From Sulfitobacter mediterraneus (lineage in GTDB: Bacteria > Pseudomonadota > Alphaproteobacteria > Rhodobacterales > Rhodobacteraceae), in contig NZ_CP069004.1 in NCBI RefSeq assembly GCF_016801775.1, forward strand, positions 1,488,001 through 1,552,000: DNA of 64,000 bases, in the 5' to 3' direction. The position numbers were made by a program, and so were the translations under genes. This document shows positions 1-64,000 of this stretch, piece by piece; position 1 is the first letter of the stretch, and each line of letters opens with the position of its first letter. Under the pieces are notes generated by a model. The model did no database searches and was not told where the DNA came from. It worked only from the letters and a program-made list of their open reading frames with translations.

Positions 1-1160
1 TAACCTACCCAACCAAAAGTGCCAAAAACGATAATCCAGCGGCCATCGGGGATGGTCAAAATCTCTCCTGTTTCGCTATGGCGGACCAAGGAACGGCCCC
101 AACCGCCCCAACCAAACGCCGGTTTTTCCGCAGCCCGAACAAGCAGTTGATCCTCGTTGTTAAACCGGTATTCCAAGGATTGCGCCCGCTCGTCGCTGAT
201 CTCTGCAGCTTGCGCCAGAATGGCCTCCGTCGGGATAACATCCAGATTGCGCAGCATCGGATATCCCACCGCCACGACAGCAAAAACCACCGCCAGCCGA
301 ATTTGCCAACGGCTTGGGATAAACAGCGCAACAGGCGTCAGCGCCACCCCATAGGCAAAGGATGCAAGGCTTTTGCACATCACCAACAGAACCGCCAGAT
401 ACCCAACGATCAAATACCCTTTCATCCGCTTTTCCGCTGGCCCATAGCGCACTAGGGCTGCAGCTGAAATCAGGCTGGTCACTACAAAGACCGCGAGCCA
501 CAAACCATGTGGCAAGAACACGATCGGGCGATAGCCGCCATCGCGGATCATCTGTTCAAAGGAATGCTGGAAAAAGCCGTAAATCCAGATGTTTGTCACC
601 GGGCTGAACTGAATTTCAAAGAACGATGGGATCGAATAGATCAACCCGCCCACCATGAAGGCCAGCAAGATTTCATGCAGGCCTTTTTCGTCTGACAGAT
701 ACTGCCGCGCCAGCAAGAACGGCACCAAGGTCAGCACCTGTGCCAGCACAACCGCCCCCACGTCACGCACCGATTGGCCCGGCAACTGGTCCACCAAAAA
801 GATGATCGGATGCGCATCGCGCAGCACTTCGAACAAAATCGGATCACGGTTGGTCATCACCGTCGGAATGGCGGACAGAACCAGCCCCGCCACCAACAGA
901 CGCCCAATCCAGTTTTGCGGCCAGATCTGCAACTTTTCGCGCAGCGAGAAGATCAGGATCAGGACAACGCTGAGGTTCGGAATGGACACTTTGTCCATCG
1001 ATGGCACCAGTGGCAGATTGAATTCGGCCAGCGGCGGCAAAAACAGATAGCCGCCCAGGATGGACCAGATCAGAGCCCGCTGAAGCGGCATTTTGCGAAA
1101 CAGCCACAAGCAGACCAACGGCCAGATCAACAGCATCAGATATGCAAAACCGTTTGGCAT
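1..1160 (-). CDS. O-antigen ligase/polymerase-like membrane protein (3' end cut by window)
   Basis: An open frame runs from an ATG at 1160 to the left edge with no stop, giving 386 residues of an incomplete protein. It is strongly hydrophobic, with repeated membrane segments (for example LLIWPLVCLWLF near the start and LIVGYLAVLLVMCKSLASFA around residue 270). A long loop contains the stretch FGWGGWGRS, as in Wzy/WaaL-type O-antigen ligase and polymerase families. The likely role is polymerising or ligating surface polysaccharide in the inner membrane. The adjoining glycosyltransferases support an exopolysaccharide or LPS cluster continuing to the left. The exact reaction cannot be told from sequence. 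Confidence 0.75.
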   Translation of the reverse strand, partial: MPNGFAYLMLLIWPLVCLWLFRKMPLQRALIWSILGGYLFLPPLAEFNLPLVPSMDKVSIPNLSVVLILIFSLREKLQIWPQNWIGRLLVAGLVLSAIPTVMTNRDPILFEVLRDAHPIIFLVDQLPGQSVRDVGAVVLAQVLTLVPFLLARQYLSDEKGLHEILLAFMVGGLIYSIPSFFEIQFSPVTNIWIYGFFQHSFEQMIRDGGYRPIVFLPHGLWLAVFVVTSLISAAALVRYGPAEKRMKGYLIVGYLAVLLVMCKSLASFAYGVALTPVALFIPSRWQIRLAVVFAVVAVGYPMLRNLDVIPTEAILAQAAEISDERAQSLEYRFNNEDQLLVRAAEKPAFGWGGWGRSLVRHSETGEILTIPDGRWIIVFGTFGWVG

Positions 1161-1351
1161 GTTGGTCCTATGGCGTGGTGGCTTTGGGGGAAAATATCAT
1201 CTGGCCTGACGCCTGTCATCCCGATAGATTCTGTTCACGACGGCGCATCGCGTGGTCAAATTGCAGGTAACCACATGATGAAAATCGAAAATTTTGAAAT
1301 CGCGGCGACACATCGCCATCCATTTGATGTCCAACCCAAGGGCTCCAACCC

Positions 1352-2098
1352 ATGAAATTTGGCAAAGTCCCCCACCAGATCGAGGTCAATGTGCCAACCC
1401 GCCACGCATTGTTTCAGGCTGTGGCTAAACATTTGAAAGAAAACACCGGATTCGCGCTGGCCACGCTGAACCTCGATCACCTCACCAAACTGCCGGAAGA
1501 ACCTCCATTTCTCGCCGCCTACCGTGCACAAGATCTGGTGGTGGCCGATGGCCGGCCCGTTGTCTGGCTGTCCAAGATCGCGCGGCAACCGGTTGAACTG
1601 ATGCCGGGGTCTGACATGATCCTGCCGCTTTGCGATCTGTGTGTTGAAAATGGACGGTCCATCGCCCTCGTTGGCAGCAGTGATGAGGCCTTGTCGGGCG
1701 CAGCAAAAGCGTTGAAAGCCCGCGTTCCGGGGCTGGAGGTGTCTTTCATCCACGCGCCGCCCTATGGATTTGATCCGCAAGGCGCTGCCGCAGACGAGAT
1801 CCTTCGTGATCTGGCGAGCAGCGGCGCAGGGCTTTGTTTCATTGCCCTTGGCGCGCCCAAGCAAGAGATTTTCGCAGCACGGGGCCGGCAAATGGCCCCC
1901 GATGTCGGATTTGCTTCTATCGGCGCGGGGCTGGATTTCTTTTCCGGCCATCAGGTGCGTGCGCCCAAGATCATGCGCATGGTGGCGATGGAATGGTTAT
2001 GGCGGGCACTGCAAAGCCCGCGCCGCATGGTCCCGCGCTATGCCAAGTGTTTCGCGATCCTCCCGGGGCTCACGATCGACGCGCTGCGCCAACGATAA
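1352..2098 (+). CDS. WecG/TagA/CpsF family glycosyltransferase
   Basis: This 248-residue protein has the usual length of the WecG/TagA (GT26) family, which transfers a sugar such as N-acetylmannosamine(uronic acid) onto an undecaprenyl-linked acceptor at the inner membrane. Family hallmarks are visible: NLDHL near residue 36, ADGRPVVW near 65, the APKQE motif near 169, and a C-terminal GAGLDFFSG...RAP...EWLWR block followed by a basic RR segment. It lies divergently from the polymerase-like gene and converges with a GT2 gene 2 bp beyond its stop. The sugar is unknown. Confidence 0.88.
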   Translation: MKFGKVPHQIEVNVPTRHALFQAVAKHLKENTGFALATLNLDHLTKLPEEPPFLAAYRAQDLVVADGRPVVWLSKIARQPVELMPGSDMILPLCDLCVENGRSIALVGSSDEALSGAAKALKARVPGLEVSFIHAPPYGFDPQGAAADEILRDLASSGAGLCFIALGAPKQEIFAARGRQMAPDVGFASIGAGLDFFSGHQVRAPKIMRMVAMEWLWRALQSPRRMVPRYAKCFAILPGLTIDALRQR

Positions 2099-2100
2099 GG

Positions 2101-3045
2101 CTATTTGTATTCGATAATCTCAGATTTGCGCCCCGAAATCCGGCGCAAGTGATATTGCACCGCCCCCAAGCCTTCGGGAAACTTTGAAAAGGTCGTCAAC
2201 GCCGCCCATGCCAACCCGCCTTGCCGGGACAGGCGCAGAACTTGCAACGGATAGATCCCCAGCAGCAACAGCGCCCAAGGGCTGATCAACAAAGCCAACA
2301 GCAGGATGAACAGGGGCAACACCGCCCCCCAGATCAACGCACGGCGGCTCTCTGCCACCCAATGCCGCTCCGGCGGCGCACCATGCAGCGCCGCTCCTTC
2401 TGCAAAGGCATGGCCTGCCCGCTGGCTGCGCTTCCACCACTGGCTGAGGCGGGTGATCTCGGCGTCATGCCATGTCATCTCTGCATCCAGACGCCAGATC
2501 TTCCATCCGTTCTGGCGCAAACGCAGGCAGAGTTCCGGCTCCTCTCCTGCAATCAGGCTGTCACGATAACCGCCCAACTCCCTCAGTGGTGCAACCCGCA
2601 TCAGGGCATCACCACCGCAAGCCAAAGTTTGCCCCACCGGCGTGTCCCATTCGCGGTCAATCAAACGGTTGTAAACTGAAGCCTCCGGAAACCGTTCGCG
2701 CCGCCGACCGCAGACAACCGCCACATCGGGATGGGCTTCGAGGAACGTGCGAGCGGTGTCAATCCACCCCGACCGCAGGGCGCAATCTCCGTCAAGGAAT
2801 TGAACCAATTCAACCCCTTCTGCAACCTCCACCAATCCGGCATTGCGCGCACGGGCCGCTGTGAACGGCTGGATCAGATCCAATGTAACCACCTGCGCAC
2901 CCTGGCTTTGCGCCGCCTCAACAGACCCATCGGTGGACCCCGAATCCACATAGATCACCTGATCGACCTGCCCCTCAAGCGCCGCAAGACAGGCAATCAA
3001 CCGCGCCCCTTCGTTGCGCCCGATGACGACCGCTGCAACCGTCAT
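2101..3045 (-). CDS. Glycosyltransferase family 2
   Basis: A GT-A fold glycosyltransferase of 314 residues. The N-terminus (AAVVIGRNEGARL) and DSGSTDGSVE are typical of GT2 nucleotide-sugar binding, and FLDGDCAL carries the DxD-type metal-binding site. The C-terminal third contains two hydrophobic segments (LIWGAVLPLFILLLALL and following), which would anchor it in the inner membrane. Its start overlaps the stop of the upstream transferase by 4 bp (ATGA), so the two are translationally coupled and probably act on the same polysaccharide repeat unit. Confidence 0.88.
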   Translation of the reverse strand: MTVAAVVIGRNEGARLIACLAALEGQVDQVIYVDSGSTDGSVEAAQSQGAQVVTLDLIQPFTAARARNAGLVEVAEGVELVQFLDGDCALRSGWIDTARTFLEAHPDVAVVCGRRRERFPEASVYNRLIDREWDTPVGQTLACGGDALMRVAPLRELGGYRDSLIAGEEPELCLRLRQNGWKIWRLDAEMTWHDAEITRLSQWWKRSQRAGHAFAEGAALHGAPPERHWVAESRRALIWGAVLPLFILLLALLISPWALLLLGIYPLQVLRLSRQGGLAWAALTTFSKFPEGLGAVQYHLRRISGRKSEIIEYK

Positions 3046-4085
3046 TGGCCCACCTTTGAAAGATACTCAGAAAACCGCTTGGACCCGACAAGAAACCCCG
3101 CGCGGATCAACAATTCCACCCGATTCCAAGGCCGCGCATCCAGTGAAAACAGCGTCACATCCGGCACATTGCGCATCACCGCCGCGCGGCGGGCATCTTC
3201 ACCATGCGCCACATCCCCTGCGCCCAGCGATGCCGCATCCCGCGCCCCCGGATCATTGGCGAATTTGTAGTGTTTGATCACCCCGGTGATGTCGGCGCAA
3301 CGCACCCCCATCGACAAATGCGGATGCGGCGCGGGCGTTACCTCCGGCCCGTTGAAGATCAGCGGATGTTTGGTCAGACAACAGGCCTCGCCAAAGACCT
3401 TGCCGCGCACCCCGCCAAAGCAGAACTGTATATCGCGGTGCGTGTTCGTGTTGCCTTTGAGCAGCTCTGAAAACGGGATCTCGGCGCTGTGGTAATCATA
3501 TTTGTCCACTGTGCTAATATCGAAATAGCTAAATTCCTCAAGCACTTGGGCGTAAGGCAAATGTGCCACTTCGCGCAGCGGCGCTTTGGGAAACATCTCT
3601 AACATCTGCGCCACCATCGCGGTGGCCCCCTGCCCTTTGAGATAGTCAATCAGCCCATCAATGCCCAAACGCTCCCGGCCTTCGAAATCAAAAATCTCAT
3701 CCATGTCCACATAGAGGCACCACCGGTTCTGCCCATATGTGTTGGCCGGATATTGCCGGATCAGGTCTTCGAATCCCGCCAATGGCAATGCGCTTTGGTC
3801 AATGATCGTGCCGGGCTCTGCCGCGATGCGGGGCAGTGTGTCGTCGGTGGACCCATTGTCGATAAAGACAAAATGCCGGATGCCCATGGCGCGGTAATGG
3901 GCAAAAAATGCATCCAGATAATAGCTGCCGTTGCGCACCAGGGCGATCAGCACCACTTCATCGGCACCGGCGTCCAGTTGCGCGGGCCCGTGCAGATGTC
4001 GCAAGGAGCGTGCAAATTGCTGGCGGCGGCGCCGTTCGCGCATTTTGTGCAGGGCGCGGCGCATCAGATGGATCGGGCTTTTCAT
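3042..4085 (-). CDS. Glycosyltransferase family 2 (Glyco_tranf_2_4 type)
   Basis: A 347-residue protein with a basic N-terminus (MRRALHKMRERRRRQQF) followed by a GT-A domain of the Glyco_tranf_2_4 type. Markers are VLIALVRNGSYYLDAFFAHY, FIDNGSTDDTL and a YVDMDEIFDF metal-binding stretch near residue 145. No membrane segment is seen. These proteins transfer sugars in exopolysaccharide or LPS synthesis. It is the promoter-proximal gene of a two-gene unit, coupled to the next transferase by a 4-bp overlap. Confidence 0.82.
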   Translation of the reverse strand: MKSPIHLMRRALHKMRERRRRQQFARSLRHLHGPAQLDAGADEVVLIALVRNGSYYLDAFFAHYRAMGIRHFVFIDNGSTDDTLPRIAAEPGTIIDQSALPLAGFEDLIRQYPANTYGQNRWCLYVDMDEIFDFEGRERLGIDGLIDYLKGQGATAMVAQMLEMFPKAPLREVAHLPYAQVLEEFSYFDISTVDKYDYHSAEIPFSELLKGNTNTHRDIQFCFGGVRGKVFGEACCLTKHPLIFNGPEVTPAPHPHLSMGVRCADITGVIKHYKFANDPGARDAASLGAGDVAHGEDARRAAVMRNVPDVTLFSLDARPWNRVELLIRAGFLVGSKRFSEYLSKVGQ

Positions 4086-4120
4086 AGGCGCGTGATACGC
4101 CAGCGGCGGCGGCGGGTCTA

Positions 4121-5461
4121 CTATTCTGCGCCCGCGCGATGTTCTTTCCAGCGCAGGTATGCATTTGCGCCCCAGGTGGCAAAAGGTTGCGGGGGCAAGG
4201 GCTTGGGTGCCGCTTCGGCGTCGAAATGGGCAGTGATCTCCGAGCGGTGCCCCATTGCTGCCTCGGCGGCAGCGATGCCCGTCAGGGTGCCCCGCGCCGT
4301 GCCAAGCCCGTTTTGGGCGCAGGCGGCGTAGACGCCATCGTCAATCTGATCCGTAACGCTGACCCCGTTGAGCGTCAGGCACAGATGTCCAGCCCAAGCG
4401 TATTGCATCGGCATTCCCGCCAGCTGCGCAAACCGGTTGTCGAATTTTTCGCGGTGGACTTGCCCGGCACGGGCCACATCGCGGGGCGTTGCCATCATGC
4501 CTGGGCGCAGGGTCGCGCAGGTCCGCGTGATGATCCGGTTGCCCCCCTGTGCGGAGTCGATGCGCCGCATGGTTGTGCCCATCGGATCGGACGGCGTAAT
4601 GCCCCAGCGCGGCGCGCCGCCCAAACGGGCCAGCGCATCCTTGTCCAACTCTGGCGTCATGGAGGCATAGAGGAACAACTGCATCAACTGCCCCTTGGCG
4701 ATGCCAAAGCTTTCCAGATGACCGTTGTTCGCCAGAATGATCCGGGGTGCAGTGATCTGGCCCTGCGCGGTGGTCACAGACCAGTCACTGCCCTGCCGGG
4801 CAAACCCGGTCACGGCAGAGCTTTCGTAAATCTGCACATCCCCGCGGCGTAGCCCCTCCGCCAAACCGCGAATATATCCCGCAGGCTGCAAGATCATGGT
4901 TCCGGGTGTGAACAGGCCAGAGCGATAGTGGTTGCTGCCGGTCAAATCTTGCATGTGTTGGGCGTCCAAGGTTTCGCTGGTCTCGCCCAAGGACGCCAGA
5001 TGCCGCGCATAGCTGGCGTTATGCGCCTCCCCCTTGGCCGTGGCGGCACCGTTCACCTTGCCCGCCGGATCGGCATAGGCTGGATTGATCCCGTATTGCG
5101 CCACCGCATCAGCGGCAAAGGCGATCGCCCGCCGATTGAGCGCGATCAGCGCCGCATCATCGCCCGCCCCCGCGTAATCCTCCGAGGCCAGATCATGCGG
5201 CAGGTCAATCATAAAGCCCGAGTTGCGCCCTGCACTGCCTTCGGCAATCCGCAAACCGTCCAGCACAACTATGCGCAACCCTTTATCGAGCTGCCGCAGA
5301 CGCCGTGCCGCTGACAGGCCAGCAAAGCCCGCGCCAATCACCACGACATCGGCGATTTGAGAGCCTGAAAAAGGGGCAGTCACCGGATATGGGCCAAGAA
5401 TTTCCGCCCATGCGGCGGGGGTATCGAACTGCGGTGCACGTCTTGCGCGATAGTTGGTCAC
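4121..5461 (-). CDS. FAD-dependent oxidoreductase (DAO family)
   Basis: A 446-residue flavoprotein with a Rossmann GxGxxG motif at DVVVIGAGFAGLSAARRL (about residues 38-55) and a DAO-type C-terminal half resembling PuuB-type gamma-glutamylputrescine oxidoreductases and D-amino/imino acid dehydrogenases. It is the last gene of a minus-strand operon of GntR regulator, DapA-family lyase, aldehyde dehydrogenase, P5CR-like reductase and this enzyme. Its start overlaps the preceding stop by 4 bp. It probably oxidises the amine or imino acid substrate of the pathway; the substrate is not identifiable. Confidence 0.85.
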   Translation of the reverse strand: MTNYRARRAPQFDTPAAWAEILGPYPVTAPFSGSQIADVVVIGAGFAGLSAARRLRQLDKGLRIVVLDGLRIAEGSAGRNSGFMIDLPHDLASEDYAGAGDDAALIALNRRAIAFAADAVAQYGINPAYADPAGKVNGAATAKGEAHNASYARHLASLGETSETLDAQHMQDLTGSNHYRSGLFTPGTMILQPAGYIRGLAEGLRRGDVQIYESSAVTGFARQGSDWSVTTAQGQITAPRIILANNGHLESFGIAKGQLMQLFLYASMTPELDKDALARLGGAPRWGITPSDPMGTTMRRIDSAQGGNRIITRTCATLRPGMMATPRDVARAGQVHREKFDNRFAQLAGMPMQYAWAGHLCLTLNGVSVTDQIDDGVYAACAQNGLGTARGTLTGIAAAEAAMGHRSEITAHFDAEAAPKPLPPQPFATWGANAYLRWKEHRAGAE

Positions 5462-6210
5462 AGACCCAACCGCGGCTTGAGAGCCTCCAACCCGGCGACC
5501 AATGCATCATGTGCACCGGTCTCCTGCATATGCGCCTTGAGGCTGGCGTTCAGCCCGCCTTCGGTTGCAAGCCCCTGCAAGAGCGTATCAAAATCCGCAT
5601 CGCTGGTGGCCATCTGCCGAAGAAACCCTGCAAAGACCCCAGCCACATAACCTTCTGCCGCCTTGGGATCGCCGGTCTGATCGCCCAGCCACTGTGCCCC
5701 GGTCTGCATCAGCGCGATCAGCGGCGCAGACAGCGCACTGCCCGCGAAATGCGCGTTCAGCGCGGCTTCGCTGGCAACCGCAAACACATGATCGCTGTCA
5801 CCAAAGAGCGCTGTCAATGCAGTGGAGGCCGGATAGACCGGCAGCATCGAACCGCCCGTGCTGATCGCCGACAAAGGAATGGTCATCGCAATATCCGTCG
5901 CTGGCGCGCACAGCTGTTGCAAGGTCTCATGGCTCACATCCACCATCACCGAAATCACCGCTTGGTCGGCTCGAAACGGAAGGCTTGGCAAAGCCTGCCG
6001 CGCAACATCTGCCATCAGGCACAGAAACACTACGTCTGATCCGGCCACCACATCCGCATTCGCGGCCACGGTTGCCCCATCGACCTCAGCAGCCAATTGC
6101 GCCGCAACCTGCGCGTTGCGCTCTGACACCATGATCTGATGCCCGCGCCCCGCCAGTCCGCGCACCATGGCGGCGGCGATTTCGCCGGTGCCAATAAACC
6201 CGATGCGCAT
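5458..6210 (-). CDS. NAD(P)-binding reductase, pyrroline-5-carboxylate reductase-like
   Basis: A 250-residue protein starting MRIGFIGTGEIAAAMV, the GxGxxxxxM dinucleotide-binding pattern of P5C reductases (ProC family). The C-terminal part (LATEGGLNASL near residue 220) resembles the ProC dimerisation helix motif. It lacks other substrate-specific hallmarks, so it may reduce a related cyclic imine or be a DUF-type relative. It sits between the aldehyde dehydrogenase (1-bp TGATG overlap) and the FAD oxidoreductase, which argues for a role in catabolism of a proline-like or cyclic imino compound rather than in proline synthesis. Confidence 0.7.
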   Translation of the reverse strand: MRIGFIGTGEIAAAMVRGLAGRGHQIMVSERNAQVAAQLAAEVDGATVAANADVVAGSDVVFLCLMADVARQALPSLPFRADQAVISVMVDVSHETLQQLCAPATDIAMTIPLSAISTGGSMLPVYPASTALTALFGDSDHVFAVASEAALNAHFAGSALSAPLIALMQTGAQWLGDQTGDPKAAEGYVAGVFAGFLRQMATSDADFDTLLQGLATEGGLNASLKAHMQETGAHDALVAGLEALKPRLGL

Positions 6211-7709
6211 CAGGACACCTCGCCGTCGCTGTCATCGGACAGATCAATCCAGATCGTCTTGAGCTGGGTATATTGATCATGGGCATGCACGGAATTGTCG
6301 CGTCCACCAAAGCCTGATTGTTTGAACCCGCCAAACGGGGTGGAAATGTCCCCCTCCCCATAGCTGTTCACCGTCACCGTACCCGCCCGCAGCATCCGTG
6401 CACCGCGCAGGGCGCGTTTGCCATTGGCCGTGAAGATCGACGCGCAGAGGCCATAGTCGGTGTCATTGGCCACCGCGATGGCCTCCTCAAAGCTGCTGAC
6501 CGCGATCACGCTCAGAACCGGGCCGAAGATCTCGTCCCGTGCAAGGGTATGAGTGTTGCTTGGCAACTCCAAAACCGTCGCTTCGACAAAAGCACCGCCT
6601 TGCGTTCCGCCGCCGATCACCGCCTTAGGAGCGCCCTCCAAATAGCCGGAAACCTTATCAAAATGGGCCTTTGATACCATCGCCCCAAGCCGCGTTTCAG
6701 GATCAAGCGGATCGCCCAAAGGCCATTCCCGCGCATGGGCTTCGATCCGGTCCAACAACGCGTCTTTGACATCGCGGTGCACGATCAAACGGCTGATGGC
6801 CGAACAGTTTTCGCCCATGTTCCAGAATGCGCCGTTGACGACATGCGCGGCCACCGCATCGAGGTTTTCGGCATCTTCCATCACCACGCAGGGGTTCTTG
6901 CCGCCCATCTCAAGCACCACTTCCTTGGCGTTGCTTTCAGCGGCATAGCTGAGAAACTTTTTGCCCGTGACGGTCGAGCCGGTGAAGCTGACCATGTCCA
7001 CATCCATATGGCGGCCCAGAGGTTCGCCCACCTCTGCCCCGCCGCCGGGCAGCACGTTCAGCACACCGCGTGGCACACCGGCCTCATGGGCCAGTTCAGC
7101 CACCCGCAAAGCGGTGAGCGAGGTTTCTTCCGCCGGTTTCACCACCACCGAACATCCCGCCGCAAGCGCTGGGCCAATTTTCCACGCCAGCATCAACAAA
7201 GGGAAGTTCCACGGCAGGATCAGCCCCACCACGCCAATGGGTTCGCGCACCACCATGGCGACGTGATCATCGCTTGCCGGGGCGACCTGATCATACATCT
7301 TATCAATGGCTTCCGCGTGCCACTTGATGCAGGTACTGGTCTCTGGCAAGTCCACGGTTTCGCAATCAAAGATGGTTTTGCCGCTGTCGATGCTTTCCAT
7401 CACCGCCAGTTCGCGGGCATTGCGGGTCAGCAATTTGGCAAAGCGGATCAGGACATCCTTACGCTCTGACGGATGCCGGCGGGACCAACGGCCATCCTCA
7501 AAAGCCTCGCGGGCTTTGGACACGGCAAAATCAACATCTTCTGCACCACAGGCGGCAATCTCGGCCAAGGGCTCTCCGGTTGCGGGGTTCACGGTCGTGA
7601 AGGTTTCACCAGACGTGGCCGGACGATAGCTGCCATCCACAAATGCCGCCGCCGGAAGGTCGAGATCGGCAGCGATCGCACGGTATTCTTCTTTTGTAAG
7701 CAATCCCAT
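6210..7709 (-). CDS. NAD-dependent aldehyde dehydrogenase (PuuC/betaine-aldehyde dehydrogenase-like)
   Basis: An aldehyde dehydrogenase of 499 residues from the preferred ATG at 7709, which has AGAAAGG a few bases upstream; a longer in-frame start at 7754 would run into the neighbouring gene. Core motifs are present: PWNFPLLML, the NAD-binding FTGSTVTGK, the catalytic Glu in LEMGGKNP and the nucleophilic Cys in GENCSAIS. The closest family feel is PuuC-type gamma-glutamyl-aminobutyraldehyde dehydrogenase. In the operon it would oxidise a semialdehyde made by the lyase or oxidase to the acid. Confidence 0.9.
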   Translation of the reverse strand: MGLLTKEEYRAIAADLDLPAAAFVDGSYRPATSGETFTTVNPATGEPLAEIAACGAEDVDFAVSKAREAFEDGRWSRRHPSERKDVLIRFAKLLTRNARELAVMESIDSGKTIFDCETVDLPETSTCIKWHAEAIDKMYDQVAPASDDHVAMVVREPIGVVGLILPWNFPLLMLAWKIGPALAAGCSVVVKPAEETSLTALRVAELAHEAGVPRGVLNVLPGGGAEVGEPLGRHMDVDMVSFTGSTVTGKKFLSYAAESNAKEVVLEMGGKNPCVVMEDAENLDAVAAHVVNGAFWNMGENCSAISRLIVHRDVKDALLDRIEAHAREWPLGDPLDPETRLGAMVSKAHFDKVSGYLEGAPKAVIGGGTQGGAFVEATVLELPSNTHTLARDEIFGPVLSVIAVSSFEEAIAVANDTDYGLCASIFTANGKRALRGARMLRAGTVTVNSYGEGDISTPFGGFKQSGFGGRDNSVHAHDQYTQLKTIWIDLSDDSDGEVS

Positions 7710-7713
7710 GATC

Positions 7714-8628
7714 TTAACCTTTCTGAATGTCAGCAATGGTGGATTTGAGCACACGGATCACCTGATCCAATTCGCGTTTGTCGTCTTTGTTCAATGGCTT
7801 AAGCGGCGGCATCACCCCGCCCGTGTTCACCCCGGCCATCGTGGTGCCATGTTTGACACATTGCACAAACTTGCCGCCCTGTTCGAGAACCCGCATCAGG
7901 GGCATCATCGCTGACATGATCCGCCGTCCCTTGGTGAAATCGCCCTCAACGGCGCAAGCCTGATAGAGCGCCACATGTTCTTCGGGCAGGAAATTCGACC
8001 CGGCACAAACCCAGGATCGTGCGCCCCATGCAAAAAACTCAAGCGCCTGATCATCCATGCCGCAAGACATCTGGATATGCGGATAATCCCGCGCCAAAAG
8101 ATGTACACGGTTGATATCGCCGGAACTTTCCTTGATCGCACAGATATTTCGAGACCGGCCAACGCGATCCAGAAATTCCTCGCCCATATTCACACCCATC
8201 CGTCCCGGATAGTTATACAGCATCACCGGCAGGTTCGCAGCGCGGTCGATCGCCAGCGCGTTCAAGGCATTTTCCCGCTCTGTCGGAACGGCATAGGGTG
8301 GCGTCGCAAGCAGGATCGCATCCGCGCCAATCTCTTTTGCCCCACTGGCCAAGGCGATGGAATCCTCTGTGCGCATCGTGCCGGTGCCCACGATCAGCGG
8401 CAAACGCCCCTTGATCCTATCCTTGGTGAACTGGGCCAGATCCAACCGTTGCTCGACCGTTTGAGCATAGTTTTCGCCGGTGGAACCGCCCGATATGATC
8501 CCATGCACCCCTGCCCCAATCAGATGCTCCACCTGATCGGCAAGGCCATCACAGTTGAAGCTGCCATCGGGGGCCAGCGGTGTGACGATGGGCGTGTAGA
8601 TGCCCTCGAATTGAAAGATTGGTGTCAT
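7714..8628 (-). CDS. DapA/dihydrodipicolinate synthase family aldolase or deaminase
   Basis: A 304-residue class I aldolase-type TIM barrel. Visible family residues are GGSTGE (carboxylate binding), the YNYPGR tyrosine motif and the Schiff-base Lys in AIKESSGD (about residue 168). Members include DapA, NanA, 2-keto-3-deoxy-sugar aldolases and pyrroline-4-hydroxy-2-carboxylate deaminase (LhpC). With an FAD oxidoreductase, a semialdehyde dehydrogenase and a P5CR-like enzyme alongside, a deaminase or lyase step like that in hydroxyproline breakdown is the best guess. True DapA for lysine synthesis is unlikely in this setting. Confidence 0.85.
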   Translation of the reverse strand: MTPIFQFEGIYTPIVTPLAPDGSFNCDGLADQVEHLIGAGVHGIISGGSTGENYAQTVEQRLDLAQFTKDRIKGRLPLIVGTGTMRTEDSIALASGAKEIGADAILLATPPYAVPTERENALNALAIDRAANLPVMLYNYPGRMGVNMGEEFLDRVGRSRNICAIKESSGDINRVHLLARDYPHIQMSCGMDDQALEFFAWGARSWVCAGSNFLPEEHVALYQACAVEGDFTKGRRIMSAMMPLMRVLEQGGKFVQCVKHGTTMAGVNTGGVMPPLKPLNKDDKRELDQVIRVLKSTIADIQKG

Positions 8629-8634
8629 TGTCCC

Positions 8635-9339
8635 TCACTCCGGCGCGGTGCCGGTTCCCAGTTGCAGGTCAAGCCCGGCGGGCATGACAAATTGTTCGAT
8701 ACGCCCGCGCGACAGGTTCCAATGTGCGATGGCCAGATCGGCCGCGGCATCATCATCCGCGGCCTCAATCGCCGCGATGATCGCGTCGTGCTGGTCGCTG
8801 GCGGAGGTCAGGTTCTCTTCCATCTCGGCGTCTTGCGGACGGAAGAACGTCATCGAGATCCGCGCGTGATCAATCAGCAGACGCTGGAAGCTGGGCAGAA
8901 GATACACATTTCCCGCCATCTGTCCGGTCACGTCATGAAAATGGTTGTTGGCCAAGGCCCGTGCCGCGATATCACCGCCGCGCAATGCCGCTTTGAAGGC
9001 GCTTTGCGCATCTTTGAGAGCCGCAATCTGGGACGGTTTCGCATTCTGCGCTGCCAACCTGAGGATCGCGCCATAAATCATTGGAGCTGCGAGAAAAAAG
9101 TCGCGCAGGGTCTTGTGGCTCATCTCGGCAACACGTGCGCCGCGGTTGGTGCGGATTTCAACAAATCCTTCGCCTGCCAACTGGCGCAGCACTTCGCGCA
9201 GCGGCGTGCGCGACAAGTGCCATTCCTCCGACAATCGCGCCTCATCCAGATCCGCGCCTGGCTGCAAGTCCTGGGTCAGGATCGCGTGCCGCAGATGATG
9301 CAACACATCTTCTTTAGAATATTTCCTGTCCTGTGCCAC
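8635..9339 (-). CDS. GntR-family (FadR/VanR type) transcriptional regulator
   Basis: A 234-residue regulator. The N-terminal winged helix contains DEARLSEEWHLSRTPLREVL, the classic GntR recognition helix, and the C-terminal two-thirds is an all-helical FCD-like ligand domain with conserved His residues (NNHFHDV). It is the first gene of the catabolic operon and lies 6 bp before the DapA-family gene. A strong palindrome 48 bp upstream of its start (9387-9409) is its probable operator, suggesting autoregulation and control of the whole operon by the pathway substrate. Confidence 0.9.
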   Translation of the reverse strand: MAQDRKYSKEDVLHHLRHAILTQDLQPGADLDEARLSEEWHLSRTPLREVLRQLAGEGFVEIRTNRGARVAEMSHKTLRDFFLAAPMIYGAILRLAAQNAKPSQIAALKDAQSAFKAALRGGDIAARALANNHFHDVTGQMAGNVYLLPSFQRLLIDHARISMTFFRPQDAEMEENLTSASDQHDAIIAAIEAADDDAAADLAIAHWNLSRGRIEQFVMPAGLDLQLGTGTAPE

Positions 9340-9386
9340 AGCGCCCCCTGTTTCCTCTGAATGAGGTGAGTCGGGGTATTTCTAGC

Positions 9387-9409
9387 ATTGCATACAATTT
9401 GTGTACAAT
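9387..9409. promoter_or_regulatory. Putative GntR operator palindrome
   Basis: A 23-bp imperfect palindrome with half-sites ATTGCATACAA and TTGTGTACAAT around a central T; 18 of 22 arm positions are complementary. It contains the TTGT/ACAA blocks common in FadR/VanR-type GntR operators. It lies between the start of the GntR gene and the end of the GGDEF gene, where the promoter of the regulator-led operon should be. Confidence 0.6.
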
Positions 9410-9418
9410 AATTTCTTT

Positions 9419-10453
9419 CTAACGCGGATCAGGGTTCTGCCGCCGCTCTGACGGGGCCATATTGGGAGCCCTTTTTCGCAAGGCCGGTGTGTAGACCGTT
9501 TGCCGCGACCGCCCCGCATGTTTGGAGGCATAAAGTGCCACATCCGCGTTGGAGAGCACGTCTTCCATGCTCGATTGATCCTCCTCCCCGATCCAGACGG
9601 TGCCGATACTGGCGGAGATCCGGCAATCTTGCCCGTTGAACGATATCGGCTCTTCCAAGCGGTCTATGATCCGCCGGCCCACCCGGCGCATCAGGTTGCC
9701 ATTGCGCACTTCAGGCAGGACAATTGTAAATTCATCCCCGCCAACACGGGCAACGGTATCGGTTTTGCGGGTTTCGCTGACCATGATCTGCGCGACGATC
9801 TGCAGCACATGATCGCCTGCGGCATGGCCCAGCGTGTCATTGACCTCTTTGAAATAGTCCAGATCAATGTTCATCACCCCGAAACAGGCAGTGCCTTTGA
9901 CCATCCGTTTGAGCACCGTATCCAGCGCCCGCCGGTTCTTGAGGCCCGTCAATGTGTCGGTAAAGGCCTGTTCCTCCGCCGCGATCTTGGCCCCTTGCAG
10001 GCGCAGGTTCAACTTGCGAGATGCCTCCATCGCGGCGGTTTTTGCTTCCACCAGATAAAGCATCTCGATGGCAAGGTCGGTCGCCGCAAAATCAGCGTTG
10101 GACAGGGAATAGTCTCGCACCCCATCCACAATGGAGATGCCAAAGCTGAGGTTCACAACCGTATGATTGCCCGCATCCCCCACCGGCACCATGATCCCCT
10201 TGAACGCGGTACGCGGCGGATCACGCAGTTCCAGATGCAGCTTGAGATCACGGGCCTTGTGCAGATCGGCCATCGAGACAATCGCGCGGGGGCGTTTGAT
10301 ATCAAACACTTCCAGAAACCGTTGTCCCAATAGATCGTCAGTCTTGCACAGCTTGTGCGCGGTGGGCCCTGCGTGAATGATATGGCCTGTCGCACTGAGA
10401 ACCAGATGCATCGGGCATAAAACATCCAAAACCGGGGCAGAGACGATCATCAC
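9419..10453 (-). CDS. HNOBA-GGDEF diguanylate cyclase partner of H-NOX
   Basis: A 344-residue protein. Residues 1 to about 130 resemble the haem-NO-binding-associated (HNOBA) domain (CPMHLVLSATGHIIHAGPTA; GQRFLEVFDIKRPR). A helical linker follows (about 135-165), then a GGDEF domain with DTLTGLKNRRAL, NIDLDYFKEVND and the active-site motif RVGGDEF. The RKTD five residues before GGDEF is a canonical inhibitory I-site, so c-di-GMP feedback is expected. It is coupled by a 4-bp overlap to the H-NOX-like gene upstream; such pairs normally let H-NOX control cyclic di-GMP synthesis. Confidence 0.88.
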   Translation of the reverse strand: MMIVSAPVLDVLCPMHLVLSATGHIIHAGPTAHKLCKTDDLLGQRFLEVFDIKRPRAIVSMADLHKARDLKLHLELRDPPRTAFKGIMVPVGDAGNHTVVNLSFGISIVDGVRDYSLSNADFAATDLAIEMLYLVEAKTAAMEASRKLNLRLQGAKIAAEEQAFTDTLTGLKNRRALDTVLKRMVKGTACFGVMNIDLDYFKEVNDTLGHAAGDHVLQIVAQIMVSETRKTDTVARVGGDEFTIVLPEVRNGNLMRRVGRRIIDRLEEPISFNGQDCRISASIGTVWIGEEDQSSMEDVLSNADVALYASKHAGRSRQTVYTPALRKRAPNMAPSERRQNPDPR

Positions 10454-11037
10454 GTCGCCCGTGCGCCGAGGTCGAAACGCCGCCCTTCGGAAAAGTCGGT
10501 TTTGACCAATGTGATCGACACCGTTTCAACGCCTTGCCCGCCGCCGGTATGTTCCAGCAGTGCCAGCGCCCCGTAGTCATCCGCCATAACCCGAAGAACC
10601 CCCATCATCACATGGCCATAGCCCGCCACAGGAGCCGCACAAATCAGCGAGAAATGCCCATCGACGTGATCGCGCAATTCTATCCGGGGCAGGTGCAGAT
10701 CGGACAGCGCCAAACGCGCCCGATCTGCAAGATCATCCAGAGAATGCAGAAAATCCTCAAAATTCACGCCGCCAAAACGCAGCAGCCGCCGAGTGCCTTC
10801 GAACCGCGGATGCGACACCAGATAGGTGCCGATATCCTCCATCACGTCGACGCGGGGCCGTTCCACCGTTTTGGACACCGCATCAAGAATGGCGGGCGTG
10901 ATGGCGTCGTCATACTCAAGCATGGCTTCAAACTCGATAAAGTCGAGATTGGCATGGCGGGCACTGGCCTCCCATACGGCGGGGCCGTAAGTGTCACAGA
11001 CAAAATTCTGGATGCTGCGGTTGAATAACCCATGCAT
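10450..11037 (-). CDS. H-NOX-like protein, haem ligand apparently lost
   Basis: From the ATG at 11037 (GAGG 8 bp upstream; an in-frame ATG at 11064 is the alternative) the protein is 195 residues. The start MHGLFNRSIQNFV, the VWEASAR helix and FGGVNFEDFLHSLDDL match H-NOX domains. The position of the proximal haem His aligns with Ala104 (LDDLADRARL), and the haem-propionate YxSxR motif aligns with CAAPV. This alignment was made by eye against H-NOX sequences known from memory. Haem and NO binding are therefore doubtful. Downstream is the HNOBA-GGDEF partner. It may sense another signal or act as a protein-protein switch. Confidence 0.78.
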   Translation of the reverse strand: MHGLFNRSIQNFVCDTYGPAVWEASARHANLDFIEFEAMLEYDDAITPAILDAVSKTVERPRVDVMEDIGTYLVSHPRFEGTRRLLRFGGVNFEDFLHSLDDLADRARLALSDLHLPRIELRDHVDGHFSLICAAPVAGYGHVMMGVLRVMADDYGALALLEHTGGGQGVETVSITLVKTDFSEGRRFDLGARAT

Positions 11038-11219
11038 TGGCGGCCTCATTCCCATACGTCCCAACGCCAGCCTTACCCAAACCCCTTAATATCTACCCAA
11101 CAGACACAGTTTTACACATTTCGCAGCACCACATGCGGGCATATCATTATATCATTGCAACCCATTGTGGAAAAGTTAATCTGCGCGCATCAAAACTGAC
11201 CTCAACGAAAGACCTCGAT

Positions 11220-11735
11220 ATGCCATTGTTCCTGTTGATCCTCAGCGCCCTTGGCGGCGCGCTTTGGTGGTGGGTGCGCAACAACCCGCGTGACGCGTTG
11301 CACGTGGCCAGCGATGTTGCAACGACGGTTAAGAACGCCCCGCGCAAACTGGCTTTCCGGCGGCAAACCGAAGCGCATCCCGTCGAAGGTATTGACGATC
11401 ACCGCATCGCAATCTGCGCCATCGCACAGGCCTTTATCGAACTTGACGACCTGCCCACCCGCGAACAGCGTGACCAATTGCACCTCCTGCTGCGCAGCCG
11501 GATGCAGACCTCCGAAGAAGAAGCGCAAGAAATGGAAGTGCTTGGCCGATGGCTGATCACCCAATGCGACGGCGCGAAACCCGCGATTTCGCGTCTTGGC
11601 CGCAGATTGCACAAGATCGACGGCAATGCCTCATGGGGGGTCTTGCAAGAGATTTTGATGGATCTGGTGGGCGGCACCCTGTCTTACGGTCAAATCGGCG
11701 CGATCGAAGACCTGAAGCTGGCTTTGCGGAAATGA
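11220..11735 (+). CDS. Membrane-anchored TerB-like hypothetical protein
   Basis: A 171-residue protein from the ATG at 11220, preceded by a weak GAAAG ribosome site. It begins with a short hydrophobic helix (MPLFLLILSALGGALWWWV), a likely membrane anchor, then a soluble helical region (IDDHRIAICAIAQAFIELDD...) reminiscent of TerB-fold proteins, with conserved acidic residues. The upstream in-frame region to 11037 lacks coding character. Its TGA overlaps the ATG of the next gene, so the two are co-translated. Function unknown. Confidence 0.7.
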   Translation: MPLFLLILSALGGALWWWVRNNPRDALHVASDVATTVKNAPRKLAFRRQTEAHPVEGIDDHRIAICAIAQAFIELDDLPTREQRDQLHLLLRSRMQTSEEEAQEMEVLGRWLITQCDGAKPAISRLGRRLHKIDGNASWGVLQEILMDLVGGTLSYGQIGAIEDLKLALRK

Positions 11736-12355
11736 TGACGATCAAGGATATGACCATTCTTCAAAAGCGGCTTCTGTGGCTGCGCGCCCTTTCACTGCTT
11801 CAGATCGCAACGATCTGCGGTACTGCGTTTGCCGCAAGCGCAATGGCCGACATCACCAATTATGAAACAGAAGGCAACCTGAAACCGACACATAGAATCG
11901 GCTGTGCAACTCTGGCCGAAATAGGCAATGAAATCACCCCTGCGGACCTCGCGTTGGGGTTCGAAACCTGTATGCAGAAACAAGACTACGTTCCGGCGGT
12001 CACACTCTTGGCTGTCATGCGGCTGCGCGCCCATTTTGACACCAAACGTGTCACCGACAAAACAGCGCATGGTGCCGGGCAGGTTCTGACCCTCAACGCG
12101 CTCAGCCAACTCAGCGAACGTAAGAAGAAATTTCTTTCCCTGACCTTTGAACGGTCATTGGCGCGCGGCGCCGAAACTCATACAGCGATCTGTGACCATG
12201 CGCGCAGCAACGGCCCGCCAAGCTATATCCCACATTACATGATCCAACACGGTTTGGCTGCGTTCAAGGACAAGCCCGGTCCGGCGTTGGTCGATCCATT
12301 TGACGCTAACCGTGCGTGGCAAAACAGCCTGACGCAATACTTCAAATGTAGCTAA
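11732..12355 (+). CDS. Hypothetical exported protein
   Basis: About 207 residues from the ATG at 11732, which overlaps the preceding stop (ATGA); ATGs at 11735 and 11750 are alternatives. The N-terminus has a basic segment and a hydrophobic core (LLWLRALSLLQIATICGTAFAASAMA) that looks like a Sec signal peptide cleaved near AMA, so a periplasmic location is likely. The mature part contains several Cys (GCATL, FETCMQ, ICDHA, FKCS) that may form disulfides. No family was recognised; it may work with the membrane-anchored protein upstream. Confidence 0.65.
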   Translation: MMTIKDMTILQKRLLWLRALSLLQIATICGTAFAASAMADITNYETEGNLKPTHRIGCATLAEIGNEITPADLALGFETCMQKQDYVPAVTLLAVMRLRAHFDTKRVTDKTAHGAGQVLTLNALSQLSERKKKFLSLTFERSLARGAETHTAICDHARSNGPPSYIPHYMIQHGLAAFKDKPGPALVDPFDANRAWQNSLTQYFKCS

Positions 12356-12385
12356 CCGCCCCACAGACCAAAACCCGTGGGGCGG
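12356..12385. terminator. Hairpin between convergent genes
   Basis: A perfect 9-bp stem (CCGCCCCAC, 12356-12364, with GTGGGGCGG, 12377-12385) around a 12-base loop sits just after the stop of the exported protein and before the convergent methyltransferase stop. There is no T-run, so it is a terminator-like hairpin rather than a textbook intrinsic terminator. Confidence 0.45.
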
Positions 12386-12409
12386 CTGAATTACACCAAT
12401 CCGGCAGGA

Positions 12410-13969
12410 TCAGAAATCCGTCGGCGCCCCGCCTTCGGACTTCCGGCGGGCAACAAAGTCGGCCAGTTCGTCGCGGATCGCAATGTCCATCTCCGGCGCT
12501 TCAAAGCTGGTGATAATTTCCTTGAACATGTGGTGTGCGCGTTCCGCCGTCCAGATGCCACCCGCCGCTTCCCAGCCTTCGTAGTTTTTCCAGTCACTGA
12601 GGAAGGGCTGATAGAATGCCGTGGTATAACGATCCTGCGTGTGCTGGATACCAAAGAAATGGCCTGCATTGCCCACGGATTTGACCGCGTCCAGCGCGAT
12701 CTCGTCTGGTCCGGTCGCACAAATCTCAGGCTGCATGTACCGCTGGATCTGCTGCAAAACTTCGCAATCCATGATGAACTTCTCCGGCGAGGCGATCAGC
12801 CCCCCTTCGAGCCAGCCCGCCGCGTGGTAGACCATGTTGGTGCCCGATTGCACCGACGCCCAAAGGCTGTTGGAGGTTTCCCACATCGCCTGCCCGTCCG
12901 GCACATTCGCCGCGCAAACCCCGGAGGACCGCATCGGCAGCCCATAGTACCGCGCGAGCTGCCCTGTCATCTGGGTCGCACGCATGTACTCAGGCGTGCC
13001 AAAGGCAGGTGCGCCGGATTTCATATCCACGTTGGAGGTAAAGGTACCAATCGCCACCGGGCAGCCGGGGTTGATGATCTGGGCCAAGACAATCGCACAA
13101 AGCCCCTCGGCCAGCGATTGCGCCACAGCGCCGGACATTGTCACGGGTGCCATCGCACCTGCAAGGGTGAAGGGTGTCACGACAAGACCCTGCCCGCGCC
13201 GCGCCAGGCGCATCCAACCGTCCATCATCGGAAAGTCATGCTTGAGCGGCGAGGTTGAGTTGATGTTGGTGTACATACGCGGGGCCGCGTCAAACTCATC
13301 GTGGGTCAGCCCGCCCGCGATGCGCACCATCTCCATCACGTCTTCGACACGCTCAGCGCCCAGCGAATAGGCGTGCATCACTTTGTCCGTCAGCGTCAGC
13401 TTGTCATAAAGTACGTCCAGGTGGCGCACAGAGGCATGGATATCGCAAGGCTCTACCGGATAGCCGCCGGCAAAGTGGATACAGTTGAAATACTGCGTCA
13501 GCTTGAGCAGATTCTTGCACATTTCACGGGTGCCGGGCACCTTTTTGCCAATCGACATGTCCCAATAGTTGGGCGGCGAAGACACGTTACCAAACAACAG
13601 GTTGTTGCCGCCGACGGTGATTTTCCGTTTTTCGTTTCGCGGTGTCAGCGTGAACTCGGAGGGGGCTTTGCCGACCCACTCCATAACAAAATCACGGCCC
13701 ATGCGGACGTTTTCGCCATTGATCGTGCAGCCCGCCTTGCGCAGGATTTCAAGCGCTTCGGGGTTCAGGAATTCAATGCCGATCTCTTCGAGAATGCGCA
13801 TCGCACCGTCATGGATTGCTTCAACCCCCTCGGGGCTCAACGGCTCCGTGGGCCGGTCGATATTGACCGGCGGGTTCCATGGCATTTGTTCGATCACCGC
13901 GCTGCCGCGCCGGTCTTGTGCACCTGCGCGGCCGCCGCCGCGGGTTCTGCGTTTGGGTGGCTGTGTCAT
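12410..13969 (-). CDS. Trimethylamine methyltransferase (MttB) family protein, non-pyrrolysine
   Basis: A 519-residue member of the MttB superfamily, which moves methyl groups from quaternary or tertiary amines to a corrinoid protein. The N-terminal RRTRGGGRAG segment and the barrel sequence (GNVSSPPNYWD, HFAGGYPVEP, KSGAPAFGTPEY) are typical. The frame is open throughout with no internal amber codon, so it belongs to the non-pyrrolysine branch that includes glycine-betaine-type demethylases (MtgB-like). No corrinoid protein or methyl acceptor gene is adjacent, so its partner must lie elsewhere. The substrate is unassigned. Confidence 0.87.
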   Translation of the reverse strand: MTQPPKRRTRGGGRAGAQDRRGSAVIEQMPWNPPVNIDRPTEPLSPEGVEAIHDGAMRILEEIGIEFLNPEALEILRKAGCTINGENVRMGRDFVMEWVGKAPSEFTLTPRNEKRKITVGGNNLLFGNVSSPPNYWDMSIGKKVPGTREMCKNLLKLTQYFNCIHFAGGYPVEPCDIHASVRHLDVLYDKLTLTDKVMHAYSLGAERVEDVMEMVRIAGGLTHDEFDAAPRMYTNINSTSPLKHDFPMMDGWMRLARRGQGLVVTPFTLAGAMAPVTMSGAVAQSLAEGLCAIVLAQIINPGCPVAIGTFTSNVDMKSGAPAFGTPEYMRATQMTGQLARYYGLPMRSSGVCAANVPDGQAMWETSNSLWASVQSGTNMVYHAAGWLEGGLIASPEKFIMDCEVLQQIQRYMQPEICATGPDEIALDAVKSVGNAGHFFGIQHTQDRYTTAFYQPFLSDWKNYEGWEAAGGIWTAERAHHMFKEIITSFEAPEMDIAIRDELADFVARRKSEGGAPTDF

Positions 13970-14074
13970 GTCGTTACTCCTGAGTTGATCTCAGAAGGCA
14001 CCATCGGCATGACGCCATCCTTTCCATTCACGACGACATATGTCGTTTTTAATCTCCAACCCCAAAATGCCAGA

Positions 14075-14770
14075 TCATTGGGCGTCCAGCCATTCCGGCA
14101 AATACCCGATATCAGGGAGGACAACATCGGCGTGCGGCGCAAGATCGGCGCGGCTTGCCGGGCCGGTCAGAACCCCGACACAAATCATGCCCGCCGCCCG
14201 TCCGGCATCCAGATCATGGGTGCTGTCGCCGATCATCGCAATCTGCCCCGCGGGCAAACCGCATTGCGCGGCGAAGGCATGCATCTGGCCCGGCGCGGGT
14301 TTGCCGCCATGACCACTGTCGAAGCCCGCGACAAAATCGAACATCTCTAGAATGCCGGCCTGCAACAGATGCGCACGGGCCGGCATTTCCGCATCATTGG
14401 TTGCCACCCCAAGCGCCAGCCCCCTACGCCGGAACTCGGTCAGAAGCGGGACCAGCGGCACCGCCTGTTGCTGCTGTGTGTTCGCCGCCTCTTCGTTCAA
14501 CATGTCCTCAAGCGCAGCAAAGGACATCTGCGGAAAATGCGGGTGCAAAGCCTCGGTCACTTCTCCTGCGGTGCTGGCAATCACCACGCTGTCAGGGGCA
14601 AAGTTGCGCTGCTGCATGTCAAATCCGATCGCCGCGCCCACGCGCCCGGCCTTGGCGTGATCGCCCTCGCAGGCTCGCAGCAAGAACGCATGCGCCCAGG
14701 TTTCCCAGGTGGCGGCAAAATCGAACAAGGTTCCGTCCTTGTCGAACAAAAGCCCTTTGATTTCAGTCAT
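14075..14770 (-). CDS. HAD-superfamily hydrolase (phosphoglycolate phosphatase-like)
   Basis: A 231-residue HAD subfamily IA phosphatase. Motif I is FDKDGTLFDF, with the nucleophile Asp and acid-base Asp visible; motif II is GVATNDAE; the Lys of motif III is in GGKPAPG; motif IV is MIGDSTHDLDAG. An inserted helical cap lies between motifs I and II. The start at 14770 overlaps the TGA of the DUF3572 gene. Gph-like removal of phosphate from small metabolites is likely but the substrate is open. Confidence 0.88.
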   Translation of the reverse strand: MTEIKGLLFDKDGTLFDFAATWETWAHAFLLRACEGDHAKAGRVGAAIGFDMQQRNFAPDSVVIASTAGEVTEALHPHFPQMSFAALEDMLNEEAANTQQQQAVPLVPLLTEFRRRGLALGVATNDAEMPARAHLLQAGILEMFDFVAGFDSGHGGKPAPGQMHAFAAQCGLPAGQIAMIGDSTHDLDAGRAAGMICVGVLTGPASRADLAPHADVVLPDIGYLPEWLDAQ

Positions 14771-15051
14771 GTCCAATTCACCTGTGCTCCGCCCGGCAGG
14801 GCCATACGGGCCTGCATCAATTGATCGTATGGGATCGCGGCGCTGTCACAAAAGCCAATAACCCAAGCGTCATCCATCATCAGAAAATCCAAAACCGCGC
14901 CCAAAAAGACCGGATCGCCGGCCCGTTCGCGCAGATCCGCCTCTGACGCACCCGTGCTTCCAAGAAAGGTCGTCAACAGGTCATCATTGGCCGCCAACCA
15001 CGCCAGCGCCCGCAGCGCCAGAATTTCAGCAGCATCAACAGAGAGTGTCAT
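14767..15051 (-). CDS. DUF3572 family protein
   Basis: A small 94-residue acidic helical protein (ILALRALAWLAANDD...LDFLMMDD) matching the DUF3572 family found in alphaproteobacteria, commonly beside pleD. It is the first gene of a unit with the HAD hydrolase (4-bp overlap) and is divergent from the PleD-like gene, sharing a 97-bp intergenic region. Function unknown. Confidence 0.82.
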   Translation of the reverse strand: MTLSVDAAEILALRALAWLAANDDLLTTFLGSTGASEADLRERAGDPVFLGAVLDFLMMDDAWVIGFCDSAAIPYDQLMQARMALPGGAQVNWT

Positions 15052-15087
15052 AACGTGATCCGGTTTTCAGGGCATCGCAACGGTTTG

Positions 15088-15095
15088 TTAACCAT
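15088..15095 (+). promoter_or_regulatory. Candidate CtrA half-site in the DUF3572/pleD intergenic region
   Basis: The octamer TTAACCAT, the CtrA half-site known from Caulobacter, lies 54 bp before the PleD-like start and 37 bp before the divergent DUF3572 start. CtrA-controlled c-di-GMP and motility genes are established in Caulobacter and in roseobacters. A single octamer can occur by chance, so this is suggestive only. Confidence 0.35.
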
Positions 15096-15148
15096 TAGGG
15101 CCAAATACAGGGACATGGAAATGCAAATCATGTCAGAAAGGATGCCGC

Positions 15149-16552
15149 GTGCAGGGTAAGATCCTCATCGTGGATTCAATTGCCACCAACCGGATCGTGC
15201 TGAAGGTCAAGCTGACGGCGGCCTGCTATACGGTTGTGCAGGCGTCCTGTGTGAAAAACGCGCTGACGATGGCCGAAATTCACATGCCGGATCTGGTGAT
15301 TTGTGCAATGACCCTCTCTGACGGAGAGGCCGCTGACCTCTGCCGGGCGATGGGCCGCAACCCTGTTACCCGGCAGATCTGTGTTCTGGCCCTGCAAGGC
15401 TCGGGTGATGCCGCATCGCGGGTGGCCCTGCTCAAGGCCGGTGCGCAGGATGTTCTGCCCAAACCATTGGACGACACATTGCTCCTGGGGCGGGTGCGCA
15501 GTCTGCTGCGGGCGCAGAACGCCGATGCAGAATGGCAATTGCGCGAAGACACCAGCCGCGCTTTGGGCCTGGCGGAGCCGGACAATCCTTATGCCGAACA
15601 GGGGCGCACGATGTTTGTCTGTGCAAGCCCTGGCACCGCGCACAGTTGGGCCATACAGATGCGGCCCCACTTGAACCAGCAGATCACCCAAGCCGCGCCA
15701 GACACCTTGATGCAGACCCTGCAAAAAGGCGCCCCGCCCGATACCTTTGTACTGATCCTGCCCGCTGACCGGGAGCCGGCACAATCGATGTTGCGATGTA
15801 TCGCTGCGCTGCGGGCCAATGCCCAGACCCGTCATGCCGGCGTTTTGGTCTTGCAAACCAAGCCCGACGCCGAGATCGGTGCCTCTGCGCTGGATCTGGG
15901 GGCCGATGATCTGATGACCGCCGGATTTGACCCAGCAGAACTGTCCTTGCGGCTCAAGGCGATGCTGCGCCGCAAGCGCATTGGAGAGCAGATGCGCGCC
16001 ACCGTGCGCACGGGGCTCAAGGCAGCGGTGAATGATCCACTGACGGGCCTTTATAACCGGCGATATGCCATGCCTTATCTGGCCCAGATGGCCACGCGGG
16101 CGCGGGACAATGGCGCGTCTTTTGCGGTGATGATCGCGGATCTGGACCACTTCAAACGGATCAACGATAAATTTGGCCATGCCTCGGGGGATGCGGTTCT
16201 GGTGGAAGTTTCGGATCGGCTCAGGGGCTGCCTGCGCAAAACGGATATGGTCGCGCGGATCGGCGGTGAGGAATTTTTGATCGTCACGCCAGCCCCGTCG
16301 CTGGCCCAGGCACAAACCGCCGCGCTGCGGGTTTGCGATGCGATATCTTCCAGCCCGGTCAACCTGCCCCCGCCACATGCACCGGTCAGCGTTACGGCCA
16401 GCATCGGGATGGCGCTGTGCGATCCGGAACGGCATCCGGCCAAGGACTGCGACGATATCGGCGAGGCCCTGCTCGCGCAGGCAGATAAGGCGCTTTATGC
16501 TGCCAAGGGACGCGGACGCAATCAGGTGAAACTCGGACGTCCTGCGGCATAG
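15149..16552 (+). CDS. PleD-like diguanylate cyclase with degenerate receiver domains
   Basis: A 467-residue protein with the REC-REC'-GGDEF layout of PleD. The cyclase end has DPLTGLYNRRYAM, DLDHFKRIND and the active site RIGGEEF, with an RKTD I-site five residues earlier. REC1 keeps the fold and the Lys (LPKPLDD) but has VDS where VDD is expected (Ser10) and Ala53 at the phospho-acceptor Asp (PDLVICAM), and Gln replaces the switch Thr. It therefore should not be controlled by classical phosphorylation. It is likely to make c-di-GMP for the motile/sessile switch. Confidence 0.85.
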   Translation: MQGKILIVDSIATNRIVLKVKLTAACYTVVQASCVKNALTMAEIHMPDLVICAMTLSDGEAADLCRAMGRNPVTRQICVLALQGSGDAASRVALLKAGAQDVLPKPLDDTLLLGRVRSLLRAQNADAEWQLREDTSRALGLAEPDNPYAEQGRTMFVCASPGTAHSWAIQMRPHLNQQITQAAPDTLMQTLQKGAPPDTFVLILPADREPAQSMLRCIAALRANAQTRHAGVLVLQTKPDAEIGASALDLGADDLMTAGFDPAELSLRLKAMLRRKRIGEQMRATVRTGLKAAVNDPLTGLYNRRYAMPYLAQMATRARDNGASFAVMIADLDHFKRINDKFGHASGDAVLVEVSDRLRGCLRKTDMVARIGGEEFLIVTPAPSLAQAQTAALRVCDAISSSPVNLPPPHAPVSVTASIGMALCDPERHPAKDCDDIGEALLAQADKALYAAKGRGRNQVKLGRPAA

Positions 16553-16639
16553 GATGATCGCAACACATTGAGGAGAGTGATCGCAAGAAATACAACCTAA
16601 GCGATTGCAATCTGAGAAACGGCATCCTAACCTACCAAG

Positions 16640-17566
16640 ATGACACAGGACAAACCCCTCATCGGAATCGCGCTTATGCTCGGGTTTTGCGCGGTCGCCC
16701 CATTTGGCGACGCCGTGGCCAAGATTCTGGGCACCTCTGTACCTCTGGCCGAGGTCGTTCTCGTCCGGTTTGCAGTGCAGACGCTGATCCTGTTCCCGCT
16801 GGTCTGGTCCACGGGCCGCGTATGGCGCATGCGGGGCCGTATCCTTGGGCTGACGGTTTTGCGCACCGTTCTACATATCGTCGGCATCGCCGCGATGTTT
16901 ACAGCCTTGCAATACCTGCCCTTGGCCGATGCTGTGGCGATTGTCTTTGTCATGCCATTCTTCATGCTGCTGCTCGGAAAATTTGTCCTGAACGAAGAGG
17001 TCGGCAGCCGCCGATTGATGGCCTGTATCCTCGGCTTTACCGGCACGCTTTTTGTGGTGCAGCCCAGCTTTGTTAATGTTGGCTGGCCTGCGCTTTTGCC
17101 GGTTTTTGTCGCTGCCAATTTTTCTGTTTTTATGCTGGTCACAAGGCAAATCGCCAAAGAGACTGACCCGATCGGATCGCAGGCTGTCAGCGGGTTGATC
17201 GCGGTCGCCATCATGGTGCCGGTGATCTGGGCCGGATCCGGGCATGGGCTCAACCCGCTCAATCTGATTCAACCCAACGCTCAGGAATGGGGCCTGCTGA
17301 TTGCCATCGGCGTTTTGGGAACGGGCGCGCATCTGTTGATGTGTTGGTCCTTGCGCTATGCGCCCTCGACCACGCTGGCCCCGATGCAGTACCTTGAAAT
17401 TCCGGTCGCGACCTTGCTGGGCTTTGTGTTTTTCAAAGACCTGCCAAATCTCCTGGCCAGCCTTGGCATCGTCATTACCATTATCTCGGGCCTCTACATC
17501 ATCTACCGCGAGCAGGCCACCGCGCGGCGTCTGGCTGGCAAAGCGCCGCAACCACATCAGGCATAA
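16640..17566 (+). CDS. DMT (EamA) family transporter
   Basis: A 308-residue polytopic membrane protein with about ten hydrophobic segments and an internal two-fold repeat, as in EamA/RhaT drug-metabolite exporters. Typical stretches are FGDAVAKILG at the start, LPLADAVAIVFVMPFFMLLL in the first half and MQYLEIPVATLLGFVFFKD in the second. The 3' end overlaps the convergent thiamine diphosphokinase gene by 68 bp. The substrate cannot be inferred. Confidence 0.88.
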   Translation: MTQDKPLIGIALMLGFCAVAPFGDAVAKILGTSVPLAEVVLVRFAVQTLILFPLVWSTGRVWRMRGRILGLTVLRTVLHIVGIAAMFTALQYLPLADAVAIVFVMPFFMLLLGKFVLNEEVGSRRLMACILGFTGTLFVVQPSFVNVGWPALLPVFVAANFSVFMLVTRQIAKETDPIGSQAVSGLIAVAIMVPVIWAGSGHGLNPLNLIQPNAQEWGLLIAIGVLGTGAHLLMCWSLRYAPSTTLAPMQYLEIPVATLLGFVFFKDLPNLLASLGIVITIISGLYIIYREQATARRLAGKAPQPHQA

Positions 17567-18191
17567 GCCGACGCGACAGGATCAGCGCCAGACCGGGCTG
17601 TTCCATCTGCAACGACATAGGTCCGGTCGCCGCGTTGGAGGTGCCGATTTTTTCCCCCAAGGCAAAGTTCAACCCATCTATCGGCCATTTCAAACCCGCG
17701 CTTTGCCCTGCCGCATCGGCCAAAGGGAAAAGCGAGACAACATCTCCTGCCCGTGTTGGCAATGCGATCTTGGGCGGTGCGAGCAAGATCACCTCATCAC
17801 GGCCCAGCAACACACAGGGGCGGTCCGCAAAAGCCAGCAGCCCGTGAAGCGCAGCAAGTTGATGATCGACCCGTCCGCCCAGAAACCCAGCGCCCAAAAT
17901 CACCGGCGCATCAATCCGCGCCAGCGCCTTTTCAAAATCGGTGGTGTCTTGCTCATCGATCCGGTGCAATCGCGCGGGTGGGATCTGGCCCAGAACCGCG
18001 CTCGGCGCACTGTCAAAATCCCCCAACACCGCTTCCGGCATGATCCCCGCCTCTAATGCCAGGACCACACCGCCATCAGCCGCCACACAAATCGGCGCAA
18101 TACTTAATGCTTCTTTAAGATCAACTGTGTTTGCCTCTCCACCACCTATGAGGGTGATTGCGGCAGAACTGTGTATAATAGGGTCAATCAT
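17499..18191 (-). CDS. thiN: Thiamine diphosphokinase
   Basis: A 230-residue protein matching thiamine pyrophosphokinase, which transfers diphosphate from ATP to thiamine to make the cofactor TPP. Signature segments are GGGEAN near the start, the CVAADGGVV and LGDFDSAP metal/ATP site, EQDTTDFEKAL, and LGGRVDHQLAALHGLL. The last ~22 residues overlap the 3' end of the convergent DMT gene. These form a dispensable-looking Arg-rich tail beyond the family domain. Confidence 0.9.
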   Translation of the reverse strand: MIDPIIHSSAAITLIGGGEANTVDLKEALSIAPICVAADGGVVLALEAGIMPEAVLGDFDSAPSAVLGQIPPARLHRIDEQDTTDFEKALARIDAPVILGAGFLGGRVDHQLAALHGLLAFADRPCVLLGRDEVILLAPPKIALPTRAGDVVSLFPLADAAGQSAGLKWPIDGLNFALGEKIGTSNAATGPMSLQMEQPGLALILSRRLMPDVVAALCQPDAARWPARGR

Positions 18192-18329
18192 GGCAGATTA
18201 CCTTGGTTTTGGGAAACTGGACACAATCTCGCCTTGAAATGATACGGTGGTTGGCACAGATTCGGGCCGCTTTGGTCTTGGATATCGTGGTAAACGGTAA
18301 CCTGCAAAACCGCAGAGGACGAGCATCCG

Positions 18330-20372
18330 ATGATGAGTAATAACAAAATTCTAACGGTTTCCTACGGCACTTTCTCGTGCACGTTGGAAGGTTTCGAAGA
18401 TTCATTTGGCACCATGAAGGCGATTGCGGAGTATTTCCGCGATCTTGCTTCTGATGACCGATACTTTGGCGCCGAACCGCCGCAGCCCGATGCAGAGATG
18501 TTGGCGCGGATCGCCCAAAGGGAAATGACGCGCCGCGTTGAGGCCCGCGAACAGGACGGCAAGATCGTACTGAGCGCCCATGAGCAAAGCGAAACCGCAC
18601 CGGCCCACGCTGCTGCGATTGCCGCACCGGCCGCCGCCGTTGTTGCCGCCGCCCCTGACGTGCAATTGCCGCAGGATGACCAGGCCGCTGCGCAAGCTCC
18701 GGTGGTCATCTCGACCTCCGCACCCGCAGTCATCGCTGAGGCGCAGCCCGCCCTAGAACAGCCAGCCCCCGCAGCCGAAGACACGCCCGAGGACACGCCG
18801 GACATTGTGCCCGGTCAGCCGGATGCCGAGGTTGAGGCCTTCTTTGCCGATGCGGACCACGCGGGTGCCAACGACACATTCGAAGATCAAGAGACACTTT
18901 CCCCATCTGCCCCTGTGGCGGCTTCTGCTCGGGTTGCCACGGTCGCGGCGGCGGTATCGGAGGGCGCAGAAGCGTCTGACGTACTGCCCACAGAAGAGAT
19001 TTCCTCTGCCTCTGTGACACCAAAGGAAGACAGCATTGCCGCAAAGCTTCAGCGCATCCGCGCCGTTGTTGCGCAGAACGAAGTTGCCGACGAGGACACC
19101 GATTTCCTTGAGGACGAACACGCCGATGCCGCGCAAGCCGATACGGCCGCGCCGGCCGCCCAAGATGATGATGAGGTGGATTCCATCCTCAGCGCCCTGA
19201 GCAGCAAAGACATCGACGACGCCAGTTTCGAAGACGAGGCAGCCGAGGTTGAAACTGCGCAGGATACTGCGGAAGATGACGCCGAAGAGGATGATTTGGC
19301 CGCAAGCCTGAGCAATCTCTTTGACGAAGAAGACGTAAAGCCCGCTGATGAGGATGCTTTGGCAGATCTGGCCGCACTGGCCGATGAAGACGATGCAAAA
19401 GCTGAAAAAGCGCCAGCCGCACGGGTGATCAAGGTCAACCGGGCCGAGCTGGAAGCCGCCCTGAAAGACAGCGAACTGGACGCCGGTGAAACGGCAGAAG
19501 AGGCCGCCGAGGATGTATCCGCGCTGGACCAGATCGCACCGTCAAAGACCGATGCAACGGCGTTGACGCCGGAAGACGAAGAAGATCTGGTTGCAGAGCT
19601 CTCCTCGCTTGAGGCGGAGTTGGAAGAAGACACCGCCGCGCCAGAGATCGCAGAAAAGGCACCTGCCGCCCCGACAGCGGCCCGGCGTATTCTGCCATCC
19701 ATTGATGAGGATGATCAAAGCTCTGACGTCAACCGTTTGCTGGCCGAAACCGATCAGCAGATGGACGAACCGGAAAGCGCAACGCGCCGCGATGCCTTTG
19801 CCCATTTGCGTGCCGCAGTGGCCGCGAAAAAGGCCGATGTCGCGATGGGCCAGCCAGAGACCGAGGACGAGAACGACAACGCTTACCGCAGTGATCTGGC
19901 CGAAGTGGTGCGTCCGCGCCGACCCAGCCCTGAAGGCCGCACCAAGCGCCCAGGCGGCAGCCGCCCTGCGCCACTTAAACTGGTCGCGGAACAGCGTATC
20001 GACGTCGCCCGCCCCACATCCGAGGGCCCCGTGCGCCCGCGCCGTGTTGCGGCGGTGGCAGATCCGGTTGAAACCCCCGATGGCGACAGCTTTGCCGATT
20101 ACGCCGCCGAAATGGGCGCAACGAAGCTGCCCGAACTGCTCGAAGCGGCGGCAGCCTATATGTCCTTTGTTGAGGGTCGCAAACAATTCTCGCGTCCACA
20201 GCTGATGACCAAGGTGCGTCAGGTCAGCGCCGAAGACGGGTTCAGCCGCGAAGATGGTCTGCGCTCCTTTGGACAGTTGCTGCGCTCTGGCAAAATCGAA
20301 AAGATCAAAGGGGGCCGGTTCACGGTATCTGATGATATCGGTTACCGCCCCGGCGAACGCGCAGCAGGCTAA
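18330..20372 (+). CDS. Long acidic Ala/Glu/Asp-rich protein of unknown function
   Basis: A 680-residue protein with three parts. The N-terminal ~75 residues (ILTVSYGTFSCTLEGFEDSF...) look conserved and folded. A ~430-residue middle is a low-complexity, very acidic linker rich in Ala, Glu and Asp. The C-terminal ~90 residues (FADYAAEMGATKLPELLEAA...KIEKIKGGRFTVSDDIGYRPG) look like a compact helical domain. No signal peptide or membrane segment is seen, so it is cytoplasmic. It is probably a scaffold tethering two small domains; no function is assigned. A clear intrinsic terminator follows the gene. Confidence 0.8.
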   Translation: MMSNNKILTVSYGTFSCTLEGFEDSFGTMKAIAEYFRDLASDDRYFGAEPPQPDAEMLARIAQREMTRRVEAREQDGKIVLSAHEQSETAPAHAAAIAAPAAAVVAAAPDVQLPQDDQAAAQAPVVISTSAPAVIAEAQPALEQPAPAAEDTPEDTPDIVPGQPDAEVEAFFADADHAGANDTFEDQETLSPSAPVAASARVATVAAAVSEGAEASDVLPTEEISSASVTPKEDSIAAKLQRIRAVVAQNEVADEDTDFLEDEHADAAQADTAAPAAQDDDEVDSILSALSSKDIDDASFEDEAAEVETAQDTAEDDAEEDDLAASLSNLFDEEDVKPADEDALADLAALADEDDAKAEKAPAARVIKVNRAELEAALKDSELDAGETAEEAAEDVSALDQIAPSKTDATALTPEDEEDLVAELSSLEAELEEDTAAPEIAEKAPAAPTAARRILPSIDEDDQSSDVNRLLAETDQQMDEPESATRRDAFAHLRAAVAAKKADVAMGQPETEDENDNAYRSDLAEVVRPRRPSPEGRTKRPGGSRPAPLKLVAEQRIDVARPTSEGPVRPRRVAAVADPVETPDGDSFADYAAEMGATKLPELLEAAAAYMSFVEGRKQFSRPQLMTKVRQVSAEDGFSREDGLRSFGQLLRSGKIEKIKGGRFTVSDDIGYRPGERAAG

Positions 20373-20393
20373 CCTGTTGACACTAAAAACAAG

Positions 20394-20421
20394 AAAAGGC
20401 GGCCCCAGTGGCCGCCTTTTT
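20394..20421 (+). terminator. Intrinsic terminator after the acidic protein
   Basis: Stem GGCGGCC (20398-20404) and GGCCGCC (20410-20416) with a 5-base loop, preceded by AAAA and followed by TTTTT (20417-20421). The A and T tracts let it work in both directions, so it may also serve the convergent DUF2842/purA side. Confidence 0.85.
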
Positions 20422-20442
20422 CATTTTCGGAATATGTCCGGT

Positions 20443-20664
20443 CTATTTGTCCTGATCCGGATCGGCCTGACCGATCCCAATAAATACAAACTTGAAGGGC
20501 AAGATCCAGACAATGCCAAGCCCGACATAGATGCCCAGTTCCAAAAGGATCGACGGACGCTCAAACTGGTTCACCGCCCAGACCGCGCAAGCGATATAGA
20601 CCGGCAATCCCACCAGCAGGATCACCAATGACCAACGTCTGCGTGCCTTGTAGCTGAGTGCCAT
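20443..20664 (-). CDS. DUF2842 family small membrane protein
   Basis: A 73-residue protein from the ATG at 20664. MALSYKARRRW is followed by two membrane helices (LVILLVGLPVYIACAVWAV and LLELGIYVGLGIVWILPFKF) and a short polar tail (GQADPD), matching DUF2842, a family largely confined to alphaproteobacteria. It lies downstream of purA on the same strand with a 25-bp gap, so the two may be co-transcribed. Function unknown. Confidence 0.85.
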   Translation of the reverse strand: MALSYKARRRWSLVILLVGLPVYIACAVWAVNQFERPSILLELGIYVGLGIVWILPFKFVFIGIGQADPDQDK

Positions 20665-20689
20665 GTGATGCCCTTTCGTACCGCTGTGA

Positions 20690-21985
20690 TCAGTCTGCAA
20701 ATGGATCAGTGACCAGGATCGTATCTTCCCGCTCCGGTGAGGTGGAAACTAGCGCGACCGGGCAATCAATCAACTCTTCCACGCGGCGCACATATTTGAT
20801 AGCCTCGGCAGGCAGATCCGCCCAGGATCGCGCGCCTTCGGTGGATTGAGACCAGCCGGGCATCTCTTCGTAAACCGGCACGCAGCGGGCCTGTTCTTCG
20901 GCAGCGGTGGGCAGATAGTCCAGCCGCCGACCGTCCAGATCATAGCCAACACAGATCTTCAGGGTTTCGAACCCGTCCAGCACGTCCAGTTTGGTCAGGC
21001 AGATGCCGGTGATGCCAGAGGTCGCACAGGTTTGGCGCAGCAACGCTGCATCGAACCAGCCACAGCGGCGTTGCCGCCCGGTGGTGGTGCCGAACTCATG
21101 GCCGCGCTCGCCCAAGCGCTGGCCATCCGCGTCCTTCAGCTCTGTCGGGAACGGGCCTTCGCCCACGCGGGTTGTATAGGCCTTCACGATGCCCAGCACA
21201 TAATCAATAGCGGTCGGGCCAAGGCCCACGCCGGTCGCAGCCTGCCCCGCAATCACGTTGGAGGAGGTCACAAAAGGATAGGTGCCAAAATCGATATCCA
21301 GCAAGGCGCCCTGCGCCCCTTCGAACAGGATCCGTTTACCCGCCTTGCGTTTCTCGGCCAATACCTTCCAGACCGGCGCTGCGAAAGGCAGAATTTTTGG
21401 TGCAATGTCTTGCAGTTGCGCAATCAGGGCGTCGCGGTCGATGGCCGCGATCCCCAACCCTTTGCGCAGCGGGTCATGATGCTGCAAGGCACGGTCGACG
21501 CGGGCCTCTAGTGTCGCGGCATCCGCCAGATCGGCAACACGAATGGCACGGCGGCCAACCTTGTCCTCGTAGCACGGTCCGATCCCGCGGCCGGTGGTCC
21601 CGATCTTGGTCCCTTTGCTGGCCGCCTCTTCGCGCGCGCGATCCAGTTCACCGTGAAACGGCAGGATCAGCGGCGTGTTTTCGGCAATCATAAGGCTTTC
21701 GGGATTGATCGTCACGCCCTGCGCTTCGATGGTCTTGATTTCGTTCAGCAGGTGCCAGGGATCCAACACCACACCATTGCCGATCACCGACAATTTGCCA
21801 CCGCGCACCACGCCCGAGGGCAACGCGTGCAGCTTAAAAACCTCACCATCAATCACCAGGGTATGGCCGGCGTTGTGACCACCCTGGAACCGCGCGATCA
21901 CGTCGGCGCGTTCAGACAGCCAATCGACAATCTTGCCTTTTCCTTCGTCACCCCATTGGGCACCGACAACAACTACGTTGGCCAT
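20690..21985 (-). CDS. purA: Adenylosuccinate synthetase
   Basis: A 431-residue protein from the ATG at 21985 (AGAAGGAAG ribosome site); the frame extends seven codons further but the internal start fits the family. It catalyses GTP-dependent joining of IMP and aspartate, the first committed step to AMP. Signatures: the P-loop-like [13 protein letters not shown], the catalytic His in [19 protein letters not shown] and [10 protein letters not shown]. Length and motifs are full and normal. Confidence 0.97.
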
Positions 21986-22161
21986 GATGATCTTCCTTCT
22001 AGACAACCCGCGCCCGTATAGCGGCAGCAGGCGGGCGGCGAAACTGGAAAATCCGCCATGCTGCGTTTTGCCTCAAATGAATGCCCAGTGCCCGGCTTTC
22101 CCGCACTGGACTTTGCCACCGCCTCGGCGGTAGTTTTGGCGAAAAGAAAGAGGGCCGTAAA

Positions 22162-22557
22162 ATGGGCTTTGTCCTGCGCTGGATCTGTGCATTTGGTCTG
22201 CTCGCCGCGACCTTCAACCCGACCGAGTATAACTACGCCACTTGGGTGCGTGATTTCGGGCGGGAAAATCTGTCTGTTGCGGTGCTTTTGGGGCTGCTTT
22301 TGATGATTGGCTATATCATCTATCTGCGGGCCACTTTGCGATCTATCGGCGGTTTTGGTATGATGCTTGTGCTGGCCGTTGTCTCGGCCTCGCTTTGGGT
22401 GCTTTATGATTTCAAGGTGCTACGCCTCGACAATGCCAGCGCAAATGTCTGGCTGGCACTGGCCGCACTCAGCCTTGTTTTGGGCATCGGCCTGAGTTGG
22501 AGCCATGTGCGGCGCAACCTGTCCGGACAGGCCGATATGGACGATGTGGACAACTGA
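22162..22557 (+). CDS. DUF6524 family membrane protein
   Basis: A 131-residue protein from the ATG at 22162. It has four hydrophobic segments (FVLRWICAFGLLAATF, SVAVLLGLLLMIGYIIYL, FGMMLVLAVVSASLWVLY and WLALAALSLVLGIGLSW) and a short polar C-terminus. It matches a small inner-membrane family common in Rhodobacteraceae (DUF6524). It is divergent from purA and 11 bp ahead of a small cytosolic gene. Function unknown. Confidence 0.8.
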   Translation: MGFVLRWICAFGLLAATFNPTEYNYATWVRDFGRENLSVAVLLGLLLMIGYIIYLRATLRSIGGFGMMLVLAVVSASLWVLYDFKVLRLDNASANVWLALAALSLVLGIGLSWSHVRRNLSGQADMDDVDN

Positions 22558-22568
22558 AAGGAACGGCA

Positions 22569-22781
22569 ATGCGCAAGACGGCCCGGACAAGTGAGAGCTT
22601 TGAAAAGTTCTATTACAAACAGGTTGCTACCGGTGAGGGCTGCGGCTGCGCCGAGCGGATCATCGACGTGCATGAATTCAACCGTCTGGCCGGTTCGTCC
22701 AAGCGGATCGGCAGCTTGCTCCCCCAAAAAGGCGCATGGCGGCGGTTTCTGCGTAAAGCGGGCCTATACAGCCGAGATTGA
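22569..22781 (+). CDS. Small conserved hypothetical protein
   Basis: A 70-residue basic protein from the ATG at 22569, which has AAAGGAA seven bases upstream. It contains a GCGCAE motif with two close Cys, and a basic C-terminal half (KRIGSLLPQKGAWRRFLRKAG). No family was recognised. It lies 11 bp after the DUF6524 gene and is probably co-transcribed with it. Its end approaches the convergent nitrile hydratase accessory gene. Confidence 0.6.
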   Translation: MRKTARTSESFEKFYYKQVATGEGCGCAERIIDVHEFNRLAGSSKRIGSLLPQKGAWRRFLRKAGLYSRD

Positions 22782-22798
22782 AGCATTGGATCCGGCGG

Positions 22799-23113
22799 TC
22801 AATCGGCCAGATGCACCGGCGCCCCGTGCGGCGTTGACAGATAGGCCGCCTCCCATGCATTGCGCAGGTCGGCCACATCCGCGGGGGCGGCCATACCGAT
22901 CTCGGCCAGATAGCCCTCAAGTGTTTCCAGCCAAGCGGTAAAGTAATCCTCACCGCCGTTCAGCTCTTTGTCCAAGCCATGCCGCGCCAGCGTTGCGCCA
23001 AAGCGTTCCGCCCAATCGGCCCAGGCGAAATGCCCCGCCTCATTCAAATGTACGGTCAGAGCAAAGACCTGCGCATGCCAAGGCGCTTCAAAGGCCGGTT
23101 CAGGCGCGCTCAT
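22799..23113 (-). CDS. Nitrile hydratase accessory protein
   Basis: A 104-residue protein from the ATG at 23113, which overlaps the nthB stop (ATGA). It resembles the N-terminal part of nitrile hydratase beta subunits (FEAPWHAQVFALTVHLNEAG...WADWAERFG), the pattern of NHase activator proteins that help load cobalt into the alpha subunit by subunit exchange. It is the third gene of an nthA-nthB-accessory operon. Confidence 0.85.
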   Translation of the reverse strand: MSAPEPAFEAPWHAQVFALTVHLNEAGHFAWADWAERFGATLARHGLDKELNGGEDYFTAWLETLEGYLAEIGMAAPADVADLRNAWEAAYLSTPHGAPVHLAD

Positions 23114-23787
23114 GCCTCCGGCTCCAGATAGCTTTGCCACAGGTCCAGAACCACCTCATCGTGTGGATGCTCGGGGTGCGACCACAGCTCGGACGCGGGG
23201 AACACCACAGCATAAAGCGGCTCTGCCGCATCTCCCAACCGGTGCGCCGAACTGTCCGGCAACACATGAGTTCCATGCAGGCGAAGGATCCGGCCCCGCG
23301 CACCAGCGGCATAGGTCGGCAGGCGCGTATGCCCGCCATCAACCAGCGTATTGGCGGCGATCTTGCGTGTGACAACCACGTCGCCCACTTCGAACTGCGG
23401 CGCGGTGTTGCTGGGCCGATCGGCAGGGCCGCCCTTGGCCAGAACCCCCGCCACCTGATCGGCGGTCAGTTTCTTGTCGGCCAGTGGGCTGGGCGCGGGA
23501 TCGGCTTGTCCGGACAACTCTTCGCGGGTCACAACGCCGGTTTCGACCAGAAGGTTGGCCAGGCCAGAAATCCATTTCTCATAGTAAGAGAACCGCGCAT
23601 AGTCCGTCGGGGCCAGACATTCCCGCGCGTGGCGGGAAACGTCGATGTTCCATTTGCCAAGCGATCCAGCAGCCAGCGTCACGGCCAACGCCCGCGCATG
23701 CCAATCGGTGTGGAACACTTCGTCTTCCGGCTCGGGCGTAATCGTGCCATCGCCATACCGCCCGCCCATGTCATGCACCCGGCTCAT
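23110..23787 (-). CDS. nthB: Nitrile hydratase beta subunit
   Basis: A 225-residue protein matching the beta subunit of nitrile hydratase, which hydrates nitriles to amides as an alpha/beta heterodimer. The N-terminus [14 protein letters not shown] is diagnostic. The C-terminal SH3-like domain shows [33 protein letters not shown] and LYAVVF. Its start overlaps the nthA stop by 4 bp. Confidence 0.95.
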
Positions 23788-24434
23788 GGGGCACTCGCCA
23801 ATGCTGTGCCGATCATGCTGTCTCGGCTGATCAGGGTCATCAGCGCCTCTTCGTCCATGCCCTCTGTGCCTGCGGGCCTTTGCGGGATCACCAGATAACG
23901 GACCTCGGCGGTGGAATCCCAGACGCGCACCGCGGTCTCGCTGGGCAAGGTCACGCCAAAATCAGCCAAAACCTTGCGCGGCTCGCGCACAACGCGGGCG
24001 CGGTAGGCATCTGATTTGTACCACCCCGGCGGAATACCCAAAAGCGGCCAGGGATAGCAACTGCACAGGGTGCAAACGACAATGTTATGCTGGGTCTCGG
24101 TGTTTTCCACCGCGACCATGTGTTCGCCCTGCCGCCCGTAAAACCCGAGATCCGAAACCACCTTTGTCGCATCTTCCAGCAGGGCCGCACGGAACGCCGG
24201 ATCAAGCCAGGCACGGGCCACCACGCGGGCACCATTGCGCGGGCCAATGCGGTTTTCATAAGTGTCGATGATTTCATCCAGCGCGGCGAGATCAATCAAT
24301 CCCTTGCGGGTCAAAAGGGTCTCCAACGCCTTGACCCGAAGGGCAGGATCAGAAGGCAAAAGCGCATGCGGGTCGTCGTGAGAATGATCATGAGGCATGG
24401 CGCGAGACTGCAACAGCGCACTGACCTTGTCCAT
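23784..24434 (-). CDS. nthA: Nitrile hydratase alpha subunit, cobalt type
   Basis: A 216-residue catalytic subunit of nitrile hydratase. The metal-binding claw reads [10 protein letters not shown]; Thr between the first two Cys marks the cobalt type (iron enzymes have Ser), and the last two Cys are normally oxidised to sulfinic/sulfenic acids. The His-rich start ([10 protein letters not shown]) may help cobalt handling. The start at 24434 is listed, but the ATG at 24398 (MPHDHSH) gives the more usual N-terminus. No amidase or cobalt transporter is adjacent. Confidence 0.94.
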
Positions 24435-24737
24435 GACCGGCGGAACAATTTAATCCGTTTACAATTCAACCCGCGAAATCGGCCGTTTTTTGTGGTATGG
24501 TTGTCCTACGAAGCGAGTCTGATCCACCTCAATTCCAGGATAACCCTTCTAACAAGGCGTGGTAGAGCACCGCTTCAACAGACCGCCGCCCCCATGCGGC
24601 GGTCTTTGTTATGCGGCGCAGCCGCGACACCCCGCCCTTTAGACCGCAAAGAATGGCGCACAAAGCCGATCCCGACTTGCCCCGCGCCGCAAAGACGCCT
24701 AGATACCCGCAAACGAAATTCGAAAGCGCCCGTCTCC
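24435..24737. other. 303-bp intergenic region between nthA and secG
   Basis: No convincing long gene lies here. It holds an intrinsic terminator on the plus strand (24580-24607) with no annotated gene upstream of it, which points to a short transcript. One possible 22-codon leader starts at an ATG near 24497. A short segment, GTGGTAGAGCACCGC, resembles a tRNA D-arm but lacks the pairing strand. The region should hold the divergent nthA and secG promoters, though no clear -35/-10 pair was seen. Confidence 0.4.
24580..24607 (+). terminator. Orphan intrinsic terminator upstream of secG
   Basis: A perfect 10-bp stem (AGACCGCCGC, 24580-24589, with GCGGCGGTCT, 24596-24605), a 6-base loop and a following TT/TTGTT. 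It points toward secG, but the only gene upstream of it is the oppositely oriented nthA, so it probably ends a small RNA or acts as a leader attenuator. Confidence 0.7.
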
Positions 24738-25097
24738 ATGGAAAATGTCGTTCTGATCGTTCACCTGCTTTTGGCCTTTGGCCTGATTGCCGTTGTGTTG
24801 CTGCAACGCTCTGAAGGGGGCGGTCTTGGCATGGGTGGCGGCGGCGGTGCCGTTTCAGGCCGGGCAGCGGCCACTGCGCTTGGCAAATTGACCTGGCTTT
24901 TGGGCGCCGGTTTTATCGTCACGTCGATCTCTTTGACCGTGATCGTGGCGCAAAAATCCTCCGGTGCATCGGTTCTGGATCGTCTGAGCGCAACGCCGCC
25001 AGCCGTGACCGACACCGAAACGGGCCTGCCTGCCGGTGAAAGCCTGCTGCCACCAACCGCCGATGACAATGCACCTTTGGTGCCAGCGGCGGACTGA
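24738..25097 (+). CDS. secG: Preprotein translocase subunit SecG
   Basis: A 119-residue protein from the ATG at 24738; the long upstream extension of this frame is not coding. MENVVLIVHLLLAFGLIAVVLLQRSEGGGLG is the typical first SecG helix and loop, followed by a Gly-rich segment and a second helix (LTWLLGAGFIVTSISLTVIV). A Pro/Ala/Asp-rich tail completes it. It is the auxiliary subunit of the SecYEG channel in the inner membrane. pyrG follows 178 bp downstream, an order common in alphaproteobacteria. Confidence 0.94.
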   Translation: MENVVLIVHLLLAFGLIAVVLLQRSEGGGLGMGGGGGAVSGRAAATALGKLTWLLGAGFIVTSISLTVIVAQKSSGASVLDRLSATPPAVTDTETGLPAGESLLPPTADDNAPLVPAAD

Positions 25098-25275
25098 ACG
25101 AAAAACACTAAACATTGAGGCAATGCCGTTTTTCGCAACATCATGTTGCGGCTTGGCCTTGCCTTGAGCATCCGAATCCTGTTAGGCTTAAATCCCGTGG
25201 TGCTGCGTTATTTCGCAGCGCAGTTTGGTGTTTTTGGTCAAACACAAATACGAATTCACGGGGGTCTCAGGACAT

Positions 25276-26922
25276 ATGGCGCGATATATCTTCATCACCG
25301 GCGGTGTGGTTTCCAGCCTTGGCAAAGGTTTGGCATCGGCGGCTTTGGGGGCGCTGTTGCAAGCGCGGGGATTTTCGGTCCGGCTGCGCAAACTTGATCC
25401 CTACCTGAACGTCGATCCCGGCACGATGTCGCCCTTTGAACATGGCGAAGTGTTCGTGACCGATGACGGGGCCGAAACAGACCTCGATCTGGGCCATTAC
25501 GAACGCTTCACCGGCGTGCCCGCCCGCAAAACCGATTCCGTTTCCTCGGGCCGCATCTATTCCAACGTGTTGGAAAAGGAACGCCGCGGCGATTATTTGG
25601 GCAAAACCATCCAGGTGGTTCCGCATGTCACCAATGAAATCAAAGAGTTCCTCGCCATTGGCGAAGACGAAGTTGATTTTATGCTCTGTGAGATCGGCGG
25701 CACCGTCGGCGATATCGAAGGCCTGCCCTTCTTTGAAGCGATCCGCCAGTTTTCCCACGACAAGCCGCGCGGGCAGTGCATCTTTATGCATCTGACCCTG
25801 CTGCCCTACCTGGCCGCCAGTGGCGAGCTGAAGACCAAGCCGACCCAGCACAGCGTGAAGGAATTGCAATCCATCGGCATTGCGCCCGACATTCTGGTCT
25901 GCCGCTCCGAACAGCCGATCCCGCAGAAGGAACGCGAGAAAATCGCGCTGTTCTGTAACGTGCGCCGCGAAGCCGTCGTGGCGGCCTATGACCTTAAATC
26001 CATCTACGAAGCGCCGCTGGCCTACCATGCGCAGGGTCTCGATCAGGCGGTTCTGGATGCCTTTGACATCTCCCCCGCCCCGCGTCCCGATCTGGCCGTT
26101 TGGCATGATGTTTATGACCGCATTCAAAATCCCGAAGGCGACGTGCGCGTGGCGATTGTCGGCAAATACACCCAGCTTGAAGACGCCTATAAGTCTATCG
26201 CCGAGGCTTTGACCCACGGCGGCATGGCCAACCGCGTCAAGGTCAAGGTGGAATGGGTCGATGCCGAAGTGTTCGACAAGGCCGAAGATGTGAGCTCCCA
26301 CCTCGAAGGGTTCCATGCGATCCTTGTGCCCGGTGGATTTGGCGAGCGCGGCACCGAAGGCAAAATCAAAGCGGCGCAATATGCCCGCGAACACAAAGTG
26401 CCCTATCTGGGCATCTGTCTGGGCATGCAAATGGCCGTGATCGAAGCGGCACGGAACGTGGCAGGTGTCAGCGCGGCGGGCTCCGAAGAGTTTGACCATG
26501 AGGCAGGCAAGAAACGGTTTGAACCTGTGGTCTACCACCTCAAGGAATGGGTTCAGGGCAACCACAAAGTCGAGCGCAAGGTCGGCGATGACAAAGGTGG
26601 CACCATGCGTCTGGGCGCCTATGATGCGACCCTCACAGAGGGATCTAAAGTGGCGCAGGCCTATGGCACCACCGCCATTGATGAGCGTCACCGCCACCGC
26701 TATGAGGTTGATATCGCTTACAAAGACAAGCTCGAAGAGGCCGGCCTCAAATTCTCCGGCATGTCCCCCGATGGCAAACTGCCCGAGATTGTCGAATGGC
26801 AGGATCACCCTTGGTTCATCGGAGTACAGTTCCATCCCGAACTGAAATCCAAACCCTTTGACCCGCATCCCCTGTTCAAGGACTTTGTCCGCGCGGCCAA
26901 AGAAATGTCACGGCTGGTTTAA
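25276..26922 (+). CDS. pyrG: CTP synthase
   Basis: A 548-residue protein from the ATG at 25276 (an upstream ATG at 25225 lacks family support). It aminates UTP to CTP with glutamine and ATP. The synthetase half starts [19 protein letters not shown] with the ATP-binding loop, and [19 protein letters not shown] follows. The C-terminal class I amidotransferase has the nucleophile Cys in GICLGMQ and the catalytic His/Glu in QFHPEL. Length and motifs are normal. Confidence 0.97.
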
Positions 26923-26956
26923 CGCTGCTGAAAATTGCAGGTGTTAAGTTACCAGG

Positions 26957-27394
26957 ATGGTGCGTCTTTTCTTCCTGCTTTTGCCGGGTTTGATCCCGTC
27001 TTGGGAATTTTTCAAAGCAATTGAACCCTCGCCACGGGTGCAGTGGCGCTTGTTTGCTGCCCCTCTAGAAGATGGCGAAGGCTGGAACGAATTTCGGCCT
27101 CGGCCACAAAATCTGTCCCTGCTGACCATTCTGCGGCGCTTGATCTGGAACCCGCGCTGGAACGATTCTCTTTACCTAGTAAGCTTGTCGGAACGGCTGA
27201 TGTTGAACCCGAACCAGCATAGTGTGGATGAGATCTTTGACAGGTTGAACTTCTATATTTCTGCGCCGGATACAGCGGGCGATAGCCCTTTGATGCTGCA
27301 ATTCCGCCTGATCTTTGTGCGCCGCGAGGGGGAACAGATCACCGAAAACATCACCTATATGTCAGAGCCGCGCATCTATCGGGGCCGCACATGA
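26957..27394 (+). CDS. Hypothetical protein paired with an HTTM-like membrane protein
   Basis: A 145-residue protein with a hydrophobic N-terminus (MVRLFFLLLPGLIPSWEFF) followed by a soluble domain rich in aromatic residues (WNEFRPRPQNLSLLTILRRLIWNPRWND). It overlaps the next membrane-protein gene by 4 bp, so both are made together. No family was recognised. It may be a periplasmic or membrane-associated partner of the downstream HTTM-like protein. Confidence 0.68.
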   Translation: MVRLFFLLLPGLIPSWEFFKAIEPSPRVQWRLFAAPLEDGEGWNEFRPRPQNLSLLTILRRLIWNPRWNDSLYLVSLSERLMLNPNQHSVDEIFDRLNFYISAPDTAGDSPLMLQFRLIFVRREGEQITENITYMSEPRIYRGRT

Positions 27395-28083
27395 CGCTCG
27401 ACACCGCCTTTCGCGCCACCGAAGTGCTGATCGCGCTGGCTTTCCTTCAACAAAGCGCCGAATTCATGCTGCGCAGCGGGGTGGAACGGGCGATCTTTGC
27501 CATCCGTATCGTGGCCTGCCTTGCCCTGCTCTTTGGCGCCCAAGCCGAACTGGCATTGCTGGTTCTTGTGGTGATCAGCCTGTGGATGCTGCATCGGTTT
27601 CAGGGCCCCTATAACGGTGGCAGCGACCGGATGAGCCTGCTGATCCTGTGGTGCCTGACCCTTGCGCAATGGATGCCGAGCCTGTTCTGGCAAGAGGTGA
27701 TCTTTGGCTATCTCGCCTTTCAGCTGACGTTGTCCTATTTCATCTCCGGGCGGGTCAAGATCGTGAACCCTGAATGGCGCTCCGGCCGGGCGCTGCGGGA
27801 TGTGTTTGCCTTTTCCGCCTATCCGGTCAGTGAAAACCTGCGCAAACTCGCGGCGCGTCCGCGCCTGCTTTGGACTGCGTCTTGGGCGGTTATCCTGTTT
27901 GAAGTGGTCTTTCCACTGGCCCTGCTGGATCAGACCCTGTTGATTGCCGCGCTGTGCATCGGGGCAAGCTTCCATTTGTCGAATGCGATTTTCTTTGGGT
28001 TGAACCGCTTTGTCTGGATCTGGATCGCCGCCTACCCGTCGCTCTTGTGGTTTCAGGACAGGGTTATTGGCGATGTTTTCTGA
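27391..28083 (+). CDS. HTTM-like multi-spanning membrane protein
   Basis: A 230-residue protein with about six hydrophobic segments. The C-terminal stretch HLSNAIFFGLNRFVWIWIAAYPSLLW resembles the HTTM (vitamin-K-dependent carboxylase-like) fold, in which a His and a following GLN.F..W...YP pattern recur; the family match is moderate. It is coupled to the preceding gene by a 4-bp overlap. The substrate and reaction are unknown; a structural similarity without carboxylase activity is quite possible. Confidence 0.68.
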   Translation: MTLDTAFRATEVLIALAFLQQSAEFMLRSGVERAIFAIRIVACLALLFGAQAELALLVLVVISLWMLHRFQGPYNGGSDRMSLLILWCLTLAQWMPSLFWQEVIFGYLAFQLTLSYFISGRVKIVNPEWRSGRALRDVFAFSAYPVSENLRKLAARPRLLWTASWAVILFEVVFPLALLDQTLLIAALCIGASFHLSNAIFFGLNRFVWIWIAAYPSLLWFQDRVIGDVF

Positions 28084-28128
28084 TCCGCACCCTATTGCGC
28101 CGCTGCTTCAAACCGCTACACGGATCAG

Positions 28129-28905
28129 ATGCTGAGCTATCAACACATCTATCACGCAGGCAATCTGGCGGACGTGCAAAAACACGCACTGCTGGCCTGG
28201 ATGCTGGTCTATCTGACCCGCAAGGACAAACCCCTCACCTATATGGAAACCCATTCTGGCCGGGCGCTCTATGATTTGACGGATGACGCCGCGCTCAAGA
28301 CCGGTGAGGCGGCGCAAGGGGTTGAAAAGGTTCAAGGATGGTTTGCGACAGATCATCCCTATGCAGAAGTTCTGGCGCAAACCCGCGCCACCCATGGACC
28401 CGCTGCCTACCCCGGATCGCCAATGATCGCCGCGCAGCTGTTGCGGACACAGGACAGGATCCATCTGGCCGAATTGCACCCCCAAGAACACAGCGGGCTT
28501 GATCTGGCCATGTCACCCTATCCGGCGAAATGCTATTTGCAGGACGGGTTCCAGATGGCCTTTGCCCTGACCCCACCGACCCCGCGCCGTGGGCTGCTGT
28601 TGATTGATCCCAGCTATGAGATCAAAACCGACTATCAGGATATTCCCAAACAGATCGGCAAACTTGCCCGCGCGTGGAACGTCGGGATTATCGCGCTGTG
28701 GTATCCGATCCTGACCAATAAGGCGCATCTGCCGATGCTGCAAATGCTGGGCCAAGCGCACCCTGACGCCCTGCGATCAGAGGTCCGGTTTCCCCCCGCA
28801 CGCCCCGGCCACGGGATGGTGGGTTCGGGCCTGTTTGTGATCAACCCGCCCTATGGTCTGGCCGATGAGGCCAAGCGCCTTGCGGCCCTCTTCGCCAAAC
28901 TGTGA
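28129..28905 (+). CDS. rlmJ: 23S rRNA (adenine-2030-N6)-methyltransferase RlmJ
   Basis: A 258-residue protein of the RlmJ family, which uses SAM to methylate A2030 of 23S rRNA. It starts with the family motif MLSYQHIYHAGNLADVQKH, has YMETHSGRALYDL (SAM-binding region), LIDPSYEIK (the catalytic DPPY-like motif, here DPSY) and a closing GSGLFVINPPYG. It is a stand-alone gene in a run of plus-strand genes. Confidence 0.92.
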   Translation: MLSYQHIYHAGNLADVQKHALLAWMLVYLTRKDKPLTYMETHSGRALYDLTDDAALKTGEAAQGVEKVQGWFATDHPYAEVLAQTRATHGPAAYPGSPMIAAQLLRTQDRIHLAELHPQEHSGLDLAMSPYPAKCYLQDGFQMAFALTPPTPRRGLLLIDPSYEIKTDYQDIPKQIGKLARAWNVGIIALWYPILTNKAHLPMLQMLGQAHPDALRSEVRFPPARPGHGMVGSGLFVINPPYGLADEAKRLAALFAKL

Positions 28906-28960
28906 TGACGGCGCACAACTAAAACGATACGCATCTCGAAAAATATGCTAGGCTTTCGGG

Positions 28961-29611
28961 ATGACACGTCTCGGCGCAATTCTTCTGGCCTTGATGCCCC
29001 ATGCCGCATTGGCCTGCGGCGCGCCGGTATGTCTGGTGGATCCAGACGGTTTGGTCCTGCCGCAAATCATCACTTTTGACGATATTCAGGCCGGTGGTGG
29101 GCCGGGTTTTCGGGTCGATGATATCCTGCCCCTGCCCGGCGCAACCTTTGGCGAACGCTTTGCCGGCCAGATTGTCGAGAATGTCGGCACCCATGACCAG
29201 ATCGCCGGCACCGCTTTTGCCCCCCTCACGATGATGCCCGGCGATGCGGGGCAAAACCTTTCAGTGGTGCGGTTTGGCGGCACGACCGTGCTCAACGGTT
29301 ATGGCGCGGCGGGCTACCCCAAGCGCGAGGCGCAGGGCGAAGGCGCAATTGCGGTTTTGTTCGACGAGGACCAATCCGCCTTTGCCTTCGATCTGCGTGG
29401 CGGCGAGGCTGGCGTTGCAATGGTCTCGTTCCACCGCCGAGATGGCACGTTGATCGGCACAGTTCCCATTGACCCGACCGGCGAATTTTCCGTCGGGTTC
29501 ATCCGCAATCGCGGCCCCGATGACATTGCAGGCTTTATTGTGACAAATACTGACCCGCAGGGGCTTGCCATTGACACTTTACGCTTTGGAAAACCACCCA
29601 ACCTCAGCTAA
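28961..29611 (+). CDS. Hypothetical secreted protein
   Basis: A 216-residue protein with a clear signal peptide (MTRLGAILLALMPHAALACG, cleavage near ALA). The mature part begins with two close Cys (ACGAPVC) and is rich in Gly and beta-prone segments (ITFDDIQAGGGPGF, FDLRGGEAGVAMVSFHRRDG). It resembles small secreted beta-sandwich domains such as PEP-CTERM-associated or lectin-like folds, but no PEP-CTERM tail is present. Location: periplasm or outside. Function unknown. Confidence 0.68.
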   Translation: MTRLGAILLALMPHAALACGAPVCLVDPDGLVLPQIITFDDIQAGGGPGFRVDDILPLPGATFGERFAGQIVENVGTHDQIAGTAFAPLTMMPGDAGQNLSVVRFGGTTVLNGYGAAGYPKREAQGEGAIAVLFDEDQSAFAFDLRGGEAGVAMVSFHRRDGTLIGTVPIDPTGEFSVGFIRNRGPDDIAGFIVTNTDPQGLAIDTLRFGKPPNLS

Positions 29612-29620
29612 TAACGGCTT

Positions 29621-30058
29621 ATGTTTGAACGTCTCTTCCCGCGCCGTGCGCCCGAACCGAAACCCCTGCCTCAACCCAACGCCCAGCTTGCCCTCGGCGC
29701 GTTGCTGGTGCGCGTGGCCTTTGCCGACAAGGAATACAAAGCCGCCGAAATCGGCCAGATCGACCGTATCCTTGCGCAATCCTTCGGGCTGAACCCGATT
29801 GAAGCGGCCAAGCTGCGTGCCACCTGCGAAGCGCTGGAACGCGACGCCCCCGGCACGCCCGAATTTGCGGCGATCCTGCGCGAAGAGGTGGATTACGCCG
29901 ACCGCAAGGCGCTGGGTGATGCGATGTGGTCTGTGGCTCTGGCCGATGGCGACCGTGACGATGCCGAGGAAGAGCAGCTCTCGCAGATCGAAGCTGCCCT
30001 GGGATTGACCGATATCGACATTCAAGCCGCCCGGGAAAACGCCCTGCGTTCGATCTGA
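29621..30058 (+). CDS. TerB family protein (first of a tandem pair)
   Basis: A 145-residue all-helical protein of the TerB (tellurite-resistance B-like) fold. The acidic metal-binding clusters are visible: VAFADKEYKAAEIGQIDRIL and VALADGDRDDAEEEQLSQIE. Many TerB-only proteins are cytoplasmic and bind divalent metals, and here there is no ter operon. It is followed 36 bp later by a homologue, a likely tandem duplication. Confidence 0.82.
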   Translation: MFERLFPRRAPEPKPLPQPNAQLALGALLVRVAFADKEYKAAEIGQIDRILAQSFGLNPIEAAKLRATCEALERDAPGTPEFAAILREEVDYADRKALGDAMWSVALADGDRDDAEEEQLSQIEAALGLTDIDIQAARENALRSI

Positions 30059-30094
30059 CTTGGCCTGCGCGGTCAGGCGTCCTATATCGCACCC

Positions 30095-30538
30095 ATGTTT
30101 GCAGATTTTATAAAACGGCTGACCCAGCCTGATCCCGCCCCGCTGCCAGATGATGACGCACGCCTCGCGCTGACTGCGCTCTTGGTGCGAATCGCACGGT
30201 CCGACAACGATTATGCCGCCAGCGAATCCCGCCGGATCGACCAGATCGTGATGCAGCGCTATGGGCTGGATGCTGATGCGGCCCGTGCCCTGCGCAACGA
30301 CGCCGAAACCCTTGAGACCGAAGCGCCGGACACCGTCCGCTTTACCCGCGCCATCAAAGACGCGGTCGCCTATGAGAACAGGCTGGCCGTGATTGAGGCA
30401 CTTTGGCAGGTGGTTTTGGCCGATGGCAACCGCTCTGACGAGGAAAACGCGCTGCTGCGTCTGGTGGCCAGCCTGCTGGGAATCACCGACAAGGACAGCG
30501 CAATGGCCCGAAAACGCATCGAAAACACGCCAAACTAA
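30095..30538 (+). CDS. TerB family protein (second of a tandem pair)
   Basis: A 147-residue paralogue of the preceding gene, with the same layout: N-terminal MF..F segment, VRIARSDNDYAASESRRIDQIV, and VVLADGNRSDEENALLRLVASLLGI. The two copies have diverged considerably, so the duplication is old. Function unknown; a metal-dependent structural or stress role is possible. Confidence 0.82.
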   Translation: MFADFIKRLTQPDPAPLPDDDARLALTALLVRIARSDNDYAASESRRIDQIVMQRYGLDADAARALRNDAETLETEAPDTVRFTRAIKDAVAYENRLAVIEALWQVVLADGNRSDEENALLRLVASLLGITDKDSAMARKRIENTPN

Positions 30539-30655
30539 CCGGTTTCAGGGCGGAATGTGATCGAAACGGCCCGCAGGCAAAGCTCTGCGTTGCATTTGTT
30601 TTGGTTTTGGCTCTTTATGACCTACCGAAACGCCTAAAAAAGAGACACGCCCCAC

Positions 30656-31432
30656 GTGAACACACAAACGCCGGTCATCCAAATCAACAACCTCCACAAG
30701 GCTTATGGCGCATTGGAGGTTCTCAAAGGGGTGAGTATCACCGCCGAGCGCGGCCATGTGATTTCGCTGATCGGCTCGTCCGGTTCGGGCAAATCGACCC
30801 TGCTGCGGTGCTGTAACTTGCTTGAGGACAGCCAACAGGGCGAAGTGATCTTCAAGGGCGAGCCCGTCGCGTGGAAAGGCACCGGCCATGGCCGCCGCCC
30901 CGCCGATGCCAAACAGGTGCTGCGCATCCGCACCAACCTGTCGATGGTGTTTCAGCAGTTTAACCTCTGGGCGCATATGTCGATCTTGCAGAACGTGATG
31001 GAAGCGCCGTTGACGGTGCTGGGCCGTGACCGCGCCGAGGTGGAAAAATCCGCCCGCGCCTATCTCGACAAGGTTGGCATTGGCGACAAATGTGATGTCT
31101 ATCCGGCGCAATTGTCGGGCGGCCAGCAACAACGCGCGGCGATTGCACGGGCGCTCTGCATGGAGCCTGAGGCGCTGCTTTTTGATGAACCGACCTCGGC
31201 CCTTGACCCCGAGCTGGAACAGGAAGTTGTCAAAGTGATCAAGGATCTGGCCGCCGAAGGCCGTACCATGATGATTGTGACCCATGATATGAAACTGGCC
31301 GCGGATGTGTCGGACACGGTGGTGTTCCTGCATCAGGGCCTGATCGAAGAACAAGGGGCGCCGGAGGCTGTTTTTGGCGCACCCAAATCCGAACGACTGC
31401 GCGGGTTCCTTTCGGCGACCCAACCTTCGTAA
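30656..31432 (+). CDS. ABC transporter ATP-binding protein (polar amino acid type)
   Basis: A 258-residue ATPase starting at a GTG. Walker A GSSGSGKST, a Q-loop, the signature LSGGQQQR, Walker B ALLFDEP and the switch His in IVTHDM are all intact. The sequence is typical of the HisP/OccP/ArtP branch that energises uptake of amino acids, opines or related amines. It heads an operon with a binding protein and two permeases, immediately upstream of a gamma-glutamyl amine metabolic locus. Confidence 0.93.
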   Translation: MNTQTPVIQINNLHKAYGALEVLKGVSITAERGHVISLIGSSGSGKSTLLRCCNLLEDSQQGEVIFKGEPVAWKGTGHGRRPADAKQVLRIRTNLSMVFQQFNLWAHMSILQNVMEAPLTVLGRDRAEVEKSARAYLDKVGIGDKCDVYPAQLSGGQQQRAAIARALCMEPEALLFDEPTSALDPELEQEVVKVIKDLAAEGRTMMIVTHDMKLAADVSDTVVFLHQGLIEEQGAPEAVFGAPKSERLRGFLSATQPS

Positions 31433-31460
31433 ACTAAAAAAACCAAACGGGAGACTACTC

Positions 31461-32189
31461 ATGAAAAAGATTATCCTCGCTACGGCAGCGCTGGCGCTCA
31501 CCGGCACGATGGCTTTCGCAGAAGGCAAAACCATCCGCATGGGCACCGAAGGCGCCTACCCTCCGTACAACTATCTCAATGATGACGGCAAAATTGACGG
31601 CTTTGAAATCGAGCTGGGCAATGAGCTGTGCAAACGCGCTGAGCTGACGTGCGAATGGGTCACAAACGAGTGGGACAGCATCATCCCCAACCTCGTCTCA
31701 AGCAACTATGACACCATCATGGCCGGCATGAGCATCACCGATGAGCGCGACGAAGTCATTGATTTCACTCAGGACTATTTCCCGCCCACCGCCTCTGCCT
31801 ATGTTGCAGCTTCCGAGGGTGCGGATCTGGAATCCGGTGTGGTTGCCGCACAGACATCCACAATTCAGGCCGGTCACATTGCGGCAAGCGGCGCTCAGCT
31901 GGTTGAATTTGCAACGCCGGAAGAAACCGTGGCCGCCGTGCGCAAGGGCGAAGCAGACGCCGTGTTCGCGGACAAAGACTACCTCGCGCCGCTGGTCGAA
32001 GCCTCCGGCGGTGAGCTGATGTTTGTTGGGCCAGACGTTCCATTGGGCGGCGGCATCGGCATGGGCCTGCGCGAAAGCGACACCGAGCTGAAAACAAAGT
32101 TCGACGCAGCGATCACCGCAATGAAAGCGGATGGTTCGCTGAACGCCATGTTGAAAAAATGGTTCGGCGACGAAACCGCGACTTACTAA
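31461..32189 (+). CDS. Periplasmic substrate-binding protein of the ABC importer
   Basis: A 242-residue protein from the ATG at 31461 (ribosome site ACGGGAG). It has a signal peptide (MKKIILATAALALTGTMAFA) and a family 3 solute-binding fold: RMGTEGAYPPYNYLNDDGKIDGFEIEL, TIMAGMSITDERDEVIDFT. It binds a small polar substrate in the periplasm. The His/Arg/lysine-octopine branch is suggested by similarity; given the downstream PuuA-like genes, an amine substrate is possible. Confidence 0.92.
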   Translation: MKKIILATAALALTGTMAFAEGKTIRMGTEGAYPPYNYLNDDGKIDGFEIELGNELCKRAELTCEWVTNEWDSIIPNLVSSNYDTIMAGMSITDERDEVIDFTQDYFPPTASAYVAASEGADLESGVVAAQTSTIQAGHIAASGAQLVEFATPEETVAAVRKGEADAVFADKDYLAPLVEASGGELMFVGPDVPLGGGIGMGLRESDTELKTKFDAAITAMKADGSLNAMLKKWFGDETATY

Positions 32190-32198
32190 ACCAATCAG

Positions 32199-32221
32199 GG
32201 GGAGGGCATCGCGCCCTCCCC
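32199..32221 (+). terminator. Strong hairpin after the binding-protein gene
   Basis: A 9-bp GC stem (GGGGAGGGC, 32199-32207, with GCCCTCCCC, 32213-32221) and a 5-base loop, 10 bp after the binding-protein stop. Only a weak T-rich stretch follows (TTACCTTTTG). Such hairpins between binding-protein and permease genes usually stabilise the upstream mRNA or reduce read-through, giving more binding protein than permease. Confidence 0.7.
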
Positions 32222-32346
32222 TTACCTTTTGATATAACACAACTTCTACAGCATCCACAGGTGCCACCATTTTCGAATATTGCGCAGACCCCAGCCAGCT
32301 AGAAGGCTTTCGCTGGCTCAGTTGCTACCTGACCACGGGCAAGCAT

Positions 32347-33150
32347 ATGTCATTGTATTGGTCCGTCGTGACCGTGCTGACACTTTTGGCGATCACCGCA
32401 CCTGTTGCGCTTGCCTTTGGATTTGCCGGGGCCTCTGCGGCGCGGTCATCGTTCTTTCCGCTGCGCTGGTTTGGCAAGACCTATATCGCGCTGGTGCGCG
32501 GAGTGCCCGACATCGCATTTTTCCTGTTCTTTGTAATCGCACTTGATCAGGCCATTGAATATCTGCGCCACAAGGTGCTCTGCCCCGATTGGGAGGAACC
32601 CATTCGGCAGGGCAATGATTTTGTGGTCTGTCAGGCCGCAAAAATGCCGCTGAGCAGTGCGCCGCAATGGGTGCACGAAAGCTATGGTTTCGGCATTGCG
32701 GTTGTGACCTTTGCCATCGTGTTTGGCGCTTTTGCTGCCAACGTTCTGTTCGGCGCCATGCGGGCCGTGCCTCGCGCCCAGCTTGAAACCGCCGAGGCTT
32801 ACGGGATGTCACAGCGCCAGACGTTCTGGCGCGTGTTGGTGCCGCAAATGTGGGTTTTTGCCCTGCCCGGCCTCAGCAACCTCTGGATGGTTTTGATCAA
32901 AGCCACACCGCTGCTGTTCCTTTTGGGTGTTGAGGACATCGTCTATTGGGCGCGGGAATTGGGCGGTTCCAAGACCCCCCGCTTTACCGACTATCCCCAT
33001 GGCGACTGGCGCATGTGGTACTTCCTTGCGCTATTGGTCTTTTACTTGCTGTTCACTCGGTTCTCCGAAATCGTGCTTGACCGGATCATGGCACGCCTCA
33101 CCCATGGACAGGCAACCACCGGCGGCGAAGCACAAAGGAAAGCGGCATGA
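32347..33150 (+). CDS. ABC transporter permease (first)
   Basis: A 267-residue inner-membrane permease of the HisMQ/OccQM family, with about five hydrophobic segments and the EAA loop QLETAEAYGMSQRQTFWRVLVPQ. The listed ATG at 32347 probably misses the true N-terminus: the frame is open upstream to 32233, and residues encoded from an ATT at 32269 (IFEYCADPSQLEGFRW...) look like the conserved start of this family. AGGTG lies 5 bases before that ATT. An AUU start at 32269 is therefore plausible. Confidence 0.9.
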   Translation: MSLYWSVVTVLTLLAITAPVALAFGFAGASAARSSFFPLRWFGKTYIALVRGVPDIAFFLFFVIALDQAIEYLRHKVLCPDWEEPIRQGNDFVVCQAAKMPLSSAPQWVHESYGFGIAVVTFAIVFGAFAANVLFGAMRAVPRAQLETAEAYGMSQRQTFWRVLVPQMWVFALPGLSNLWMVLIKATPLLFLLGVEDIVYWARELGGSKTPRFTDYPHGDWRMWYFLALLVFYLLFTRFSEIVLDRIMARLTHGQATTGGEAQRKAA

Positions 33151-33953
33151 GCTGTTGGCAGACAATTCAGGATTACGGCCTGCGCTCCCTTGGGATTGGT
33201 GAACGGCTTTTGCCGCGTGACAATTTCACTCTGTGCGATCAGTTCACGCTGATCGGATCGGGCATGATCTGGAACATCTATTTTGGTATTTTTGCCCTTG
33301 TCAGCGGCTTTTTCTTTGCCACCCTGGTGGCCCTCGGAAAGGCCAGCCCGAACCCCTGGCTGCGCAAACCGTCCGAGTGGTTTATCTTCCTGTTTCGCGG
33401 CTCGCCGCTGTTTATCCAGTTCTTTTTCGGGTATTTTTTCTTTCTCACGCTGAAAAGCCACTTTGCCTTCTTCAACCCCTTCACTGCCGCGTGGCTGGGC
33501 GCGTTGATTGTATTGTTCCTCAACACCGCCGCTTATTCCGGCGAGATTTTTTATGGCGCGTTGCAATCCATCCCCAAGGGCGATGTCGAGGCCGCCGATG
33601 CCTATGGTCTGTCTGGTTGGAACCGCTTCCGCAGGGTGATCTGGCCCACGATGCTGCGCCTTGCTTGGCCGGCCTACACCAATGAGGCTATCTTTCTGTT
33701 CCATGCCACAACGCTGGTGTTTTTCAGTGGCTTCCCGGCATGGCAGCAGCGCGGTGACGCGCTTTATTACGCCAGCTATTTTGCCGACAAAACCTTTAAC
33801 CCATTTGTCCCCTATCCGATCCTTGCGGGCTATTTCATCTTGCTGACGATCATCGTGATTTCGATCTTTGGTGTGATCAATGCGCGGCTGAACCGGCATT
33901 TGCCGCAAGCAGCAAAACGCAAAATTCGCTTGCGTCCCAATCTGATCCGGTAG
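33147..33953 (+). CDS. ABC transporter permease (second)
   Basis: A 268-residue permease that overlaps the first by 4 bp. It has a long hydrophilic N-terminus, then about five membrane segments (MIWNIYFGIFALVSGFFFATLV onward) and an EAA loop (DVEAADAYGLSGWNRFRRVIWPT). It would pair with the first permease to form the channel of a polar amino acid or amine importer. Confidence 0.91.
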   Translation: MSCWQTIQDYGLRSLGIGERLLPRDNFTLCDQFTLIGSGMIWNIYFGIFALVSGFFFATLVALGKASPNPWLRKPSEWFIFLFRGSPLFIQFFFGYFFFLTLKSHFAFFNPFTAAWLGALIVLFLNTAAYSGEIFYGALQSIPKGDVEAADAYGLSGWNRFRRVIWPTMLRLAWPAYTNEAIFLFHATTLVFFSGFPAWQQRGDALYYASYFADKTFNPFVPYPILAGYFILLTIIVISIFGVINARLNRHLPQAAKRKIRLRPNLIR

Positions 33954-34069
33954 TATCCAGAATTTGATCAAATTATCCGGCGCGTGGGCGGCGGGTGCCT
34001 TTTGGACCGTGATGTAGCCCATCACGCCCGAACAGAGCGGCGTATGCCCACCGCCTTTTCAGGTGTGTT

Positions 34070-35404
34070 ATGAACAATTGGCTCCGCAAACATCCTCAAG
34101 TCCGCACAATCCGTGTGGCTGCCGCTGATCTCAATGGCCAGCCGCGCGGCAAACGTATTCCCACCCGCTTTGCCGATAAGGTCACAACCGAAGGCACCCG
34201 TTTTCCTTTCTCGGTCCTCAGCCTTGATATCTGGGGCGAAGACATCGACGACAGCCCACTGGTGTTTGAAACCGGCGACCGTGATGGCGTTCTCAAACCG
34301 ACTGAGCGTGGCTTTATGCCGATGCCATGGCTCGATGCGCCCTCCGCCCTGCTGCCGATCTGGATGTTTCATGAGGATGGCCGCCCCTATGGCGGTGATC
34401 CGCGCCATGCTTTGCGGGCGGTTCTGGACCGGTTCAAGGCACGCGGTCTCACCCCGGTGTGCGCGGTCGAGCTTGAGTTTTTCCTGATCGACGATTCGGG
34501 TCGCAACCTGCAAATCCCGATCTCTCCGCGCTCTGGCAAGCGGCGCAAGGCGGCAGAGACCCTGTCGATTCGTGCACTGGATCAGTTTGATGCCTTCTTT
34601 ACCGATCTCTACGACGCCTGTGAGGAAATGGACATTCCTGCCGACACCGCGATCAGTGAGGCGGGTCTGGGCCAGTTCGAGATCAACCTGATGCATTGCG
34701 ATGATGCGTTGCGGGCGGCGGATGACGCCTGGCTGTTCAAGATGCTGGTCAAAGGTCTGGCCCGGCGCCATGGCTTTGCCGCGTCTTTCATGGCCAAACC
34801 TTACGAAGATTATCCCGGCTCTGGCCTGCACACACATTTTTCGGTGCTTGATCAGGACGGCAACAATGTCTTTGACAACGGCGGCGATGAAGGCACGGAT
34901 ATGATGCGCCACGCCGTTGCGGGCTGTATGCAGGCGATGCCCGGCTCCGCACTTGTCTTTGCACCCCATGCCAACAGTTTTGACCGGATGGTGCCGGGCA
35001 GCCACGCGCCCACGGGCGTCAGCTGGGCCTATGAGAACCGCACCTCCTCCATCCGCATCCCGTCGGGCAATCACAAGGCGCGCCGGATCGAGCACCGCGT
35101 GTCGGGCGGCGACGTGAATCCCTATCTGATGCTGGCGGCCGTCCTTGGTGCGGCGATCAATGGCATCGATGACGGCCTTGAGCCGCCCGCACCGATCACC
35201 GGGAACGCCTATGCCGCCGATCTGCCGCAAATCCCCGGCGACTGGTCTTCGGCCATTGATCTGTTTGAAAAAGACCCCGCCGTAGCGCGGATTTTTGCGC
35301 CTGAGTTGATCCGCAACTTTGTCCTGACCAAGCGGCAGGAGGTCCACTATATGGCCGAGCTGACCCCGCAAGAGCAGGTCGAAATTTACCTCGATACCGT
35401 GTAA
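34070..35404 (+). CDS. Glutamine synthetase-like gamma-glutamylamide ligase (PuuA family), copy 1
   Basis: A 444-residue member of the GS superfamily close to PuuA gamma-glutamylputrescine synthetases. ATP and metal-binding motifs are visible: VELEFFLID, GLGQFEINLMH, GSGLHTHFSV and ENRTSSIRIP. PuuA-type enzymes join glutamate to an amine using ATP. It is 25% of a locus also encoding a second PuuA homologue, a class I GATase-like hydrolase and a PuuB-like oxidase. The role is to activate an amine for oxidation; the exact amine (putrescine or another) is not shown. Confidence 0.88.
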   Translation: MNNWLRKHPQVRTIRVAAADLNGQPRGKRIPTRFADKVTTEGTRFPFSVLSLDIWGEDIDDSPLVFETGDRDGVLKPTERGFMPMPWLDAPSALLPIWMFHEDGRPYGGDPRHALRAVLDRFKARGLTPVCAVELEFFLIDDSGRNLQIPISPRSGKRRKAAETLSIRALDQFDAFFTDLYDACEEMDIPADTAISEAGLGQFEINLMHCDDALRAADDAWLFKMLVKGLARRHGFAASFMAKPYEDYPGSGLHTHFSVLDQDGNNVFDNGGDEGTDMMRHAVAGCMQAMPGSALVFAPHANSFDRMVPGSHAPTGVSWAYENRTSSIRIPSGNHKARRIEHRVSGGDVNPYLMLAAVLGAAINGIDDGLEPPAPITGNAYAADLPQIPGDWSSAIDLFEKDPAVARIFAPELIRNFVLTKRQEVHYMAELTPQEQVEIYLDTV

Positions 35405-35413
35405 GGCAGGAAC

Positions 35414-36103
35414 ATGAAGATTGGTATTCTACAGGCCGGTCATTCACCGGATGAGCTGAAAGACGAACTGGGCAACTATGGCGAAATGTTTCCCAAGTTG
35501 CTGGCTGGGCACGGCTTTGATTTCGAGGTCTGGTCTGTCGTGGACGGTGTTTTCCCCGACAGTCTGGATCAAGCCGATGGCTGGCTGATCACCGGATCCA
35601 AGCACGGCGCCTATGAAGATCACGATTGGATTGCGCCGCTCGAAGAATTCATCCGCGAAAGCTATGCCGCCCACCGCCCGATGGTTGGCATCTGCTTTGG
35701 CCATCAGGTGATCGCACAGGCATTGGGTGGCAAGGTTGAGAAATTCGATGGCGGCTGGTCTGTTGGCCGCACCGAATATGACATCGACGGGCGCAGGCTG
35801 GCACTGAACGCATGGCATCAGGATCAGGTCACAGCCCTGCCTGAAGGTGCAGAAGTGATCGGCTCCACCGACTTTTGCAAAAACGCGGCGCTGGTCTACG
35901 ATGACCGGATCTGGACCATTCAACCGCACCCCGAATTTGGCCATGCCTTCATAGACGGGCTGATCAAGACACGGGGCAAAGGGGTTGTGCCGGACGACCA
36001 ACTTGCCGCCGCCGCAAAAGAACTTGGGGCGCCCCTGCACAATCAGGACATCGCTGACCAAATCGCGACATTCTTCAAGACCAAGCAGAAAGAGAGGGCC
36101 TGA
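35414..36103 (+). CDS. Class I glutamine amidotransferase-like hydrolase
   Basis: A 229-residue class I GATase domain with the triad Cys94 (GICFGHQ), His172 and Glu174 (QPHPEFG). It has no fused synthetase. In gamma-glutamyl amine pathways such enzymes may remove the gamma-glutamyl group from the oxidised product, though this one is not a close PuuD by eye. It lies between the two PuuA-like genes, 9 bp after the first and with its stop overlapping the second start by 1 bp. Confidence 0.86.
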   Translation: MKIGILQAGHSPDELKDELGNYGEMFPKLLAGHGFDFEVWSVVDGVFPDSLDQADGWLITGSKHGAYEDHDWIAPLEEFIRESYAAHRPMVGICFGHQVIAQALGGKVEKFDGGWSVGRTEYDIDGRRLALNAWHQDQVTALPEGAEVIGSTDFCKNAALVYDDRIWTIQPHPEFGHAFIDGLIKTRGKGVVPDDQLAAAAKELGAPLHNQDIADQIATFFKTKQKERA

Positions 36104-37461
36104 TGGCCGACTGGACCCAAAACCTTCCAAAAGCCGCAGCGGAATATCTGACCGACCGGCGTCTTGATGAAGTGGAATGTGTGATCCCCGACCTGCCCGG
36201 CATCGCCCGAGGCAAGGCTGTCCCGGCCAGCAAATTTGCGCGGCAGGAATACTTTCACCTTCCCGACAGCATTTTCTACCAAACCATCACTGGCAATTGG
36301 GGCGAAGCCGCAGGAGATGAAGGTTTCATCGAAAAGGACATGATCCTCAAGCCCGACATGGAGACCGCAACCGCGGCGCCCTGGACCGGGGATTGGACCT
36401 TGCAAGTGATCCACGACGCCTATGATCGCGATGACAATCCGGTGCCCTTCTCGCCCCGGAACGTCCTCAAACGGGTGGTACAACTTTATCGAGACAAGGG
36501 CTGGGAGCCGGTTGTGGCCCCCGAGATGGAATTCTTCCTCGTGGCCCGCAACCTTGATCCGGCCCAGGAAATCAAACCGATGATTGGCCGCTCTGGCCGC
36601 CCCGCCGCTGCGCGGCAGGCCTATTCGATGACCGCCGTGGACGAATTTGGCCCCGTCATCGACGACATTTACGATTTTGCCGAGGCGCAGGGATTTGAAA
36701 TCGACGGCATCACACAAGAAGGCGGCGCAGGCCAGCTCGAGATCAACCTGCTGCACGGCGATCCGGTGAAACTGGCCGATGAGGTGTTCTATTTCAAACG
36801 TCTGATCCGCGAAGCGGCCCTGCGCCACGATTGTTATGCCACCTTTATGGCCAAACCCATCGAGGATGAACCGGGATCAGCCATGCATATTCACCATTCG
36901 GTGTTGGATACAAAGACCGGCAAGAACATTTTTTCCGCCGAAGACGGATCTGAAACGCCTGCCTTTATGCACTTCATCGCGGGGCTGCAAAACCACATGC
37001 CAGATGCGCTGGCAGTGATTGCGCCCTATGTGAACAGCTATCGGCGTTATGTCAAAGACCACGCAGCACCAATCAACCTCGAATGGGGGCGCGACAATCG
37101 CACCACGGGCATTCGTGTGCCGCTTTCCGGCCCGGCGGCGCGGCGTGTGGAAAACCGCCTCGCCGGCATGGATTGCAACCCCTATCTGGGCATCGCGGCG
37201 TCACTCGCCTGCGGATATCTGGGCCTGACCGAGGGCAAAGCCCCGGCGGACGAATTCAAAGGCGATGCCTATGATGGCGATGGCGATATCCCACAGGTTC
37301 TCGGCTCTGCCCTTGATCTGTTTGACGAAGCCACCGCGCTGCACAGCGTTCTTGGCACCGAATTCGCCCGCGTCTATTCGATCGTGAAACGCGCCGAATA
37401 TGACGAGTTCTTGCAGGTCATCTCCCCTTGGGAACGTGAACACCTGCTGATGAACGTCTGA
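36103..37461 (+). CDS. Glutamine synthetase-like gamma-glutamylamide ligase (PuuA family), copy 2
   Basis: A 452-residue homologue of the first PuuA-like protein, from a different lineage. Family sites are PEMEFFLVARN, GAGQLEINLLHGD, SAMHIHHSVLD and DNRTTGIRVP. Two PuuA-like ligases in one operon suggest two substrates or a hetero-oligomer. Its start overlaps the GATase stop (TGATG). A PuuB-like oxidoreductase follows. Confidence 0.88.
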   Translation: MADWTQNLPKAAAEYLTDRRLDEVECVIPDLPGIARGKAVPASKFARQEYFHLPDSIFYQTITGNWGEAAGDEGFIEKDMILKPDMETATAAPWTGDWTLQVIHDAYDRDDNPVPFSPRNVLKRVVQLYRDKGWEPVVAPEMEFFLVARNLDPAQEIKPMIGRSGRPAAARQAYSMTAVDEFGPVIDDIYDFAEAQGFEIDGITQEGGAGQLEINLLHGDPVKLADEVFYFKRLIREAALRHDCYATFMAKPIEDEPGSAMHIHHSVLDTKTGKNIFSAEDGSETPAFMHFIAGLQNHMPDALAVIAPYVNSYRRYVKDHAAPINLEWGRDNRTTGIRVPLSGPAARRVENRLAGMDCNPYLGIAASLACGYLGLTEGKAPADEFKGDAYDGDGDIPQVLGSALDLFDEATALHSVLGTEFARVYSIVKRAEYDEFLQVISPWEREHLLMNV

Positions 37462-37490
37462 CGCCCCCAGACCAACAAAAGGTGACGGAA

Positions 37491-38795
37491 GTGAACCTGC
37501 TTTATGCCAATGACCGGCGCGGCGCGTATCCAGACAGCTGGTACGCCGCGACCGCCACGCCGATGGATCGCTTTCCCACCTTGAAGGGGGCGCAAAAGGC
37601 GGACGTCTGTGTGATTGGCGGCGGCTATACCGGATTGTCTGCCGCCCTGCACTTGGCCCAGGCGGGCCGTGACGTGATTCTGATCGATGCCCAGCGGGTC
37701 GGCTTTGGCGCATCAGGGCGCAATGGCGGGCAATTGGGCAGCGGCCAGCGGGTCGAGCAAGACGCGCTGGAAAAGATGCTGGGCGATCCCCATGCCGCGA
37801 CCCTGTGGCAAATGGGGGAAGAGGCCAAGGATCTGGTCAAGAGCTTGATCAGAAAACACGATATCGACTGCCACCTAAAGCCCGGCGTGGCCTGGACAGC
37901 CTCGGACAAGGGCGATCTGAAGCATCTGCACGCCTATGCGGACCATCTGCAAAGCCGCTATGGTTATGACCAGATCGAAACGCTGGATCACACGGCATTG
38001 CAGTCGGTCTGCCCCTCACCGGATTATCTGGGCGGGGTTCTGGACATGGGCGCGGCGCATCTGCACCCGCTGAACTACGCGCTGGGTCTGGCAAAGGCCG
38101 CCGCCGCCGCGGGGGTGCGTATCTTCGAAACCAGCCCGGCCCACCACATCACCGAAGGTTGCAAAACCACTGTTCAAACCGACGCAGGCCGGATCGAGGC
38201 CGACCACGTGATCCTTGCCTGCAACGGCTATCTTGGCGGGCTGAACCGCAAAGTGGCGGCGCGGGTGATGCCGATCAACAATTTCATCGCCGCCACCGCC
38301 CCCTTGGGGAGTGGCATCAAGGACGTGCTGCCCCGCGACGTGGCCGTGGCCGACAGCCGCTTTGTCGTCAACTATTTCCGTCTGTCCCACGATGGCAGGC
38401 TGCTGTTTGGTGGTGGCGAAAGCTATGGCTATCGCTTCCCCACAGACATCGCGGCCAAAGTCCGCAAACCCATGACCGAGATTTTTCCGCATCTCAAGGA
38501 CATCCCCATCGATTACGCCTGGGGCGGTACGCTGGGCATCACCATGAAACGCCTGCCCTATGTGGCACGGGTGGCCCCCAACATCCTGTCTGCCTCCGGC
38601 TATTCCGGCCACGGCGTCGGCACGGCAACCCACGCAGGCGCGTTGATGGCCCGCGCGATTCAAGGCGACAGCGACGGCTTTGACACAATGGCTGCGATCC
38701 CGACCCGCCCCTTCCCCGGCGGCGCGGCGCTGCGCAACCCGCTGCTGGTGCTCGCCATGACCTGGTATTCCCTGCGCGACCGGTTGGGCATCTGA
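37491..38795 (+). CDS. FAD-dependent oxidoreductase (PuuB-like, gamma-glutamyl amine oxidase)
   Basis: A 434-residue flavoprotein of the PuuB family. The preferred start is the GTG at 37491, with AAAGGTGA upstream; a GTG at 37482 is also possible. It contains WYAATA near residue 15, the FAD-binding VIGGGYTGLSAALHLAQAG, and GFGASGRNGGQLGSGQR. PuuB enzymes oxidise gamma-glutamylated amines to aldehydes. It is the last enzyme of the ligase, GATase, ligase and oxidase run. An aldehyde dehydrogenase resembling PuuC is found at 6210-7709, not next to it. Confidence 0.88.
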   Translation: MNLLYANDRRGAYPDSWYAATATPMDRFPTLKGAQKADVCVIGGGYTGLSAALHLAQAGRDVILIDAQRVGFGASGRNGGQLGSGQRVEQDALEKMLGDPHAATLWQMGEEAKDLVKSLIRKHDIDCHLKPGVAWTASDKGDLKHLHAYADHLQSRYGYDQIETLDHTALQSVCPSPDYLGGVLDMGAAHLHPLNYALGLAKAAAAAGVRIFETSPAHHITEGCKTTVQTDAGRIEADHVILACNGYLGGLNRKVAARVMPINNFIAATAPLGSGIKDVLPRDVAVADSRFVVNYFRLSHDGRLLFGGGESYGYRFPTDIAAKVRKPMTEIFPHLKDIPIDYAWGGTLGITMKRLPYVARVAPNILSASGYSGHGVGTATHAGALMARAIQGDSDGFDTMAAIPTRPFPGGAALRNPLLVLAMTWYSLRDRLGI

Positions 38796-38897
38796 TCAAA
38801 CCCCAACTAGCGTTCAACAGGGCGGCTTCGCTTGGCCCTTGGTCTGTTCCCGCAATTGTTTTACAAATTCGAAAACAACAATTCGGATTCTTGAAAT

Positions 38898-40076
38898 ATG
38901 TCACTGCCCGACCTGCACCAGGCCGAAGCCATCCCAACAGCTGCCCAAAACGATCTGAACCGTATTCTGCAAGACGGCGATCTGTTCCGCTATACCGCCA
39001 CATCGGACGCTCCGGTGTCCCTGCTGGAACGGGATTTTGCGCAAATGATGGGCAGCACCTATGCGCTTGCGGTCTCGTCCTGCTCTGCGGCGCTGTTTCT
39101 GTCTCTCAAGGCGCTGGACCTGCCGGCAGAGGCCCGTGTGCTGATCCCCGGCTTCACCTTTGCCGCAGTGCCCTCCGCAGTGATCCATGCCGGATGCCGC
39201 CCCGTGCTGTGTGAGGTTGCCGACAATTACCGCATCAATGTCGACGATTTTGCGGAAAAACTCCCCTCAGTTCAGGCGGTGATTATCAGCCACATGCGCG
39301 GCCACACCTCGGACATGGATGCCATCCTGACCCTCTGTGCAGATGCAGATATTCCCGTGATTGAAGATGCCGCACATTCCCTCGGCACCCTTTGGCATGG
39401 CCGGAAAATCGGCACCCTGGGCAAAATCGGCTGCTTTTCGTTCCAGTCTTACAAAATGATCAACGCAGGCGAAGGCGGTATTCTGATCACAGACGATGCA
39501 GATCTGGTTGCACGGGCGATCATCATGTCCGGCGCCTATGAACACAATTGGAAGAAACATGCTGCCCTGCACTCTGCCTTTGCCCGCTGGCAAAACCAAT
39601 TGCCGCTCTACAATCTGCGCATGTCAAACCTCGCCGCTGCCGTGATCCGCCCGCAGCTGGCCGAATTGCCCCGCCGTACTGCAGATGGGTTGCGCAACCA
39701 TGATTACGTCGCCGCCCGGCTGTCGCGCACCGCCCGGATCGACGTGCCCGCGCCGCTGGCGCCCGAAACACGGGCACCCGATTCCATCCAATTCAATCTC
39801 ATTGGAATGTCAGACAATGCAGTTGCGCAATTTGCCCAAACCGCCGCCGACATGGGCGTCAAGGTTCAGGTCTTCGGGATGTCAGACGACAACGCCCGCG
39901 CGTTCTGGAACTGGCAGTTCATCCCCGATCTGCCCGACCTGCCCCAAACCCGCGCTATGCTGATGCGGGCCTGCGACGTGCGCTTACCGGTTCAACTGAG
40001 CCTTGATCAATTGGATGCGGTCTGTGCGGTGCTGCTCAAGGCGCTGGACCACGCAACCAAAGAGGCGGCCGCCTGA
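38898..40076 (+). CDS. DegT/DnrJ/EryC1 family PLP-dependent aminotransferase
   Basis: A 392-residue PLP enzyme of the DegT/AHBA-synthase family. It has SSCSAALFLSLKAL, VIEDAAHSLGT (the cofactor-contacting Asp) and the Schiff-base Lys in SFQSYKMINAGEGG. These enzymes usually transaminate keto-sugars or make amine products. It is 102 bp after the PuuB-like gene and may be a separate unit. Role in the neighbouring amine pathway or in polysaccharide synthesis cannot be decided. Confidence 0.84.
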   Translation: MSLPDLHQAEAIPTAAQNDLNRILQDGDLFRYTATSDAPVSLLERDFAQMMGSTYALAVSSCSAALFLSLKALDLPAEARVLIPGFTFAAVPSAVIHAGCRPVLCEVADNYRINVDDFAEKLPSVQAVIISHMRGHTSDMDAILTLCADADIPVIEDAAHSLGTLWHGRKIGTLGKIGCFSFQSYKMINAGEGGILITDDADLVARAIIMSGAYEHNWKKHAALHSAFARWQNQLPLYNLRMSNLAAAVIRPQLAELPRRTADGLRNHDYVAARLSRTARIDVPAPLAPETRAPDSIQFNLIGMSDNAVAQFAQTAADMGVKVQVFGMSDDNARAFWNWQFIPDLPDLPQTRAMLMRACDVRLPVQLSLDQLDAVCAVLLKALDHATKEAAA

Positions 40077-40204
40077 CCCCTGCTTCATTTGGCAAGAAAA
40101 ACTCAATCCCACCGGTACAACCCGCGCCGCCGGTGCACAGGTGGGCCCAGATCAATGCATATCCCGAAAAACATGCCGCGCGACCCCGCCGCGCGTCCTT
40201 TGGA

Positions 40205-40765
40205 TCACTTCAACTTTGACAGTTTGTCCTGAAGCTCCGCCAACTGCCGTTTGATTGCGTCCAGATCTTCGCCTTGATCCGGGCCATCAGCCTTGGCCGC
40301 CGAGGGCGCTTCGGGTGTGGTGCCGCCACTCCAATTGCCCGTCATCGCCTTCATAAAGGCCTGCTGCTGCGCTTGCATAACGTCCAGCCCCGGCATCTTT
40401 GCCATCGGGTTCATGGAAGACATATTTTCCATCACCCGCGCCTGCCCGTCCCGGAGCATGTCAAATGAGGCCTGCAAGAACTGCGGCACCACAGATACAT
40501 CACCGGACATATAGCTGCGCACCAGATCATTCAGCACCTCGACCGGCAAAACAGATTCGCCGCGGCTTTCGTGTTCTGCAATGATTTGAAGCAGATACTG
40601 CCGCGTCAGGTCATCGCCCGACTTCAGATCAACGATCTGCACCTCGCGCCCGTCGCGGATAAATCCCGCAATATCTTCGAGCGTCACATAGTCGCTGGTT
40701 TCCGTATTATAAAGCCGCCGAGACGCATAGCGTTTGATAAGCAATGGCTTGGGTTTATCCGCCAC
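40205..40765 (-). CDS. phaR: Polyhydroxyalkanoate synthesis regulator PhaR
   Basis: A 186-residue protein from a GTG at 40765, with GGGAGG nine bases upstream; a further in-frame ATG at 40819 lacks such support. The N-terminus LLIKRYASRRLYNTETSDYVT is the PhaR DNA- and PHB-binding signature, followed by the PHB-accumulation regulatory domain and a coiled-coil C-terminus (LDAIKRQLAELQDKLSKLK). PhaR represses phasin and its own gene until PHB granules titrate it. A CTGC-N3-GCAG site lies just upstream. Confidence 0.94.
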   Translation of the reverse strand: MADKPKPLLIKRYASRRLYNTETSDYVTLEDIAGFIRDGREVQIVDLKSGDDLTRQYLLQIIAEHESRGESVLPVEVLNDLVRSYMSGDVSVVPQFLQASFDMLRDGQARVMENMSSMNPMAKMPGLDVMQAQQQAFMKAMTGNWSGGTTPEAPSAAKADGPDQGEDLDAIKRQLAELQDKLSKLK

Positions 40766-40788
40766 GGTTGGTCCTCCCAGATTACGTG

Positions 40789-40799
40789 CTGCATTGCAG
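40789..40799. promoter_or_regulatory. Predicted PhaR operator upstream of phaR
   Basis: CTGCATTGCAG is an exact CTGC-N3-GCAG palindrome, extended to a 13-bp perfect dyad GCTGCA-T-TGCAGC (40788-40800). It lies about 24 bp before the phaR start. PhaR of Paracoccus and Rhodobacter is known to bind such TGC/GCA dyads, so autoregulation is likely. Confidence 0.65.
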
Positions 40800-40825
40800 C
40801 TTATGGGAGTGTTGCACAAAAAGAA

Positions 40826-40850
40826 AGGGCGGGCTCAATGAGCCCGCCCT
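40826..40850 (-). terminator. Intrinsic terminator after the phasin gene
   Basis: A perfect 11-bp stem (AGGGCGGGCTC, 40826-40836, with GAGCCCGCCCT, 40840-40850) and a 3-base loop. On the minus strand it is followed by TTCTTTTTG. It ends the phasin transcript and separates it from phaR. Confidence 0.88.
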
Positions 40851-40896
40851 GCCCTCACACCCTAAGGGGAGGAAGTGATGTGAGGTCTATTCCGTC

Positions 40897-41340
40897 TTAC
40901 TTCGCAGTGGCTTTTTTCGCCGCGGCCTGAACGTCGTTGGACGCTTTTTTAACGGCTGCTGTTGCGTCTTCCTGCATGTCTTTGCCGGCAGCCATCATCA
41001 GCTCGACAGTGTCCATCTGGACTTTCTTGGCGATCTCGGCGAATGCCGCCATGTGCTCGGCCGCTGTTTCAGCAGAAGCAGACGCGAAATCGGTCATGGC
41101 TTTTGCGTAGTCGGCTGGCTCTGCTTTGGCTTTGGACATATCTGCCATTTTCGCCAGTGTGTCTTTTGTCCACTTGCTGGAAATCTCGGTAGATTTCTCA
41201 ACAGCTGTCAGGGCAACGCCGGACAGTTTTTCATTCAGTGTCGCAGATGTTTTGAATGCGTCTTCCATTGCGGCTGTATCCACTGGGAAAGAACCCATTA
41301 CGTCTTTGAACATTGCGGTCATGTCTGGTGTCTTAGTCAT
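40897..41340 (-). CDS. phaP: Phasin family protein
   Basis: A 147-residue helical protein from the ATG at 41340 (TTAAGGAT ribosome site). It is rich in Ala, Lys, Asp and Met, with amphipathic repeats (EKSTEISSKWTKDTLAKMADMSKAK, EHMAAFAEIAKK) and a low-complexity AAKKATAK tail, typical of phasins that coat PHB granules. It lies between phaC and phaR, with a PhaR-type site in its promoter region and a strong terminator after it, consistent with high PhaR-controlled expression. Confidence 0.88.
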   Translation of the reverse strand: MTKTPDMTAMFKDVMGSFPVDTAAMEDAFKTSATLNEKLSGVALTAVEKSTEISSKWTKDTLAKMADMSKAKAEPADYAKAMTDFASASAETAAEHMAAFAEIAKKVQMDTVELMMAAGKDMQEDATAAVKKASNDVQAAAKKATAK

Positions 41341-41442
41341 TTCAAGTATCCTTAAGCTCTGGTTTGTGCTTGGCGGATGCTCCGCCTTTCTGCGTCTGCT
41401 AAAGGATATAGATGCTGCAGCGCGGCATTTCAAGTATTTTTT

Positions 41443-41453
41443 CTGCACCGCAG
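41443..41453. promoter_or_regulatory. Predicted PhaR operator upstream of the phasin gene
   Basis: CTGCACCGCAG is an exact CTGC-N3-GCAG site about 103 bp before the phasin start and 36 bp after the phaC stop. A second TGC-rich element (TGCTGCAGC, 41413-41421) lies 22 bp away. Together they form a good candidate for PhaR repression of the phasin promoter. Confidence 0.6.
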
Positions 41454-41488
41454 CATAAATCTGGACCAAGCTCCAAAAGTCATCAAAA

Positions 41489-43294
41489 TCAAAGCTTTGC
41501 CTTTTTCGCCACATATTCTCCAGGGGCATCTGATAGAATGATGTGGCCATCATCGCCGGGGAAACGGGCGGGAATCATCTTGCCAGACCGCTTTTTCAGC
41601 CATTTCTCCCACCGCGGCCACCAAGACCCTTCGTGGAACTTTGCCCCTTCAAGCCAGTCGGCATGATCGAGGCCCAGATCATCATTGGTGTAATGGCCAT
41701 ATTTTTTCTTGGACGGCGGGTTGACGATCCCCGCGATGTGTCCCGACTGCGTCATGATAAAGGTCTTGTTCTCCGACCCCATCTTTTGCACGCCGCGATA
41801 GCTGTCCTTCCAGGGCGCGATGTGATCGGTCTCGCAGGCAATGGCGCAAAGCGGCACGTCAATATCGCCCAGTTCCAGATGGTGCCCCATCAGATCAAAG
41901 CCGCCATCGGCCAGCTCATTGCGTTGGCACAGGCCGCGCAGATATTGCATCGCCATCTTGGCCGGCAGGTTCGCCCCGTCCCCGTTCCAATACAGCAGAT
42001 CAAAGGCGGGCGGGGTCTCCCCCATCATATAGCTTTTCACCGCGGGCCCGTAGACCAGATCATTGGACCGCAAGAACGAGAACGTCCGTGCCATGATCAC
42101 AGAGGGCAACACGCCTTTGTCTGCGGTCTCGGCCTCTATCCCGTCAATAAAGTCATCCGTCAGGAAAGGCTGGAATTCTCCCTGATCGGAAAAATCCGTG
42201 AGCGCGGTAAAGAATGTCGCCGATTTGATCGAGGTATCGCCGCGTTGTTTCAGCAAAGACAGGGTCAGCGACAGCGTTGTGCCCGCAATGCAATAGCCAA
42301 CGGCGTTGACCTGTTTCTGTCCGGTGATTTTCTTGGCCTCTGCGATCGCGGCCAGATAACCGTCTTCGACGTAATCTTCCATACCGATATCGCGGTAGGC
42401 CGCATCCGGGTTGACCCAAGACACCATGAACAAGGTGTAGCCCTGATCGACGACCCATTTGACCAATGAGTTCTGGGCCTTGAGATCCAGAATATAGAAC
42501 TTGTTGATCCAGGGCGGGAACACAACCAGCGGCGTGGCATGTACCTCTTCCGTGCTGGGGGTGTATTGAATCAACTCAAACATCTTGTTGCGGAACACAA
42601 CCTTGCCCGGCGTAGTGGCGATGTTGCGGCCCAACTCAAACGCCTTTTCATCCGCAAGCCGCACGATCAGTTCACCATCATTGGCCTCCAAATCCGAGAT
42701 CAGGTTTTCCAAGCCCTTGATCAGGCTCTCACCCTCGGTCTCGACCGCGCGTTCAAGGGCATCCGGGTTGGTGGCCAGAAAATTGGTCGGGCTCATCATG
42801 TCGATGATCTGGCGGCTGAAATAGGACAGCCGCTGTTTCTCGCGGGGCTCCATATCGGTGATATCTTCAACGGCCTGCGACAAGGCTTCGGAATTGATCA
42901 GGTACTGTTGTTTGACAAAATTGAAATAGGGATGCGTTTCCCAAAGCGGATTGGTAAAGCGGCGATCCCCTCCCGTCTTGTCTTCGGGTGCGACAAATGA
43001 GCCCTTCGCCAGCGCCTGCTGCGCCTCCATGAAGTGGGTCACGGTCTTGGCCCAGTACCCCATCTGATGTTCCATCAGCTTGGCCGGGTTTTGCACCGCT
43101 TCGGCCATATAGGACTGTGCAGCCTTGGAAAACAGCTCTTGATTCGGGCCGTCAAGGGATTGCTGATGGGTCTTGCGATGGGTCATGACCTCGGTCAAAC
43201 GCGCCGTCAGCTCCTCCACTTTCTTTAAATTTTCGGCCATCCGCGACAACGAAGCCTCAGTTGGCGTGCCCTCTTCCGTGGTTTCAGTTGTCAT
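41489..43294 (-). CDS. phaC: Class I poly(3-hydroxyalkanoate) synthase PhaC
   Basis: A 601-residue enzyme that polymerises hydroxyacyl-CoA into PHA. The lipase-like box GYCIAG holds the active Cys, with PPWINKFYILDL before it, and the catalytic Asp and His (DHIAPW, SGHIAG) after it. The N-terminal ~100 residues are helical and variable as usual for class I. AAAGG lies 6 bases before the ATG. It is divergent from phaZ, sharing a 105-bp promoter region. Confidence 0.96.
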   Translation of the reverse strand: MTTETTEEGTPTEASLSRMAENLKKVEELTARLTEVMTHRKTHQQSLDGPNQELFSKAAQSYMAEAVQNPAKLMEHQMGYWAKTVTHFMEAQQALAKGSFVAPEDKTGGDRRFTNPLWETHPYFNFVKQQYLINSEALSQAVEDITDMEPREKQRLSYFSRQIIDMMSPTNFLATNPDALERAVETEGESLIKGLENLISDLEANDGELIVRLADEKAFELGRNIATTPGKVVFRNKMFELIQYTPSTEEVHATPLVVFPPWINKFYILDLKAQNSLVKWVVDQGYTLFMVSWVNPDAAYRDIGMEDYVEDGYLAAIAEAKKITGQKQVNAVGYCIAGTTLSLTLSLLKQRGDTSIKSATFFTALTDFSDQGEFQPFLTDDFIDGIEAETADKGVLPSVIMARTFSFLRSNDLVYGPAVKSYMMGETPPAFDLLYWNGDGANLPAKMAMQYLRGLCQRNELADGGFDLMGHHLELGDIDVPLCAIACETDHIAPWKDSYRGVQKMGSENKTFIMTQSGHIAGIVNPPSKKKYGHYTNDDLGLDHADWLEGAKFHEGSWWPRWEKWLKKRSGKMIPARFPGDDGHIILSDAPGEYVAKKAKL

Positions 43295-43399
43295 CTTAAC
43301 CTTTTGCTCCTATCTTCGCACCTGCAGCATAACATCACGCCTCTCCTTGAGGACTGTGACAAAATAACTGGCAACGGGCTCACAACGAGGACACCCTTC

Positions 43400-44671
43400 A
43401 TGCGCTACATGGCTACTTACGACCTGATGGAAACCTTTCGGAACACCAATCAGTGGCTCGGCGCCTCTGCACTTGCCATGGCATCCTACCCTGCTTTTTC
43501 GATGTTTCCAAACCCTACGCTTGAATGGATGGCCGCTTGGGGCGAAGTGACGGAACGTACGTTCTCGCGGATGGTGGTGAAACCCGATTGGAACATTCCT
43601 CCCTTCGTCGGGGCCAACGGTCAGGACCGGTTGGTGACAACCGAAACCGTGGTAGAGGGCGATTTTGGCGATCTCATTCATTTCCGCGTTCAGGGCCGCA
43701 CCGACAAAAAGCGGCGCGTCCTATTGGTGGCACCAATGTCCGGCCACTACGCAACTTTGCTGCGCTCAACCGTGATCAGCTTGCTGCCCGATTGTGACGT
43801 CTACATTACAGATTGGCACAACGCGCGCGACATTCCAGTCAGCGCCGGCAAATTCGACATCGAAGATTACACATTGTATCTGGTCGACTACCTGCGCGAG
43901 CTGGGCCCGGAAACCCATGTGATCGCTGTGTGCCAACCTGCCCCGCTGGCGCTGGCCGCGACGGCTTATCTGGCCGAAGAAGACCCCGATGCGCAGCCGC
44001 GCTCCCTGACATTGATCGGTGGTCCGATCGACCCCAACGCCGCCGCCACAGATGTGACGGACTTTGGCCGCCGGGTCACGATGGGCCAGCTTGAGGAATC
44101 GATGATCCAGCGGGTCGGCTTTAAATACAAGGGTGTAGGCCGCATGGTTTACCCTGGCCTCCTGCAATTGGCCTCCTTCATCTCGATGAACAGCGAGACC
44201 CATATGGACGCTTTCAAGAACCAGATCTCCCGCGTGATGCGCGATGAGGCCCATGAGCACGACAAGCACAACAAGTTTTATGATGAATACCTTGCCGTGA
44301 TGGACATGACCGCCGAGTTCTATCTTTCCACGGTTGAGCGAATCTTCAAAGCCGGCGAAATCGCCAGCAACAACTTCACTGTTGCGGGCAAGAAAGTGGA
44401 CATCGGCAAGATTACAACGGTTGCGGTGAAAACCGTCGAAGGCTCCGAGGATGACATTTCCGCACCCGGCCAATGTGTTGCCGCGCTGGACCTGTTGACC
44501 GGCCTGCCGGACAGCAAAAAAGCCAACCACGTCGAAGAAGGCGCGGGCCACTACGGCATCTTTGCAGGCAAAAGCTGGCGCAACAACATCCGCCCATTGG
44601 TGTTGAACTTCATCGACGCCAACGAAGGCAAACCTGCCGCAAAGCCAGCCAAGAAAACCAAGGCGGCCTGA
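43400..44671 (+). CDS. phaZ: Intracellular polyhydroxyalkanoate depolymerase PhaZ
   Basis: A 423-residue protein from the ATG at 43400 (GAGGA ribosome site; the longer frame from 43304 is unlikely). It starts MRYMATYDLMETFR, and has the nucleophile region HVIAVCQPAPLALAA, where Cys takes the place of the usual Ser, as in intracellular PHB depolymerases. The C-terminal His region is EEGAGHYGIFAGKSWR, and the tail is Lys-rich. It breaks down stored PHB in the cytoplasm. Confidence 0.93.
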   Translation: MRYMATYDLMETFRNTNQWLGASALAMASYPAFSMFPNPTLEWMAAWGEVTERTFSRMVVKPDWNIPPFVGANGQDRLVTTETVVEGDFGDLIHFRVQGRTDKKRRVLLVAPMSGHYATLLRSTVISLLPDCDVYITDWHNARDIPVSAGKFDIEDYTLYLVDYLRELGPETHVIAVCQPAPLALAATAYLAEEDPDAQPRSLTLIGGPIDPNAAATDVTDFGRRVTMGQLEESMIQRVGFKYKGVGRMVYPGLLQLASFISMNSETHMDAFKNQISRVMRDEAHEHDKHNKFYDEYLAVMDMTAEFYLSTVERIFKAGEIASNNFTVAGKKVDIGKITTVAVKTVEGSEDDISAPGQCVAALDLLTGLPDSKKANHVEEGAGHYGIFAGKSWRNNIRPLVLNFIDANEGKPAAKPAKKTKAA

Positions 44672-44675
44672 TCCA

Positions 44676-45245
44676 TTGACCGATCTGCCTTTCTCCTGCC
44701 GGTGCGGTCAGGTGAAAGGCACCTTGCATGATGCGGCCCCCGATGCCGGTACCCACGTCCGCTGTTTTTGCAGCTCGTGCCGGGCCGCGATGATCTATAC
44801 AGGTGATCCTGATCCCGGTGATCAGGGCGTGACCCTGTTTCAGACAACACCGGACAAAATTAGCTTTCAGCAAGGGCAAGACCAGCTTGCGGTCTTTTCC
44901 TTCGGTCTCAAAAACATCCTGCGCTGGCGCGCGGCATGCTGCAATGCGGCACTATTCACCACATTACGCAGCCCCAAGATACCATTGGCGGCGCTTATCA
45001 CCCGGCGGTTGGCAGACGCCACGGCCATCGGGCCGGTGAAAGCGCAAGCATTTGTCCCTCAACCCGACGGCACCAGCCAACATCAGGGAAAACTGGCATT
45101 GTTCGGGGGTGTCCTATGGCGTGGCGTGATCGCCCGGCTGACCGGCCGTTGGAGAAACACGCCCTTCTTTGATATCAAAACGCGAACGCCCACGGCCCCC
45201 GTAACGGTTCTGACCAAAGAAACCCGCACAAATCTAATTGGCTAA
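44676..45245 (+). CDS. DUF6151 family (GFA-like) protein
   Basis: A 189-residue protein starting at a TTG (44676) four bases after the phaZ stop. It has CRCGQVKG near the start and VRCFCSSCRAAM, the CxCGxV/CxC..C zinc pattern of GFA-like domains, plus a later pair of Cys (CCNAAL). A zinc-binding fold is likely. The closest domain known to me is DUF6151. It is probably read through from phaZ. Function unknown. Confidence 0.78.
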   Translation: MTDLPFSCRCGQVKGTLHDAAPDAGTHVRCFCSSCRAAMIYTGDPDPGDQGVTLFQTTPDKISFQQGQDQLAVFSFGLKNILRWRAACCNAALFTTLRSPKIPLAALITRRLADATAIGPVKAQAFVPQPDGTSQHQGKLALFGGVLWRGVIARLTGRWRNTPFFDIKTRTPTAPVTVLTKETRTNLIG

Positions 45246-45252
45246 CGCCACC

Positions 45253-45933
45253 CTACCGCAAGATCACCGGCAGCCCCATCCATTCGCGCAGCGCCGCAGT
45301 GGTTTCCATCGGCTGTTCCAACATCGGATAATGGCCGGAGTTTTCCAGCACGGTCAGCTTGGCAGACGGGATCAGCTCCGCCATAAAGCTGTGCCGTTTG
45401 ACCGGGCACAACGCATCATGCACCCCGCACAGCACCAGCGAAGGGACTTTGCATTTCCGCAGAACCGATTGTTGATCCCGCCGGCGCTGCATCGCCCGTG
45501 ATTGCCGGATGAACACATCAGCGCCCAGCACTTCGGCCATATCCGCCACCAGCGCCATCACTTCCATCCGCTGTGGACCGGGGGCAAGATGGTCTGGGGA
45601 CAGGGCCGTGCGCATCACTTCGGACATCCGCCCCGATCGCGCCTTGACGATCTCGGGCTCGCGGTTGGCCGCCATCACCGGCGTTTCCGCCAGCGGATTG
45701 GCCCCCATCAGGGCTAGGCGCGAAACGCGGCCTTCTGCGCGGCGCAGAATTTCCATCGCAACAATCGCCCCCAGATCACTGCCCAGCAAGGCAAACCGCC
45801 TTGGCAGCATCTCAAGCAAGCTTGAGGCAATTTCCTCCACCCGTTCGCCTTGCGTTACCGGAGCGACCATGATCGGCATTTCCGACGACAATTCAGCGAT
45901 CTGTGGCCCAAACAAGCGCGCATCGCACATCAT
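45253..45933 (-). CDS. Alpha/beta hydrolase
   Basis: A 226-residue alpha/beta hydrolase from the first ATG (45933). LLGSDLGAIVAMEIL has Asp where the family normally has the nucleophile Ser in GxSxG, and a late His is in ENSGHYPMLE. The usual N-terminus (xEPLVLLPGMM...) lies upstream in the same frame and reaches an ATA codon at 45963, with GGTGATC just before it. An AUA start would complete the normal beta strand. Substrate unknown. Confidence 0.82.
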   Translation of the reverse strand: MMCDARLFGPQIAELSSEMPIMVAPVTQGERVEEIASSLLEMLPRRFALLGSDLGAIVAMEILRRAEGRVSRLALMGANPLAETPVMAANREPEIVKARSGRMSEVMRTALSPDHLAPGPQRMEVMALVADMAEVLGADVFIRQSRAMQRRRDQQSVLRKCKVPSLVLCGVHDALCPVKRHSFMAELIPSAKLTVLENSGHYPMLEQPMETTAALREWMGLPVILR

Positions 45934-46061
45934 TCCGGGCAGAAGAACCAGCGGTTCAACTATAGATCACCATGCAATCATCTGAATACTGGGTCATTTT
46001 GCCCTGCCTGCCTGTTTTCCTAGCTATAGCACGCGCGGGCCATCCCGCAATGCGGCGCGTG

Positions 46062-46697
46062 TCAAAGCGGCAAGGCAATGCCTTTGAACGGCGGAAAATC
46101 AGCATAGGCTTTTTGCCGCTCCGCCAAAGTGATCAATGGCGCCTCCCCTGCCTTCAACAGAGTCCCGCGCGGCGCGATATAACTGGAGATTGTGCGCAGC
46201 GGTTTGGGCCGCCAGACAAGGTTGAACGCCGCCAGCTTGGGAAAAAACCACATCTCTGAATAGGGCAGATGGTCATGTATCCACCACGCCAGATCGCGCC
46301 AGTCACGCCCCTCGGCATAGCGGTCCGCGAACCACGGGATCACCACCGAAGCACCGGCAATGGCCGCATCGCCAACACCGCGATCCCAGATATGGCATTC
46401 CAAGGGGTTGTCGTTGCGCGCGCAATTCAGCCGGTTTTCATTGCCGTAGCGGTTCAGATCTGGCGCGCGATAGCCCGACCGGACAGCCACCCGGCCAAAT
46501 GTCTGTTCCAAAGGGTCGAGCAGGGCCGTGCAAAACGCCTTGCCATTCTCGATCACCAGATCAGGGTTTTCCGGGACGTTCGGCAGACCATGAAATCCTG
46601 AAATCTCCGAATACATGAAATCCCGCATGTAGAAATATCTAGACAGACGCACCCGGCCAAAGGTCTCTAGGCTCCACATGCTGGCCGGTTTGCGCAT
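46062..46697 (-). CDS. Conserved hypothetical protein, possibly peptidase M15-like
   Basis: A 211-residue protein without signal peptide or membrane segment. The central stretch (VAVRSGYRAPDLNRYGNENRLNC...HIWDRG) resembles the SGYR...N...H..G arrangement of D-Ala-D-Ala carboxypeptidase M15 folds, though the metal-ligand set is incomplete by eye. It is coupled to the VOC gene (TGATG). Function uncertain. Confidence 0.62.
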   Translation of the reverse strand: MRKPASMWSLETFGRVRLSRYFYMRDFMYSEISGFHGLPNVPENPDLVIENGKAFCTALLDPLEQTFGRVAVRSGYRAPDLNRYGNENRLNCARNDNPLECHIWDRGVGDAAIAGASVVIPWFADRYAEGRDWRDLAWWIHDHLPYSEMWFFPKLAAFNLVWRPKPLRTISSYIAPRGTLLKAGEAPLITLAERQKAYADFPPFKGIALPL

Positions 46698-47125
46698 CAG
46701 CCGTATCCGTTCCAGCGAAATTCGCCCCTTGGCCCCAGCGCGGAGAACGGGTTATGGGCCACCTCCCAGATATGCCCTTCGGGGTCGGCGAAGTACCCGA
46801 TATGCCCGCCCCAGAAAATATCATGCGCCGGTTTCAGCACCCGCCCGCCTGCGGCTTCGGCCTTGGACAACAACGGCGCCACGTCTTCCTTGTTGGGCAC
46901 GTTGTGGGAAAAAGTGGACGCCCCGCACCCGAGTTCTTCAGCCGGCAGGCCAATGTCCTCGGCCAGCTTTTCCAGCGGGTAAATGCCCAATGTCTGACCG
47001 ATCAGATCATAGGCGATCACGCCATCTGGGCTGTCCTCTCGCGACCAACCAAGCGCGTCATAAAAGGCCGCCAATGCATCGGGGTCTTTGGCACCCAGAG
47101 TGATCAGCGAAATGCGTTGATCCAA
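46697..47125 (-). CDS. VOC (glyoxalase/dioxygenase superfamily) protein
   Basis: A 142-residue single-domain VOC protein. Two beta-alpha-beta-beta-beta modules are visible: SLITLGAKDPDALAAFYDALG and GYFADPEGHIWEVAHNP, the latter with the closing Glu/His pattern. Such proteins bind a metal and act as glyoxalases, dioxygenases or resistance proteins. The substrate is unknown. It overlaps the next gene and follows the alpha/beta hydrolase by 15 bp, so the three may form one operon. Confidence 0.85.
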   Translation of the reverse strand: MDQRISLITLGAKDPDALAAFYDALGWSREDSPDGVIAYDLIGQTLGIYPLEKLAEDIGLPAEELGCGASTFSHNVPNKEDVAPLLSKAEAAGGRVLKPAHDIFWGGHIGYFADPEGHIWEVAHNPFSALGPRGEFRWNGYG

Positions 47126-47140
47126 TTTACCACATCCTTT

Positions 47141-47893
47141 TCAGTTGCTTGCCGCCAAAACCTCATCAATCGCGCCGAGGATCAGATCGAGACATGGCCC
47201 GTCCGAGAACCGGTGGTCGGCATCCTTGACCAGCTTCAGCTGCATATCCGGACCTGTGGCGTGCTCCAGCAATCGCACCGCCGTTTCAACGCTGACGGCC
47301 GTATCGGCAGTGCCTTGCAGGAACCGCACCGGGAACGGCAGATGCAGTTGGTCGCGCAGGACCAGTTGCTTGCGCCCATCCTCGATCATCCGGCGGGTGA
47401 TGATGTAGGGCTCCATGTAATCCGATGGCAATTCGACCTGCCCGGCGTCTGCCAATTGCTGTTTCTGCGCATCGGTGAAATTGGCCCAATAGCCATCTTC
47501 GGTGAAATCCGGCGCGGCGGCGATGGTCACCAAACCGGCAAGCTTCTCTGGCATCGCCCGCGCCAGCAAAAGCGCCTGCCAGCCGCCCATGGAAGACCCG
47601 ACGGGCAAGATTGGCCCTTCGGTCAACTCGGCCACCGCCTCTGCCGTGTCTTCGGCCCAATCCCCGATGCAGCCATCCGTGAAGCTGCCGGAGGACTCGC
47701 CGTGACCGGAATAATCAAACCGCAAAAAGGCGCGGCCCTGTGCCTGCGCCCATTCTTCGAGAAACACCGCCTTGGTGCCCATCATGTCGGATTTGAGACC
47801 GCCCAAGAAAACCACACAAGGACCGCGCCCCGTGGTCAGGTGATAGGCCAGTTTGCGGCCCTGTTTGGTGGTCAAAAAAGATGTGTCGCCCAT
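47141..47893 (-). CDS. Alpha/beta hydrolase (ABHD10-like)
   Basis: A 250-residue alpha/beta hydrolase. It has the oxyanion-hole region VVFLGGLKSDM, the nucleophile elbow GSSMGGWQAL, and the late Asp (QGTADTAVS) and His (DADHRFSDG). It resembles ABHD10-type acyl-protein thioesterases and related esterases. It is cytoplasmic, with no signal peptide. Confidence 0.88.
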   Translation of the reverse strand: MGDTSFLTTKQGRKLAYHLTTGRGPCVVFLGGLKSDMMGTKAVFLEEWAQAQGRAFLRFDYSGHGESSGSFTDGCIGDWAEDTAEAVAELTEGPILPVGSSMGGWQALLLARAMPEKLAGLVTIAAAPDFTEDGYWANFTDAQKQQLADAGQVELPSDYMEPYIITRRMIEDGRKQLVLRDQLHLPFPVRFLQGTADTAVSVETAVRLLEHATGPDMQLKLVKDADHRFSDGPCLDLILGAIDEVLAASN

Positions 47894-47963
47894 GCACGCC
47901 CCCGGTGTTTTGCGCCATCATGCGCTGCACCGGGGCGGAGGGCAACCACCTCAGAACACTGGA

Positions 47964-48209
47964 TCAGCCGCCGATGTATGTGGCTGTCTTGGGACGGTAG
48001 AAAACCTTTTGATCATGCATCCGGCCCAGCAATTCCTCCCCCGCGCGTTGATCGGCCTCGATCACCCGGATTGATTCCATGTCTGCCGGATCCTGACCAC
48101 CCAGTGCAAGACGCATCTTGCTCAGCTCACGGCCCCGCGCGCGCAGCGCTTCTTCAATCAATTCAACGTCACTGATCGACAGGTCAAATGTACGATTATA
48201 GCTTGCCAT
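47964..48209 (-). CDS. Small conserved hypothetical protein
   Basis: An 81-residue helical protein from the ATG at 48209, with GGGGGA upstream; an ATG at 48218 is an alternative. It reads ASYNRTFDLSISDVELIEEALRARGRELS..., ending KVFYRPKTATYIGG. It appears to be a conserved roseobacter family of unknown role. No Cys or metal motif is seen. Confidence 0.7.
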   Translation of the reverse strand: MASYNRTFDLSISDVELIEEALRARGRELSKMRLALGGQDPADMESIRVIEADQRAGEELLGRMHDQKVFYRPKTATYIGG

Positions 48210-48326
48210 TCTGCTCATCCCCCAAAGGAAAGGTCGGGGTCGCATCGCGCTGCCCCTATGTCGTAAATATACGCTGATACGTCGCAGTCAATCCATACTT
48301 GTCGAACAATTGCCGCAGGCCCGTGG

Positions 48327-49586
48327 CTATTCCACCTCAGGCAGGCCACGTGCAACCACTGCGGCAAGAATCGCCATCACAGCGAAAACCACCAAGGTCG
48401 CTTGCGGCCCGATGATCGCGGCCCCGCCACCGATCACGCCTGCCAGCAACAACAAACCACCGATCACCGTGTTGCTCACGGCGGCAAACGCGGCCCTTTG
48501 ATCTGCGGGCGCGAGGTCAACCAGATAGGTTGAGCGCCCCTGCCGCACCCCGTGATAGGCGACCATCAACACAAACAGAACGGCGGGCATGGCCCAGAAC
48601 GCCGTGGCTAATCCGGCAAACCACAATCCAACGGCTGCGCAGATCGCTGCCGCGCCTGCGCCGCCCGCCAGCATCAAGACCTTACGGCTGGATCTGTCAG
48701 ACAAACGGCCCCAGACATAGGAACTGATCAAAGACGCCGATGCAGAGGCCAGAACCAAAGCGCCCAATTGGCCCAGCCCGCTGTCCTCAGACTGGCCAGC
48801 AAGAATCACCAGATAGGGTGGTGCCAATGCGGTCGAAACCAGAAGGCCGCGCACCACAACAAACCGGCGCAGATCGGCGTTTTCGCGCAAGACCCCGAAC
48901 CCTGCAGCGGTTGCCGATTGCTCCGCGCTCGGCTTTTCCTCCACCCTTGAGAACAAGAGGGCCGCCGCAATCCAAAGCCCCGCTGCCAAGGCGATTGCCA
49001 AAATGATCGCCCAACGATTTTGCGCAAGACCCGACAGCAGCAACCCGGCAAAGACCAGCACCGCAACAGACGCCACGGATCCCGCCAACCCCGTCACTGC
49101 CCCGCGCCGGGTCTTGGCAACGGTTTTCCCCAGGATGTCTTTGTAAGAGACCGAACAGGCCGCCCGGCAAAGCGCCAGTCCGGCAAGAGCAGCACAAATC
49201 GCCAGCCCCGCTGCGGCCCCCTCCAGGAACACTGCAGACAGCACAATCAATCCGGCGGCGATCCCCTGCCCGGCGCTGCCGATCACCCAGGCCCATTTGC
49301 GCCGGGCCAGGCCTTGCACCCATCCCGCCAAGGGCATCTGCGGCAACAGCGCACCGGCCTCACGGATCGGGACAAGCGCACCTGCATAGACCGCAGGCGC
49401 ACCCAGCGCCGTGAGCAGCCACGCCAGCACCAGCTTGGGGTCGATCAAACCATCCGCCACCTTGGTCATCGACAGCGACGCGATGTGCCGGAGCCCGTTG
49501 CGGGCCTCAGCCTGATCAATGTCTTGGGCAGCGTCCTCTGCCCCGGTGATCGCGGCAAAGGTTTCCTGGCTCTGAAGATGGGTCAT
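48327..49586 (-). CDS. MFS transporter
   Basis: A 419-residue protein with about twelve hydrophobic segments and the MFS loop pattern SYVWGRLSDRSSRKVLML between helices. The hydrophilic N-terminus (TFAAITGAEDAAQDIDQAEARNG) is longer than usual. It lies 60 bp downstream of the creatininase-like gene, with a hairpin between them, so they may be co-transcribed. Substrate unknown. Confidence 0.85.
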   Translation of the reverse strand: MTHLQSQETFAAITGAEDAAQDIDQAEARNGLRHIASLSMTKVADGLIDPKLVLAWLLTALGAPAVYAGALVPIREAGALLPQMPLAGWVQGLARRKWAWVIGSAGQGIAAGLIVLSAVFLEGAAAGLAICAALAGLALCRAACSVSYKDILGKTVAKTRRGAVTGLAGSVASVAVLVFAGLLLSGLAQNRWAIILAIALAAGLWIAAALLFSRVEEKPSAEQSATAAGFGVLRENADLRRFVVVRGLLVSTALAPPYLVILAGQSEDSGLGQLGALVLASASASLISSYVWGRLSDRSSRKVLMLAGGAGAAAICAAVGLWFAGLATAFWAMPAVLFVLMVAYHGVRQGRSTYLVDLAPADQRAAFAAVSNTVIGGLLLLAGVIGGGAAIIGPQATLVVFAVMAILAAVVARGLPEVE

Positions 49587-49601
49587 GATCGGTCCGTCCG
49601 T

Positions 49602-49622
49602 GTCTGGCCTGTGAGGCCAGAC
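49602..49622 (-). repeat. Hairpin between creatininase and MFS genes
   Basis: A perfect 9-bp stem (GTCTGGCCT, 49602-49610, with AGGCCAGAC, 49614-49622) and a 3-base loop, just upstream of the MFS start on the minus strand. No T-run follows. It could attenuate or process the transcript, or be a regulator site. Confidence 0.45.
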
Positions 49623-49646
49623 CAGTTAGGGCGATGGCCCGTTCAC

Positions 49647-50468
49647 TCAAGTGCCGGGTCGGAATGGCACCCCGCCGGTTTCCGCGCCGCGCAGATCTTC
49701 GGGCGCGGCCCATGTGTCCGGATCGGCAATCATCGCCGCTAGCGCGTCCGCACTCACCTCGATCAATCGCTCGCCCTTGTCCGCCGTGGCACGCGCCGGA
49801 TTGCCTGCCACACCATTGCCTGTCAGATGCGTGAAGGGCCGCCAGCGATAAGATGCCTTGCCCGCCCGCAGAAAGGTAGGCCCATCAACCGCCTTGCTGG
49901 CCAATGCACCCATGTCGCTGCTGTCCACCAGATCTCCCACCAGTGCCATCATCATCGAGGTTTCCGCCTCGCAGGCGTGTTGCATCCCGTCCTGATCCTC
50001 AAGAATACCGCCCACTTCCTCAGCCGCTTCCATGGGATAGGTCGTGGCAACCAGGGTTGCGGGCACCTCCGGGGCCAGTTCATCACAGATCTGATGCATC
50101 GCGATGATGTTGCCGCCATGGGAATTGGAAATCAGGATGTCTCGAAACCCATGCCGGGTGATCGACAGGACCAGATCCCTGACCAATGCGCGAAACGTGG
50201 CATGGCTGACGGTCAGGGTTCCGCCAAAGGGCATGTGATGCTCTGACAGCCCCGACCAGACCACGGGCGTGACCACCACGGGCCGGGTTCCGCTGGCTTT
50301 GCGGGCCGCGCGAATGGCCACCTCATGGCCCAGCCGCGTGTCGGTCATGGTGGGGAGATGTGGCCCGTGTTGTTCAATCGAGGCGATGGGCAGGATCACC
50401 ACCGCATTTTCGTCCGCCAGACGGCGCAATTCATGCGCCTTCAGGTTTTGCCATTCCACTTCGATCAT
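49647..50468 (-). CDS. Creatininase family amidohydrolase
   Basis: A 273-residue protein from the ATG at 50468, preceded by an excellent AAGGAGGACAGG site. The metal-binding pattern of the creatininase fold is intact: IEQHGPHLP...TD, NSHGGN, and ETSMMM (Glu ligand). Family members open cyclic amides (creatinine) or act in cofactor maturation (MftE). No PQQ or mycofactocin genes are near, so a cyclic-amide hydrolase is more likely. It is divergent from an MFS gene. Confidence 0.9.
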   Translation of the reverse strand: MIEVEWQNLKAHELRRLADENAVVILPIASIEQHGPHLPTMTDTRLGHEVAIRAARKASGTRPVVVTPVVWSGLSEHHMPFGGTLTVSHATFRALVRDLVLSITRHGFRDILISNSHGGNIIAMHQICDELAPEVPATLVATTYPMEAAEEVGGILEDQDGMQHACEAETSMMMALVGDLVDSSDMGALASKAVDGPTFLRAGKASYRWRPFTHLTGNGVAGNPARATADKGERLIEVSADALAAMIADPDTWAAPEDLRGAETGGVPFRPGT

Positions 50469-50547
50469 CCTGTCCTCCTTGGGTGTCATGAAAATGCCGA
50501 CGCTGCGGCAGTCTTGCATGGGCAACTAGACCTGTTAGGCATTTGAT

Positions 50548-51735
50548 ATGCAATCCTCTGACATGGCCCCTGCCCCTGATCGGTTGCTGATCCCCCTGTT
50601 GTCGCTGGGCAACTTTGTGATCGGTATGGGGGCCTTTGTGATCGTCGGAGTGCTAGAACCTCTGGGCGCCGATATGCAGCGCAGCGCCGCCTCTGCCGGA
50701 CAATTGTTGACTGTCTATTCCATTGCTTACGCAATCTTGTCGCCTTTGTTGGTCGCCCTCAGCGGGCGCGTGGGCCGCAGGCGGGTCTTGGCATCGGCCT
50801 TTGTTCTGTTTGCGCTGGCAGCTGTCCTTTCGGCGGTTGCCACAAACTTCGCCATGCTCAACATCGGACGGGTGCTGGCCGCGGCAGGCGCGGGTCTGTT
50901 CACCCCCGTGGCCGCAGCCGTTGCCGCCGCACTCTACCCAGAGGCGCAAAGGGCGCGGGTTCTGGCCAGCGTGTTTTTCGGGCTCACCCTTTCGCAGGTT
51001 CTGGGCGTGCCGGTCGGAAGCTGGATCGCCTATAGCTTTGGCTGGCGGTGGGCGTTCTGGCTGGTGCTGGCGCTGACGCTTCCGCTGATATGGCTGACAT
51101 GGCGGCGCGTGCCGGCCGGTCTGAGGTTTCAGCCCGTGAGCTTGACCGATCTTGGGCATGTCCTCTCGCAGGGCCGCGTGATGCTGGCAGTAATGTTCAC
51201 CGGCAGTTTTCTTGGCTCGATCTATGTCCTTTATACCTATGTCGCACCGCTGCTGAGCGGGACCATGGGATATGGACGGGATGGTATTACCGCGATCTTG
51301 CTTGTGTTTGGTTTGGGGGCGGTCGGAGGCAACATCCTTGGCGGGTTCCTTGCCGATAAGCTGGGCTGGAAAATCACGCTGACCGCGCTTTGCCTGTGCC
51401 AAATGTCTGTGATGCCACTGTTTTCCTTGCTGCCCGTCTCCGACATTGCGCTTGTGGCCATCGCATTTTTCTGGGCGCTCTCCGGATGGGCCTTTATGGC
51501 CGGACAACAGATGCGCCTGATCAATTTTGCCGGGGCGCAGGCGCCTGTTGTTCTGGCCGTCAATGCCGCGGCGATCTATATTGGCGCGGCCATTGGATCG
51601 GCCATCGGCGGGCTGGTCATCGCAGGATTTGGCATTGCCGCCACAGGATTTGCCGCCGGTTGCTGTGCCTGCCTTGCCCTGCTGCACCTGTGGTTTTCTG
51701 TCCGCTATCCGCCACGGCCTCAACACAGCCCTTGA
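50548..51735 (+). CDS. MFS transporter (DHA1-type)
   Basis: A 395-residue, twelve-helix carrier. It contains the DHA1 motif A loop (SGRVGRRRVLASA) after helix 2 and the motif C-like LSQVLGVPVGSWIA of drug/proton exporters. It is divergent from the creatininase-like gene with a 79-bp shared region. Efflux of a small molecule such as a sugar or drug is likely. Substrate unknown. Confidence 0.88.
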   Translation: MQSSDMAPAPDRLLIPLLSLGNFVIGMGAFVIVGVLEPLGADMQRSAASAGQLLTVYSIAYAILSPLLVALSGRVGRRRVLASAFVLFALAAVLSAVATNFAMLNIGRVLAAAGAGLFTPVAAAVAAALYPEAQRARVLASVFFGLTLSQVLGVPVGSWIAYSFGWRWAFWLVLALTLPLIWLTWRRVPAGLRFQPVSLTDLGHVLSQGRVMLAVMFTGSFLGSIYVLYTYVAPLLSGTMGYGRDGITAILLVFGLGAVGGNILGGFLADKLGWKITLTALCLCQMSVMPLFSLLPVSDIALVAIAFFWALSGWAFMAGQQMRLINFAGAQAPVVLAVNAAAIYIGAAIGSAIGGLVIAGFGIAATGFAAGCCACLALLHLWFSVRYPPRPQHSP

Positions 51736-51823
51736 CCTTGCCTGCCCGCCGCGCGAAACAGCGCCCACACATAACCCGCAACCGGGCGTCTCGTGGGCGC
51801 CAAACTGACGAGGAGCGCCCAAG

Positions 51824-53770
51824 ATGGCTCAAATCTCTCTCACCCTTCCCGATGGCAATGCACGCAGCTACGACGCAGGTATCACTGCGGGCGAAGTGGC
51901 GGCCGATATTTCCAAATCCCTTGGTAAAAAAGCCATCAGCGCCACCGTGAACGGCGCACATTACGATCTGGCCTGGCCGATCGATGCTGATGCCGACATC
52001 GCCATCCACACCATGGCCGACGAAGAACAGGCCAATGAGCTGGTGCGCCACGACCTGGCCCATATCATGGCCCGCGCCGTGCAGGAGATCTGGCCTGACA
52101 CCAAAGTGACCATCGGCCCGGTGATCAAGGACGGCTGGTACTACGACTTTGACCGCAAAGACCCGTTTACCCCCGAAGACCTTGGCCTCATCGAAAAAAA
52201 GATGAAGGAAATCATCAATAAGCGCGATCCCGTCCGCACCGAGGTCTGGGACCGTGCCCGCGCGATCAAACACTACGAGGACAATGGCGAGCCCTATAAG
52301 GTTGAACTGATTGACGCCATTCCCGGCGATGAGCCATTGCGCATGTATTGGCATGGCGACTGGCAGGATCTGTGCCGGGGTCCGCATTTGCAGCATACCG
52401 GCCAGGTGCCGGGCGATGCCTTCAAGCTGATGTCGATTGCCGGGGCTTACTGGCGCGGCGACAGCGACCGTGCGATGCTGCAACGGATCTATGGCGTGGC
52501 CTTCACCGGCAAGGAAAAACTGCGCGCACATCTGAACATGCTTGAAGAGGCCGCCAAACGCGACCACCGCAAACTGGGCCGCGAGATGGATCTGTTCCAC
52601 ATGCAGGAAGAAGCCCCCGGACAGGTGTTCTGGCACGCCAACGGCTGGCAAATCTACACCGAACTGCAAGACTACATGCGCCGCCAGCAACGCAAAGGTG
52701 GCTACGTGGAGGTCAACACTCCGCAGGTCGTGGACCGTAAATTGTGGGAAGCCTCCGGTCACTGGGAAAAGTATCAGGAAAACATGTTCATCGTCGAAGT
52801 CGACGAAGAGCACGCCCGCGAAAAGGCGGTCAACGCCCTGAAACCGATGAACTGCCCCTGCCACGTGCAGATCTTTAACCAGGGTCTGAAATCCTATCGC
52901 GATTTGCCGCTGCGCATGGCCGAATTCGGCTCGTGCAACCGGTATGAGCCCTCTGGCGCCCTGCACGGTATCATGCGCGTGCGCGGCTTTACCCAAGATG
53001 ACGGGCATATTTTCTGCCGCGAGGACCAGATCGAGGCGGAAACCGCTGAGTTCATCACCTTCCTCAGCAACATCTACAAAGATCTGGGTTTCGAGAACTT
53101 CAGCGTGAAATTCTCCGACCGGCCAGAGACACGCTCCGGCTCGGACGAGGTTTGGGACAAGGCCGAAGAGGCGCTCTTGTCAGCCACACGTGCCGCCGGA
53201 ATCGAACCCGAACTGAACCCCGGCGAAGGCGCATTTTATGGCCCTAAGTTGGAGTTTGTCCTGACCGACGCGATTGGCCGCGATTGGCAATGCGGCACCC
53301 ATCAGGTTGATTTCGTCCTGCCCGAACGGCTGGATGCAACCTACGTGGGCGCCGATGGCGCCAAGCACCGCCCCGTAATGCTGCACCGGGCCACCCTGGG
53401 CAGTTTTGAGCGGTTCATCGGGATCCTGATCGAAGAGCACGCTGGCAAATTGCCCTTCTGGCTGGCCCCACGTCAGGTTGTTGTTGCCTCGATCACATCC
53501 GAGGCCGATGACTATGTGGTTGAAGTTGTTGAGACTCTCAAAGCCGCCGGTGTGCGGGCCGAGGCCGACATGCGTAACGAAAAAATCAACTACAAGGTCC
53601 GCGAACATTCAGTTGGCAAGGTGCCTGTGATTCTCGCCGTGGGTGGCCGCGAAGTGGAAGAAAAGACCGTGTCCGTCCGCCGTTTGGGCGAAAAACAAAC
53701 TTCGGTGCAACCCTTGGCCGATGTTGCCGCCGCCCTGAGCGTCGAGGCAACACCGCCCGATCTGCGATGA
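51824..53770 (+). CDS. thrS: Threonyl-tRNA synthetase
   Basis: A 648-residue class II synthetase with the full domain set: N-terminal TGS ([18 protein letters not shown]), editing domain with HDLAHIM and the Cys/His cluster, catalytic core ([10 protein letters not shown] zinc ligand; [26 protein letters not shown]) and a C-terminal anticodon-binding domain ([21 protein letters not shown]). It charges tRNA-Thr. An intrinsic terminator follows. Confidence 0.97.
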
Positions 53771-53794
53771 TCCGGTTTTTGTAACATTCCTCAC

Positions 53795-53823
53795 ACGGGG
53801 CCGTTTGCGCGGCCCCGTTTTTT
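53795..53823 (+). terminator. Intrinsic terminator of thrS
   Basis: Stem ACGGGGCCG (53795-53803) and CGGCCCCGT (53810-53818), a 6-base loop and a run of six T (53818-53823), 24 bp after the thrS stop. It isolates thrS from the bufferin operon. Confidence 0.9.
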
Positions 53824-53905
53824 GTGGGCCTGTAACAATTCACAGGTGCCAAAGGCCAAATTCGCAACAAATCTCCCAGATTTTCCGGCAAATCCTGACA
53901 GGATC

Positions 53906-53934
53906 GTGACACACTCCCTCGTGAGTGGTGTTAG
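53906..53934 (+). promoter_or_regulatory. Candidate promoter of the bufferin operon with a spacer dyad
   Basis: GTGACA (53906-53911) and TGTTAG (53929-53934) are spaced by 17 bp, a reasonable -35/-10 pair for housekeeping sigma. The spacer holds a small dyad, CACTC-N6-GAGTG (53912-53916 and 53923-53927), which could be a repressor or metal-sensor site. It lies 65 bp before bufA. Prediction by eye only. Confidence 0.4.
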
Positions 53935-53998
53935 ACTGGCCCGGATGGTTTACTCTTCACATCACCCGTTGATTTGAACACCAAAGGAAGTTTGAAAA

Positions 53999-54301
53999 AT
54001 GTCCAACACACTCAAATCCGTCGCGCTTGCAGGCGCTGTTGCCGCAGCGATGACCGCACAGACAACCACGGCCGAGGCGGCCTCCAAAGAGAAATGCTAT
54101 GGCGTGTCTTTGGCTGGTGAAAACGACTGCGCTGCCGGCCCGGGCACCACCTGCGCAGGTACATCCGTCACCGATTATCAAGGCAACGCCTGGACGTTGG
54201 TTGACGCCGGAACCTGCGAAAGCATCGATCTGCCAGCGATGGCAGACGGCTCTGAGCGCAAAGGCTCGCTTGAGGCACTCGACCGCGACCTGCCCGCGTA
54301 A
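53999..54301 (+). CDS. bufA1: Bufferin-type RiPP precursor (DUF2282, BufA1)
   Basis: A 100-residue DUF2282 protein with AAGGAAG ahead of its ATG. The signal peptide ([20 protein letters not shown]) targets the periplasm, unusual for a RiPP. The mature part holds four Cys (33, 44, 52, 73) in KCYG, NDCAAG, TTCAGT and GTCES, the BufA1 pattern. In characterised bufferins an MNIO enzyme converts Cys to 5-thiooxazole, and the product chelates copper in the periplasm. The next genes encode that enzyme and its partner. Modification here is inferred. Confidence 0.92.
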
Positions 54302-54365
54302 GAAATGCGTTCCGGGCGGCCCAGAGCGCGGCCCGGAACACCCTTGATCCACCGGAGGGCGCATC

Positions 54366-55214
54366 ATGCTCGACACGCGGTCCCGATTTGACCAGTTGCC
54401 CAACGCAGCCGGGATCGGATACAAACCCCAACATTTCCAAGAGCTTCTGGAAGATCCCGGCGCTGTTGAATGGGTTGAGGTTCATGCCGAAAACTATATG
54501 GGTGACGGCGGGCGACCCTTGGCCCAGTTGCAGGCGTTGTCCGAGACCTTTGCGATTTCCATCCATGGTGTAGGCCTGTCCATCGGGGGCCAACAGCCGC
54601 TTGATAAGGATCACCTAAATCGGCTCAAGCGCCTGTGTGATCGCATCAAACCCGCCAGCTTTTCGGAACATCTGGCATGGTCCACCCACGGTGCGGAGTT
54701 CATGAACGATCTGCTGCCCCTGCCCTATACAGCCGAAACTCTGACCCTCGTGAGTGACCATATCAATCAGGTTCAAGACACCTTGGGCCGTCAAATGCTG
54801 CTGGAAAACCCGTCCAGTTATCTGACGTTTGCTGAATCTACTTTTACAGAAACTGACTTTCTTTCTGCGGTTATCCACAAGACATCCTGTGGTCTATTGC
54901 TGGATGTGAACAACGTATTCATTTCATCCACAAACCTTGGGGTCAGCCCAGAAACCTACATTGATACCTATCCAACCGATCATGTGGGCGAGATCCATGT
55001 GGGTGGACATGATGAAGATCAGGATGATTTTGGTGCGCCGTTGTTGATCGATAGCCACGCCAAACCAGTCGTCGATCCGGTTTGGTCATTGCTCAGATAC
55101 ACGCTTGCACAAACCGCACCAAAACCGGTTTTAGTGGAATGGGACAACGATATACCGTCTTGGCCAACCCTTCGTGCCGAAGCAAACCGCGCCGCCATGG
55201 CCTTGGCCGGATGA
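54366..55214 (+). CDS. bufB: MNIO family enzyme BufB (DUF692), bufferin maturase
   Basis: A 282-residue TIM-barrel multinuclear non-haem iron oxygenase of the DUF692/MbnB family. Likely iron ligands are visible: E42 (HAENYM), H67 (SIHGVG), E101/H102 (SEHLAW), E147 (LENPS), D180 (LLLDVNN), H211/H215 (IHVGGH), D229/H231 (DSHAKP) and E258. CGGAGGG precedes the start. It should oxidise Cys of BufA1 to thiooxazole with O2. bufC overlaps its stop. Confidence 0.94.
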
Positions 55215-55954
55215 CCCGATCGGAGAGATTTCACGCGGGCCTCCTGGACCCAGCGCGCCCCGTGCCGGACGGTCTGATCGACGGTAAAAACCAACCGGCA
55301 GGCCGCAGATATGATGTCTATCGCAACAACGTGACCACCTCGCTTTGTGAGGCTCTATCAACGGCGTTCCCGCTGGTTCGCAAACTGATCGGCACGCAGA
55401 ATTTCAGCTCGCTCGCGCCGCTCTACGTCCGAAATCACCCCCCTAAATCGCCGCTCATGATGCATTATGGCGTTGATTTTCCTGAGTTTATCGAAAACTT
55501 CACGCCCCTTGCGCATATCGGGTATCTGGCCGATGCCGCACGGCTTGATCAGGCCATGCGCCGGTCCTACCACGCCGCCGACGCTCCGAATTTTGACGCG
55601 GCCAGGCTGCAAAACACTGCGCCGGATGCATTGCCTAGAATGAAGATCGGTCTTGCACCAGCCAGCCTGATCCTGCGCTCTGATTGGCCGCTCTATGACA
55701 TCTGGCGCTTCAATAACGAAGATGGCGCGCCCAAACCGCAGGCTATTGCACAGGATGTTCTGATCACCCGTCCAGAATTTGATCCACAGCCATGGCTCCT
55801 GCCTCCGGGGGCCGCGATCTGGCTGGAGAACCTGGCCCAAGGCCGGACATTTGGGGCTGCGCACGATCTGACCCTTGCGCAAATACCCGATTTTGATCTC
55901 GCCGCCGCCCTCACAACGGCCCTGTCATCCCGAGCCTTTAAAGAAACCCCGTAA
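55211..55954 (+). CDS. bufC: BufC (DUF2063) partner protein of the MNIO enzyme
   Basis: A 247-residue protein from the ATG at 55211, overlapping the bufB stop (ATGA). The N-terminal DUF2063 domain reads [30 protein letters not shown], followed by DFPEFIENF and a C-terminal mixed domain. It is the expected precursor-binding partner that presents the BufA leader to BufB, as MbnC does for MbnB. Annotation pipelines sometimes call it a putative DNA-binding protein. Confidence 0.9.
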
Positions 55955-55963
55955 GGAATTGAT

Positions 55964-56506
55964 ATGAAACCGCTTATATCCCTGCATGATGCAGTTTTCA
56001 CCAGACTCGAACAGGCCAACTGGTTGTTGCCAACGCTCGCAAGGTTCCTTTTTGCGGCGGTTCTGCTGGTCTACTTCCTCAATTCGGGTCTCACCAAAAT
56101 CGGCGATGGCCTGTCTGGCCTATGGACACCTTCCGTCGGTGCCTATGCGCAGATCTTCCCCCGTGTGCTCGAAGAAGCCGGCTATGACACTGATGCACTT
56201 GGTCTTTTTCATCGTTTGGTCGTGCTCGCAGGAACATGGGCAGAGTTCATTTTGCCAGCCCTTATCGTTGTTGGCTTGCTGACCCGCCTCGCCGCGCTGG
56301 GGATGATCGGTTTCATCGCTGTCCAATCGCTGACCGACATCTATGGCCATGGCCAAGACAGCGCGTTGGGCGCGTGGTTCGACCGTTTCCCGGATGCGGT
56401 CATCATGGACCAGAGGGCGTTGTGGGTTCTCTTGCTGCTGATCCTAGTGATCAAAGGCGCGGGGCCCTTGTCCTTTGACCGCGCATTCAAACGGCGCGTT
56501 ATTTGA
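55964..56506 (+). CDS. DoxX family membrane protein of the bufferin operon
   Basis: A 180-residue protein with four membrane segments (FLFAAVLLVYFLNSG, AEFILPALIVVGLLTRLAALGMIGFIAV, ALWVLLLLILVIKGAG). DoxX-like proteins commonly close bufferin operons, and the 9-bp gap to bufC supports co-transcription. Its role, perhaps redox or membrane assistance, is unproven. Confidence 0.88.
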   Translation: MKPLISLHDAVFTRLEQANWLLPTLARFLFAAVLLVYFLNSGLTKIGDGLSGLWTPSVGAYAQIFPRVLEEAGYDTDALGLFHRLVVLAGTWAEFILPALIVVGLLTRLAALGMIGFIAVQSLTDIYGHGQDSALGAWFDRFPDAVIMDQRALWVLLLLILVIKGAGPLSFDRAFKRRVI

Positions 56507-56551
56507 GCGTTGAAACCATGCTGGCGCGCGCGCCGCGCCAGCTGACACCGG

Positions 56552-56872
56552 TTAAGAAAGTGCTTTAATTTCCTTCTCTATATCACTGTTCCAAGATAGA
56601 AAAAGCGTGTTATCCACAGCAATCAACGGCCGCTTCATCAAAGCGGGATGGGCTTTGATCAATGTCAGAGGATCGGCCTGCCGCTCTACCTCGCTCAGCC
56701 CTCTCCAAGTGGTGGACCGTGTATTCAATAGCGCGCCACCGAACTGTTGATGTGCCGCCAACAACACCTCTTCAGGAACGCCATCAACGCGCACATCAAC
56801 GAGCGTAGCATCAGGCAGTGCCTTCATCGCCTTCCTGCAGGTATCGCAATTCTTAAGACCATAAATTTGCAT
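56552..56872 (-). CDS. ArsC/Spx-family thioredoxin-fold protein (YffB-like)
   Basis: A 106-residue protein from the ATG at 56872, with GAGGG six bases upstream; the previous ATG at 56875 is an alternative. It starts MQIYGLKNCDTCRKAMKAL, the ArsC/YffB motif with an extra second Cys (CxxC). The conserved Arg in MKRPLIAVD follows. It resembles glutathione-dependent thiol reductases more than true arsenate reductases, and no ars genes are near. It is convergent with the bufferin operon. Confidence 0.85.
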   Translation of the reverse strand: MQIYGLKNCDTCRKAMKALPDATLVDVRVDGVPEEVLLAAHQQFGGALLNTRSTTWRGLSEVERQADPLTLIKAHPALMKRPLIAVDNTLFLSWNSDIEKEIKALS

Positions 56873-57048
56873 CATTTTCCCTCTTCTTTTGGCGCTTGAT
56901 CTGAAATTTGAACAAAATTTTTCGCGATTTACTTGATTTTTCTCCCGATTGCGCAATCCTTTCTACTGTAGGGCGCGCCGGAATGGTTTGGCATAGGCCC
57001 TATCCTGTTTCGGCAGGCCTATGAAAGACTAAAGGAGGCGCGGATATT

Positions 57049-57255
57049 ATGCCGAATGGCACCGTGAAATGGTTTAACACCACCAAGGGTTACGGATTTA
57101 TCGCACCAGAAGGTGGCGGCAATGATGTATTTGTACATATCTCAGCGGTCGAACGCTCTGGCCTGACGGGCCTTGCGGATGACCAGAAAGTCAGTTTCGA
57201 ACTTTCCGAAGGCCGCGACGGCCGCCAGATGGCGTCTGACATCACCCTGTTATAA
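57049..57255 (+). CDS. Cold-shock protein (CspA family)
   Basis: A 68-residue cold-shock domain with RNP1 (KGYGFIAPEG) and RNP2 (VFVHIS) and the start MPNGTVKWFNTTKG. It binds single-stranded RNA as a chaperone. AAGGAGG lies upstream of the ATG, and the ~90-bp region before it may be the long 5' leader typical of csp mRNAs. Confidence 0.95.
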   Translation: MPNGTVKWFNTTKGYGFIAPEGGGNDVFVHISAVERSGLTGLADDQKVSFELSEGRDGRQMASDITLL

Positions 57256-57327
57256 CAACAGATCAGTGACGGAAAACCGGTAAATTTGGCGTTGTGCAAC
57301 AGCGCCAAACCAAAGATTTTGCTGCGC

Positions 57328-58512
57328 TCAGGACAGGGCGCAGGGCAGTGACTGGTATCCGTGAAACCTGATACGCCCACCGCCCAGGCGACCGGGTGCC
57401 AAAACATAATCAGGATAGCGCCTCAAAAAACGTTCAATAGCGATCCGTCCTTCCATCCGCGCGAGCGTCAGGCCCACGCACACATGCGGCCCGCCCGCAA
57501 AGGCAAGATGTCGGTTCGGCTGCCGCTTAATGTCAAAGACTGTTGGGTTTTCAAACACATCCGGGTCTCTGTTGGCCGCGCCAATGCACAGATGAAGATT
57601 GGTCCCCGGCGGGATATTAATGCCGCCGAACGTCACCTGAGCCGTGGTTTCACGATTGCCAAACTGGTTTGGTGACCGCACTCGCAGGATCTCCTCCACC
57701 GCCGTGTTGATCAGCGCCGGGTCGTCAATCAACTGCGCCTTTTGCACCGGATGATCGTTGAGCAGGGCCAAGCCGTTGCCGATCAGGTTCGTCGTGGTTT
57801 CATGGCCCGCATTGAGGATGAAAATGCAATTCTGGATCAGCTCGATCTCGGTCAACCGCCCAGTTTCATCCCCATTGATCAGCCGTGTCAGCACGTCCGT
57901 TTCTGGGTCTCCCGGTTGTGCCCGCCTGCGGGCGATCAGGTCCGTGAGGTAGTCCTTGAAGTCGCGCACCGCTCGATGGCCGGCCTCCAGTTGCTCTGGG
58001 GTCAGGACCGGCTCCAACGCGCCGAGAATTGACAGAGACCAATCACGCAGGGGGCCACGTTCGTCCATCGGTACATCAAGCAGGTTTCCGATGATCTGGA
58101 TGGGAATGGTAGATGCAAAATCCTCAATAAGATCAGCATCCTGCGGCATGACGTTCAATAAATGGTCCACCGTTTCAATCAACCCCGGTTCCATCCGCGC
58201 CAAGGCTTTGGGCGTCAAGGCTGATGTCATGATCCGGCGCACACGGGTGTGAAGTGGCGGGTCGTTGAACACCAACGAGGTGGTATGATGTTCGAATAGT
58301 GGTGTATCCAGCCCGAATTTGGGGGCAAAGGCCGCCTTTTTGTCCGAAATATAGGTTGTCGTGTCGCGGTAGATGGCATTCAGATCGGCGTGTTTGCAAA
58401 TCAGGACAGAGCCGTCCGGCTGCTCCAAAACAGGGGTTTCAGCCAGCAGGCGATCGTAATGCGGAAACGGGTTGTCGGTGAAACCGGCGGGTGGGTTGGC
58501 AAGATCAAACAT
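57328..58512 (-). CDS. Cytochrome P450
   Basis: A 394-residue P450. The I-helix has NAGHETTTN (oxygen-activating A/G-x-x-T), the K-helix ExxR is EEILR, and the haem-ligand loop is AFAGGPHVCVG with the axial Cys. The usual FGxGxH is here FAGGPH. Bacterial class I enzymes need a ferredoxin and reductase, neither of which is adjacent. The substrate is unknown. Confidence 0.92.
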   Translation of the reverse strand: MFDLANPPAGFTDNPFPHYDRLLAETPVLEQPDGSVLICKHADLNAIYRDTTTYISDKKAAFAPKFGLDTPLFEHHTTSLVFNDPPLHTRVRRIMTSALTPKALARMEPGLIETVDHLLNVMPQDADLIEDFASTIPIQIIGNLLDVPMDERGPLRDWSLSILGALEPVLTPEQLEAGHRAVRDFKDYLTDLIARRRAQPGDPETDVLTRLINGDETGRLTEIELIQNCIFILNAGHETTTNLIGNGLALLNDHPVQKAQLIDDPALINTAVEEILRVRSPNQFGNRETTAQVTFGGINIPPGTNLHLCIGAANRDPDVFENPTVFDIKRQPNRHLAFAGGPHVCVGLTLARMEGRIAIERFLRRYPDYVLAPGRLGGGRIRFHGYQSLPCALS

Positions 58513-58555
58513 GGCGACAGTCTGGCCTTTGCCACGCCGGTGTCAATGCGGCGCG

Positions 58556-58879
58556 CTAGCCCCCCTGCATGCAATCGCGGCATTTCGGCATGGAAGGGTC
58601 CGCAGCAAGGCGGGCAGGCTCGACCGCCTCGCCGCAATCGGTGCAAAAGCCGTATTCGCCCTCCGCAAGCCGCGCCAGAGCCGCCTGAATGCGCAGCCGC
58701 TCGGCCCCGCGTCGCCGCGCCTGTGCCTGTGCCATCGCCTGATTTTGCAGGGCATCCATCCGCGAGAGCCGGCCAACCGCCTGTTGATCCAATTCAACGG
58801 TCTTTTGCCCGTCGAGGCCAGCGGCATCTTCGGCATCAAGCGCCTCAAGTCGGGCGTGTAGGGCAGTTTTCGGATCCAT
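58556..58879 (-). CDS. TraR/DksA family zinc-finger protein
   Basis: A 107-residue protein from the ATG at 58879. A coiled-coil N-terminal half (LDQQAVGRLSRMDALQNQAMAQ) is followed by a four-Cys zinc finger (FCTDCGE...PKCRDC), the DksA/TraR pattern. It is shorter than full DksA. Such proteins act in the RNA polymerase secondary channel to tune stringent-response promoters. The upstream frame to 58993 is low quality. Confidence 0.86.
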   Translation of the reverse strand: MDPKTALHARLEALDAEDAAGLDGQKTVELDQQAVGRLSRMDALQNQAMAQAQARRRGAERLRIQAALARLAEGEYGFCTDCGEAVEPARLAADPSMPKCRDCMQGG

Positions 58880-59111
58880 GTGTTGTGGTAGGGCCGGGTT
58901 CACCCCGCCGTCAAGGGCATGGTGCAGGCATCGCCGGGCAGCGACCGACCTGGAGGGTGCCTCCCCCCTCCAAGCGGCAGAGGGGCGGCGCAAAATGCAC
59001 AGCTTTCATGAGGTGTGATCCGGTGCAAAAGCGCCCTCCTGGGGGAGGTCGGGCGCTGCCCGGCGGTGCCGGGCGGGGTGGGTGGTGTGACGACAGGCCG
59101 CTCAATCTGCC

Positions 59112-60017
59112 TTAGCCAATCACCCCTTCAAACTCGCGCCACTCCCCTTTCGACATCCCCGAAGTCTCCTGCGTGACCGTCTCGCCCTTAAGCATCCGGC
59201 GCAGGCAATCCAGCGCCTTGCCAGACAGCGTCGCGCCACCCAGACGATAGTCCTCAAACGCGCCATAGGCTGCTGGCACCCAGTCGGCCACCACCTTGCA
59301 GATCGCATCGGCGTAAACCCGGATTTCGTATTGGGCGTGGGCGTCGGCGCGCAAGCGCAGGAAGTGGAAGAGATTGTGCAGATCCACCTTCCAGTACCAC
59401 TGCGTATAGACATTGGCAGGCAGGTTCATCCGCGCCAGCTCGCGGGCCAGACCGTCCTGCCCCTCTTGCGAGATCATTTCCTGATAATGGTCATAGGCGC
59501 GGCTGCTGTCTGCCTTGAGGATCTCCAGCACGCGGGCCGCTTCTTCCCCTTCAAGCAGGCCGCCCCGCCCCTGATTGTTCACTGTGCTTTGCGCATTGAT
59601 GTGCTCGGGCGCGGGGATGTAGAACTCGCGGTCCAGAATGGAATAACGGGCGGAATACTCGTTCACATTGGCGGTGCGGTGGCGGATCCATTGCCGCGCG
59701 ACAAAGACCGGCAGTTTCACATGCAGCTTGATCTCGCACATCTCGAACGGCGTCGAATGCCAGTGCCGCATGAGGTAACGGATCAAGCCTTCGTCGTTCT
59801 GCACCGATTTGGTGCCCTTGCCATAGCTGACCCGCGCCGCCTGGCAGATCGCGGCATCATCGCCCATATAGTCGATCACCCGGATAAACCCGTGGTCCAG
59901 CACCTCATGCGCCTTGTAAAGATGCGCCTCCATCCCCGGCACGGTGGCCCGCAAGGTAGGCTGGCTTTCGCTGCGCAGGGCGTCAATTTCGGCTTGTTGG
60001 TCAGGGGAAAGGGGCAT
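59112..60017 (-). CDS. thyX: Flavin-dependent thymidylate synthase
   Basis: A 301-residue protein from the ATG at 60017 (AAAAGGA ribosome site); earlier in-frame ATGs at 60044 and 60053 are alternatives. The ThyX signature [15 protein letters not shown] is present, with the FAD-binding HR and the dUMP-binding region, and the C-terminal [18 protein letters not shown]. It makes dTMP from dUMP using methylene-THF, FAD and NADPH, instead of ThyA. Confidence 0.96.
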
Positions 60018-60230
60018 GACGGGCGGTCCTTTTGAGGCACTCATGGGTGGCATGGATTCGCAGATCACTATATCTGCGCAAATCCACCTGAGGAACCGCC
60101 ATATGCGGTATTGTTTTTTGACCACCCTTGAAAAGTTATTCAACAGTGAGGGATGCAGCAGCGTTGACAAAACCGCCTCTGGTTTGAGACTGTAATGCAA
60201 AATAAAACACAGAGCTGAAGGCAGGCTATC

Positions 60231-61262
60231 ATGAAAATCAATGCAGCGGGGCTCTTGCTCTGTACGTTTCTTGTTGGATGTGGCGGCACACCTCCCTTCA
60301 ATGCGGATGAGACAGAAGATCCGACAACAACAGACGGTACGATCGACAGCGATCGCACCCTGCCCCCCGGTACCTCATCACCGCAGCCCGACACCACGAT
60401 TTTCCGCAAAGAAGCGGTCGACGAGAACGGCAATGGCTTTGCCGAGGGCGTGGCCTATAATTCTACGGACGACACTTTTACCGTCGACAATCTCCCGTTT
60501 GATGGCGGCGCAGACACACCATATATCCGCGGCCAAGCGGTCGGCAGCCTCGGACCATATGCGGTTTATGAGGCGGTGCAACAATATCCAGACACACAGA
60601 CCAACGCGACCATCAACCAATTCCGACACCGCGCCATTTACGGCGTCAGCACCAGCGGCAACACCGAATTTGCCATCGTGCGCACCGGCGCCTACGTCGG
60701 CTATGGCTTTGGCGGCTTTGTTTATGAGCGCAACGGAACGGTGGTCCTGCCCACCACCGGCCAGGCGCTTTACAACGGTCAGGGGGCGGGTCTGCGAGAC
60801 TACAACGGGCGCGGCGGGTTGGAATACACCACGTCGGACGTGCAGATCGCCATCGACTTTGATGACTTCAACGAAACCACAGGCCGCTACGAAGGGGCAG
60901 TGGATGGATTTGTGTTCAACCGCAAGGTCTACAATCTTGCCGGCGAGGATATCACCAGCGAAATCTATGGCCGCGTCGGAGCTGCAAGCGATGCGACCCT
61001 CACCGCGATTCCGACAGCTGTCTTCACCGTTTCGACCAACGCGCTCGATGCCAATGGCGAGATAACCGGCACGCTCACATCCCGCTTTGGCAACAACAGC
61101 GGCCAGGCTGTCGATTATGAGAACGGCCAATACTACGGGATCATCTCGGGCGACGGAGCCGAGGAAATCGTGGGGATTATTGTCCTGGAAACAGGCGAAG
61201 ATCCAACCGCAGACGGTGTCCGCGAGACCCTTGGTTTCACGATCTATCGCGGAAATCAGTAA
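60231..61262 (+). CDS. Surface-lipoprotein candidate with TbpB-like beta-barrel (Slam substrate)
   Basis: A 343-residue protein with a lipobox (LVGC, Cys17) followed by an acidic/Thr-rich linker ([14 protein letters not shown]). The rest is beta-strand rich: [32 protein letters not shown] and [22 protein letters not shown], the look of TbpB-type barrel domains. The stop is immediately followed by the Slam start (no gap). This suggests an outer-membrane lipoprotein moved to the cell surface by Slam. Ligand unknown. Confidence 0.82.
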
Positions 61263-62657
61263 ATGCCCAAGCGGCGCCCCTTTTACAGGAGCGCGGCCAT
61301 CCTCGGGATCTTGGCCTGTCTGACGGGCCTGCCCGTGGCTGCGCAAACCACATTGGACGCCCCTGCCATGCGGCAGGCGGCAACCGAAGCCTTACGTGCC
61401 GGAGATGCGCAGCGGGCCAGAGTCTATGCTGAGGCGTTGCTGACCCGCGATGCCAATGATCTGAACGCCCATTTGATCCATGCCCGCGCGCTGCGCGATT
61501 TGGGCCGGACCGCCCCTGCCCGCACCGCCGCGCGGCGTGCGTGGCAATTGGCACAAACAGACGCGGAAAAATACTCGGCCGCTCTGATCACCGCTCAGGT
61601 ATTGTCTACAGCCGGACAGCGCACCCGTGCCCAGCTTTGGCTGCGCCGCGCGGCGGAACATGCGCCCAATGATCTGCTCCGCGCCCGCGCCGAACGTGAC
61701 TTCAAATATGTAAGAACCCGCAATCCCTGGCACACCAGCCTCAGCTTCACCTTGGCCCCGAATTCCAACATCAACAACGGCAGTGCCCAGGACCGGTCCG
61801 AGCTGAACTATGCCATCAGCGAAATCCTGTTCGGCCAGCCCATCGAATACAATCTCACTGGCAGTGCCCGCGCCCTCAGCGGGCTGGAGGTCGGTGGCAG
61901 CATGCGCACACGCTACAGGTTTCACCAAACGCCGGTCACTGCGCATGACGTCAAGATCGGCCTGTCCTATCGCACCTTTGCCCTGTCGGGCAGCGCCCAG
62001 AACACCGCGCCCGACGCATCCGGCTCTGACTTTGCCTTCGGAACGGCAACGCTCGGCTATGGGTTCAAGCGCATCAACTTTGAACGCAAGGGCGAATTTA
62101 CCTTTGACGGCGAGCTGGGCCAATCCTGGTATGGCGGATCACGTTACGCCAGCTATTTGCGCGGCGCGGCCTTTCAGGCCTACAGCCCCAGCCGCACAAA
62201 AAGATACCGCTTTGGCGTTGATGTTGAACGACAATTCGGCCAAGCCACGCCGGACGTTGACAGCCTTGCCCTGCGGGGCAGCCTGACCCAGCGGCTCAAA
62301 TCCGGCGATACGCTTTATCTTGGGCTGAGCGCGGAAACCACGCATTCCGTCGAAAAGGATGCCGAATACAGTGAGGTTGAGCTGCGCTCAGGCTATGTCA
62401 TGCGCAAGCCAATCATGGGGGCGGACGTGCAATTTGGCCTTGGTGCCGCCTATCGCGATTATGACGTGTCCCGACATTCGGCGGATGGCCGACAGGATCG
62501 CAAGATTTTTGCTGATGTCACCGCAACCTTCCGGCAGATCGACTATTACGGATTTAACCCCTCCGTGACCCTCAGCGCGTCAAAAACCGACAGCAACATT
62601 GGCCTTTATGATGTGAACCGCATCGGGCTCAGCATCGGGATCAAATCCGCTTTCTAA
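61263..62657 (+). CDS. Slam-type surface lipoprotein assembly modifier (DUF560)
   Basis: A 464-residue outer-membrane protein. Signal peptide (SAAILGILACLTGLPVAAQ), TPR-like repeats around residues 33-150 (AMRQAATEALRAGDAQRARV..., LNAHLIHARALRDLG), then a beta-barrel from about residue 155 opening with NPWHTSLSFTLAPNSNINNG, the DUF560 hallmark, and ending with a terminal Phe (IGIKSAF). Slam proteins display lipoproteins on the surface. The ATG directly abuts the lipoprotein TAA, so expression is tightly coupled. Confidence 0.88.
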   Translation: MPKRRPFYRSAAILGILACLTGLPVAAQTTLDAPAMRQAATEALRAGDAQRARVYAEALLTRDANDLNAHLIHARALRDLGRTAPARTAARRAWQLAQTDAEKYSAALITAQVLSTAGQRTRAQLWLRRAAEHAPNDLLRARAERDFKYVRTRNPWHTSLSFTLAPNSNINNGSAQDRSELNYAISEILFGQPIEYNLTGSARALSGLEVGGSMRTRYRFHQTPVTAHDVKIGLSYRTFALSGSAQNTAPDASGSDFAFGTATLGYGFKRINFERKGEFTFDGELGQSWYGGSRYASYLRGAAFQAYSPSRTKRYRFGVDVERQFGQATPDVDSLALRGSLTQRLKSGDTLYLGLSAETTHSVEKDAEYSEVELRSGYVMRKPIMGADVQFGLGAAYRDYDVSRHSADGRQDRKIFADVTATFRQIDYYGFNPSVTLSASKTDSNIGLYDVNRIGLSIGIKSAF

Positions 62658-62754
62658 TCCAAAAATCCCAGACGCTCAAAATCCCGCGAGGCGCTGGAAT
62701 GCGCGGCGGGCTGTGCTAAGTTGCAGCCAACGCAGTGCAACAAAGGACCACAGC

Positions 62755-63189
62755 ATGCCAATCAAATACCTGCACACGATGGTGCGCGTGAAGGATCTGG
62801 AAAAATCCATCGCATTCTACGAACTTCTCGGGCTTGTTGAACGCCGCCGCATAGAAAATGAAGGCGGGCGTTTTACCCTCGTTTTCCTGTGCCCTCCGGG
62901 TCAGGCGGATGGTCATGCGGATGTGGAACTGACCTACAACTGGGATGGTGACGATGAACTGCCATCCGACAGCCGCCATTTCGGCCATCTGGCCTATACC
63001 GTGGATGACATCTATGCCACCTGCCGCCACTTGCAGGAAAACGGCATCACCATCAACCGCCCGCCCCGCGATGGCCGCATGGCCTTTGTCCGCTCTCCCG
63101 ACAATATCTCTATCGAATTGTTGCAAGAGGGCGATGCACAGGCCCCCGCCGAGCCTTGGGCCAGCATGGAAAACACAGGCCATTGGTAA
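62755..63189 (+). CDS. gloA: Lactoylglutathione lyase (glyoxalase I)
   Basis: A 144-residue protein from the ATG at 62755. It begins IKYLHTMVRVKDLEKSIAFYELLG, with metal His in the first module (LHTMVRV), Glu in ELTYNW, His in HFGHLAYTV and Glu in SIELLQEG. It detoxifies methylglyoxal-glutathione hemithioacetal. The next gene may start inside its last codons. Confidence 0.94.
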   Translation: MPIKYLHTMVRVKDLEKSIAFYELLGLVERRRIENEGGRFTLVFLCPPGQADGHADVELTYNWDGDDELPSDSRHFGHLAYTVDDIYATCRHLQENGITINRPPRDGRMAFVRSPDNISIELLQEGDAQAPAEPWASMENTGHW

Positions 63190-63899
63190 AACGGCTGGCC
63201 TCTGTTGCGGCGCTGGCCTTGGCCGCCGCTGCCCCGGCGGAGGCCGCCAATTGCCGTCTGGCGCTTTTGCTTGCGCTGGATGTCTCCAGTTCTGTCGATC
63301 CGGTTGAGGATCGTTTGCAGCGCGGCGGCCTTGTTGCCGCGCTGACGTCGCCCGAAGTGCAGCGCGCCTTTTTCGCCGCAGATCAAAAGGTTGCACTGTC
63401 CGTTTATGAATGGTCGGGCCGCTACAATCAGGAAGTTTTGCTGGATTGGACGATGATTGACGATCTCGAAACCCTCGTGAACACCGCCGAGATCATCGCA
63501 AACAGCACCCGCAGCCATAATGAGTTTCCAACTGCGATGGGCTATGCTTTGGGGCACGGGGCCAAGCTGCTGCAAGCTGCGCCCGATTGTTTGCGCAAGA
63601 CCCTTGATATGGCCGGTGACGGGCAAAACAACGAAGGGTTCGGCCCGCAAGCCGCCTATCGCGAGTTCCCGTTTGAAGAGGTGACGGTGAACGGTCTGGT
63701 GGTGAATGCCGCCGACTTTGAAGGTGAGGTTGGGTTGATCGCCTTTTACCGCGCTGAGGTTTTGCATGGACCGGGGGCGTTCTTGGTGATTGCCGACGGT
63801 TTCGAGGATTATGAACGTGCCATGCGGCAAAAGCTGGAGCGTGAGTTGACCCCGCCCGCCATTGGCGCTTTGCCGCGGCCTGCTGGATCAGCGGGATGA
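63183..63899 (+). CDS. DUF1194 family exported protein (first of a tandem pair)
   Basis: A ~238-residue protein starting at TTG 63183 (TTG 63156 is an alternative; both overlap gloA). A signal peptide (VKRLASVAALALAAAAPAEA) is followed by LLLALDVSSSVD, a vWA-like MIDAS DxSxS motif. NEFPTAMGYALGHGAKLL and DMAGDGQNNEG fit the von Willebrand A fold, so metal-dependent adhesion or binding in the periplasm is possible. Its stop overlaps the ATG of a paralogue (ATGA). Confidence 0.85.
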   Translation: MVKRLASVAALALAAAAPAEAANCRLALLLALDVSSSVDPVEDRLQRGGLVAALTSPEVQRAFFAADQKVALSVYEWSGRYNQEVLLDWTMIDDLETLVNTAEIIANSTRSHNEFPTAMGYALGHGAKLLQAAPDCLRKTLDMAGDGQNNEGFGPQAAYREFPFEEVTVNGLVVNAADFEGEVGLIAFYRAEVLHGPGAFLVIADGFEDYERAMRQKLERELTPPAIGALPRPAGSAG

Positions 63900-64000
63900 T
63901 CCGCGCCGCGCTGCTGGCGCTTGCGCTTTCCGTGGCCGCGACCAACGCAACGGCGGCCTGCCGGCAGGCTTTGGCGCTTGGGCTTGATGTTTCCGGATCG
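63896..64000 (+). CDS. DUF1194 family protein, 3' end cut by window
   Basis: The start of a second DUF1194 protein, from ATG 63896 to the right edge (35 codons). It has a signal peptide (IRAALLALALSVAATNATA) followed by CRQALALGLDVSGS, the same MIDAS start as the preceding gene. The pair is a tandem duplication or a two-subunit system. Confidence 0.78.
   Translation, partial: MIRAALLALALSVAATNATAACRQALALGLDVSGS

Follow-up and report, generated by a model that had tools for sequence, protein, structure and literature searches.

The locus at 53999–56506 of the window (the whole stretch of Sulfitobacter DNA analysed here, 64,000 nucleotides) raises two questions: which peptide system its genes encode, and what controls that system.

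The operon and its predicted product

The locus consists of four plus-strand genes with tight spacing, in the order bufA-bufB-bufC-doxX (Table 1). bufB and bufC share four bases, the bufC ATG overlapping the bufB stop (ATGA); a mechanical list of open reading frames gives an earlier bufC start, at 55082. An earlier note on this DNA had read a complete Buf1 bufferin operon here (DUF2282 precursor, MNIO, DUF2063 partner and DoxX) and had proposed profile searches for DUF2282, the DUF692-type MNIO and DUF2063; order, spacing and family assignments all bore it out, as every product passed its Pfam cut-off, namely BufA (DUF2282, 1.6e-23, 82.9 bits against a cut-off of 22.4), BufB (MbnB_TglH_ChrH, 6.7e-104), BufC (DUF2063, 3.6e-23) and the doxX product (DoxX, 3.4e-6). 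BufB also passed the NCBIfam model 'MNIO family bufferin maturase' (NF050167; 371.3 bits, cut-off 310), and BufA, BufC and DoxX had no NCBIfam match above cut-off. DUF2282 and MNIO were each matched once in the whole genome, and a sequence search of the PDB with BufA and BufC found no relatives. Judged from its sequence, the locus is a Buf1 bufferin (captophorin) operon, a standard example of a type that thousands of bacteria are known to have.

Table 1. Features of the bufferin locus and its upstream region, in window coordinates.
Feature	Position	Strand	Description and basis
thrS	51824..53770	+	conserved upstream neighbour, context only; Pfam scan and 78/80 loci
hairpin plus T run past thrS, terminator-like	53795..53818	+	parts bufA from thrS; terminator scan
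box 1, TGAC-N6-GTGA	53896..53909	+	T, AC and GT positions in 100 % of 73 core loci
box 2, ACAC-N6-GTGA	53911..53924	+	offset from box 1 by 15 bp; conserved GTGG flank up to 53928
−10-like element TTTACT, weak, tentative	53949..53954	+	weak conservation; 25 bases past box 2
bufA	53999..54301	+	Buf1 precursor, 100 aa, signal-peptide-like N-terminus, Cys 33, 44, 52, 73
bufB	54366..55214	+	MNIO bufferin maturase, 282 aa
bufC	55211..55954	+	DUF2063 partner protein, 247 aa, RRE-like C-terminal half (PME-type 1)
doxX	55964..56506	+	DoxX-family membrane protein, 180 aa

Other assignments were rejected. For a Buf2 type, the BufA2 model reached 18.6 bits (cut-off 60) and BufA has four cysteines, not six or twelve; for methanobactin, the MbnB model reached 56.2 bits (cut-off 325); and for Buf_EGKCG/oxazolin, BufA has no EGKCG repeat and the HvfB and HvfC models reached 242.5 bits (cut-off 360) and 32.2 bits (cut-off 142), respectively.

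The Caulobacter vibrioides bufferin 1 operon (CC3254–CC3257) has the same four components in the same order. Fontiphorin, oxazolin and gonophorin are captophorins that likewise combine an MNIO and a PME1 partner with a Sec-exported cysteine precursor and expected 5-thiooxazoles, but they have EGKCG repeats, whereas the Sulfitobacter BufA is of the four-cysteine DUF2282 type (PMC13097082). The gig operons of Cupriavidus and Legionella are of the same operon kind and are induced there by copper and gold (PMC10304878, PMC5413113). In Cupriavidus, gig is divergent from the ECF sigma gene rpoQ, and in Legionella it lies on a mobile element; the Sulfitobacter operon, unlike gig, is chromosomal, adjoins thrS and has no regulator close by.

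Of 295 genomes sampled from the family Rhodobacteraceae, 211 have DUF2282, and the name 'BufA1 family periplasmic bufferin-type metallophore' is already in use for Sulfitobacter homologues, so that the rarity implied by the earlier note was too strong. Identity to S. mediterraneus was 92 % for BufB, 99 % for ThrS and 100 % for CspA. Across 80 named loci, some on contigs that end early, we counted thrS in 78 (one of the two loci without it is a contig beginning at bufB), bufA in 79, bufC and doxX in 78 each, an ArsC-like gene in 76 and cspA in 71. A mobile metal island was rejected, since thrS adjoins the operon in 78 of the 80 loci, and from this gene context the operon reads as an old chromosomal one, kept by descent. 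The earlier remark that the window holds no copper efflux gene is consistent with our scans, in which none of six genomic Cu-ATPase matches fell in the window; the Pfam scans covered 29 window ORFs (9 + 10 + 10), a part of all its ORFs.

Some features of the surroundings are recorded here as separate observations. The ArsC/Spx-like and cold-shock genes counted above lie downstream of the operon, at 56552–57252 of the window. Loci in several genera carry a small hydrophobic protein of ~120 aa (MRNAALxLGIIxGxxGMxVGFF...) beside the bufferin operon, either between doxX and the ArsC-like gene (L044, L054, L058, L063, L065, L076 and L081) or between thrS and bufA (L080); in this window it is absent from that place. 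Further downstream, a Slam-like gene (61263–62657; SlipAM, 3.9e-10) directly follows a lipoprotein-like ORF without a Pfam match (60231–61262), and 60231–62657 is possibly a surface-lipoprotein pair.

In an alignment of 81 BufB sequences, H67, H102, E147, D180 and N183 are present in all 81, and H211, D229, H231 and E258 in 80; these conserved His, Asp, Glu and Asn residues line up with identical ones in 3bww and, by the work on MbnB and TglH, are presumably those that hold the irons. A predicted model of BufC (pLDDT 93.0, pTM 0.88) matched only 8hci, 8hi7 and 3dee (NGO1945) in the PDB with E < 0.001; the first two are TglHI complexes, whose matched chain we read as the MNIO partner from its length. 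Together with the DUF2063 match, the model assigns BufC as a PME-type 1 partner (DUF2063 plus an RRE-type domain).

BufA contains exactly four cysteines, as previously claimed, and all are kept in 80 of 80 aligned BufA sequences. By eye, its N-terminus (Lys, a hydrophobic stretch, AEA-A), conserved across the alignment, is signal-like. Bufferins have been counted among the 5-thiooxazole captophorins, together with oxazolin and fontiphorin (PMC13097082), and in the characterised Buf1, which binds copper and helps growth in copper excess, the central cysteines are modified while a disulphide links the outer two (PMC12452194). Thiooxazoles on all four cysteines, as the earlier note had predicted, were therefore too strong a claim, and alignment with the published pattern gives C44 and C52 as the predicted modified pair. 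By analogy, we infer the following route: BufA would be synthesised with a Sec signal peptide, a BufB–BufC complex in the cytoplasm would convert C44 and C52 into 5-thiooxazoles, the peptide would be exported and closed by a C33–C73 disulphide, and mature BufA would sequester periplasmic copper, with DoxX as a putative membrane helper.

BufA ends in RDLPA or a similar sequence (window 54281–54298; R96 in 80/80, D97 in 79/80 and P99 in 80/80). This ending is missing from the TPxGxGSLEP-type Buf1 of several genomes with NrsF (see below) and present in other NrsF genomes; a partner-recognition tail is one possible role.

Two palindromes before bufA

The control region is the least expected part of the locus. 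When the region upstream of bufA in the window was aligned with those of 79 further loci, a nearly completely conserved block stood out ~75–105 bp before the start codon, within diverged surroundings; this block consists of two palindromes of the form TNAC-N6-GTNA, 15 bp apart (53896–53924 here). The strict tandem form was present in 65 of 80 bufA regions, the core AC-N6-GT occurred twice in 73 and at least one box was found in 78, compared with maxima of 0, 2 and 8, respectively, in 100 rounds of dinucleotide shuffling. Both spacings are exact: T-N-AC-N6-GTGA occurred in 75 of 80 regions and the remaining spacers in 0 to 6, apart from spacer 10 (37 regions), which we read as the overlap of two boxes, and the box-to-box offset was 15 in 65 loci, the next commonest being found in 3. 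Upstream of the other genes around these loci, the core occurred in 0 to 2 regions per gene, with the exception of 16 of 78 before bufC, where the region is bufB coding sequence.

A looser form of the pattern had one match in this genome, at bufA (control, 2), and a tandem score search of 13 stretches around Cu-ATPase and response-regulator genes, together with the window, returned the bufA site only. In 30 further loci, a score-based search found the box in 12, on the gene strand in 11; at least two repeat training-set sequences, so that this set is only partly out of sample. A sigma-70 scan upstream of bufA gave no promoter-like site, and the hairpin after thrS is weak evidence alone, since 3 kb held four terminator-like sites against 3.1 expected from shuffles. 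From this pattern of conservation, we propose with fair confidence that the tandem box is the operator of bufA.

Variants of the arrangement exist. Two loci have a duplicate bufA, and the tandem box precedes each copy in one (L076, 8838 and 9638) and the first copy only in the other (L070, 9321 and 9673). A further locus (L145, G063:C9:5703 and 6219) has one box upstream of bufA and a second between that gene and bufB.

A literature search, with most subscription papers outside its reach, found no description of the tandem box or of the link between bufA and msrA set out below, and against the literature searched the bufA control region looks like a new, conserved variant.

Box or sigmaF/NrsF across the family

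Caulobacter places its bufferin operon under sigF-nrsF control with the motif GTAACC-N16-CGAA, whereas this Sulfitobacter genome has the tandem palindrome instead and gave no match in an NrsF profile search. The exact sigmaF consensus (GTAACC-N16-CGAA; PMC3511200), with N15–17 allowed, was found in 0 of 80 upstream regions, the window included; given this and the lack of NrsF in the genome, sigmaF control was rejected here. A loose form, GTAAC-N15..18-CG(A/T), occurs in 15 of 80 regions, including this window, at scattered positions such as the thrS terminator, so that the loose form alone proves little.

We then compared both systems across the 295 family genomes. A strict box pattern, TNACNNNNNNGTGNNNNACNNNNNNGTGANT, gave 112 matches in 106 of the 295, against 4 for the reversed control pattern. 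In 150 genomes, matches could be joined with DUF2282 positions: 73 of the 112 fall in these (39 were unjoined), of which 66 lie 155–201 bp ahead of the DUF2282 domain, 64 of them on the same strand as the domain, and the other 7 elsewhere. Of the 295 genomes, 40 had an NrsF match above cut-off, and 45 had one at E 0.001. Under strict tests, the 150 joinable genomes divided into 64 with the box alone, 25 with NrsF alone, 1 with both and 60 with neither, a near-exclusivity with a Fisher p of 1.8e-6, uncorrected for kinship of the genomes. Of 30 loci read directly, 16 had NrsF, and a sigmaF-like GTAAC...CG(A/T) site preceded bufA in 15 of these, at a steady distance, and the box in 0; the 14 loci without NrsF had the sigmaF-like site in 0, the box in 11 and neither in 3. 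Judging from this split, the family appears to place bufA under one of two control systems, the box or sigmaF/NrsF, with a remainder that neither explains.

A probable second target and candidate regulators

Three tandem matches away from bufA (in genomes G286, G091 and G274) precede an exported msrA. Among 48 msrA upstream regions, a non-random sample made up of high-scoring relatives of one exported MsrA, TCAC-N6-GTGA was present in 39, this genome included, and in 36 of 45 when those three genomes were left out; shuffles gave a mean of 0.2 and a maximum of 2, spacers of 2–5, 7, 8 and 10–12 gave 0 and a spacer of 9 gave 1. At msrA, most regions have just one box: a pair 16 bp apart occurs in 9 of 48, and the tandem box scored above 15 in just 4 of 50, all from the three genomes picked beforehand for having it. 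In this genome, the box lies at G000:C1:2702270–2702283, 84 bp upstream of the aligned start of an MsrA that has a signal-like N-terminus (PMSR, 1.8e-55). Genome-wide, the single-box pattern TCACSNNNNYGTGA gave 42 matches against 28 control in all over four genomes, and in this genome it was not enriched (9 matches, 10 control). msrA alone recurs as an upstream site among the further TCACSNNNNYGTGA targets of the four genomes; a recurrent match before ctpA sits, in our reading, within coding sequence, like several others.

The shared box suggests one regulator common to bufA and msrA, with copper or an oxidant as the signal. Transcription of bufA would be set by a probably dimeric regulator on the two tandem TNAC-N6-GTNA palindromes, not by sigmaF/NrsF; via one or two boxes, the same regulator would probably also control MsrA, an exported methionine sulfoxide reductase, and copper buffering would thereby be paired with repair of oxidised periplasmic proteins. 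We consider it rather likely that this Buf1 operon is served by a box-binding regulator in place of sigmaF/NrsF, which probably also serves msrA, and we lean equally towards the wider reading that an undescribed regulator of the Roseobacter group, with a near-dedicated tandem operator, couples copper buffering to MsrA methionine repair, replacing sigmaF/NrsF.

Elsewhere, such a pairing is reached by other means. The Caulobacter sigmaF regulon includes the bufferin operons and a periplasmic Met-sulfoxide enzyme, YedY (PMC3511200), and the E. coli CusSR/HprSR regulon, with a TNAC-N6-GTNA box as here, joins copper handling (Cus) and periplasmic Met-sulfoxide repair (MsrPQ; PMC9302797, PMC8249747), with CusSR inducing msrPQ under copper via a TTAC-N6-GTAA box (PMC9302797). 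The Sulfitobacter case differs from that of E. coli in its targets, bufferin and MsrA, in the doubling of the box at bufA and in having no CusR/CusS-type protein above cut-off. The control region makes testable what bufferins answer to in a large group of marine bacteria, most of which lack NrsF; the box common to bufA and exported msrA predicts a single response that covers both the buffering of copper (or oxidant) and the repair of methionine sulfoxide, and the 34-bp bufA box could serve as bait for the missing regulator.

Which protein reads the box is a narrower matter. It may be a diverged CopR/CusR/HprR-like response regulator of the OmpR family, working with a periplasmic sensor kinase for copper or HOCl/H2O2 on the same operon, a tentative identification that we rate somewhat below even chances. 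The box geometry equals that of the P. aeruginosa CopR box CTGACAn5GTAAT and the CusR box TGACAAnnTTGTCA (PMC11195947) and of the box CATTACAAAATTGTAATG shared by E. coli CusR and HprR (PMC9302797), a broader model finds CusRS-family matches in Roseobacter and Ruegeria (PMC10141476), and several unassigned OmpR-family regulators are present in this genome. However, tested as a CopR/CusR/HprR regulon, the operon has the TNAC-N6-GTNA box before it, but in this genome neither a CopR-type regulator (best 181.8 bits against 279.2, with 35 weak matches) nor a partner kinase (best 145.9 bits against 292.55) exceeded the curated cut-off; the best CopR-model match reads, from its neighbours, as PhoB. 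No regulator gene was seen next to bufA or with a box of its own, and unrelated regulator families share short palindromes.

The reader may instead come from another family, such as MarR, TetR or ArsR, and might be a repressor that responds to oxidants rather than copper. We find this slightly more doubtful, although perfect two-fold symmetry and two overlapping sites would suit dimeric repressors too, a palindrome gives no orientation and msrA is an oxidant-repair gene; the combination of copper handling with periplasmic Met-sulfoxide repair, against this, is known for CusSR/HprSR and sigmaF. It is improbable that the operon serves mainly another metal or an oxidant (gold, mercury or HOCl): gig bufferin operons do respond to gold as well as copper (PMC5413113, PMC10304878) and MerC-bufferin fusions exist (PMC12452194), but the copper phenotype of the characterised Buf1 points the other way (PMC12452194). 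Least likely of all is a promoter with chance palindromes and no operator, for which one could cite that the pattern was found after looking, that the genomes are related and that the promoter scan was negative, and against which stand the excess over control in the 295 genomes, the exact 6-base spacer and 15-base offset, the independent recurrence at msrA and the near-absence before neighbouring genes.

One further box deserves mention beside the bufA and msrA sites. As a single case at background frequency, it is only a lead: in this genome, contig C2 (152.8 kb) carries TCAC-N6-GTGA ~106 bp upstream of a SCO1/SenC gene (L253 1601–2309; G000:C2:25100 onwards), where a cation efflux gene adjoins and Cu-ATPase matches lie near.
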